Virus record (IMG/VR): IMGVR_UViG_3300032046_000149
Coordinates: 1-29,901 of that record
Direction: 5' to 3' (one strand)
From: a virus
Length of the DNA: 29,901 bases
The first letter of the stretch is position 1. The number at the start of each line of letters is the position of its first letter. Made by a program: the position numbers and the translations under genes. This document shows positions 1 through 29,901 of the stretch, piece by piece. Under the pieces are notes generated by a model. It was not told the DNA's origin and did no database searches. It saw nothing but the letters and a program-made list of their open reading frames with translations.

Positions 1-20
1 GTCAGTAGAAAGAGGTAGTG

Positions 21-164
21 ATGAGTAGCAAATCGATAAAAATACCGACGAGAGAATATGAAATAGTTAAGATTATAGCAAAAAGGGAAACTTGGAATTA
101 TATAGATACAATTTCAAAAGCGGTGAAATTCTTCGCTAAAGCAAAAAGAATTATAAAGGAGTAA
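21..164 (+). CDS. Small basic hypothetical protein (47 aa)
   Basis: The ATG is preceded by AGAGG at 11-15, and the frame stays open for 47 codons to a TAA at 162-164. The product is lysine-rich (MSSKSIKIPTREYE... ending RIIKE) with no recognised motif and no membrane segment. The bases before it end another frame in TAG TGA (16-21), possibly the tail of an upstream gene cut by the window edge. The stop lies 3 bases before the ATG of the next short frame, and the 3' end carries that frame's AAGGAG. Real gene status is inferred from the ribosome binding site and tight spacing only. Confidence 0.45.
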   Translation: MSSKSIKIPTREYEIVKIIAKRETWNYIDTISKAVKFFAKAKRIIKE

Positions 165-167
165 CCA

Positions 168-299
168 ATGCAAGACCTTTGGGAGCGAAGACAGATTATT
201 AACAAACCCCCGTTAAAACTTATGGCTTCGGCTGTAAGTTTTTTTATGCTCCCAAAGGCAACGGGGGTTTTAAATTTAATGGAGGGCTACAATGCCTAA
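168..299 (+). CDS. Short frame (43 aa) overlapping a structured RNA
   Basis: This frame starts at an ATG 6 bases after a strong AAGGAG (156-161) and ends 8 bases into the next gene (TAA at 297-299). It would encode MQDLWERRQIINKPPL..., without recognisable similarity. Almost all of it is covered by the pseudoknot described at 176-270, so the base sequence is probably constrained by RNA folding rather than by the protein. It could be a leader peptide whose translation opens or closes the RNA structure upstream of the repeat-protein gene. An alternative is that it is not translated at all. Confidence 0.3.
   Translation: MQDLWERRQIINKPPLKLMASAVSFFMLPKATGVLNLMEGYNA
176..270 (+). ncRNA. Pseudoknotted RNA element with a UUCG hairpin
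   Basis: Three perfect or wobble-only helices can be read directly. Helix S1 pairs CCTTTGGGAGC (176-186) with GCTCCCAAAGG (248-258), 11 bp. Helix S2 pairs AAACCCCCGTT (204-214) with AACGGGGGTTT (260-270), 11 bp. A 12-bp hairpin (215-226 with 231-242, two G-U pairs) is capped by the stable C(UUCG)G tetraloop and continues S2 without a gap on the 5' strand. The order S1, S2, hairpin, S1', S2' makes S1 and S2 cross, so this is a pseudoknot. S1' and S2' are one base apart. It ends 10 bases before the GGAGGG of the 292 gene, so control of that gene is a reasonable inference. I could not match it to a known riboswitch or ribozyme. Confidence 0.7.
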
Positions 300-1326
300 A
301 ACAATTAAAGGATTTAAAGCTTTTAAAAAAGGTTTAATTTGTAAAGATATTAAATTTGAAGAAGGCAAGACTTACGAAACCGATAAAGCCAAAATATGCC
401 AAAGTGGTTTTCATCTTTGTAGAAATCCTCTTGATGTCCTGGATTATTATGATTTATGCGAAAGTGAATTTGCCGAGGCAGAAGCATTAGGAAAGATTGA
501 TACCCATAAAGAAGATAGTAAAATTGCAACTACTAAAATTAAAATCGGAATGAAACTGTCTTTAAAAGCATTTATTGAAGCCTCTGTAAACTTTTTATTA
601 ACCACTTGTAAAAGTAAAAAGACAGCGGCCAGCGAACACTCCAGCAAATTAGCAGCCAGCGGATACTCCAGCCAATTAGCAGCCAGCGGATACTCCAGCA
701 AATTAGCAGCCAGCGGATACTCCAGCCAATTAGCAGCCAGTGGAGACTCCAGCAAATTAGCAGCCAGTGGAGACTCCAGCCAATTAGCAGCCAGTGGAGA
801 CTTCAGCAAATTAGCAGCCAGCGGATACTCCAGCCAATTAGCAGCCAGTGGAGACTCCAGCCAATTAGCAGCCAGTGGAGACTCCAGCCAATTAGCAGCC
901 AGCGGATACTCCAGCCAATTAGCAGCCAGTGGAGACTTCAGCAAATTAGCAGCCAGCGGATACTCCAGCAAATTAGCAGCCAGCGGATACTCCAGCCAAT
1001 TAGCAGCCAGCGGATACTCCAGCAAATTAGCAGCCAGCGGATACTCCAGCCAATTAGCAGCCAGTGGAGACTCCAGCCAATTAGCAGCCAGTGGAGACTC
1101 CAGCCAATTAGAATTAAGTGGAGAAAATTGTGTGGGGGCAGGAATTGGTATAAATAATAAAATCAAAGGCAAAAAAGGGAATTGGATTACCCTTGCCGAA
1201 TGGATTTATGATGATAATAAAAAGAGATATATTCCTATTTGTGTAAAGTCGGCGCAAATTGATAACATTTCAGTATTTGAGGATAAATGGTATCAATTAA
1301 AAAATGGAGAATTCATAGAAGTATGA
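292..1326 (+). CDS. DUF7666-like protein with 18 nonapeptide repeats
   Basis: The gene starts at an ATG 5 bases after GGAGGG (281-286). The N-terminal ~90 residues (KGFKAFKKGLICKD, then GKTYETDKAKICQSGFHLC and NPLDVLDYY) match my memory of the DUF7666 family common in phages; its function is unknown. Residues 112-273 are 18 tandem copies of a 9-residue unit, consensus AASG[Y/D]SS[Q/K]L. The C-terminal ~70 residues (GKKGNWITLAEW, then WYQLKNGEFIEV) are the usual C-terminal part of such proteins, so the array is inserted between two conserved ends. The regular small and polar residues suggest a beta-solenoid, possibly 18 residues (two units) per turn; this is inference. No signal peptide is seen. 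The stop overlaps the next ATG (ATGA), implying translational coupling. Confidence 0.85.
   Translation: MPKTIKGFKAFKKGLICKDIKFEEGKTYETDKAKICQSGFHLCRNPLDVLDYYDLCESEFAEAEALGKIDTHKEDSKIATTKIKIGMKLSLKAFIEASVNFLLTTCKSKKTAASEHSSKLAASGYSSQLAASGYSSKLAASGYSSQLAASGDSSKLAASGDSSQLAASGDFSKLAASGYSSQLAASGDSSQLAASGDSSQLAASGYSSQLAASGDFSKLAASGYSSKLAASGYSSQLAASGYSSKLAASGYSSQLAASGDSSQLAASGDSSQLELSGENCVGAGIGINNKIKGKKGNWITLAEWIYDDNKKRYIPICVKSAQIDNISVFEDKWYQLKNGEFIEV
625..1110 (+). repeat. In-frame tandem array, 18 x 27 bp
   Basis: Eighteen 27-bp units without any length variation encode AASxxSSxL. The first unit (AASEHSSKL) is divergent; the others fall into two linked haplotypes, AGC GGA TAC and AGT GGA GAC. The synonymous Ser codon always travels with the Tyr or Asp codon. 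TTC replaces TCC only in the Asp type (twice), and the Gln/Lys codon toggles CAA/AAA. Linkage of a silent site to a coding site shows that whole units have been duplicated or converted. Confidence 0.97.
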
Positions 1327-1733
1327 AAATCTATATTGACTTCATCCAACCGAAACCTAAACTCCCCCCCGCTAAATATTTTCTCCCTGCCGTGATTATT
1401 TTATTACTAATAATAATGTGGTTTTCTTGGGCGAGGGCAGACATCGCTTGGGATAGTTTTACTAATGAGCAGATTACAGAAGCAATAGGCAAGGCAGAAA
1501 ACAGCGTCAAGTATCCTTACGGCATAAAGTCTATTGATACGAAAGGTGATGTAGAATATGCCCGTCAAATATGCCTTAATTCTGTCCGCAATGGCAGGGC
1601 AAGGTGGATAAAGGCAGGCAAACTTTATGACTTGATAATTTATATCGGATTAAGATTTTGCCCTCCAAATGCTCATCTACTAAATTCAAACTGGGTCAGG
1701 AATGTTAAAGCAATATTAGAAAGAAATAAGTGA
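1323..1733 (+). CDS. Membrane-anchored muramidase-like protein, lysis candidate
   Basis: The product is 136 aa, starting at the ATG that overlaps the upstream stop (ATGA). Residues 1-18 are polar with several prolines and lysines, residues 19-37 are a strongly hydrophobic segment, and WARA at 36-39 resembles a signal-peptidase site. The exported part contains TEAIGKAENS...YPYGIKS (about 53-70), then a Cys-containing helix and a conserved-looking RFCPPNAH...NSNWVRNV end. The AEN/S-x-YPYGI block resembles phage proteins with a lysozyme or lytic transglycosylase-like arrangement, with E59 as candidate catalytic acid. I infer a signal-anchored or secreted peptidoglycan-degrading enzyme. A non-enzymatic envelope protein is the main alternative. 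Confidence 0.5.
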   Translation: MKIYIDFIQPKPKLPPAKYFLPAVIILLLIIMWFSWARADIAWDSFTNEQITEAIGKAENSVKYPYGIKSIDTKGDVEYARQICLNSVRNGRARWIKAGKLYDLIIYIGLRFCPPNAHLLNSNWVRNVKAILERNK

Positions 1734-2020
1734 AATGCCATTGTATTAACTGCTGGAATTTTAAGACTAAAGTTATCACCAAGCCATCCCGTTGGTTCAA
1801 CGGGACATTAATTGATAAGAACCTTAAAAAAGCCCGAGAGTTACCCGTTCTCCTTGCGAATATCTGCACTTTCTGCGATATACCCACTTTGTCAGTGCCA
1901 AAGGGAATAAGGGTATTTTGGTGTGAGCAACAGCAACTTACCAAGATGTTTTATGTTAATAATAAAGCCCTTTATAAGATTAAGAAATCAAAGTGCAAAT
2001 TTGCTGATTATGGAAACTAA
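1730..2020 (+). CDS. Cysteine-rich putative metal-binding protein (96 aa)
   Basis: The start is a GTG overlapping the previous stop (GTGA). The N-terminus has C3, C5 and C8 (KCHCINC), followed by C46-x2-C49 and C65, a spacing that could bind zinc. The middle holds a basic stretch and the C-terminus is lysine-rich, as in small nucleic-acid-binding phage proteins. No family is recognised. A 6-bp hairpin, CCCGTT-GGTTC-AACGGG at about 1788-1804, lies inside the gene. There is no strong ribosome binding site, so translation probably depends on coupling to the upstream gene. Confidence 0.65.
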   Translation: MKCHCINCWNFKTKVITKPSRWFNGTLIDKNLKKARELPVLLANICTFCDIPTLSVPKGIRVFWCEQQQLTKMFYVNNKALYKIKKSKCKFADYGN

Positions 2021-2126
2021 AGACGAAAAACTTTTAAGGGAAGATAGAGAGTGGCAGGAAAATTCCTACCGCTACGCACACGAGCATTTTAAAGAGATGG
2101 TTAGCAGAGAAAACGAGGGGAGGTAG
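2010..2126 (+). CDS. Small charged hypothetical protein (38 aa)
   Basis: The chosen ATG at 2010 gives METKDEKLLREDREW..., 38 aa rich in Glu, Arg and Lys and probably a single amphipathic helix. It overlaps the end of the upstream gene by 11 bases. An upstream in-frame start would add a stretch that only mirrors the other gene's sequence in a shifted frame, so the short form is preferred. The function is unknown. The GGGGAGG of the next gene lies in its last codons. Confidence 0.5.
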   Translation: METKDEKLLREDREWQENSYRYAHEHFKEMVSRENEGR

Positions 2127-2132
2127 ATTGAG

Positions 2133-2354
2133 ATGATTAGTTACGAACAGAAATTAGCGATTGAAAGATTTGCGGATGCCTTACGCAAGAAACTGGCCAT
2201 TCCGAAAGACACCGACAATTTTGTGGACAGGATAAAAAAGATAATCTTTGAATATGTCTGGGACATTCTTGTGCTTACACAACAGGAATTTGATTTAGAG
2301 TTCGACGAATGGAGTATGCAGTTAGAGGAAGCATATCGCAATGGCAAAAAATAA
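2133..2354 (+). CDS. Hypothetical protein (73 aa), probably helical
   Basis: The gene starts with ATG ATT AGT after a strong GGGGAGG at 2115-2121. The product (MISYEQKLAIERFADALRKK...) looks all-helical, with an acidic C-terminal half (EFDLEFDEWSMQLEE). No family is recognised. Its 3' end overlaps the start of the nuclease gene by 14 bases, so it is in the same transcript and probably co-translated. Many phages carry small proteins of this kind directly before the exonuclease. Confidence 0.65.
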   Translation: MISYEQKLAIERFADALRKKLAIPKDTDNFVDRIKKIIFEYVWDILVLTQQEFDLEFDEWSMQLEEAYRNGKK

Positions 2355-2994
2355 CCAACGAAATAAGTATAAGGATGCCACTGGGACCATCCTCCCGGGA
2401 GTAACTACCATAACTGGACAAGAGTTGGGTTGGAATAAGCAGGTGCTTATCTCTTGGGCTAACAAACTTGGTCTTAAGGGCATCGAGGCAGCCAAGTATG
2501 TGGATGATAAGGCAGACATCGGCACACTTGCCCATCAACTAATTCTTGACCACTTCCGAGGTTTAAAAACCGATACTTCCGACTACTCCAAGAATCAGAT
2601 AGACCAAGCCGAGAACTGCCTGTTAAGTTTCTACGAATGGGGCAAGGGCAAGGTCGTCAAACCCATTCTCTTGGAGCAACCGTTAATAAGTGAAGTCTTC
2701 AAATTCGGCGGGACACCCGATTGCTATGCCGAGATTGACGGCAAATTGACCCTGTTGGATTTTAAGACTGGCAAGGGGATTTACGACGAATATGCGATTC
2801 AGGTGGCTGGAGGTTATCTTCTGCTTTTGGAGGAGGCAAAGCATATAGTCGAGGAGATAGTGATTCTAAACATCCCCCGCGCCGAGGATGAGGCATTCTC
2901 GGTAAAACCGATAAAAGAGTGGGATGTTTGCAAAAAGATATTCTTGAATTGCCTGAATACCTACCAACTCAAGAAAAAACTAAAGGAGGAGTGA
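2341..2994 (+). CDS. PD-(D/E)XK (RecB/Cas4-like) exonuclease
   Basis: The 217-aa product has the signature of phage RecB/Cas4-like nucleases. GTLAHQLI carries the conserved His (H65). GGTPD (123-127) supplies the first metal-binding Asp, LLDFKTGK (138-145) is the D-x-K motif (D140, K142), and QVAGGY (154-159) is the Q-x3-Y motif. All key residues are present. Such enzymes resect DNA ends during phage recombination or replication, or degrade host DNA. The four-cysteine cluster of Cas4 is absent, which argues against a Cas4 adaptation enzyme. The gene is followed 2 bases later by a zinc-ribbon protein, a frequent pairing in phage recombination cassettes. Confidence 0.9.
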   Translation: MAKNNQRNKYKDATGTILPGVTTITGQELGWNKQVLISWANKLGLKGIEAAKYVDDKADIGTLAHQLILDHFRGLKTDTSDYSKNQIDQAENCLLSFYEWGKGKVVKPILLEQPLISEVFKFGGTPDCYAEIDGKLTLLDFKTGKGIYDEYAIQVAGGYLLLLEEAKHIVEEIVILNIPRAEDEAFSVKPIKEWDVCKKIFLNCLNTYQLKKKLKEE

Positions 2995-2995
2995 G

Positions 2996-3343
2996 ATGCA
3001 ATGTCCTATTTGTGCAGGACCGATGTGGGACAACACGGTGGATAAGAAGAATCCCAAGGGACCAGATTACAAATGCAAGAATAAGGAGTGCGGTCACGCG
3101 GTCTGGCTGGATAATAAGAAACCAACAATATTCAAACCTCCAAAACCCGAACCGATCGCAAGCAATAATAGCCAACCAGTCGGTTCAAGGGCGATGGTAA
3201 TGGCTTATGCTAAGGATTTAATTGTGGCACAGATAACGGCAGGAACAGGACCACAACAACCTTTAAAGTCAATAATTTTTACTTTCAGGTCTTTGTGGCA
3301 GGAAGTAGAAAGACCAGGAAGCGTAGTTTTTAAGGAAGAGTAA
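2996..3343 (+). CDS. Zinc-ribbon protein next to the nuclease
   Basis: The ATG at 2996 follows AAGGAGG (2984-2990). The 115-aa product opens with a zinc ribbon: CPIC at residues 3-6 and C27-x4-C32, with intervening text (MWDNTVDKKNPKGPDYKC) like the short ribbons of phage DNA-binding proteins. A proline-rich linker (PPKPEP) leads to a helical C-terminal domain (AMVMAYAKDLIVAQI..., ending FRSLWQEVERPGSVVF). I recall this ribbon-plus-helical layout in phage proteins beside RecB-like nucleases or annealing proteins, but cannot assign a biochemical role. The last three bases overlap the structured RNA at 3341-3436. Confidence 0.75.
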   Translation: MQCPICAGPMWDNTVDKKNPKGPDYKCKNKECGHAVWLDNKKPTIFKPPKPEPIASNNSQPVGSRAMVMAYAKDLIVAQITAGTGPQQPLKSIIFTFRSLWQEVERPGSVVFKEE

Positions 3344-3436
3344 TTTATGGGGAGGCGTATCCGTCCAGCATAAATTAACCCTTTGGGCGAAAGGGCGTTG
3401 ATACTGCCTCCCCTAAAATCCCCGCCAGTCACGGAT
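3341..3436 (+). promoter_or_regulatory. Structured RNA leader with alternative helices
   Basis: The 98-base gap before the next gene is filled by complementary segments. The main stem pairs GGGGAGGCGTATC (3349-3361) with GATACtGCCTCCCC (3400-3413), 13 bp with one bulged T. It encloses a 6-bp hairpin, CCCTTT-gggcg-AAAGGG. Two further perfect matches would compete with or cross the main stem: TAATTTATG (3341-3349) with CATAAATTA (3369-3377), 9 bp, and ATCCGT (3359-3364) with ACGGAT (3431-3436), 6 bp. The last strand lies just before the ATG at 3442, which lacks a good ribosome binding site. Mutually exclusive folds near a weak start suggest a translational switch; this is inference. Confidence 0.55.
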
Positions 3437-3441
3437 TAGAT

Positions 3442-3627
3442 ATGCAATTTGATACCGAAAAAATAACCGATGAGCGCATTCCCTACTTGGGAATAGTTTC
3501 TAATGACGGCGTTGTAGTTTCTTGCGTCCGGATAAAGGAGTGCGTGCCGAGTTGTATAAGGTGGAAGAAGTGTAGTGTAAAGGAGGTAAAAAATGACATT
3601 CCTAATCTACCTGATTTTAGTTTATAG
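3442..3627 (+). CDS. Cysteine-containing hypothetical protein (61 aa)
   Basis: This frame begins at the ATG of GATATGCAATTT and ends at 3627. The product has four cysteines in the centre (SCVRIKECVPSC...KKC), which could form a small metal site or disulphides. No family is recognised. The start has no clear Shine-Dalgarno sequence and is preceded by ACGGAT, one strand of the structured leader. The gene's 3' part contains the strong AAGGAGG of the next small gene, which overlaps it by 35 bases. Confidence 0.5.
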   Translation: MQFDTEKITDERIPYLGIVSNDGVVVSCVRIKECVPSCIRWKKCSVKEVKNDIPNLPDFSL

Positions 3628-3670
3628 TTTGTTGATATGGCTGGAGCGGAGGGCGGTAAATGATGAGTGA
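3593..3670 (+). CDS. Tiny single-helix membrane protein (25 aa)
   Basis: A strong AAGGAGG (3580-3586) precedes this ATG by 6 bases, better than the signal of the overlapping 3442 gene. The product is one hydrophobic helix, MTFLIYLILVYSLLIWLERR, with a charged C-terminal end. It overlaps the next gene's start by 11 bases. The role is unknown; it could anchor or modulate a membrane process. Ribosome binding site quality is the main support. Confidence 0.55.
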   Translation: MTFLIYLILVYSLLIWLERRAVNDE

Positions 3671-3905
3671 TTTATTTCAAAATAAGTCCCAGCAGTTATT
3701 GACTTGGTGCCGTCAGAGGCGGGTTTTTAGCAAGGCCGATTTAATGCGTTACGGATTGGACAATTGGTATCTAAGGTGCGATAGGACGGTTAGGTCTTGG
3801 GTGCAGGCGGGCTTGGTGAGGCGGCTGAATGATTGGGAGAGGAAGCAGGGAGGATTACGAGGCAGAATGGCATATTATTGTTATATAGAAAAAAGGGATG
3901 CATAA
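3660..3905 (+). CDS. Winged-helix DNA-binding protein (81 aa)
   Basis: ATGATG at 3660 follows GGAGGG (3648-3653), and either ATG could serve. The sequence QQLLTWCRQRRVFSKADLMR, then DRTVRSWVQAGLVRRLND, and finally GLRGRMAYYCY reads as helix-turn-helix plus a beta wing: strand-helix-helix, a recognition-like helix rich in Arg, then a two-strand hairpin. Small winged-helix proteins of this kind occur in phage early regions as repressors, activators or replication accessory proteins. It lies directly before the noncoding structured region and the replication initiator, so regulation of either is plausible but not shown. Confidence 0.65.
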   Translation: MMSDLFQNKSQQLLTWCRQRRVFSKADLMRYGLDNWYLRCDRTVRSWVQAGLVRRLNDWERKQGGLRGRMAYYCYIEKRDA

Positions 3906-3910
3906 TTGCA

Positions 3911-4023
3911 TAACTGGAAACCGACAAGGTTACTATTCCTTGACTTCCTCCCACCACTCCACAAGGAGTTACGGAAGGAAATTAGAACAGTTGCGGTTAG
4001 GCTTATTCGGTTTTGCGAACCGC
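3911..4023 (+). other. Predicted multi-hairpin RNA or structured DNA
   Basis: This stretch has no gene but contains compatible perfect 5-6 bp helices. AACTG (3912-3916) with CAGTT (3988-3992) could close a multiloop holding CAAGG/CCTTG (3925-3929/3938-3942) and CTTCC/GGAAG (3944-3948/3973-3977), the latter enclosing ACTCC-acaa-GGAGT (3956-3969). It is followed by GCGGTT/AACCGC (3993-3998/4018-4023). AACCG (3919-3923) can alternatively pair with CGGTT (3994-3998), crossing the closing stem. Each helix is short, so chance pairing is possible. The text CCCCTAAAAT after the last stem also follows the main stem at 3413. Confidence 0.35.
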
Positions 4024-4036
4024 CCCTAAAATTATC

Positions 4037-4065
4037 TTGACAAATGAAGAATAGTGATTTAATAT
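4037..4065 (+). promoter_or_regulatory. Strong sigma70-type promoter
   Basis: The -35 box TTGACA (4037-4042) is a perfect consensus. It is separated by 17 bases from TAATAT (4060-4065), which matches TATAAT at 4 of 6 positions including the key first, second and last bases. Transcription would start near 4072, six bases before the first helix strand of the RNA below. It is the best promoter I see in the window and lies in a gene-free gap. Confidence 0.7.
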
Positions 4066-4071
4066 GGGATG

Positions 4072-4201
4072 AAGAAAGGAAGCCCAAATGCAACAGAGTT
4101 TTTTATCAACCCCAAAAGAAAATAAGGTGATAGAGAAAAGGAGTTTCCTACCGACTCTGTTGGCAGGGCTTCCGACTCCCGAGTATCTATCGCCTTTTTT
4201 T
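4072..4201 (+). ncRNA. Candidate phage small RNA with pseudoknot and terminator
   Basis: From the inferred start at about 4072 the RNA would be ~130 nt, ending in seven U residues (4195-4201). Helix S1 pairs GGAAGCCC (4078-4085) with GGGCTTCC (4166-4173) and continues as CAACAGAGT (4091-4099) with ACTCTGTTG (4154-4162). Helix S2 pairs AAGGTGATAGA (4124-4134) with TCTATCGCCTT (4186-4196), 11 bp with one G-U, extended inward by GGAGT/ACTCC (4140-4144/4175-4179). S1 and S2 cross, so the fold is a pseudoknot. S1' and S2' are separated by one base (G4174). S2' plus the U-run acts as the terminator. The role is unknown; no known family is recognised. Confidence 0.65.
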
Positions 4202-4228
4202 GTAAGGTTTTTATTTATGAATTCCTGA
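4088..4228 (+). CDS. Short frame (46 aa) inside the small RNA
   Basis: ATG CAA CAG... follows AAAGGA at a workable spacing and stays open for 46 codons, past the U-run to a TGA at 4226-4228. It would encode MQQSFLSTPKENK..., ending in a hydrophobic FFVRFLFMNS. The overlap with long complementary strands and a terminator makes coding doubtful. It may be a chance frame, or the locus may be a leader-peptide or dual-function RNA. Confidence 0.2.
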   Translation: MQQSFLSTPKENKVIEKRSFLPTLLAGLPTPEYLSPFFVRFLFMNS

Positions 4229-4240
4229 AATGAGATAAAA

Positions 4241-4879
4241 ATGGACTATATCAGTATAAAAAACCTTGATAAGTTTCAACCACATTATAAAGATGGCAGA
4301 GTAATTCTTTGGATACGTTGGGATATAGAAGCAATAGGGGACTATAAGATTGCCAAACTTACCTCGAGCCAAAGATGGTTGTTTATAGGGCTTATTTGCT
4401 TGGCCTGTAAGCACCTTAACCAGATTCCAATGGATGAACAGTGGATAAGTGAGGAGATTAGATACCCCCAAAAATCTATCCTTAATGATTTAAAGAAGTT
4501 ACAGGAATTAGAATTGATAGTAACAAATTGCACCAAATTGGTGCAAAAAGACACTACGATACATACGATACATACGATACAAACAGACAATACATATATC
4601 GTGGAGTTCTTTAATTATTTCCTCTTAAAAACCAAAAAAGTCTTTAAACTCACCCTTACCAACCGCAATTTAATCCGCCAACGCCTTAATGATGGCTTTA
4701 CTATTGAGCAGATGGAACAGGCAGTAGATAACTTTATGCAGGATGATTGGCCAGACCGGCAGAAACATCTTGATCTTATCTATTGCATCGGTATCCGGAA
4801 CAAGATAGATAATCTTGAGAAATGGCTTAATTATAAACCTAAAGATAAAACCACCCTTATTTTTAAGAAGGAGGTTTAA
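4241..4879 (+). CDS. DnaD-like phage replication initiator
   Basis: The product is 212 aa. The N-terminal half (about 20-95) reads as a winged helix typical of phage replisome organisers: an SSQRWLFIGLICLACKH helix, then EEIRYPQKSILNDLKKLQELELI. The C-terminal part (LTLTNRNLIRQRLNDGFT, then DLIYCIGIRNKIDNLEKWLNY) matches the conserved C-terminal domain of DnaD-like and phage replication proteins. Such proteins bind the origin and help load the host helicase. A weak TGAGAT lies before the ATG. The middle, between the domains, contains an inverted repeat and three 9-bp iterons encoding a TIHTIHTIQ linker. This fits initiators that carry their origin inside their own gene. Confidence 0.8.
   Translation: MDYISIKNLDKFQPHYKDGRVILWIRWDIEAIGDYKIAKLTSSQRWLFIGLICLACKHLNQIPMDEQWISEEIRYPQKSILNDLKKLQELELIVTNCTKLVQKDTTIHTIHTIQTDNTYIVEFFNYFLLKTKKVFKLTLTNRNLIRQRLNDGFTIEQMEQAVDNFMQDDWPDRQKHLDLIYCIGIRNKIDNLEKWLNYKPKDKTTLIFKKEV
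4528..4582 (+). other. Candidate replication origin: inverted repeat plus iterons
   Basis: A perfect inverted repeat TTGCACCAA-a-TTGGTGCAA occupies 4528-4546. Ten bases later come three head-to-tail 9-bp repeats: ACGATACAT (4556-4564), ACGATACAT (4565-4573) and ACGATACAA (4574-4582), followed by AT-rich sequence. Iterons in the interdomain part of an initiator gene are the arrangement of lambda O and many Gram-positive phage origins. The origin function here is inferred from position and repeats. Confidence 0.6.
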
Positions 4880-5395
4880 ATGGAGACTGCTTATGGAAAT
4901 ACTGCTTTAAGTGAAACCTCTAAAAATCTACTTCATAGATTGAGAGCAAAAGAACTTACCTTGCAGAAGTTTTTAAGAGAATGTGCATATTGGGCACTTC
5001 GGGATGGTTTTGACGAGTTAAGTCCGTTGCCTTTGCCAACCGCACCAGAAACAGAGGCCTTTGCGGAATATGAAAATCTATCACCTTTCGACAAGATGAA
5101 ACTTGATAACCAATTTTTTCAACGGAATCCTGAGATTAACTTATATTATGGGCAAGTTTCTTTTATTAAGTGGCGCAATAAATCTATACTTGACTGGTTG
5201 GAGGAGATAAAAAATTATTTACCCTTAGAAGATGAGATTTACATAAGAAGAATTGACGAAAGGAGATTAGATTTTAAGGCATTTTTTGATGATAACCCTA
5301 TTATTGTAGAAAAAATCAGATTTACTTTCCGAGCAAAAGAAATTAAACCACAAAAGAAATCCTATTATTCTGCGGGAGAGATTATAAATGATTAA
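4880..5395 (+). CDS. Hypothetical protein after the replication initiator (171 aa)
   Basis: The ATG directly follows the initiator's stop region and a strong AAGGAGG (4869-4875). The 171-aa product begins METAYGNTALSETSKNLL and appears mostly helical in the first third (LRAKELTLQKFLRECAYWALRDGF). Further on are a proline-rich PLPLPTAPETEAF and a charged C-terminal half. There is no Walker A motif, so it is not an obvious DnaC-type helicase loader, although its position fits a replication accessory role. No family is recognised. Confidence 0.7.
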   Translation: METAYGNTALSETSKNLLHRLRAKELTLQKFLRECAYWALRDGFDELSPLPLPTAPETEAFAEYENLSPFDKMKLDNQFFQRNPEINLYYGQVSFIKWRNKSILDWLEEIKNYLPLEDEIYIRRIDERRLDFKAFFDDNPIIVEKIRFTFRAKEIKPQKKSYYSAGEIIND

Positions 5396-5495
5396 ATCCC
5401 TTTTAAGAGTATTCCTCATCCCCCTTCTCTATCTTAAATGCGTGATAAAGGGCGAGTGCGGTAAACGGCATTGTATAAAATGTCTAATTGGATAA
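5388..5495 (+). CDS. Small Cys-rich membrane-associated protein (35 aa)
   Basis: The ATG overlaps the preceding stop (8-base overlap), and GGGAG (5374-5378) gives a plausible ribosome binding site. The product has a hydrophobic N-terminal stretch (LLRVFLIPLLYLKCV) followed by CVIKGECGKRHCIKC, four cysteines that could bind a metal. Small proteins with this design are common in phages but I do not recognise this one. Confidence 0.5.
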   Translation: MIKSLLRVFLIPLLYLKCVIKGECGKRHCIKCLIG

Positions 5496-5519
5496 GATTA
5501 AAGTAGAAAGGAGAGATAA

Positions 5520-6200
5520 ATGAAAAAAATCACTCAAGAGGAATTTAATGCTTTTGAACGAGATGAAAATGGTATTTTATATCTTCCTTCAGCCGATTAT
5601 TCTTTAATAAAAAAATTCAATGAGCAGTGCTCTTTCGGTAAGCAGTGCTCTTTCGGTGAGCAGTGCTCTTTCGGTGAGCAGTGCTCTTTCGGTGAGCGGT
5701 GCTCTTTCGGTGAGTGGTGCTCTTTCGGTGAGCAGTGCTCTTTCGGTGAGCAGTGCTCTTTCGGTGAGTGGTGCTCTTTCGGTAAGCAGTGCTTTTTCGG
5801 TAAGCAGTGCTCTTTCGGTGAGCGGTGCTCTTTCGGTGAGTGGTGCTCTTTCGGTGAGCAGTGCTCTTTCGGTGAGTGGTGCTCTTTCGGTAAGTGGTGC
5901 TCTTTCGGTGAGCGGTGCTCTTTCGGTGAGCGGTGCTCTTTCGGTGAGCGGTGCTCTTTCGGTGGGGGGTGTAAAGCAATTTGTCCTTCTTGGTCTTTTG
6001 TATATGAGCCACCCCTTGAAACAATGGGAAAAATTTATCCCCCTCTCGCAACTCGTTCTTATTGGGAGGAACGGTTAAATATTAAACTTGCCCCCTGTTA
6101 TGACGAGATAGCCCAGCAGATTAAACCCTTGTTGCCTGAAATATTAAAACGCAAGGATTTGACAAAATGTGAACGCAGGATATTGGAGAGTTGGTTATGA
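5520..6200 (+). CDS. Cys-hexapeptide repeat protein (226 aa)
   Basis: The start is an ATG after AAAGGAGAG. Residues 1-36 form a conserved-looking head (KKITQEEFNAFERDENGILY). Residues 37-150 are 19 perfect-length hexapeptides of consensus CSFGE[Q/R/W]. The tail (residues 151-226) includes WSFVYEPPL, YWEERLNIKL and ILESWL. In the register F-G-E-x-C-S the repeat approximates the hexapeptide rule ([LIV]-[GAED]-x-x-[STAV]-x) of left-handed beta-helices; 19 units would give about six turns. That would place Phe inside and align Cys residues in a ladder. This structure is inferred. No signal peptide is present, so the cysteines would be cytoplasmic and probably reduced or metal-bound. Confidence 0.75.
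   Translation: MKKITQEEFNAFERDENGILYLPSADYSLIKKFNEQCSFGKQCSFGEQCSFGEQCSFGERCSFGEWCSFGEQCSFGEQCSFGEWCSFGKQCFFGKQCSFGERCSFGEWCSFGEQCSFGEWCSFGKWCSFGERCSFGERCSFGERCSFGGGCKAICPSWSFVYEPPLETMGKIYPPLATRSYWEERLNIKLAPCYDEIAQQIKPLLPEILKRKDLTKCERRILESWL
5628..5969 (+). repeat. In-frame tandem array, 19 x 18 bp
   Basis: Nineteen units of TGC TCT TTC GGT GAG NNN run without indels. The last codon is only CAG, CGG or TGG (GGG in the final unit), and the fifth codon is GAG or AAG (GGG in the final unit). One unit has TTT in place of TCT. The codon thus toggles C/T and A/G at two positions. The fourth combination, TAG, would be a stop and is absent. Confidence 0.97.
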
Positions 6201-6219
6201 GGGATTGCTGGAGGTGTTT

Positions 6220-6279
6220 ATGGGAATGAAAAAAGACTTAAAAAATACAATAATAGACCAAGCCCTAAGCAATAAATAA
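6220..6279 (+). CDS. Possible 19-aa peptide
   Basis: ATG follows GGAGG (6210-6214) at good spacing and encodes MGMKKDLKNTIIDQALSNK. This is the only supported frame in the 118-base gap between the repeat gene and the 6319 gene. Evidence is limited to the ribosome binding site; no similarity is recognised. Confidence 0.25.
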   Translation: MGMKKDLKNTIIDQALSNK

Positions 6280-6318
6280 AGAACGTAAATAAGCAGGTAG
6301 CCAAGAGAGGAGAGGGAG

Positions 6319-6519
6319 ATGAGATATGCGGTTGTTAGAGATGATATAAATAAGAAATTTACCAAATTCCACGATACTTTTGATGAGGCAAAACTTGAAG
6401 CAGAAAGATTATGTAAACAGGAACAGGTGCCTTTTATTATTTTAGAAGTTGTGGGAAATGTATATATTAAAAACCCCGAACCTCCAATTGAATGGAATTG
6501 GGAAAGAGCAATAGAATAG
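6319..6519 (+). CDS. Hypothetical small protein (66 aa)
   Basis: The ATG follows a purine-rich GAGAGGAGAGGGAG that contains a good ribosome binding site. The product, MRYAVVRDDINKKFTKFHD...EWNWERAIE, has an alpha/beta look: a first strand, a helix (DEAKLEAERLCKQEQ), then strands (PFIILEVVGNVYI). It resembles small single-domain phage proteins in general shape, but I do not recognise a family. Confidence 0.65.
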   Translation: MRYAVVRDDINKKFTKFHDTFDEAKLEAERLCKQEQVPFIILEVVGNVYIKNPEPPIEWNWERAIE

Positions 6520-6584
6520 AGTGAAAAATGATAAAAAAGAAAATCCAACTTCCGAGCAGAGATAATGGTAAGGTTGGATATTAA

Positions 6585-6665
6585 ATGAAAGTATTTCTCT
6601 CTTGGCTTCTCATCATCGCCTCACTCCTTGTGGCTTTCTGGCTTGGCTGGATAGGATGGATTTAG
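6585..6665 (+). CDS. Tiny membrane protein (26 aa)
   Basis: The product is one hydrophobic, tryptophan-rich helix: MKVFLSWLLIIASLLVAFWL plus a GWIGWI end. Just upstream, an 18-aa frame (6528-6584, MIKKKIQLPSRDNGKVGY) ends one base before this ATG. It contains complementary arms ATCCAAC (6542-6548) and GTTGGAT (6573-6579) that could fold over the start. No classical ribosome binding site is present, so coupling to that short frame is likely. The function is unknown. Confidence 0.45.
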   Translation: MKVFLSWLLIIASLLVAFWLGWIGWI

Positions 6666-6740
6666 ATGACTAAACCCAAGCGGAAACCCCGCAAGAGAAA
6701 GCGGATTGATATTCTGATATTGGAAAGGAAAGACGATTGA
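6666..6740 (+). CDS. Tiny Arg/Lys-rich protein (24 aa)
   Basis: The ATG begins immediately after the previous stop. The first half, MTKPKRKPRKRKR, is almost purely basic, suggesting nucleic-acid or membrane-surface binding; the second half (IDILILERKDD) is a short amphipathic stretch. Its last bases form TTGA with the next gene's TTG start. Support is compact spacing and biased composition. Confidence 0.35.
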   Translation: MTKPKRKPRKRKRIDILILERKDD

Positions 6741-6886
6741 ATTTTAATTTTACAGATTTGTGGCATAAATTTATTGCTTTCCACAATTACAACTTTGCTA
6801 TTGGCGGCTGGCATAGGGTTGCGGTGGTGGCAATATGGGGTCTGATAGTATATAGTTTCTTAATCACAATCTTTAAGGAGAGATAA
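6737..6886 (+). CDS. Small membrane protein with TTG start (49 aa)
   Basis: The TTG overlaps the upstream stop, with a ribosome-binding-like GGAAAGGAAAG 6-17 bases before it. The product has a polar N-terminus (NFNFTDLWHKFIAFHN) and one membrane helix (GWHRVAVVAIWGLIVYSFLI) ending KER. Part of its coding sequence, GGTGGCAATATGGGGT (6826-6841), recurs at 7052-7067. The function is unknown; holin-like accessory or envelope roles are possible. Confidence 0.45.
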   Translation: MNFNFTDLWHKFIAFHNYNFAIGGWHRVAVVAIWGLIVYSFLITIFKER

Positions 6887-6888
6887 AT

Positions 6889-7029
6889 ATGAGGTTACTA
6901 TTCTTAGGTCTTGTGATTTATATTGTATTGGTGGCATTGTGCGGATGTTGCTATTATGTCCAGATGCCCAAGACACAACAGGAGTTTAAGCAGGAAATAG
7001 CGACACAAGAGGCAATAGATAAGATATAG
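6889..7029 (+). CDS. Small lipoprotein-like protein (46 aa)
   Basis: ATG lies 2 bases after the upstream stop, preceded by AAGGAG (6875-6880). The N-terminus is a signal sequence-like MRLLFLGLVIYIVLVALCGC. LCGC resembles a lipobox, so the second cysteine may be lipidated and the remaining 25 residues (YYVQMPKTQQEFKQE...) would face the periplasm. Phage Rz1-type outer spanins are short lipoproteins of this kind, but this protein lacks their typical proline richness. The gene body contains the 32-bp repeat copy 6905-6936. Confidence 0.5.
   Translation: MRLLFLGLVIYIVLVALCGCCYYVQMPKTQQEFKQEIATQEAIDKI
6905..6936 (+). repeat. 32-bp direct repeat, copy 1
   Basis: TAGGTCTTGTGA...GTGGCA at 6905-6936 is identical to 7027-7058. 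This copy encodes the signal segment of the lipoprotein-like gene. Confidence 0.95.
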
Positions 7030-7094
7030 GTCTTGTGATTTATATTGTATTGGTGGCAATATGGGGTGTTGCCATTGTCCGGAACCTTTTGTAG
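7026..7094 (+). pseudogene. Chimeric remnant of small membrane-protein genes
   Basis: From 7026 the frame reads IGLVIYIVLVAIWGVAIVRNLL and then a stop. Its first half is the 32-bp repeat (7027-7058, identical to 6905-6936, from the lipoprotein-like gene). Its continuation, GGTGGCAATATGGGGT (7052-7067), matches 6826-6841 in the preceding membrane-protein gene. A TAA lies two codons upstream and there is no start codon, so this looks like a broken recombinant between two neighbouring genes. Initiation at GTG 7035 cannot be excluded. Confidence 0.6.
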
Positions 7095-7132
7095 TTATTG
7101 ATAGTTCGCAAAGAATTAAAATCATAGAATAG
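7061..7132 (+). CDS. Possible 23-aa Cys-rich peptide
   Basis: An ATG inside the chimeric repeat opens a frame MGCCHCPEPFVVIDSSQRIK ending at TAG. Three closely spaced cysteines and a histidine could bind a metal. The upstream GGTGG is only a weak ribosome binding site. It may be a by-product of the rearrangement. Confidence 0.2.
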   Translation: MGCCHCPEPFVVIDSSQRIKIIE

Positions 7133-7160
7133 GGATTAATTTTTAATTTTCTAAATGAGG

Positions 7161-7213
7161 CCGAAGGTATTAAGATGCGTGTGATAGAAATCAGCGCACA
7201 CCTTCGGTTTTTT
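7161..7213 (+). terminator. Intrinsic terminator closing the early region
   Basis: CCGAAGGT (7161-7168) pairs perfectly with ACCTTCGG (7200-7207) and is followed by six T (7208-7213). Inside, TGCG/CGCA (7176-7179/7195-7198) and TGAT/ATCA (7182-7185/7190-7193) extend the stem. This separates the small-gene cluster from the packaging operon. The next ATG is only 5 bases after the T-run. Confidence 0.8.
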
Positions 7214-7217
7214 ATTT

Positions 7218-7418
7218 ATGTTTTTAACAAGAGAATTCCGTAAAAAACACTTTATTACCTTTACCTGCGAGAATAAAGAATGCGGAAAAACCATCACCAA
7301 GGCGACTTACAAAGTCGGCTCAAAAGACTTTTTGAGACGGCAATACAGATTTTGCTCACCATATTGTTGCTCTCGGGCATACCGGTTAAGAAAAAAATAC
7401 TTGACAAAAAGCCATTAA
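7218..7418 (+). CDS. Small zinc-finger protein (66 aa)
   Basis: The product carries C17-x4-C22 and C46-x3-C50 in a basic context (MFLTREFRKKHFITFTCENK, then RFCSPYCCSRAYRLRKK), a zinc-binding arrangement like treble-clef or HNH-associated small phage proteins. No catalytic HNH residues follow, so a nuclease is not supported. Its position before the terminase genes resembles small zinc proteins near packaging modules. There is no clear ribosome binding site because the start lies right behind the terminator's T-run; the leader would be very short or transcription reads through. Confidence 0.6.
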   Translation: MFLTREFRKKHFITFTCENKECGKTITKATYKVGSKDFLRRQYRFCSPYCCSRAYRLRKKYLTKSH

Positions 7419-7453
7419 TGACGTAATTGTATAAGCCAACAAGGGAAGGCTAT

Positions 7454-7687
7454 ATGCTAATTAAGCCTTTTAAGAATGATTTATGGTTCAGAATACCAAA
7501 ACCACACAATCCAGACAGGGATTTTTTGTTATTTAGCCATAACCAAGCAGAATTCTCAGAAAGAACCGAAGAGGCATTTGATAAGCATATAAATAGAATA
7601 AGGCATTTAGTTTCTTTGCCGTATTATCAAAAGTTAAATGGCAAGAGAATAAAGTTTATTAGGAATAACGAAGGATTGTGGTATTAA
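7454..7687 (+). CDS. Hypothetical protein (77 aa)
   Basis: The ATG at 7454 is chosen because GGGAAGG lies 5-11 bases upstream; an in-frame TTG at 7427 would add 9 residues but lacks a good signal. The product starts MLIKPFKNDLWFRIPKPHNP and ends FIRNNEGLWY, with a charged helix (AEFSERTEEAFDKHINRIRHL) in the middle. No family is recognised. The position suggests a role in packaging or in the late switch. Confidence 0.6.
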   Translation: MLIKPFKNDLWFRIPKPHNPDRDFLLFSHNQAEFSERTEEAFDKHINRIRHLVSLPYYQKLNGKRIKFIRNNEGLWY

Positions 7688-7711
7688 ACATTTTAGGCAA
7701 CCTTTAGGCAA

Positions 7712-8089
7712 ATGCCAAGACACTTACCTCCAATAGAACATAGGTTTCCAGCAAATAGACCTCATGCTCCTAATGCTGGAAATCACGGTCCCTACCTTAT
7801 GCCACTTCTTAAGCGGTTGCTTGAAAAGAAAATAAACTTTGAAGACCCAGAGACCAAGAAGATAATTCAGGGCAAAGTTAAACACGCTATTCTTTGGCGT
7901 TATATCCTCAATGCTGCACACGGAGAGAACCAGGCGATAGAGGGTATAATTGACCGGATTGACGGTAAGGTGGCGCAGAAATTAATTGGCGAAGGTTTTG
8001 CGGCTGGCGAATCAAAAATTATTTTAATTGCTCCTTCTTTCAAAACAAAAAAGACCGATGCAAGTAGAATTAACACCATCGCAATATGA
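7712..8089 (+). CDS. Putative terminase small subunit (DUF5681-like)
   Basis: The 125-aa product begins with a basic, glycine/proline/asparagine-rich arm (HRFPANRPHAPNAGNHGPYL), as in DUF5681 proteins. It is followed by helices and AIEGIIDRIDGKVAQKLIGE, a motif I associate with the same family found just before the large terminase. It sits directly upstream of, and overlaps by 32 bases, the terminase large subunit gene. Recognition of the packaging site is therefore the likely job. The ribosome binding site is weak, and DNA binding is inferred only. Confidence 0.6.
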   Translation: MPRHLPPIEHRFPANRPHAPNAGNHGPYLMPLLKRLLEKKINFEDPETKKIIQGKVKHAILWRYILNAAHGENQAIEGIIDRIDGKVAQKLIGEGFAAGESKIILIAPSFKTKKTDASRINTIAI

Positions 8090-9458
8090 TTTTTTGTATT
8101 CAAAAGCTCGTCATCCTGCTTTTGTTGGAGGATGGAATGTTGGTAAGACATTAGTCGCAATCAGCCGAGCAATCGTTTACTCCAAGGGTATACCAAATAA
8201 CCTCGGAGTAATTTTTAGAAAAACTGCACGTTCACTTCACGACTCTACTCTTAGAGATTTTGAAACCTACACCAACCTTAAAGTAGACGCCAATCGCAAT
8301 TACGCTTACCCAAACAAATCAGTAATTATGTTTCGCCATCTTGACGAGATAACTTCTATCAATCAACAGAACATTAATCTTGGCTGGTATTATATCGAGC
8401 AAGGTGATGAACTTGAGTCAGACAGAGAATTCTTTATGTTGTTTGGAAGATTAAGACGAGAAGGAGTGCCGACTGAGGAATTTATTAGGTTGGGACTACC
8501 ATTGCGCTCAGGTTGGGTCATTGCTAATGCTGGCGACCATTGGATGAAACCTTTGTGGAAGGAGGGCAAACTCGAGGCAAGCATTACTGACGAAATACGC
8601 AAAGACTGTGCTTTATTTTCTCAATTAATAGAATCTGAAACCTTTTCTGAGGAGAATAAAAAATTTGTTAAAGCAGACTTCATAGCTTCAATGAAGGTGT
8701 TGGAACAAATTAATCCTACACTGTATCGACAATTTGTAAAGAATGATTGGTCAGTGTCTGTCCGCAATATTATATTTACTTCCGAACTTATCAATCATAT
8801 GTTCAATAGATATGGATTAATTTCACAACACTCCAAGAGCGCGGGTGTCGCAGTTGACCCAGCTGGTGAAGGAGTGGACGATAATGTTTTTATGTCTGGG
8901 AGAGGTGGAGACCCATTAGACGTTTATACTAAAACTATTATGGCTCCTTCCTCTAAAGCCATTCACGCAGTCGAGATGTGTAAGCAAATAGACGGAGATT
9001 TCATTATTGTAGATTGTGATGGATTAGGAATAGAAACTTATCAAGAGCTCAAAAAATTAAATAAAGATTATTTGCAAGGCATAGAGATTATAAAGTTTCA
9101 CGGCTCTGCTCCAAGTGAGATGAAAGAGGGAGATAGGCTCATCTATCTTAATTTGCGGACGGAAGCAGCCTTCGTAGCGCAAAAGAGAGGATGGAGTGGT
9201 AGGGCAGGAATTAATCCCAAAGACACAATATTGCTCGAAGAATTAAAGGCAGACGAATATGAAACTCAAAGAGGCTACTTAAAGATTATTCCCAAATTAG
9301 AAATAAAAGAGAGGCTTGGTCGTTCTCCTGGTCGTGCCGATTGCTGGAAAATGCTTCAATGGGCATTTGAGAAGAATATAAAAAGAAAAAGTGTTTATCC
9401 AAACACAGCATTATCCAATTTGCCTCGTGAGGTTGAAGCTGAGGTAGTATCGATTTAG
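8058..9458 (+). CDS. terL: Terminase large subunit (packaging ATPase-nuclease)
   Basis: This enzyme pumps DNA into the prohead with ATP and cuts the concatemer. The ATPase has Walker A GGWNVGKT (24-31) and a Walker B-type WYYIEQGDE (110-118). The C-terminal RNase H-like nuclease shows GVAVDPAGEGVDDNVF (first Asp), then IIVDCDGLG (second acidic cluster), and GRADCWKMLQWAF (last Asp) near the end. The length, 466 aa, is normal. The ATG at 8058 gives MQVELTPSQYDFLYS, the usual N-terminal Q-motif region. A TTG at 8028 would add 10 residues not typical of the family. The gene overlaps the upstream small-subunit candidate. Confidence 0.95.
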   Translation: MQVELTPSQYDFLYSKARHPAFVGGWNVGKTLVAISRAIVYSKGIPNNLGVIFRKTARSLHDSTLRDFETYTNLKVDANRNYAYPNKSVIMFRHLDEITSINQQNINLGWYYIEQGDELESDREFFMLFGRLRREGVPTEEFIRLGLPLRSGWVIANAGDHWMKPLWKEGKLEASITDEIRKDCALFSQLIESETFSEENKKFVKADFIASMKVLEQINPTLYRQFVKNDWSVSVRNIIFTSELINHMFNRYGLISQHSKSAGVAVDPAGEGVDDNVFMSGRGGDPLDVYTKTIMAPSSKAIHAVEMCKQIDGDFIIVDCDGLGIETYQELKKLNKDYLQGIEIIKFHGSAPSEMKEGDRLIYLNLRTEAAFVAQKRGWSGRAGINPKDTILLEELKADEYETQRGYLKIIPKLEIKERLGRSPGRADCWKMLQWAFEKNIKRKSVYPNTALSNLPREVEAEVVSI

Positions 9459-9472
9459 CGAAAGGAGTTAAG

Positions 9473-9685
9473 ATGTCGTTTTTATTTGGTTCAACTAAAA
9501 TGCCAGCAACTCAAACTGTCGCCTCGCCTACAGTAACCGAAACTATTCCTACTGTCGAAGAAGCAACAGAAGAAGAAAAGAAAAAGCTTAAGAAGGGTAA
9601 AGAGAAACGAAGTACCATCTTAACTTCCGAACGAGGAGTGTTGGAGCCTGCTAATGTCGGCTTAAAAACTTTACTCGGAGAATAA
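9473..9685 (+). CDS. Small conserved KTLLG protein between terminase and portal
   Basis: The gene has a good AAAGGAG before ATG. The 70-aa product opens MSFLFGS and has a Thr/Pro/Glu-rich middle and a very basic KKKLKKGKEKRSTILTS. It ends in VGLKTLLGE. Short proteins with an N-terminal FGG/S, an STILTS-like segment and a C-terminal KTLLG are common at this position in short-tailed phages. Their exact role is unclear, though virion or portal association is likely. The ATG of the portal gene follows the stop directly. Confidence 0.75.
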   Translation: MSFLFGSTKMPATQTVASPTVTETIPTVEEATEEEKKKLKKGKEKRSTILTSERGVLEPANVGLKTLLGE

Positions 9686-11320
9686 ATGAATATATCTATA
9701 GACGCCCTCATAAAAAGATTTGATGTAATAAAAAGTAATCGCTCACAATGGGAAGCCTTATGGCAATCCTGTGCCGATTATTGCCTTCCGCAAAAAGCAA
9801 TTATCACGCAGACAAGAACTCCTGGGACTAAATTAAGAACGGACATATATGATTCGACTGCAATCCAGAGCGCACAAGTGTTTGCTGCAGGCCTACACAG
9901 TTACCTTACTAATCCTTCGTCTCGTTGGTTCGCTCTTGGAATGAAAAATAAAAAGCTAATGAATGACTTCGAAGTGAAAGGTTGGCTCAAGGAATGCGAG
10001 GATGGGATATTTGATTGTCTTAATTCTTCAAACTTCAATCAAGTTATTCACGAGGATTATATAGATTTCGGAGTATTCGGTAACTCTACGCTCTATGAAG
10101 AGGAAGACCCAGAAGATGTGATTACCTTTTTTGTTAGACCGGTGTCAGAAGTTTATTTTCTTGCCAACGATAAAGGCAAGATAGATACGGTTTATCGCTG
10201 CTTTACCTTTACTGCAAGACAGGCATATCAAAAATGGGGTGCTAATGCTGGGCAGAAAGTCTTAGATTTAATAGAGGCACAAAAGGTCGAAGAGCTAGTA
10301 ACATTTCTACATATAGTTTTGCCCAGAGAAGAACGAGACGTAAAAAAGCGCGACGCAAGGAATATGCCTTTTAGTTCTTTATATGTTGAGCCGACCACAA
10401 GAAAGATTTTGTCTGAAGGTGGCTATGAAGAGTTTCCATTTTTTATTGGTAGAGCTTATAAAGTTTCTGATAGTGAATATGCTTATTCTCCTGCCTCTTT
10501 GGTTTTGGCCGATATAAAAATGCTTAATGTGATGAGTAGAGATATTTTGGAAGCAGCGCAAAAGACATTGAATCCTCCAATCATACTTCCCCACGATGGA
10601 TACCTGTTGCCATTTAAGACTTCAGCAAAGGCAATTAATTATAAACTATCAGATAATCCGGACGATAAGGTCGAGACGCTTCAATTAAATAGAGAGATTA
10701 GTTTATCTTTAGAGATGGAAAATCAACGCAGGATGACGATTCAGAGAGCATTCTTTGTGGATTTATTTTTAATGCTTGCAAGTCTGCCTGAAAAGGATAG
10801 GACGGCAACAGAGATAACTGAACGAGTAAACGAAAGGATGCTTATTTTGGGACCAATATTGGGTAGGTTGATGCACGAGAAGCTTGATCCAATTATCACA
10901 AGGACATTTAATATTTTGCTTCGCAACAATAAGCTTCCGCCTCCACCAGACATATTGCAGGGACAAGAGTATAAGGTCGACTATATTTCGCCTCTCGCTA
11001 AAGCTCAAAAGGCAAGCGAGACAAAATCGCTCACAGATTTATTGATAGTAGTCAAGGCAATAGCAGAAATTGATACGTCGGTAATCGATAGTATCAATTT
11101 AGATAAAACAATTAAGAAAATAGCTGAGATAAGTTATGTCTCTGATGTATTGAGGAGTGATGATGAGGTGAAGGAAATTAGGCAGGCAAGGTTGCAGCAA
11201 GCACAAATACAACAGACCTTAGAGCAAATGAAGTCGGGTGGAGAAGGAGCAAAGGCAGTATTGGAAGCAGAACAATTATTGAAAGGAGGTGAGAAGGTTG
11301 CCACAGGAAAAAAGTCCTGA
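9686..11320 (+). CDS. Portal (head-to-tail connector) protein
   Basis: The portal forms the dodecameric ring through which DNA is packaged and ejected and to which the tail attaches. The 544-aa product matches the T7 gp8-like connector family (Head-tail_con). It opens IDALIKRFDVIKSNRSQWEALW, then DYCLP, and DSTAIQSAQVFAAGLHSYLT, and has a C-terminal coiled and glutamine-rich stretch (RQARLQQAQIQQTLEQM). The length fits (T7 gp8 is 536 aa). Its last bases overlap the next gene, whose AGGAGG lies inside the portal's final codons. Confidence 0.95.
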   Translation: MNISIDALIKRFDVIKSNRSQWEALWQSCADYCLPQKAIITQTRTPGTKLRTDIYDSTAIQSAQVFAAGLHSYLTNPSSRWFALGMKNKKLMNDFEVKGWLKECEDGIFDCLNSSNFNQVIHEDYIDFGVFGNSTLYEEEDPEDVITFFVRPVSEVYFLANDKGKIDTVYRCFTFTARQAYQKWGANAGQKVLDLIEAQKVEELVTFLHIVLPREERDVKKRDARNMPFSSLYVEPTTRKILSEGGYEEFPFFIGRAYKVSDSEYAYSPASLVLADIKMLNVMSRDILEAAQKTLNPPIILPHDGYLLPFKTSAKAINYKLSDNPDDKVETLQLNREISLSLEMENQRRMTIQRAFFVDLFLMLASLPEKDRTATEITERVNERMLILGPILGRLMHEKLDPIITRTFNILLRNNKLPPPPDILQGQEYKVDYISPLAKAQKASETKSLTDLLIVVKAIAEIDTSVIDSINLDKTIKKIAEISYVSDVLRSDDEVKEIRQARLQQAQIQQTLEQMKSGGEGAKAVLEAEQLLKGGEKVATGKKS

Positions 11321-11573
11321 TGAGTTAGCGGAAGAACAAATAGCTAAGTTGCAACAGCTAAAAAAAGACTACGTCGCGACGTTTTCAACTGAAGCAGGCA
11401 AAAAAGTCTTTGCAGACTTAGAAAAGACTTGCTTTGTAAATAGAACGACATTCTCGACTATGGCAGGCAGAACCCTGTTTAATGAAGGGATGAGGTTTGT
11501 GGTAGTGCACATTAAGAATATGATGACTATGAGTATCGAGACGATAAAAAAGTTGATACAGAAAGAAGATTGA
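11298..11573 (+). CDS. Bbp19-like phage structural-region protein
   Basis: The TTG at 11298 is preferred because AGGAGG (11284-11289) lies 8 bases upstream; an in-frame GTG at 11289 would overlap that site. The 91-aa product contains DYVATFSTEAGKKVFADLEK, then RTTFSTMAGRT, and FNEGMRFVVVHIKNMM, the order of the Bbp19 family found beside portal genes in short-tailed phages. The function is not established. The stop TGA overlaps the next ATG (TGATG). Confidence 0.8.
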   Translation: MPQEKSPDELAEEQIAKLQQLKKDYVATFSTEAGKKVFADLEKTCFVNRTTFSTMAGRTLFNEGMRFVVVHIKNMMTMSIETIKKLIQKED

Positions 11574-11794
11574 TGAACAACAATGGAAGCGAAGTAAAGG
11601 TTTTGTTTACTATAGGCATCAATAAAGACAATGTCGTTATGATAAGCGGAGATCTTAACAATAAGAAGCTATGTTACCATCTTTTAGCAGAAGCAATTAA
11701 GGTAGTAGCCGACTACAATAAGCCGATAATCACAAGACCAAGCTTATCGATAACGCACCAAATGTTAAATTTTGTAAGATACTTAAAAAGATAA
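11573..11794 (+). CDS. Hypothetical protein (73 aa) in the head module
   Basis: ATG at 11573 overlaps the upstream stop. The product has a strand-strand-helix feel (EVKVLFTIGINKDNVVMISG, then LCYHLLAEAIKVVADY) and a basic C-terminus. No family is recognised. It lies between the Bbp19-like gene and the scaffold gene and is probably co-translated with the former; it could be a minor assembly factor. Confidence 0.6.
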   Translation: MNNNGSEVKVLFTIGINKDNVVMISGDLNNKKLCYHLLAEAIKVVADYNKPIITRPSLSITHQMLNFVRYLKR

Positions 11795-11807
11795 GGAGGA
11801 ATAAAAA

Positions 11808-12707
11808 ATGAGACACGATACCTTCAACCCATTGCGGATACTTGAAGCCGTGAAAAAGTTTGTAGTTGGATTAGGCGAAAGAGGAGAGATAGGAGACGGA
11901 AGCGACCCAGCGGCAGATGCCGCAGCAGCAGCAACAGTAGCCGCAGCAGCAGCCACAAATTGGAAAACTACTTTACCAGACGACATCAAGGCAGACCCTA
12001 TTTTTGAGAAATATAAAGAACCTGCTGATGCATTTAGGGCATTAGTTAGTGCACAAAAGTTTTTAGGCAGAGAAAAGTTGCCTGTTCCTACTGACGAAAA
12101 CGATAAGGAGGCCTACGATTTAATTTTTGAAAAGTTAGGACTTCCCAAGAGCGAGAGCGATTATCAGTTACCCACAGACTTACAAATTCCGAAAGAACTC
12201 CCACTTGACGAAGTAATGTTGGCCGACTTTAAAAAGATGGCACATCAGCATAGATTATTGCCTTCGCAAGTTTCGGGTTTATATAAATGGTATATAACGT
12301 CTATGATTGGTGCTTATAATAAGTTTGGCGAACAAAAAATAGAATTCACCAAAGAGGCCGAAACAAATTTGCGCAAGAAATGGGGTGCAGCATATCCACA
12401 AAACATCGCATTGGCCAAAAAGGTATTTGCGAACTTTGCCGACGAAAAGGCCTATGCGGAGTTTGAAAAGGGTGCAGGCAATAATCCCATTTACTTAGAA
12501 TTTTTTGCTAACATCGGAAAGGTCTTAAGCGAAGACCAAATGATTGGAAAGCCACACGGATTGACTATGGCTCCAGACGAAGCGCAAATAGAAATAAATA
12601 AGATTAAAGGCGATATGAAACATCCGTATTGGGATGCAGCACATCCTTTACATAAAGAGGCAGTCGCCAATATGGAACGCTTAATGAAGTTGGTTACAGT
12701 AGAATAG
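11808..12707 (+). CDS. Scaffold (capsid assembly) protein
   Basis: AAGGAGG precedes the ATG by 9 bases. The 299-aa product has an alanine-rich acidic low-complexity stretch (about 35-50), then NWKTTLPDDIKADP and KEPADAFRALVSAQKFLG. This is the hallmark of T7-like and related scaffold proteins, followed by long helices and an EINKIKGDMKHPYWDAAHPLH motif near the C-terminus that typically binds coat. It is located directly before the major capsid gene, as expected. The length is close to T7 gp9 (307 aa). Confidence 0.88.
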   Translation: MRHDTFNPLRILEAVKKFVVGLGERGEIGDGSDPAADAAAAATVAAAAATNWKTTLPDDIKADPIFEKYKEPADAFRALVSAQKFLGREKLPVPTDENDKEAYDLIFEKLGLPKSESDYQLPTDLQIPKELPLDEVMLADFKKMAHQHRLLPSQVSGLYKWYITSMIGAYNKFGEQKIEFTKEAETNLRKKWGAAYPQNIALAKKVFANFADEKAYAEFEKGAGNNPIYLEFFANIGKVLSEDQMIGKPHGLTMAPDEAQIEINKIKGDMKHPYWDAAHPLHKEAVANMERLMKLVTVE

Positions 12708-12709
12708 TG

Positions 12710-12840
12710 ATTGAGGGATACGGAATTTGTTCTCCCTTCAATTGCTAATTAATAATAGGATACTTTGAAGCGAGGCTTCAAACCCAAAATGAATTAACAC
12801 TATTGGCCCCCAAGCGGATACGCAATAGTGCAGGTTAATT
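12710..12840 (+). promoter_or_regulatory. Structured leader of the major capsid gene (three hairpins)
   Basis: The 173-base gap before the capsid gene holds three consecutive hairpins. H1 pairs ATTGAGGGA (12710-12718) with TCCCTTCAAT (12733-12742), one bulge. H2 is TTTGAAGC-gag-GCTTCAAA (12764-12782), perfect 8 bp. H3 pairs AATTAACACTATTG (12792-12805) with CAATAGT (12823-12829) plus GTTAATT (12834-12840), 14 bp with a GCAG bulge. GGATAC occurs three times (12716-12721, 12758-12763, 12816-12821). No U-run follows, so stabilisation, processing or attenuation of the capsid message is more likely than termination. Confidence 0.65.
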
Positions 12841-12880
12841 GTTGTGTGTTTGCTTTTTATTTTTAACAAGGAGGCCAATA

Positions 12881-13756
12881 ATGTATACCATTGATGCTGC
12901 TTTAGTAAAGCAGTTTAATACCAATGTTGAGATTTTGTCTCAACAAAAAGGCTCAAGGTTAAGAAATGCGGTTAGGCTTAAGACGGACGTTGTAGGTGAA
13001 GATACCTACATTGACCAAATAGGCAAGACCTCAGCAGTAAAAAGAACCACGCGTCACGGAGATACACCCATAGTCGACACTGAATGGCAAAGACGCAAAA
13101 TCGCGATGGTTGACTATGACTGGGCAGATTTAATCGACAAGGCTGACAAACTAAAGATGCTTGCTGACCCGACATCCGAGTATACACAAAATGCATCTTT
13201 TGCTTTAGGCCGAGCAATGGACGACGAAATTATTACCAAAGCATTTGCAACGGCGTATGTAGGCAAAGAAGGTGCTGCAATGGTAACATTCCCGGCAGCA
13301 AACGTTGTAGCAGTAGGTGCATCTGGATTAACACTCAATAAGATGTTAACAGCAAAGGAAATTCTTGACAATAATGATGTCGACCCAGATGAACCGAGAT
13401 ATTGGGCACTTGGCTCAAAGCAGATACAGGATTTGCTTAAGATTGATGAGTTTGTCAGTGCTGATTTTAATACCGTAAGGGCATTGGTTGCTGGAGCACG
13501 TTTACCATTTGCTTTTATGGGTTTTATCTTTATTCCTGTTTCTAATACTCTTCTTGACGTCGATTCTAATAGTTATCGCAGAAATATTGTTTGGGCAAAG
13601 AACGGATTGGGTCTTGCAATTGCGCAAGATATTAAAACCGCAATTACTGAAAGAGCCGATAAAAATTATGCAATCCAAGTGTATGCTACAATCGGCGTCG
13701 GTGCATCGAGAATAGATGAAGATAAGTGCGTCGAAGTAAAATGTAGCGAAAGTTAA
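12881..13756 (+). CDS. Major capsid protein
   Basis: The ATG at 12881 follows a strong AAGGAGG (12868-12874); an earlier in-frame start would add a spurious hydrophobic stretch. The 291-aa product has an acidic/polar N-terminus and the QQKGSRLRNAVRLKTDVVGE block typical of HK97-fold phage coats in this podovirus group. It also has a central variable part and a C-terminal NYAIQVYATIGVGASRIDED, the usual end of such coats. Position after scaffold supports the call. The stop overlaps a 14-bp palindrome, TTAATTATAATTAA (13753-13766), of unknown meaning. Confidence 0.9.
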   Translation: MYTIDAALVKQFNTNVEILSQQKGSRLRNAVRLKTDVVGEDTYIDQIGKTSAVKRTTRHGDTPIVDTEWQRRKIAMVDYDWADLIDKADKLKMLADPTSEYTQNASFALGRAMDDEIITKAFATAYVGKEGAAMVTFPAANVVAVGASGLTLNKMLTAKEILDNNDVDPDEPRYWALGSKQIQDLLKIDEFVSADFNTVRALVAGARLPFAFMGFIFIPVSNTLLDVDSNSYRRNIVWAKNGLGLAIAQDIKTAITERADKNYAIQVYATIGVGASRIDEDKCVEVKCSES

Positions 13757-13783
13757 TTATAATTAAATAAGGAGGTTAATGCT

Positions 13784-14233
13784 ATGGCTACAGTAAAAGG
13801 TGTTAATAGGACGCTTGCTGATACTCCAGAGGGTTCAAATATTATGGACCCGGGAGTTCAGAAGGGTAAGTTAAGGGTAATAATGGACACCTATGAGGCG
13901 GTTGCAATTGCTTCAGGCACCATCATTGAGGTGGGCGAATATCTGCCTAAGGGCGCAAGAGTAGTTGAGGTTGCTTTGATGGCTGATGCATTGGGTAGTG
14001 GCGTAACTTTAATAGTCGGAGATTACGAAGACGACAATAGATACATTGAGGCATCGAGCACTTGGAATTCCGCTAATCAAATTCAACGCCTAAATGCTAT
14101 CGCTGGCAGACAATATGAAATGGACGAGACGACTCCAGGTGCAACCTCTACCGATAGACAGATTATTATTACAACTGGTGGTGCTGCTGCTACAGGAACT
14201 ATCAAATTAGAAGTAACCTACGTTCAGGAGTAA
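13784..14233 (+). CDS. Putative head decoration or stabilising protein
   Basis: ATG follows AAGGAGG at 8 bases. The 149-aa product is beta-rich, with VKGVNRTLADTPEGSNIMDP at the start, a central GEYLPKGARVVEVALMADAL and a C-terminal GTIKLEVTYVQE. It has no signal peptide, unlike the next gene. The location right after the coat gene and the strand-rich pattern suggest a protein that binds the capsid lattice. The role is inferred from position; a terminator follows 8 bases after its stop. Confidence 0.65.
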   Translation: MATVKGVNRTLADTPEGSNIMDPGVQKGKLRVIMDTYEAVAIASGTIIEVGEYLPKGARVVEVALMADALGSGVTLIVGDYEDDNRYIEASSTWNSANQIQRLNAIAGRQYEMDETTPGATSTDRQIIITTGGAAATGTIKLEVTYVQE

Positions 14234-14241
14234 AAATAATT

Positions 14242-14265
14242 GGGCGGTAACCATTCCGCCCTTTT
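14242..14265 (+). terminator. Intrinsic terminator after the head genes
   Basis: GGGCGG (14242-14247) pairs with CCGCCC (14256-14261) around an 8-base loop and is followed by TTTT. It separates the coat/decoration pair from the signal-peptide gene and would raise coat expression relative to downstream genes. Confidence 0.65.
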
Positions 14266-14287
14266 ATCTTACACAAGGAGGAAAATA

Positions 14288-14680
14288 ATGGTTAAACTGA
14301 AAAGGATTTTATTGGTTTTGTTGGCGATAATATTTCTGGCAGGCGTAACCCCGGTCTTTGCTCAGGCAAGATACGGAATAAGAAGCAAAAGAATTAGTGC
14401 TTCTACGGATGGAACAGTTAGTGCTTTGGGTGCAAACACTTGGGTATATGGAATAAAAATATATGCCACAAGCACAAGTGCAAGATTGGGCATATATGAT
14501 GTAGATACCCAAGCAGAATTATCCAGTTCTGACACCGAGGCGTTCGACGAAATTGGCGAAGCCACTCAATATGAATCTACGGAAAGCTGGTATGCAAAGC
14601 CGACACTTTTTACTCAAGGAGTTAGTGCTTTGTGCACTAACGGCGTAGGATTCGTTTATTACGGCCCAGAACCAGAATAA
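14288..14680 (+). CDS. Secreted hypothetical protein with Sec signal peptide
   Basis: AAGGAGG lies 8 bases before the ATG. Residues 1-27 are a textbook signal peptide (MVKLKR, hydrophobic LLVLLAIIFLAGV, then PVFAQA with an A-x-A site). The mature ~103 residues are beta-rich (KIYATSTSARLGIYDVD, and SALCTNGVGFVYYG) and end in acidic GPEPE. No family is recognised. It lies between the decoration and O-antigen ligase genes, an unusual place for an exported protein. It may act at the host surface together with the ligase-like protein. Confidence 0.75.
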   Translation: MVKLKRILLVLLAIIFLAGVTPVFAQARYGIRSKRISASTDGTVSALGANTWVYGIKIYATSTSARLGIYDVDTQAELSSSDTEAFDEIGEATQYESTESWYAKPTLFTQGVSALCTNGVGFVYYGPEPE

Positions 14681-14689
14681 AAGTTGATA

Positions 14690-14711
14690 GGGCGAGGAGA
14701 AATCCTCGCCC
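14690..14711 (+). terminator. Stable GAAA-tetraloop hairpin before the ligase gene
   Basis: GGGCGAGGA-gaaa-TCCTCGCCC is a perfect 9-bp stem with a GNRA loop, flanked by AAGTT/AACTT. There is no proper T-run after it, so termination would be weak. The hairpin ends 7 bases before the ATG of the ligase gene. The only nearby ribosome-binding-like AGGAG (14695-14699) is locked in its 5' arm and loop, so it may repress translation. Confidence 0.55.
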
Positions 14712-14718
14712 TTAACTT

Positions 14719-15834
14719 ATGGATAGACAAAAAGTATTTAATTTAGCATTAAAGATATTTTTATTCTTGTCGCCAATTTTTTTCTTTAAACAGTTTCAGT
14801 TAAGTCTTGCCAGAGGATTATTTTTTATTCTTGGAACTTTCGTATTGTTCGGAATAAGTTTATCCTTAGAACCAAAACGCAAGTTTTCAAATATCTGGCT
14901 ATCTTTATTTTTATTGTTGGCACTCATAAGAATATTCTTCAATAATGATTTTGGTAATCCGCAGGCAGAGTGGTTTAATTTTTGGATGTCTTGCGCTAAT
15001 TTTATTTATGTATTCTGCGGAGTCCTGCTTTTCTATGTCGTCTATTGCTATGCGGATGAGTCAAAAGAATATCTTAAATCGATAGTCTGGGTTTGTGCAA
15101 TCAATTCTTTGTTAACCTTTGCGCAAATATTCAAGGGCGACTTTATGTGGCAGCATACTTTAAGCATCTGTGGATTTATGGAAAATTCCTCTCAGTTAGG
15201 TCAATACTCTGCAATGAGCCTGCCAATATTATCATATATAAATCCTTTTTTGGCGGGCTTGGCCTTATTTACCCTGATTGCCTCAAGGTCGGTCAGTCCC
15301 ATTCTGGCAAGTGTTGTGGGAGTGGCATTTCTGGGCAGTTTTAAAGGCATTAGAGTGAGGATTAAGGCAGGGATAGGGATATTGCTTGTCCTGATAGGAT
15401 TATTGAATTTTGGGTATATTTCTCGTAAATTTCAATGTCGGCCTGTAATGTGGCAGAAAACCTTAAAAGTTGCCTTGCAGAAACCCTATCTGGGTTGGGG
15501 ATATGGAAGCTTTAAAGAAAAAGTTACGAAAGTTAAGGCGATTGGTTCTTTGGGAGGAATGGAGTATTCGCGACCGCACAATGATTACTTGCACACAGCA
15601 CAGGAATTGGGATTTCCAATTGTAATAGTGGCAGGATTATTTTTTGTTGGGCTTTATAAGAAATTCAAATTAGCAAGTAAGAACGAATTAACTTTATGTT
15701 TGGCGACTTCAATAATTGTAGTTTTGGTGAATATGAACGGACAAACTTTAATTAGATACGCAAGCGTTGCAGGAACTTTTATAATTTTATTGGCATTATT
15801 TTGCAAGGAGGTGGATGATGCCAGAAGCATTTGA
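14719..15834 (+). CDS. O-antigen ligase/polymerase-like membrane protein
   Basis: The 371-aa product has about ten hydrophobic segments and the WaaL/Wzy-type periplasmic loop near residues 235-300. This includes RPVMWQKTLKVALQKPYLGW, then GYGSFKEK and RPHNDYLHTAQELGFP, where the H-N-D-Y-L motif and Arg residues are characteristic of the ligase/polymerase superfamily. Family members join or polymerise O-antigen on the outer leaflet of the inner membrane. Phages use such enzymes to alter host lipopolysaccharide and block superinfection, but the donor and acceptor here are unknown. The length is slightly short but both ends look intact. There is no free ribosome binding site; its end overlaps the next gene by 17 bases. 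Confidence 0.85.
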   Translation: MDRQKVFNLALKIFLFLSPIFFFKQFQLSLARGLFFILGTFVLFGISLSLEPKRKFSNIWLSLFLLLALIRIFFNNDFGNPQAEWFNFWMSCANFIYVFCGVLLFYVVYCYADESKEYLKSIVWVCAINSLLTFAQIFKGDFMWQHTLSICGFMENSSQLGQYSAMSLPILSYINPFLAGLALFTLIASRSVSPILASVVGVAFLGSFKGIRVRIKAGIGILLVLIGLLNFGYISRKFQCRPVMWQKTLKVALQKPYLGWGYGSFKEKVTKVKAIGSLGGMEYSRPHNDYLHTAQELGFPIVIVAGLFFVGLYKKFKLASKNELTLCLATSIIVVLVNMNGQTLIRYASVAGTFIILLALFCKEVDDARSI

Positions 15835-15979
15835 AAGATGTGTGCAACAAAAAGGTAGGGTCAGAACAATCTCTGGCCCAAATAAAATGTTTGGCTTGGA
15901 AAAAGGACAGTATAAGCATATATGTTTTCTGAATGGAAAAGGGCATCCAGGCGAAACTAAAACTAAAGAAGGCAAATAA
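15818..15979 (+). CDS. Conserved 53-aa phage protein
   Basis: AAGGAGG (15805-15811) precedes the second ATG of ATGATG by 6 bases, so 15818 is chosen. The product reads MPEAFERCVQQKGRVRTISG, then KGQYKHICFLNGKGHPGETK, like a small phage family I have seen repeatedly beside structural genes. That family has a Cys at position 7 and a C-terminal CYLNGK...GE pattern. The function is unknown. It ends one base before the tail tubular protein gene. Confidence 0.7.
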   Translation: MPEAFERCVQQKGRVRTISGPNKMFGLEKGQYKHICFLNGKGHPGETKTKEGK

Positions 15980-15980
15980 A

Positions 15981-16586
15981 ATGGCTAATACAAAAACGAG
16001 TATTTGTAATCAGGCCTTAAGATTATTGGGCGCAACAAGAATTACCGACATAACTGATGCAGTCGAACAGGCAAGGATATTAAATGATGTCTATGATGCC
16101 ATTTTAGATGAAGTCTTGGTAGGACATCCTTGGAATTTTGCAATTAAAAGAATTGATTTGGGTGCCGAATTAGACGAAACTCCTGAATTCGGCTATACCC
16201 ACGCTTTTCAACTTCCTGGTGATTGCCTACGAATAGTTAAAATGGAGGATGATGACGCCATATTTGTTCGTGAGTCAGACCAATTGTTAACTGATGAGGA
16301 AGTTGCCAAAATACAATACATCGCAAGGATTACTGATGCAACCCTATATACTCCATTTTTCGTTAGCGTCTTAGCGGCAAGATTAGCGTCAGAAATTGCC
16401 TATCCCATAACCAATTCAGCAACTGCTTCAGAAAGTATGTATAAATTATACCTTTCGAAATTAAGAACCGCTAAATCTGTAGATGCTCAAGAAGGTTCAG
16501 GACAAAAATTGGAGAATTTAAGTTGGGAAGAAGCAAGAGGTGGCGGAGGGTCGTCGAATCCGTCAGCTACACCAACTCCACTATAA
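15981..16586 (+). CDS. Tail tubular protein A (gp11-like)
   Basis: The ATG at 15981 gives MANTKTSICNQALRLLGATR, the usual start of the gp11-like adaptor family. Alternatives further upstream lie inside the previous gene. The 201-aa product is mostly helical, with HPWNFAIKRIDL and the TPFFVSVLAARLASEIAYP helix of the family, then a flexible Gly/Ser/Pro end (GGGGSSNPSATPTPL). T7 gp11 (196 aa) forms the ring between the portal and the nozzle. It is followed immediately by its usual partner. Confidence 0.92.
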   Translation: MANTKTSICNQALRLLGATRITDITDAVEQARILNDVYDAILDEVLVGHPWNFAIKRIDLGAELDETPEFGYTHAFQLPGDCLRIVKMEDDDAIFVRESDQLLTDEEVAKIQYIARITDATLYTPFFVSVLAARLASEIAYPITNSATASESMYKLYLSKLRTAKSVDAQEGSGQKLENLSWEEARGGGGSSNPSATPTPL

Positions 16587-18599
16587 ATGCCTAAAGTTAC
16601 TCCTATAATTACAAACTTTACAGCAGGCGAATTAAGTCCCTTGTTGGATGGCAGAGTAGACATTAATAAATATTATAGTGGTTGCAAGACTCTTGAAAAT
16701 TTTATCATTCTTCCTTATGGTGGCATTAAGCGTCGTCCTGGGACTTATTATGTAGGCTCCACAAAATTGAATGCAGTAGCCCGCCTCGTTTCATTTCAAT
16801 TTTCAACTGAACAAGCATATATATTAGAATTTACAGAAGGATTTATTAGATTTTATATGGACGGGGGAATAATACTTGAGGACGATAACGTAACTGTATA
16901 CGAATTAGACACCGATGCAGAAAATGGCATTACCTATTTGGAAGAAGATTTATTTGATTTGCAATTTGCTCAAGATGCCGATACGATGTGGATTGTCCAT
17001 CCTTCATATAAACCACAAAAGCTAACTCGCACAGGCGCAGCTCATAATCTTTGGGAATTAAACGATTATGCTCCTACTGGCGACCCCTTTACTACTGCAG
17101 ACAATTATCCTTCCTGCGTAAGCATTTACGAACAAAGAATATTTTTTGCCAATACTAATACTGACCCGCAAAAAGTCTGGGCTTCTAAATCGGGCGATTA
17201 CGAAAATATGACAATAAATACGGGTGACGATGATGCATTGAGTTATACGCTCGGTTCAGAGCAAGTCAATGCTATTAGATGGCTTTCGTCAGGTAGAGTT
17301 TTGGGTATGGGGACATTGGGCGGCGTATTTAGTTTAAGTTCTGGTTCTGATGAATTGCCTATAACTCCTACAACTGTAGTCGTCAAAAGAGAAACTTCTT
17401 ATGGTGCATTGGGAGTTATGCCTAAAAAAATAGGTAACCAAGTTTATTATGTGCAAAGGAATGGTAAGACAATAAGAGAATTTGGTTATAGTTATGATTT
17501 AGACGAATATACTGCTTTTGATGCAACGTTATTGGCCGAACATATCACTGGTAACGAAATTATAGATATGGATTATCAGCAGTCGCCCTACAATATGCTT
17601 TGGTGTGTGCGTTCTGATGGCGAAATTGCCGTATTGACAAGACAAATAGACCAAGAAGTAATTGCTTGGTCAAGAATAGTAACTGACGGAAGCTTTGAAA
17701 GCGTTGCAGTTATTCCTGGCGATGGTGGAGACGACGAAGTATGGGTTGTAGTAAATAGAACCATTGAGAATGCCGCTGTGCGCTATGTAGAATATTTTAA
17801 ACCAATGGATTTTGGCGATGAACAAGAAGACGCTTTCTTTGTGGATTGCGGACTTAGTTATGATACTGCCAAAACCATTACGAATATAACTAAGGCAAAC
17901 CCAGGAGTTGTAACTGCAGTTGCACACGGATTTTCTGATGGCAACATTGTAATTATTAGGGGTATCGTAGGAATGACAGAAGTAAATCGAGTTAAATTCA
18001 AAGTTATAGTTACTGGTTATAGCGTCGATACATTCGCGCTCACCGACCCGGATACCGATGAGAATATCGATACTTCTGATTATGGAGAATATGAGTCTGA
18101 CGGAGAGGCAAGAAAGTGTTTGACATCAGGATTTAGTTTAGACCATTTAGAAGACAAGGAAGTCGCCTTGTTAGTCGATGGCGCGGTTAGTCCAAGCAAG
18201 ACTGTGTCTGCTGGAGATTTTACAATATTAGACCCGGTAACTGGAGGTGGAGAAATACACGCAGGACTTCCATATATAAGCACAATAAAGACGATGCGAA
18301 TTGAGGCAGGTTCAGTTCAAGGGACAGCTCAAACAAAGTTAAAAAGAATACACAAGGTATTTGTTAGGGTTCACGAGAGCGTTGGTATGTATGTTGGAAA
18401 TATAAATGAACAGGATGAGATTTCTTTTAGAGAAGCCGATGACGATATGGATAAACCTATTCCATTGAAGTCAGGAGATTACGAAGTAATGATGCCAAGT
18501 TTATGGGATAGAGATGGCCATATTATAATTACACAAGAAGACCCATTGCCTTTAAACATATTAGCAATAACAGTATATTTGGCTGTAAGCGACATATAA
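16587..18599 (+). CDS. Tail tubular protein B / nozzle (gp12-like)
   Basis: The 670-aa product begins ITNFTAGELSPLLDGRVDIN, then ENFIILPYGGIKRRPGTYYV, which is diagnostic of the nozzle family in podoviruses. It is strand-rich throughout (a beta-propeller and platform in T7 gp12, 794 aa). Residues around 430-520 include ITNITKANPGVVTAVAHGFS, then GMTEVN and Y(S)VDTFALTD, resembling the ubiquitin-activating-enzyme-like repeat found in phage tail proteins. It forms the distal tail tube. It shares its last base with the next ATG (TAATG). Confidence 0.93.
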   Translation: MPKVTPIITNFTAGELSPLLDGRVDINKYYSGCKTLENFIILPYGGIKRRPGTYYVGSTKLNAVARLVSFQFSTEQAYILEFTEGFIRFYMDGGIILEDDNVTVYELDTDAENGITYLEEDLFDLQFAQDADTMWIVHPSYKPQKLTRTGAAHNLWELNDYAPTGDPFTTADNYPSCVSIYEQRIFFANTNTDPQKVWASKSGDYENMTINTGDDDALSYTLGSEQVNAIRWLSSGRVLGMGTLGGVFSLSSGSDELPITPTTVVVKRETSYGALGVMPKKIGNQVYYVQRNGKTIREFGYSYDLDEYTAFDATLLAEHITGNEIIDMDYQQSPYNMLWCVRSDGEIAVLTRQIDQEVIAWSRIVTDGSFESVAVIPGDGGDDEVWVVVNRTIENAAVRYVEYFKPMDFGDEQEDAFFVDCGLSYDTAKTITNITKANPGVVTAVAHGFSDGNIVIIRGIVGMTEVNRVKFKVIVTGYSVDTFALTDPDTDENIDTSDYGEYESDGEARKCLTSGFSLDHLEDKEVALLVDGAVSPSKTVSAGDFTILDPVTGGGEIHAGLPYISTIKTMRIEAGSVQGTAQTKLKRIHKVFVRVHESVGMYVGNINEQDEISFREADDDMDKPIPLKSGDYEVMMPSLWDRDGHIIITQEDPLPLNILAITVYLAVSDI

Positions 18600-19021
18600 T
18601 GGAATTAAATATAGTGCCTTTTGATAAAGAACTATTAAAAGATTTTGTATATAATGGAATAGAACGAAAACTATCTGGGATACAGATATGTTCGATGGCT
18701 GAATTTTATAATAGATTAGGAGAAAGTTATATTGGGATTATTGACGAAAAGGTATTAGGAGTCGGTGGAATATATCCTCTATGGGAAGGGGCGGGAAGTG
18801 TTTGGCTATTTCTTAATCAGGAGGCAAGGGATTACAAAAAAAGTGTCTTTAAAGCACTACTTGAATATATGAATATGCTAATTAAGAAATATGAAATAAA
18901 AACTTTAATCGTAGAATGTATTGACGATGCCTTGGAAGCGCATCGGCTTGTTCAACATTTGGGTTTTATAAAAAATAAAGAAATAAAGACAGCTGTATAT
19001 CTTAAAAAAGTAGGAGAATAA
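18599..19021 (+). CDS. GNAT-like internal virion protein (gp13 counterpart)
   Basis: The 140-aa product has the acetyltransferase-like order: an N-terminal helix pair, then SYIGIIDEKVLGVGGIYPLW (strands 2-4), VWLFLNQEA, KYEIKTLIVECI, and the terminal AHRLVQHLGFIKNKE segment typical of GNAT folds. The usual Q/R-x-x-G-x-G/A acetyl-CoA loop is not clear, so catalysis is doubtful. T7 gp13 (138 aa) sits at the same place, between nozzle and gp14, and GNAT-like proteins at this position are common in related phages. It is probably virion-associated or an assembly factor. Confidence 0.75.
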   Translation: MELNIVPFDKELLKDFVYNGIERKLSGIQICSMAEFYNRLGESYIGIIDEKVLGVGGIYPLWEGAGSVWLFLNQEARDYKKSVFKALLEYMNMLIKKYEIKTLIVECIDDALEAHRLVQHLGFIKNKEIKTAVYLKKVGE

Positions 19022-19726
19022 ATGTTTAAACAAAAACATTGGTTACAAGACTATCCTCAATTAAATAAAAATCTTCATTGGCACTTTAAAGATACGAGGA
19101 AAATTTCGGAGTTTATTTATAGTAGTAAAAGGGGCGACCCTGTTACAATGATGATAGTAATGACAGCAGCAGCAACGGCAGTTACAACTGTTAGTCAAAT
19201 AAGGGAAGGCCAGCAGATGGCTGCTGCCGAAAAATATTCTGCTCGAGTTGCCGAAGCCCAAGCAGGTGTAATCAAAACTTCTGCTGCATTTGAAAGTGAA
19301 ACACTACGAAAGCAAAGCGAAATTGAGCAAGCGAAAGTTGCTAGAGAAAAAGCAAAGATGACTTCTGCACAGAGAGCGACATATGCAAAGGCAGGAGTAA
19401 GAATAGAGGAAGGAACTCCATTAGAAGTAATGGCCGATACAGCTGCGCAGTATGAATTGGATTTGGCTGCTGGGCGTTATAACCTTGCTACAGGATTAGA
19501 AACTATAAGGTATGGAGCAGAAACCAAGCAGGCACAACTTGCCGCAGAGGCGGAATATAGAAGACAATTAGCTAAAAGTTATAAAACTGCTTCATATCTT
19601 AAGGCAGGAAGCACGCTCTTAACGGGTATGTCGAGTATGTCGAGTATGTCGAGTATGTATGGGGGAACAACGTCCAAAACAACCTCAGTGCCATCCAGTT
19701 ATGGTCCTTCAAATTTAGCAGGATAG
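19022..19726 (+). CDS. Internal virion protein B (gp14-like)
   Basis: The 234-aa product has, after an atypical basic/aromatic N-terminal 40 residues, an alanine-rich segment MMIVMTAAATAVTTVSQIRE. This is followed by a long helical region (AEKYSARVAEAQAGVIKTSA, then KSYKTASYLKAG), as in T7 gp14 and relatives that form the outer-membrane part of the ejection channel. GTG 19139 or the ATGs at 19148 and 19151 could be alternative starts that would remove the odd extension. Near the C-terminus, three copies of the 9-bp unit ATGTCGAGT (19628-19654) encode Met-Ser-Ser repeats. Genes on both sides match gp13 and gp15 positions. Confidence 0.8.
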   Translation: MFKQKHWLQDYPQLNKNLHWHFKDTRKISEFIYSSKRGDPVTMMIVMTAAATAVTTVSQIREGQQMAAAEKYSARVAEAQAGVIKTSAAFESETLRKQSEIEQAKVAREKAKMTSAQRATYAKAGVRIEEGTPLEVMADTAAQYELDLAAGRYNLATGLETIRYGAETKQAQLAAEAEYRRQLAKSYKTASYLKAGSTLLTGMSSMSSMSSMYGGTTSKTTSVPSSYGPSNLAG

Positions 19727-19735
19727 GAGAATAAG

Positions 19736-21205
19736 GTGCCACGCATACCAATTTATAATAATCAAGCGTCAATTCAAATAAGAAAAGTAACTGAAGAAGC
19801 TCCTGCAATTCGTATTCCTGCGGAAAGCTTTACCCACGAGGCAAGGGCAATGAGTCAACTCGGAGTTACCATCTCTGCCATTGCCGAGGATATAATTAAG
19901 GTCAAGGCGGACCAAGAATATGCCAAGGCCAAGATTGAGGGATACAAAACATTATCGCAAATAGAAGTAGAGGCATCCCAAGACGACGACTTCCAAAACT
20001 TTGAGCCAAAATATACCAAAAGAATAAAAGACGTGCAGGAAACCATTCTAAAGACTATTCGTAGTCCGCAAGCAAAACAGGCCTTTCAGCAAGATTTTGA
20101 GTTAAAATCTACTTATAGCTTTTACGATATTATGACGAATGGTCGCAAGAGATTTATAGATTATGATAAAGATTTAATGACGCAAGAAATAGTTACAACT
20201 AAGCAAAGATATTTTTCAGCAAGCACTCCGGGCGAGAAGCAGAATGCTAAAGACGAATTGGCGCAGATATTCTCAAGGCGAGCAGAGAATAAGATTTTGA
20301 ATAAGGCAGAGGCAGCGAATTTATATCAGAAAGAAATGGCAAGCTTAGATGAGGGACAGGCCGAACACGACATTTTAAGCAATTCTGCTTATGCTTTAGG
20401 TGAATTGCAGAAGGGCAAACAAGGAGCATATAAAGAATTGGTGCAGGACAAGCGAATTGACTTGATAAGGCAAGCAGAAAGTCGGATTGAGAAAATTAAA
20501 AATCAGCAAGAAGAAGCAATTGCTATTGCAGTGAACCAAAAGGAAGCCGATTTGATAGATATGAAAATTGCTGGAACGCTTACTGAGCAGCAAGTAAAAA
20601 CGGAGAGACAATTAGGAACAATAAATGCAAAGTTTGCAGATGTAATGATAAATGCATTAAGAAGTCCTAAAGTTTATAAGCCTACTGCATTAGAGGGCAT
20701 AATTAAATTTAATGAATTGGTAGAAAGAAATGCGGCTATGGCGCGAAAAGAAAAATCTTGGTTGAATATGGGTAAGGTGCCGTTCGAGGATATAGCAAAA
20801 TTTAGAGCTGATACCATAAATGCTAACGCAAGGGGATATATTTCAGATAAACAAATGACCGATTTATTGAGTGAAACTTCTAAAACTTTTTATAGAGACC
20901 CCATATTTCAGAATGCCTTAGACCAACTTGCCGCACAATCAAAATTATATGCAACAAGCGAAGTGCAAGCAAGGGTTAAGGCTGAGATGTATGGTAACTT
21001 AACTACAAAAGTAATTGCAGGCAAAGAACCAAGAGATGCAGTAACCGAAGTCATTAAAGAGAGGCTGAATGTAGAATTAGGTGAAGCGGTAAAAGTGGTC
21101 GAAGAGGGAAATCGTATTTTTGCTAATAAGGGTAAGCAACGCATTTATTCTGAGGATGGCGGAATGACTTGGCACGACGAGGCGACAGGAGAGGAAATTG
21201 AATAA
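19736..21205 (+). CDS. Internal virion protein C (gp15-like)
   Basis: The GTG start is supported by AGGAG (19726-19730) 5 bases upstream. The 489-aa product starts PRIPIYNNQASIQIRKVTEE and is almost entirely helical and rich in Gln, Lys and Glu (TPGEKQNAKDELAQIFSRRA, and EKIKNQQEEAIAIAVNQKEA). It lacks membrane segments. By position between the gp14-like and gp16-like genes and by composition it corresponds to T7 gp15, the periplasm-spanning part of the ejected core, although it is shorter than T7's 747 aa. It ends on the first base of the next ATG (AATAATG). Confidence 0.75.
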   Translation: MPRIPIYNNQASIQIRKVTEEAPAIRIPAESFTHEARAMSQLGVTISAIAEDIIKVKADQEYAKAKIEGYKTLSQIEVEASQDDDFQNFEPKYTKRIKDVQETILKTIRSPQAKQAFQQDFELKSTYSFYDIMTNGRKRFIDYDKDLMTQEIVTTKQRYFSASTPGEKQNAKDELAQIFSRRAENKILNKAEAANLYQKEMASLDEGQAEHDILSNSAYALGELQKGKQGAYKELVQDKRIDLIRQAESRIEKIKNQQEEAIAIAVNQKEADLIDMKIAGTLTEQQVKTERQLGTINAKFADVMINALRSPKVYKPTALEGIIKFNELVERNAAMARKEKSWLNMGKVPFEDIAKFRADTINANARGYISDKQMTDLLSETSKTFYRDPIFQNALDQLAAQSKLYATSEVQARVKAEMYGNLTTKVIAGKEPRDAVTEVIKERLNVELGEAVKVVEEGNRIFANKGKQRIYSEDGGMTWHDEATGEEIE

Positions 21206-24200
21206 TGCCTATACCAGTAGGATTTGAATTAGAGGAAGCTGTTGCTCCAGAAGCGACTGAACCAACATTAACTCCTAAGGTGCCTGAAGGCTTCGAATTG
21301 GAGACCGAGCGTCGACCTCTACTTGTTCCCAATTTACCCAACTATTTAAAATTTAAGCTTAATGCTGATAGAGCAAGCTCTGAGCGTTCGAGATATGGCA
21401 AAGAAGCAATGTGGGGCAAAATGGATACCCAAGAAGCTATCGCTAAAGGCAACGAGGCAAGAGATTATTGGATGACGCAAGCGGGACCTTATGAAGATTT
21501 ATCTTTTAAAAAGCATCCCTTTAAATATGTAGCAGGCGAGTCAGTTCAATTGTTGCCCTATATGATTAGCTCGCAAGTAGAAGGACTTAAATACGGACTT
21601 ACTTTGGGTGGTGGCTTTGCAGCAATAACCGCCGTAGCAGGTCAAGCGGGTCCACAAGTTATGTTGCCCGAAGAAGTAATTACTGTTCCAGCTGCTTTTG
21701 CTGGCGGTATGGCAACAGGTTATTCTTACGGTGTTATAAAAAATATTCTCGATAGAGAAGGTGGTGGGCTCTATTTAGATATGGCAGAAAAAGGAATAAG
21801 TCCAGGAACAGCTCAACCATTAGCATTGGCTGGCGGCACAATGATAGGCATTATTGAGTTGATGCAATTTAAATTACTCGGCAAGCCGTTCAAGCAGGCA
21901 TTTTCTAAAGTAATTAGATCTAAAGTAGGCAAAGCTGCAATTACGCAAGCAATAGGAAGGTATGCAAAGAGTGTAGGTATTCAGGTGTTGCAGGAAGACT
22001 TGCAAGAGATAACATCTTTGATTTCAGAAACTATTGGTAGCACTATCGACGAGAAGCCAGACGCTACGCCTACAAAAGAAGAATGGATGACCAGATTATA
22101 CGAAACGACTGCAAGGTCATTGGCAGGTTTAGCGGTTATATCAGCCCCTGGGGCAGCGGTTGATGTTACAACTACTATGCGCCAACAGAAAATAATTAAA
22201 AAAGTCGAAGATATTAATTTATTAAATAAAATCATCGCAGAGCTAAAAGAACAACAAGTAGGGCAGGAAAAACAAGTAATTGAGCCTTTGGTAGAAAAGG
22301 AAGAGATTAAACCCGCCCCCACAGGTGAGGGGAAAGTAACTGTTTATTATCGCACAGATGTTCCTATTGAGCAGATAAAAAAAGAAGGTTTTAAATCTTT
22401 AGAAAATACAAAAGAAATATTTGTCAGTAATCAAAAAGAAGGACAAGCAATAGGATATGGTAAAAATATTATTGAATTAAAAGTAAGCCCAAAAGATTTG
22501 AGATTAGATGATGAATTTCCAAGTGGAGAACAACATTTTGCTATAAATAAAGATATTGCAAGTAAGTCTATCTCCCAACCCACAGAAGAGGGGAAAGTAA
22601 AAATTACTCCTGAAAAAGTCAAACCCGATATATCCGGCATATCTCCATTACAAAAGCAAATTCAGGCAATGGAAGAACGGCAGACGCGGGTAGAGATTGC
22701 CAAAGATGCCTTACAGGAAATTGATACTGTTAGGGAATATTTTAGACGCAGGATCACCAAGTATAAAGACGCTTACTTGAAAGAAGAATTGGCGGGAATA
22801 CCAAGTATCTTTATTACCAAAGAAGGTGGTATTAAACCAGATGAAGCAATAGATGAACTCCGCACTCAGTTTAATATAGAAATTACCGACGAGAGCGAAT
22901 TGAAAGAATATCTTAAAAACCTTGAGCAATCCCATAAGGATTTAATCTCCGCGATAGAAACCTACCGCCCTGGATTCATTACCAAGAAAGAAACTACGCT
23001 CTTGGCGGATAAAATCAAAACAGTTGAGATGGGTATTCGGGAAGGAAAAATCCAAGCTAAAGCAGAAGTAAAACAAGTGCAGGAAGAAATCATTGATTTA
23101 ATGGAAAGCCTGCGGCTTGAAACAGATGATAAAGCAAAATTCCTGCGTACTATGAAGAATGTTCAGACTAAAGAGCAATTACAGAAGGCACTCCCAGAGA
23201 TAACCGAACGGCTTTATAAAATAAGAGAACAATCCGAACGCTCCGAACTCGTCGCTGATTTAAGAGATTTATTTGAAAGGCAACCTACCAAAAATCTGCC
23301 TATTGAGTATAAGGATGTTATTGAAGATATAAAATCTAAAGTTTTACTTAAAGAAAGAAAGCCAGAAGTTAAGAAGCGCCTTGAGAGTATGCGCCAGTTT
23401 GTTGAGCGAATGGCAGAACAGGGCGAAGAAATAAATATCCCGCAGGAAAAACTTGATTTGCTTGATAAGGCTTCTGTTGATGAGATGACTACCGAGCAGT
23501 TGAGGGATTTAAAAGAAACTGTAACCCGATTATACCACCAAGGCAGATTGAAAAATAAATTACTTACCGCACTTCAAGAACGCAAGTTTGATGAGATAAA
23601 GGCCGAGATTATAAATACTATTACGCAAGGTAGAGGGCTCAATGAAGATAGCTCTATCGTGAAGGCATTAAGGGAGCAGAACAAGAGCTTAAAAGACAAA
23701 AGCCTTGAACATATTAAAAATTATATTATAGAAAATATGCGTCCAGAGTTAATGCTTAATATTCTTGATGGCGGTGCACCTGGACTAATTATAGGCACTC
23801 TCTTTAATCCTCTTTGGGAGTCGCAAAAAGCAGAATTACAAGAAAGTCAGAAGGTATCTGATACCATAAAGGATATTCATAAAAATCTCAATCTTGCTGA
23901 AATATTTGTCAAGAAATATGACATCGGTAGATTTGAAGGAATGATTAAGGACCAAGCACTTTTTATCTATGCCAATTCCTTTAACGATTCTAACAGGGCT
24001 CATTTATACGGAAGTGGAATTACCGACGAGGATATAACAGCGATTGAGAACTTTCTTTCTGCCGAAGAAAAACAATCGGTCAAAGATATTATCCGCTTTT
24101 ATGATGAATATCAATATCCTATACTTAATAAAATTTATACCGAATTAGAGGGTGTGCATTTGAGCAAAGAAGAACAATACTTCTCGATAGATAGGTTAGA

Positions 24201-25509
24201 GGATATTTCTTATCAGAAGGAATTAGAGAAAGATATTTTAGAAAGAAACTATATCCGTAGACCTGGAGTATCAAAGGGGTTTACTAAAGAGAGAGTAACA
24301 TCTAAAAAAGGATTTTCTGAATTTTCTTACTTTGGCACGATTTTAAGGAATTATCGTAAAGTTGAACACTATAAGGCTTTCGCCGAATCCATAAGGGATG
24401 CAAATAAGATATTAAATAATCCCGAAATAAGAACAGCCATAAAAGAAAAGTTGGGAGACAAATACCATCAGGTTTTAGATAAGTGGCTTAAGGATGTCGC
24501 TTATGGTGGCGATAGAGCTTCTATGGCTTCAATAGATAAGATGTGCCAATGGCTAAGAACTAATTATGCGACAGCAGTAATAGGTGGTAATCTTCTATCG
24601 GTAATGAAGGCGCCAGTTTCGTATGTGCAGGGTATGGAAATGGCGGGAAAGTGGAATACCATAAAGGCATCGCTTAAGTTTGTTCTCGCACCTTTAAATT
24701 GGAATGAAAAGATTGACGAAAAAAGCATTCTTATGAAATTTAGACCAATGAGGCAAGAAAGAGAATTGAATGAAATAGTTGCTCAGCGAACATTAAGGCA
24801 GCAAGTAGGAAGGGTTACCGGCTATCAAGCGATACGAGAAGGAAGTATGTTGCCTTGGGTAATTGCCGATAAAGCAACCTGTGATATTGTTTGGTTGGCG
24901 GCTTACGACGATGCAAAAGCCGATATGTCAGAACAGCAAGCAATTGATTATGCCGATATGGTAATCCGCAGAACTCAACCAATGAGTGGGGCATTGAATT
25001 TGCCGGATACCTTTCGAGGTCCAGAATACCAGAAGCTCTTTACCTTGTTTCGCAATCAGCAGAACCAGAATTTCAATTTACTATTGGAGTCCGTCCTTCA
25101 AAAACAAAAGGGTAAAATCGGAGTAGGCGAATTTTCAAGTCATTTGGTTTTTTATTTGCTTGTGCCTGCAGTAATGATTGGAGCCATATCCCGCAAAAGA
25201 TTACCAGAAGATTGGGGAGAATTTGCAAAAGATATATTGAGTGGGGCACTTGGAGGATTGATTTATGTAGGCAATATGCTCAGCATTCTTGCAATGGGCT
25301 TTATGGGTGCAACTACTCCACTGGACTCATTATATGAAGATGTCTATAAAACCGTTCAAGCAAAAGATAATTGGAAAAAGTTAGACCATTTAGCAAGTAT
25401 GATAAGTAAGGTAGTTGGATTTCCTTATTTAGCAATTAAGCGAATTGTTACGGGTAAACCATTGGGAGAGCCAGCGAAGACTAAAAAGAAAGGATTGGAG
25501 TTAATTTAG
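21205..25509 (+). CDS. Giant internal virion/ejection protein (gp16-like) with ART-like insert
   Basis: The 1434-aa product begins with tandem PVGFELEE / PEGFELET motifs. Hydrophobic stretches lie at about 131-177 and 295-325. Residues ~376-452 read like an ADP-ribosyltransferase-type domain of phage polyvalent proteins: VTVYYRTDVPIEQIKKEGF, then NTKEIFVSNQKEGQAIGYG and FPSGEQHFAI, with R383 and E442 as candidate key residues. A long charged coiled-coil follows (about 480-890), then a conserved globular part. Two membrane segments lie near 1313-1330 and 1343-1368. No lytic transglycosylase motif like that of T7 gp16 is seen. It is presumably ejected with the DNA. The role of the ART-like part is inferred. 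Confidence 0.75.
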   Translation: MPIPVGFELEEAVAPEATEPTLTPKVPEGFELETERRPLLVPNLPNYLKFKLNADRASSERSRYGKEAMWGKMDTQEAIAKGNEARDYWMTQAGPYEDLSFKKHPFKYVAGESVQLLPYMISSQVEGLKYGLTLGGGFAAITAVAGQAGPQVMLPEEVITVPAAFAGGMATGYSYGVIKNILDREGGGLYLDMAEKGISPGTAQPLALAGGTMIGIIELMQFKLLGKPFKQAFSKVIRSKVGKAAITQAIGRYAKSVGIQVLQEDLQEITSLISETIGSTIDEKPDATPTKEEWMTRLYETTARSLAGLAVISAPGAAVDVTTTMRQQKIIKKVEDINLLNKIIAELKEQQVGQEKQVIEPLVEKEEIKPAPTGEGKVTVYYRTDVPIEQIKKEGFKSLENTKEIFVSNQKEGQAIGYGKNIIELKVSPKDLRLDDEFPSGEQHFAINKDIASKSISQPTEEGKVKITPEKVKPDISGISPLQKQIQAMEERQTRVEIAKDALQEIDTVREYFRRRITKYKDAYLKEELAGIPSIFITKEGGIKPDEAIDELRTQFNIEITDESELKEYLKNLEQSHKDLISAIETYRPGFITKKETTLLADKIKTVEMGIREGKIQAKAEVKQVQEEIIDLMESLRLETDDKAKFLRTMKNVQTKEQLQKALPEITERLYKIREQSERSELVADLRDLFERQPTKNLPIEYKDVIEDIKSKVLLKERKPEVKKRLESMRQFVERMAEQGEEINIPQEKLDLLDKASVDEMTTEQLRDLKETVTRLYHQGRLKNKLLTALQERKFDEIKAEIINTITQGRGLNEDSSIVKALREQNKSLKDKSLEHIKNYIIENMRPELMLNILDGGAPGLIIGTLFNPLWESQKAELQESQKVSDTIKDIHKNLNLAEIFVKKYDIGRFEGMIKDQALFIYANSFNDSNRAHLYGSGITDEDITAIENFLSAEEKQSVKDIIRFYDEYQYPILNKIYTELEGVHLSKEEQYFSIDRLEDISYQKELEKDILERNYIRRPGVSKGFTKERVTSKKGFSEFSYFGTILRNYRKVEHYKAFAESIRDANKILNNPEIRTAIKEKLGDKYHQVLDKWLKDVAYGGDRASMASIDKMCQWLRTNYATAVIGGNLLSVMKAPVSYVQGMEMAGKWNTIKASLKFVLAPLNWNEKIDEKSILMKFRPMRQERELNEIVAQRTLRQQVGRVTGYQAIREGSMLPWVIADKATCDIVWLAAYDDAKADMSEQQAIDYADMVIRRTQPMSGALNLPDTFRGPEYQKLFTLFRNQQNQNFNLLLESVLQKQKGKIGVGEFSSHLVFYLLVPAVMIGAISRKRLPEDWGEFAKDILSGALGGLIYVGNMLSILAMGFMGATTPLDSLYEDVYKTVQAKDNWKKLDHLASMISKVVGFPYLAIKRIVTGKPLGEPAKTKKKGLELI

Positions 25510-25510
25510 T

Positions 25511-25693
25511 ATGAAAGTATTTATTGTTTGTAGTTTATTGCTTACTCCTATTTTCTGGATTATGCTATTGGGAAACGACTTTACTTTTTCTGGCCTTCAT
25601 ATATTGGATGCTTTTTTAATTTCTGCTTTATGTATAACTTTTATAGTTATAGGAAATGCCATTAAAGAAAAAGAGGAGCTATTATGGCGGTGA
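25511..25693 (+). CDS. Two-helix small membrane protein, holin candidate
   Basis: ATG follows the previous stop by one base. The 60-aa product has two membrane segments, VCSLLLTPIFWIMLLG and DAFLISALCITFIVIGNA, joined by NDFTFSGLHI and ending in charged KEKEELLWR. This size and topology fit class II holins such as T7 gp17.5, which is next to the tail fibre gene in T7. Here it lies just before the fibre gene and overlaps it by 10 bases. It could equally be an unrelated membrane factor. Confidence 0.55.
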   Translation: MKVFIVCSLLLTPIFWIMLLGNDFTFSGLHILDAFLISALCITFIVIGNAIKEKEELLWR

Positions 25694-27348
25694 GTTCGAC
25701 TACAATGAAAAAAGTATACTTGTGCGATGGCACAAGCACAGAATTTGTTTACCCTTTCAAAATCTGGGAAGAGGGAGACTTGACCGCCTATTTATTCACT
25801 ATCGCTGACTCTACTACGATAACATTGCGGCTTGATGTAGATTATACCGTAACAGATGAAGGTGAAGAGGCGGGTGGACACATAGACTTAATTGTTGAAG
25901 TAGATGGCGATTCTATATTTGAAGCCGCACCGAGTTCTGACTATAAACTTGTTTTAATGCGCGAACTCGATTTGACTCAACCAGTTGATTATGCCGCTTC
26001 TGGGCCCTTCCCTGCAGAAACTCACGAGAAGGCATTAGACCGCCTTACCTTCCTTATTCAGCAATTAGATGAAAAGGTTAATCGTTGCTTCCTGCGCGAT
26101 ATTACTCAGACAGGAGAAATTATTGCTGACCTGGATGCTGACTGGTATATCCTTACCAGAATAAATCTTAATGATGGCTACCTTGCTGGCGACTTAAATT
26201 TCCAAGGCTATAAGATAGACAATATTACTGGCATTGAAGACGAAGACAATGATACTGGAGTTTATGTTGAACAGGCAGAAGACGAAGATAAGGTAAGATT
26301 TAAAACTGGAGGAACACAGAGAGGACAATTTGATGCCAATGGCTTTAAGTTGGCAAGTGGTGCAGACATAGATGAAATTTCTATTGATGGCACTCTGGCG
26401 GGAAATTCCGATGATGCTGTGCCGACGGAAAAAGCGGTAAAGACTTATGCGGATACAAAAGTGGCAGCATCCGAAAAATCTACTACCGCCGTAGAGGGCA
26501 AAATTCCTGTTATGGGTGCTTCTGGTTATATGCCAGATAGTTCAGTTGACACCACAGCCCTTAAAACAACGACGGTAGAATTGTCTAAAACAAATGGTGA
26601 TTTTTCTCAACAAACTGTAACTGGTGGGCAATATGCCTTTTGGCCTAAAATCAAGATGAGCACCACCAATACTTCTTCTAATTGGTATGTAGGTCAATTG
26701 AGAGCACAGACAAATTTGGTTGGTTGGACGGACTATGTTCATAATGTTGCGATGAATGGCGGAGAAGCAGGATATACAATATACGCTACTTGGACATATG
26801 TAACCGCCTCAGGCACAGATTATTGGTTATTTTTACTTGTGGATAAAATAACAAAGGAAATTATAAGCTCTTCTTTTGCACAAGACCACCCCGCTTATGG
26901 CAATGGCGGAGATTTTGATAAAATGCCTCATCCATTTGGCAGTTATGATGAAACTAAGCACGAGATAATCCTCGTTGACCAAGATACTATCGCAGAATTA
27001 AAGGCACAGGTTACAGAGGAAAAATCTTTGCTTACTTTAGTTAATGAACTTTATAAGCCAAATATGATAAAGGAAGAAGTTTATAAACCTCTATACTCTG
27101 GAAAGTATTTAACTCAAGATGGTAAGCAAGTCAAAGAATTAGTTACTACTTTACCTAATTTTATTAAAGTGCGGAAACTTATAAAGATGACTTCAGTTGA
27201 ATTGGTTGCAAAAGCACAAAAACGGGAATTAGCAAGGCAGAAGGAAGACCAAGATAAAATTAAGAAAGAGCAAGATAGGCAGAGTGCGATAAATAAACTA
27301 AAGGCAATTGGATTAACTAAAGATGAAATAGAAGCAATTGTAAAATAA
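25684..27348 (+). CDS. Tail fibre protein with T7-type N-terminus
   Basis: The 554-aa product begins SSTTMKKVYLCDGTSTEFVY, then PFKIWEEGDL, and AETHEKALDRLTFLIQQLDE, the conserved virion-attachment domain of T7 gp17-like fibres (about residues 1-150). A central region has AVPTEKAVKTYADTK, common in fibres, then a beta-rich part (VGQLRAQTNLVGWTDYVHNV) likely to touch the receptor. The C-terminal ~120 residues are charged and helical (KEDQDKIKKEQDRQ), which is unusual for a fibre tip and may be a chaperone or trimerisation segment. GAGGAGC precedes the start. Confidence 0.88.
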   Translation: MAVSSTTMKKVYLCDGTSTEFVYPFKIWEEGDLTAYLFTIADSTTITLRLDVDYTVTDEGEEAGGHIDLIVEVDGDSIFEAAPSSDYKLVLMRELDLTQPVDYAASGPFPAETHEKALDRLTFLIQQLDEKVNRCFLRDITQTGEIIADLDADWYILTRINLNDGYLAGDLNFQGYKIDNITGIEDEDNDTGVYVEQAEDEDKVRFKTGGTQRGQFDANGFKLASGADIDEISIDGTLAGNSDDAVPTEKAVKTYADTKVAASEKSTTAVEGKIPVMGASGYMPDSSVDTTALKTTTVELSKTNGDFSQQTVTGGQYAFWPKIKMSTTNTSSNWYVGQLRAQTNLVGWTDYVHNVAMNGGEAGYTIYATWTYVTASGTDYWLFLLVDKITKEIISSSFAQDHPAYGNGGDFDKMPHPFGSYDETKHEIILVDQDTIAELKAQVTEEKSLLTLVNELYKPNMIKEEVYKPLYSGKYLTQDGKQVKELVTTLPNFIKVRKLIKMTSVELVAKAQKRELARQKEDQDKIKKEQDRQSAINKLKAIGLTKDEIEAIVK

Positions 27349-27361
27349 AAAAGGAGGCCTT

Positions 27362-27805
27362 ATGAAAAAGAAACTGTTTTTAGCTTTACTGTTCTGCTTA
27401 TTATTAGTAGGGCAGGCGGTGGCTTCACAGGCAACAAAAACTTTAGTGGACGGAATAGTCTTGAGTGATGTAGTTACATCGGCAACTGGGACGGATTACT
27501 TGGGCGATGCGGATAAGGCAGCGTTCTTTGTTACCTATGACGAAACGGATGCTAACGCCGCATTATCTTTAGCCATAACCTGCCAGATTTCTTGGGATAA
27601 TTCTACTTGGCTATCCGCTTCTTTCTATGACTATGCTGGAACAGAGACTTTGCAGACATCGGAAACCCTAACAGGAGATATAAATTATTATTTTTGGTTC
27701 AATCAGAATTTAACCGTTCCGTATGTAAAGGTAATTTTAACCCCGACTGGACACGACTCTACGCATACCGCGTTAGTGTCTGTGTATTCAATTAAAAAAC
27801 AGTAA
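27362..27805 (+). CDS. Secreted beta-rich protein with Sec signal peptide
   Basis: AAGGAGG lies 4 bases before the ATG. The first 22 residues are a signal peptide (MKKK, LFLALLFCLLLVG, QAVAS with an A-x-S site). The mature ~125 residues read as beta strands (TLVDGIVLSDVVTS, ISWDNSTWLSASFY, VPYVKVILTPTG), like small immunoglobulin or discoidin-type domains. No family is recognised. It lies directly after the tail fibre gene, so it may be a fibre-associated or surface-acting product. Confidence 0.7.
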   Translation: MKKKLFLALLFCLLLVGQAVASQATKTLVDGIVLSDVVTSATGTDYLGDADKAAFFVTYDETDANAALSLAITCQISWDNSTWLSASFYDYAGTETLQTSETLTGDINYYFWFNQNLTVPYVKVILTPTGHDSTHTALVSVYSIKKQ

Positions 27806-27822
27806 CCAATAAGGAGGAACAT

Positions 27823-28278
27823 ATGGCAAAAGTAGAAGAATTAAAAGTAGTCTTGGAAAGTCTCAACTCTGCCTTGCTTGAATTGCAGAATAAGATTGCG
27901 GATGTGGACAAGGAAAAGGAAAAGATAAATAGCAAGAAAATCAAGCAAGATGAATTAGACGCTACGCTCGATAAGAAAGAAAAAGACCTTGATGCAAGAG
28001 AGATAAAGATAAGCGATATTGAAAGTATCGTTGATTTCTCAAATGTTGCAAAGAAATTAATGAAAGAGGCCAAAGAGTTAATGGGTAATGCTAATATAAG
28101 GCAGGCGAAATTAGAAGAGGGCTTGAAAAAATTAACAGAAGACAAGGTAAAGTTGGAAGCCGAATATCAAGACAAAAATGATGCTCTTAAAAAACAGGCA
28201 GAAGCATTAAGGCAGGAGAAAAAGGAATTTGACGATAAGATTAAAGCATACAAAGCAGTTAGTGCGGCGTTGAAATAA
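27823..28278 (+). CDS. Coiled-coil protein (151 aa)
   Basis: ATG follows AAGGAGG. Nearly the whole product is a heptad-rich charged helix (LKVVLESLNSALLELQNKIA, then KLEAEYQDKNDALKKQAEAL). It has no signal peptide or membrane segment, unlike its neighbours. Candidates are a fibre assembly chaperone or a trimeric stalk protein; the sequence itself only shows the coiled coil. Confidence 0.7.
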   Translation: MAKVEELKVVLESLNSALLELQNKIADVDKEKEKINSKKIKQDELDATLDKKEKDLDAREIKISDIESIVDFSNVAKKLMKEAKELMGNANIRQAKLEEGLKKLTEDKVKLEAEYQDKNDALKKQAEALRQEKKEFDDKIKAYKAVSAALK

Positions 28279-28293
28279 AAATAGGAGCGAGAT

Positions 28294-28599
28294 ATGCCTA
28301 TTACTTTACCTGATTATCGCTTTATTTTCCATAAAGTCGGTGGACATAATGTTGTCTTTGAGATAGCCAATCAAGATAATACTGACTCAACAGATATGTA
28401 TTATGGCTATGTAGCGGCGAGTGGAGCCTGGATTATTCAGAAATCTCATACTATTGGCTCTACCAAGACTTATACTTATGCTGCAGGGAAAAATAGAGAA
28501 GATTATGATGCTCTTTGGACACCGGCAACCGGCAGATTTACTGATAGCACTCCCGCATTAGAATTCACCACCTTTGACGAATTAGGGGATGATTTATGA
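28294..28599 (+). CDS. Hypothetical fibre-module protein (101 aa)
   Basis: AGGAGCGAG precedes the ATG. The product (ITLPDYRFIFHKVGGHNVVF, then YYGYVAASGAWIIQK, and YAAGKNREDYDALW) is aromatic and strand-rich, with the look of small carbohydrate-contact or fibre-tip domains of phages. No signal peptide is present. Its stop overlaps the next start (ATGA), indicating coupling with the following exported fibre-like protein. Confidence 0.6.
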   Translation: MPITLPDYRFIFHKVGGHNVVFEIANQDNTDSTDMYYGYVAASGAWIIQKSHTIGSTKTYTYAAGKNREDYDALWTPATGRFTDSTPALEFTTFDELGDDL

Positions 28600-29438
28600 A
28601 GAAAATTATATTCATAATCTTGGCATTATTATTGTTCTCTAAGGCGGAAGCAGGAAAAGAATATGCAGTAGAATTTCCTTCGGGAACGCCACTTGAGGTA
28701 TATACCCCCAACAATCCTCCGTCCAGTCAAGTCTCCGATGAAACCTATGGCCCATCTTGGGATAATATAACTACTGTCGCCCCTTCCAAAAATTCCGTCT
28801 ATGACAAAATAGAAACTTTAAGCGGCGGCACTCCTGGCGGCTCTAATACTTATATCCAATATAATGATGCTGGTGCTTTTGGTGGCGAGAGTTCCTTCAC
28901 TTACGATAAGACCATCAATACCCTGACTGCCGACATCTATGACTCCACCCTATCCTCTGGAACAGTAGGATATTTGCGCCTAAAAGAAGACCCTGCCAAC
29001 GGCACTAATTATGTCGGCTTCCAAGCCCCAAGTTCGGTTCTTGCCAGCCTATTATGGACATTACCCTCTGCCGACGGGACAAACGGTCAATCACTTATTA
29101 CTAATGGAAATAAAACTTTGTCTTTTTCTACAATTACTGGCGGTGGTGGCGGAACGCCAGGTGGCTCTGATACCCAAGTCCAGTTTAATGATGGCGGTTC
29201 TTTCGCTGGCGATAGCGGTCTTACTTATAATAAAACTACTGACAGTTTGACTGTCGGTAAACTTTATCTCGGCGGTGATAATAATACCTATTTTACTTTA
29301 AACGGAAGCGTCTTGGAATTATATGTCAATGGAGTATTAAAACAGTCTTGGGAAGAAACAGAAACCTATTATGCCTTACTGGAAACTGGAGACCATATGC
29401 TTTTAGAGATAGGAGACGATTTACTACTGGAGGATTAA
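28596..29438 (+). CDS. Fibre-like protein with Sec signal peptide
   Basis: Residues 1-19 form a signal peptide (MKK, IIFIILALLLFS, KAEA). The 280-aa product contains two copies of a module of the type GGSxTxxQ[Y/F]NDxGxFxGxS, then [F/L]TY[D/N]KTxx[T/S]LT (about residues 85-115 and 195-225). This repeat is well known in phage and prophage tail-fibre proteins. Between them lies FQAPSSVLASLLWTLPSADG. An exported leader on a fibre-type module is unexpected for a cytoplasmically assembled tail. It ends with repeated LLE(T/I)GD-type residues. Confidence 0.75.
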   Translation: MKKIIFIILALLLFSKAEAGKEYAVEFPSGTPLEVYTPNNPPSSQVSDETYGPSWDNITTVAPSKNSVYDKIETLSGGTPGGSNTYIQYNDAGAFGGESSFTYDKTINTLTADIYDSTLSSGTVGYLRLKEDPANGTNYVGFQAPSSVLASLLWTLPSADGTNGQSLITNGNKTLSFSTITGGGGGTPGGSDTQVQFNDGGSFAGDSGLTYNKTTDSLTVGKLYLGGDNNTYFTLNGSVLELYVNGVLKQSWEETETYYALLETGDHMLLEIGDDLLLED

Positions 29439-29439
29439 G

Positions 29440-29901
29440 ATGAAAAGATTATTAATCTTATTATCATTATTGTTCTGGGTTGGAATTTGCTATGCCGCCG
29501 ACACAAAGGTTTCAGACTTGGAGGCAATCACGGAATTTACAACGGATGATTTACTCTATATTGTGGACGGGGCTACTGTCTCCAAAAAGATTACTCTGGA
29601 GAATTTTTTTACCAATGGGTTTACTGTGGGAGCAAATAACTCAATCACTCTCGGCTCAAGCACAATGAAATATGAAAATACCCGAGCAGACTTTATTCTT
29701 AGTAATGATGTGATACTTGAAGATATAAACCCTGGCCTTTGGCTTCGTTGCACTGATGACAATAAGACTTTCGGCCTGCATTACCATATGGGCACAGCAT
29801 ATCTTTTTGGCCTCTGGTATGGCACGGACAGTGGCTCTGGGGTAGTGGTAGGCAATTCTGGCTATCCTATCTGGTCTGTGGATAGTTCTCTCAATTTCAA
29901 A
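29440..29901 (+). CDS. Tail fibre/spike-like protein with signal peptide, cut by window end
   Basis: ATG follows CTGGAGG (29427-29433) by 6 bases. The frame is open for 154 codons to the window edge, so the gene is incomplete. Residues 1-20 are a signal peptide (MKR, LLILLSLLFWVGIC, YAA). Then comes TKVSDLEAITEFTTDDLLYI, followed by VDGATVSKKITLENF, a motif frequent at the N-terminus of phage tail and spike proteins. Further on, ITLGSSTMKYENTRADFILS and LWLRCTDDNK suggest a beta-helical body. It shares the exported-leader oddity with the previous gene. Confidence 0.75.
   Translation, partial: MKRLLILLSLLFWVGICYAADTKVSDLEAITEFTTDDLLYIVDGATVSKKITLENFFTNGFTVGANNSITLGSSTMKYENTRADFILSNDVILEDINPGLWLRCTDDNKTFGLHYHMGTAYLFGLWYGTDSGSGVVVGNSGYPIWSVDSSLNFK

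Follow-up and report, generated by a model that had tools for sequence, protein, structure and literature searches.

The window, that is, the whole 29,901-base virus record analysed here, carries podovirus-like head-tail genes (phrog_332, phrog_376) and, on its plus strand, two long-stemmed pseudoknots, element 1 (176–270) and element 2 (4078–4196), each crossed by a short reading frame and followed by a gene start. In element 1, S1 pairs 176–187 with 247–258 (12 bp with one G-U, or 11 bp minus the terminal G-U) and S2 pairs 204–214 with 260–270 (11 bp, no G-U); a single nucleotide, C259, separates S1′ from S2′, and TAAATTT comes after S2′. A further hairpin that the preliminary description had missed, S3 (215–226 with 231–242, 12 bp), abuts S2 and, with a T run at 239–245, makes up a terminator-like hairpin (215–245) inside the element. 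The sequence AAGGAG at 156–161 resembles a ribosome-binding site and precedes the ATG (168–170) of a 43-codon leader frame (168–299) that runs through the whole pseudoknot and whose end overlaps the start, at 292, of the next gene. That gene (292–1326), 21 nt past S2′, encodes a DUF7666 domain and repeats; the repeats form a long run of near-identical short units, and positions 3180–3430 of locus L033 encode another low-complexity repeat gene. No convincing promoter was seen for element 1 (best score 8.5).

Element 2 has the same strand order. Its S1 consists of an outer helix of 8 bp (4078–4085 with 4166–4173) and, across a small internal loop, an extension of 10 bp (4091–4100 with 4153–4162, one G-U), while S2 pairs 4124–4134 with 4186–4196 (11 bp, one G-U) and runs directly into a tract of seven Ts (4195–4201). 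The gap between S1′ and S2′ (4173 to 4186) is 12 nt. A promoter-like TTGACA-17-TAATAT lies at 4037–4065, its −10 hexamer ending 12 nt before S1; a 46-codon leader frame (4088–4228) passes through the pseudoknot; and the gene behind it (4241–4879) is replication-initiation-like, with weak PHROG matches to phrog_428 and phrog_16167. The helix coordinates thus agree with the preliminary description as to the order S1-S2-S1′-S2′, the 11-bp S2 and the T-rich tract behind both elements, but the one-nucleotide gap that it ascribed to both belongs to element 1 only. Both leader frames do begin with ATGCAA behind a plausible ribosome-binding site, as it had pointed out, but this start is not specific, the frames at 2996 and 3442 beginning likewise. 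A third crossing pair lies between genes at 3341–3413 (3341–3349 with 3369–3377 and 3349–3356 with 3406–3413, one base being common to both); it also has an inner hairpin, and no T tract stands behind it.

The two elements differ in how far they exceed chance. Among helices spanning up to 140 nt, none in the 29.9 kb window is stronger than S1 and S2 of element 1, whose nested energies are −17.7 kcal/mol for S1 and −28.4 kcal/mol for S2 plus S3, and no comparable crossing pair (both helices of at least 11 bp, gap up to 2) arose in 60 dinucleotide shuffles of the window's plus strand. For element 2 the nested energies are −26.8 (S1) and −12.4 kcal/mol (S2), and the strength of its core helices was reached by 6 pairs in 60 window shuffles, a plus-strand count in which the 10-bp extension of S1 plays no part. 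No homologue of either element was found among the relatives scanned. Among close portal-protein relatives (84 loci, 827 kb) the structural descriptor recognised no counterpart of element 1 or 2, giving only the L017 copy described below and matches inside genes or repeats. BLAST against named phages, with the window's first 8 kb or the L017 element as query, returned nothing, and for the window's initiator-like protein no relative could be confirmed either in IMG/VR or in sets of 7 and 9 relative records. No Rfam family matches any part of the window, and none in Rfam 15 reached its gathering threshold at any element there or in nine member loci; open-access literature searches yielded no paper describing such an RNA, which is not proof of absence from print.

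The descriptor search of related phages that had been proposed as a check did find the same layout elsewhere, in some ten further uncultivated phages. A sigma-70-like promoter often stands near S1, and S1-S2-S1′-S2′ leads on to a T tract and then to a gene start. Relatives of an exonuclease gene, L006 and L007, carry crossing helices of 13 bp and 13 bp, separated by 1 nt and followed by CTTTT, L017 holds a further copy of this element, and a wider exonuclease scan added elements in L108, L111 and L115. Exonuclease relatives also occur in MAG contigs labelled PVC, Phycisphaerae, Omnitrophota, Ignavibacteriales and Desulfobacterales, which may be phage contigs binned with their hosts. Since the gene behind several elements is a replication initiator, relatives of the initiator were scanned as well, yielding elements in L130, L133, L124/L125, L128 (two) and L131 (two), after which whole contigs were scanned. 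The working list comprises 15 elements, one of them a weak member (L213, minus strand, 8720–8640), and three contigs, namely the window, G030 and G032, have two each. Stems are of about 7–18 bp with no fixed sequence, and the S1′/S2′ gap, a single nucleotide in element 1, L111, L006/L007 and L131b, measures 2–19 nt in the others. The suggestion of a class sharing topology without sequence similarity therefore stands as far as descriptor matches in other phages, in excess of shuffles, are concerned, but not in its exact one-nucleotide gap. The elements represent a recurring and apparently uncatalogued design.

That excess was tallied over all matches, with no hand choice, in loci drawn from relative searches rather than from a random sample of phages. 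In 686 kb of clade contigs plus the window, 14 matches had E of at least 44 and T of at least 6, against 0, 2, 2, 2 and 1 in five shuffles; with T of at least 7 and a promoter there were 8 against 0, 0, 1, 0 and 1, and in a looser promoter class (E at least 38, T at least 5) 12 against 2, 4, 5, 2 and 2. Across 1.38 Mb (111 loci), E of at least 46, T of at least 4 and a promoter score of at least 9 gave 8 matches against 0, 1 and 1 in three shuffles, the 8 including copies of one element and two matches (L095/L097) later dropped; in this set the L028 repeat inflates the counts made without a promoter. Selection of matches under E 45 took the promoter score into account, so the argument from a promoter is in part circular for L133, L131b and the weak minus-strand L213 element.

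Many matches were dropped by eye because they lay within genes, were palindromic, belonged to G+C repeats or had no T tract or promoter: L064, L107, the L028 repeats, L119, L082, L046, L059, L111 at 2269, L115 at 8531, L128 at 8663, L135, L138, L140, L241, L243 (11550), L227 (8271), L222 plus-strand, L214 (1678), several in distant loci, and others. L010 17–97 fits in position and was rejected as an in-gene match with weak stems. L095/L097 passed the numerical rule (22-bp S1, promoter 11) and were left out for an S2 with no G-C pair; in L097 (3090–3206) and L095 (2350–2466) the 22-bp helix crosses an A/T-only helix behind a promoter-like TTGACA-18-TAAAAT, and this may be another structured RNA. 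At L107 3390–3540 overlapping ACATTG/CATAGCTATG palindromic repeats cluster where there is no 60-codon frame, possibly an origin or operator. The known DUF3800-V RNA (RF02964) occurs at L007 12557–12656 (+), L017 5538–5637 (−) and G009 6157–6256 (−), about 1 kb or less from the pseudoknot element of the L006/L007/L017 family and, in L007 and L017, outside it.

Compensatory changes, the other check that had been named, appear in both crossing helices of two homologous pairs, the window's own elements having no homologue in which to look. L130 and L133, whose initiators are 72% identical, keep 7 of 9 S1 pairs unchanged and alter 2 on both sides, and keep 6 of 9 S2 pairs unchanged and alter 3 on both sides, with none broken in either helix; the helix columns were placed by eye, S2 on its 3′ strand. 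Between L006 and L007, the 13 pairs of S1 show one one-sided change and the 13 pairs of S2 one two-sided and two one-sided changes, again with none broken, so that both pairs together contain six two-sided changes and no loss of pairing.

The start codon follows the end of S2′ by 21 nt in element 1, 44 nt in element 2, and 20, 26, 21, 22, 22, 24, 23, 21, 21, 16, 22, 24 and 25 nt in the rest. In our reading, then, a start codon lies 16–26 nt past S2′ in 14 of 15 elements, the start having been picked by eye or without a ribosome-binding site in element 2, L007, L111, L213 minus and L128a; a strict scripted rule places it there in 10 of 15, compared with 3 of 85 ordinary terminators on the same contigs. 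Compact phage genomes, however, place gene starts close behind any feature, which counts against an argument from placement. The gene behind is initiator-like in five cases (element 2, L111, L115, L130, L133) and otherwise encodes an Erf recombinase (L128b), a methyltransferase (L108), an HNH protein (L131a), a DUF559 protein (L128a) or the DUF7666 protein of element 1, among others. Looking from the gene's side, an upstream element (score at least 44.5, within 1.3 kb) is present at 7 of 12 near-clade initiator loci and at none of 51 distant ones, a contrast that is not fully independent, some elements having been discovered in clade loci and two of the 12 (L124 and L125) being near-identical; four of the 51 have weaker matches, up to 41.5. 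The remaining five near-clade initiators have no detectable element, the initiator occurs in 7 of 384 Omnitrophota genomes with no convincing element nearby, and nine named-phage stretches contained nothing convincing. In L132, inspection by eye of the 260 nt ahead of 6001 shows the initiator preceded by a promoter-like site and a plain hairpin terminator, so that a fold other than a pseudoknot occupies the same place.

Of 14 elements (L006/L007 being taken once), 12 have an ATG-started frame that spans S1′ and S2′, whereas shuffles give an expectation of 4.8 (P about 6e-5 under that null); frames with any start do so in 13 of 14 against 8.7 expected. Some leader frames begin after S1, and those of element 1, L115 and L131b overlap the following start at their 3′ end. 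The peptides have no clear common sequence and no recognisable codon bias, and between L130 and L133 the first short frame differs by 2-nt gaps, which does not support a conserved peptide. In L124/L125, L128a (L214), L128b (L215) and L131b (L220) the first loop holds a T run after a stretch with CGACGAGRA, a combination nearly confined to those elements in the contigs searched; it may serve as a second terminator or as a binding site, and its sharing by L124/L125, L128 and L131b hints at common descent.

Because of this placement and the T tracts we favour action in cis: the elements would be pseudoknotted transcription attenuators of early phage operons, probably opened by translation of the leader, a proposal on which we are almost evenly divided, leaning slightly to doubt. 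In the mechanism that we infer, for termination and its regulation as well as for the identity of the regulator, a host-type promoter, usually just 5′ of the leader, would produce an RNA that folds as the long-stemmed pseudoknot S1-S2-S1′-S2′, S2 and the T tract forming an intrinsic terminator locked by S1. The gene start behind it, often with a ribosome-binding site, would open a replication or recombination operon. The default would most likely be termination, leaving a stable RNA of about 100–140 nt, and either a ribosome translating the leader or a bound protein would block formation of S1/S2 and let polymerase read through; where, as in several cases, the leader stop codon overlaps the next start, ribosomes could be handed on. 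Terminator tR2 is described as almost completely repressed when it lies just downstream of a gene (PMC4824070), which would fit leader-frame translation as the opener. Against this reading stand the linkers of the L115 element (3 and 3 nt), which seem on inspection too short for full S1 and S2 to form together, together with the weak promoter evidence at element 1, the 44 nt between element 2 and its gene, the leader peptides without clear common sequence, the frames that begin after S1, and the initiators and named phages at which no element was detected.

A free-standing gene for a trans-acting phage sRNA, made of promoter, pseudoknot and terminator and lying before operons by chance, would explain the promoter-like sites near S1, the T tracts at the 3′ end and the two copies on several contigs (window, G030, G032). 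We regard it as unlikely, in that the tight spacing to start codons and the recurrence before initiators point to action in cis, the stem sequence is not conserved, and elements 1 and 2 are no more complementary to other parts of the window than shuffled RNA is. Distinctly improbable, in our view, is a protein operator, in which the initiator or another early protein would bind the pseudoknot and repress its own operon, the T tract being incidental. Five elements do stand directly before initiator-like genes, and there is a precedent in the autogenous repressor gp32 of phage T4, for whose RB69 counterpart a target diverged in sequence and similar in structure is described (PMC535899), but other elements precede Erf recombinase, methyltransferase, HNH and DUF559 genes, and T tracts and promoters recur too regularly for an incidental role. 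Plain, unregulated terminators or insulators between transcription units, with S1 as decoration or chance, are very improbable: S2 and its T tract would suffice alone and the core helices of element 2 are not individually rare, but S1 varies by compensation in L130/L133 and is long in most members, often near a promoter.

Returning to attenuation in cis, it is possible, and here we commit ourselves only tentatively, that the elements form a new class of phage regulatory RNA, a pseudoknot terminator that retains its topology, its T tract and its spacing from the gene while its sequence is free to vary, and which, repeated within a genome, would gate separate replication and recombination operons and be opened by translation through the knot. 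If so, uncultivated phages control replication genes through an RNA defined by topology and missed by sequence-based and nested-structure searches, the family is marked by the knot alone and not by sequence, and leader translation and phage DNA replication are connected by a testable link.

The attenuators of the trp/his type consist of a promoter, a short leader frame, an RNA fold and a T-tract terminator, followed by the operon. Most of the elements display this order as a sequence pattern, element 1 without a clear promoter, but S1 and S2 cross rather than compete: they have no bases in common, and there are no overlapping alternative helices to make two mutually exclusive folds. An intrinsic terminator's G+C-containing stem and T tract can likewise be read from the sequence, S2′ running into the tract in most of the 15, but in place of a short hairpin loop S2 encloses 45 nt in element 1 and 51 nt in element 2, which hold S1′. 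ToxI, as it is described, is also a pseudoknot RNA before a gene, but it consists of repeats and goes with a ribonuclease toxin, whereas each element here is one long pseudoknot, and the genes that follow belong to replication and recombination, encoding initiators, Erf, a methyltransferase, an HNH protein and others. The T4/RB69 gene 32 operator is a short pseudoknot and is not known to carry a T tract. It resembles the elements in serving a phage DNA-replication gene and in keeping structure over sequence, and differs in being a translational operator bound by gp32 (PMC535899). Compared with the SAM-II riboswitch as described, the elements have no conserved ligand core, fixed sequence or Rfam match, but SAM-II too is a pseudoknot in a leader, and one S. 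meliloti SAM-II leader is predicted to terminate transcription, releasing an sRNA (PMC9373788).

Follow-up and report, generated by a model that had tools for sequence, protein, structure and literature searches.

A promoter-linked pseudoknot ahead of a replication-initiator-type gene in a podovirus-like phage, with a layout that recurs in related phages

What is encoded at 4037-4203 of virus record IMGVR_UViG_3300032046_000149, where a promoter, a pseudoknot and a run of T follow one another between two genes: a stand-alone small RNA, as an earlier note proposed, or a leader that controls the next gene? The window analyzed here is the whole record of 29,901 bases, from a podovirus-like phage with genes for a head-tail connector, a tail tube and internal virion proteins. 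Short, nearly perfect repeats occur in two proteins, encoded at 5520-6200 and 292-1326: ‘CSFGE’ repeat units of 18 bp, and ‘SSQLAASGY’ repeats that follow a DUF7666 domain. A host search by terminase across 84,980 species genomes gave no match. The gene upstream of the locus had been labeled winged-helix but has no significant family match here. The downstream gene is called replication-initiator type from matches to PHROG replication initiation proteins and a weak match to Phg_2220_C below Pfam's cut-off. The matches of this downstream gene are to replication-initiator families only, with no ToxN/AbiQ-type nuclease among them. The gap between the two genes is free of plus-strand open reading frames of at least 60 amino acids; a 46-codon frame, already mentioned in the earlier note, runs through the structure. 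The features of the locus are:

3660-3905: upstream short gene, no significant family match
4037-4065, plus strand: sigma-70-type promoter, TTGACA 4037-4042, 17 nt, TAATAT 4060-4065; 10 of 12 consensus positions
4075-4080 and 4088-4090, plus strand: Shine-Dalgarno match AAAGGA and ATG, overlapping the first strand of stem 1
4078-4173, plus strand: stem 1, made of P1 4078-4085/4166-4173 (8 bp) and P2 4091-4100/4153-4162 (10 bp)
4088-4228, plus strand: 46-codon open frame through the pseudoknot, candidate leader ORF
4124-4134/4186-4196, plus strand: stem 2 (P3), crossing helix of 11 bp with one G-U
4195-4201, plus strand: terminator-like T-run, seven T directly after and partly within the last strand of stem 2
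4241-4879, plus strand: replication-initiator-type gene

The promoter, H-type pseudoknot and seven T at 4037-4203 are real and confirmed. The -35 box matches the consensus fully and the spacer is 17 nt, as the earlier note had it; the -10 box agrees at only four of six positions, so calling it good was generous. Transcription is predicted from the promoter to start at about 4072, and the first helix strand begins 12 nt after the -10 box, in line with the distance first given. Stem 1 has a small asymmetric internal loop between P1 and P2. From the end of stem 2 at 4196 to the initiator ATG there are 45 nt, and the final strand of this helix passes straight into the T-run, two of whose seven T lie inside P3. 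The putative RNA would have its 3′ end 39 nt short of the initiator-type gene, which has the same orientation. The locus has the G+C-rich helix and U-run of an intrinsic terminator, but its hairpin loop takes in the 3′ strand of stem 1 and is for that reason about 50 nt long. It also has the own promoter and terminator-like end of a small-RNA gene. Promoter, structure and U-run are in register, as first claimed, and other phages have the same arrangement as a unit.

P1 and P3 alone have a stacking energy of -39.5 kcal/mol. In 500 dinucleotide-preserving shuffles, every crossing pair of helices fell short of that score (best -37.1, median -22.3). The nested fold of the element has a z of -3.3. 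The approximate energy of the pseudoknot is -41.0, including a penalty of +9.6, versus -37.9 for the best nested fold. With the pseudoknot ahead by only about 3 kcal/mol, a nested competitor exists; a competing inner hairpin lies at 4099-4108/4128-4137, so the RNA may switch.

The earlier note knew of no phage RNA family with this layout, and our searches agree. Rfam 15 gave no match at the gathering threshold over the window, none at E<=10 for 3900-4400, and none at E<=1 overlapping the structured elements of three related records described below (L014, L058 and L043). BLAST of 3900-4300 found no homologue in 50,697 phage records, the pooled sister elements had no match in phage records, and neither the element nor its sisters matched any of 72,556 plasmid records. 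The related phage records that we fetched likewise held no homologue of the window RNA. A DNA pattern for the P1/P2 strands had four matches in viral contigs, all unlike in context and judged to be chance, and the 3′ strand of P3, TCTATCGCCTTTTT, was found in L028 and L031 and rejected for want of partner strands. The closest phage at the terminase, L020 (76% amino acid identity), retains the upstream small gene (39%) and an adjoining noncoding element. Beyond 4035, two bases short of the -35 box, L020 is no longer similar to the window and has no pseudoknot there; the element is therefore a presence/absence module.

The adjoining noncoding element is itself structured. It extends from 3912 to about 4023-4032 (388-500 in L020), between the gene at 3660-3905 and the promoter, with 74% DNA identity to L020 and 27 consensus pairs, at seven of which both bases differ between the window and L020 in a compensatory way; it has no Rfam match. 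A strong inverted repeat, ATTTATGGGGAGGC/GCCTCCCCTAAAAT, occupies 3343-3419, and its 3′ end CCTCCCCTAAAAT resembles the end of the 3912-4032 element, CCGCCCCTAAAAT. Elsewhere in the record, the connector protein (encoded at 8028-9458) is 69-79% identical in L002-L005, phages that show no detectable match to the window's terminase, while L020, with the closest terminase, has a connector only 39% identical. On these comparisons, the connector/terminase boundary is one of mosaic exchange.

We searched all related records with a structural descriptor: a stem 1 near a promoter, a crossing stem 2, and a T-run in which stem 2 ends. A permissive, duplex-based form gave no excess over shuffles and was replaced by strict helices. 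At a score of <=-45 there were seven matches versus none in four shuffles, and with a promoter of at least 9/12 in register, a score of <=-35 and a T-run there were eight versus none in three shuffles; these counts are not a blind test, since the window and the first matches had already been seen when the descriptor was drawn up. The eight matches represent five independent loci in four phage records, the window included:

Window, 4037-4203, plus strand
L014 1049, the same locus as L015 1101
L014 5902, the same locus as L015 6131
L058 6968, the same locus as L059 4331, minus strand
L039 7822, minus strand

No promoter-plus-pseudoknot match was found in six control phages (T7, lambda, HTVC010P, phiV208, EauS-123 and phiMR11) or in bacterial contigs selected for strong promoters, about 1.1 Mb with both strands counted. 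Another 131 loci were selected for a strong promoter pattern; all promoter-plus-pseudoknot matches in them at a score of <=-35 were copies or relatives of elements already known, and none was in a bacterial contig. A replication-initiator-type gene lies just downstream in three of the five loci (the window, L014 5902 and L039). The element sequences are mutually unrelated and have the layout alone in common; L014 1049 and L059 share only the promoter and 5′ leader, and a phage carries two or three unlike copies. By approximate energy, the best nested fold is no more stable than the pseudoknot in any of the seven elements, though in L039 the pseudoknot is barely favored. Some U-runs are weak (UUUCAUA in L014 1049, CUUUUGG in L058, CUUUAUC in L039), and L014 1049 is followed about 75 nt further on by an apparent canonical terminator hairpin, with no gene directly after. 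That one design recurs with unrelated sequences suggests an on/off leader or small-RNA cassette of a kind not seen before.

The same fold also occurs without a good promoter in L043 and once more in the window, inside a 43-codon ORF (168-299) that fills the gap before the gene at 292-1326:

176-270, plus strand: second pseudoknot of the window, stem 1 176-187/247-258, stem 2 204-214/260-270, then TTTT

A match in L105 was rejected (promoter 8/12, overlapping a 134-codon frame on the opposite strand), and gene-internal matches in L006, L057, L056 and L065, which overlap long frames and lack promoters, were not counted as members. In L058, positions 6157-6256 on the minus strand match the Rfam DUF3800-V RNA (41.9 bits, E 6e-8 on a short stretch) directly 3′ of an HNH-type gene and beside a pseudoknot cassette.

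Orthologues of the sister element in L059 occur in L097 and in L058, whose copy is identical to that of L100, so that there are three distinct sequences. Stem 2 is 100% paired across them, with two double-sided compensatory and three one-sided changes, and stem 1 has a single broken cell. Sliding the partner strands destroys the pairing (98.7% to below 50%); a shuffle control was not significant (120/500) because the sequences are so few. These orthologues resemble one another from the promoter as far as the U-run and no further, and the gene that follows is a different one in each of L059, L058/L100 and L097. Such an arrangement suits an autonomous RNA no less than a leader.

The recurrent start codon bears on the same choice. 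In six of seven elements an ATG lies within -12 to +18 of stem 1 with a frame open across the knot, compared with 11-19% at random positions in the same records, and in five of seven this start codon has a Shine-Dalgarno match of at least 4 nt, compared with 3-6%. Stem 1 falls within the ribosome footprint of the ATG in all six ATG-bearing elements. Given this excess over random positions, the translation start at stem 1 is probably real. A start codon found repeatedly at the first strand of this stem suits a translated leader or attenuator no less than it suits a free small RNA. The peptide itself is probably not what is kept: products of different elements are unrelated to one another, pN/pS in the L059/L058/L097 set is 0.32, 0.45 and 1.11 with diverging C-termini, and L014 and L015 differ in frame through a 1-nt indel in stem 2. 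The 46-residue product of 4088-4228 has no PHROG, Pfam or tblastn match. The value of 0.32 for L058/L059 would allow weak coding constraint; across that orthologous set the helices are maintained, with no consistent coding signal in the reading frame.

We tentatively favor, at somewhat less than even confidence, a mobile promoter-leader cassette whose pseudoknot would hide a translation start and act, ahead of phage genes, as a terminator that responds to translation; we infer transcription start, termination, translation and switching alike. Transcription would begin near 4072, and a ribosome could initiate at the ATG at 4088 within stem 1 and read a short leader frame, with a peptide whose sequence probably matters little. 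With no ribosome loaded, stem 1 would fold and hide the start site, and its loop would pair with the emerging 3′ strand to form stem 2 as polymerase reaches the U-run. The completed pseudoknot would end transcription and release an RNA of about 130 nt before the initiator-type gene, while translation, or a factor bound to the loop, would hold the strands apart and permit read-through into that gene. Since stem 1 overlaps the footprint of the ATG and stem 2 closes only as the U-run is made, such a terminator is the simplest way to give every recurrent part a role in one mechanism.

The chief rival, somewhat less probable in our judgment but of substantial weight, is a small RNA that acts in trans as an autonomous unit, transcribed from its own promoter and locked at the 3′ end by the pseudoknot; the leader frame and the downstream gene would be incidental to it, or it would have a dual function. 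The modular boundaries suit it equally, both the orthologous block that stops at the U-run before three different genes and the end of L020 similarity at 4035 with the element absent beyond, as do the canonical terminator rather than a gene after L014 1049 and the unlike copies within a phage. It leaves unexplained the recurrent Shine-Dalgarno match and ATG at stem 1 and three independent placements directly before replication-initiator-type genes. The stand-alone RNA of the earlier note thus survives as a conserved promoter-to-U-run unit in the sister orthologues, but its independence is put in question by the same-strand gene 39 nt on and by the recurrent start signals. That these signals instead mark a 46-codon protein gene, strongly structured by chance, is improbable: the window's second element does sit in an ORF fitted between two genes like an operon gene, and the L058/L059 pN/pS is low, but the peptides are unrelated, the window product is without database matches, pN/pS rises to 1.11 with diverging ends, and the stem 2 indel changes the frame.

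It seems still less probable that the RNA is a decoy, or resembles an antitoxin, and shields the phage from a host system by mimicking a host RNA. Compact H-type pseudoknots in several unlike copies with their own promoters would suit this, and there is a precedent in phage PhiTE, which mimics the ToxI pseudoknot (PMC3475682); the elements lack tandem repeats, however, their helices are far longer than ToxI-type units, and the next gene in the window is initiator-like, not a nuclease. Least probable, and very much so, is an ordinary gap with complementary segments. The window element is a single sequence without a homologue, and the descriptor followed its discovery, but the shuffle result of 0/500, eight matches versus none and the paired changes in the sister orthologues speak against chance, which the recurrence of the layout already largely refutes. 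Whether the elements form a structure-defined class of phage RNA cassettes, movable and translation-sensing, with a start codon in stem 1, stem 2 as terminator helix, and an own sequence for each of two or three copies per phage, is a broader proposal that we regard as doubtful.

If the cassette reading is true, one pseudoknot would act as both translation-start mask and terminator to control expression of the replication initiator in these phages, a terminator made by a pseudoknot in place of a hairpin and sensing translation of a disposable leader frame. Because its members share layout and not letters, sequence-based RNA searches cannot find the class. It could serve as a compact, orthogonal design for switches that sense translation, and would give a testable way into replication timing in uncultured phages.

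In its proposed working, the window element is like leaders and attenuators of known kinds and is a member of none that was tested. The pseudoknot of IncI-type plasmids lies near the initiator start site and activates initiator translation, under the control of an antisense RNA. IncI-alpha, IncB and IncL/M plasmids have a repY leader peptide, a pseudoknot and repZ/repA (Asano and Mizobuchi 1998; Athanasopoulos 1999; both as cited in PMC10724649), and they share with the window element a short leader ORF and an RNA pseudoknot directly before a replication initiator gene, here the 46-codon ORF with its Shine-Dalgarno match and the gene at 4241. In contrast, the window pseudoknot encloses the leader start and ends at the U-run, and no pseudoknot partner lies just before the initiator ribosome site in the window. 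Antisense-RNA control was set aside for the elements at large, which have no antisense promoter in common; the window alone has one weak promoter-like site (9/12) on the antisense strand, and the other elements have none. The pT181-type attenuators of phages and plasmids, driven by countertranscripts (as cited in PMC10724649), terminate prematurely ahead of a replication initiator gene, as is proposed here, but need an antisense RNA. Type III toxin-antitoxin RNAs (ToxI/CptI; PMC5086642) share a promoter, a pseudoknotted RNA and a terminator-like end followed by a gene, but our elements have helices of 8-21 bp and neither tandem repeats nor a ToxN-like gene, and 3300-4300 of the window holds a single element and no antitoxin repeat array. 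The SAM-II leaders of Sinorhizobium metA/metZ have a conserved ligand pocket and a separate terminator hairpin, unlike our elements, which have no common sequence and in which the crossing helix itself adjoins the U-run. In both, an H-type pseudoknot lies at or near the start codon; premature termination releases small RNAs of about 110 nt from the SAM-II leaders (PMC9373788) and is proposed to release a small RNA here.
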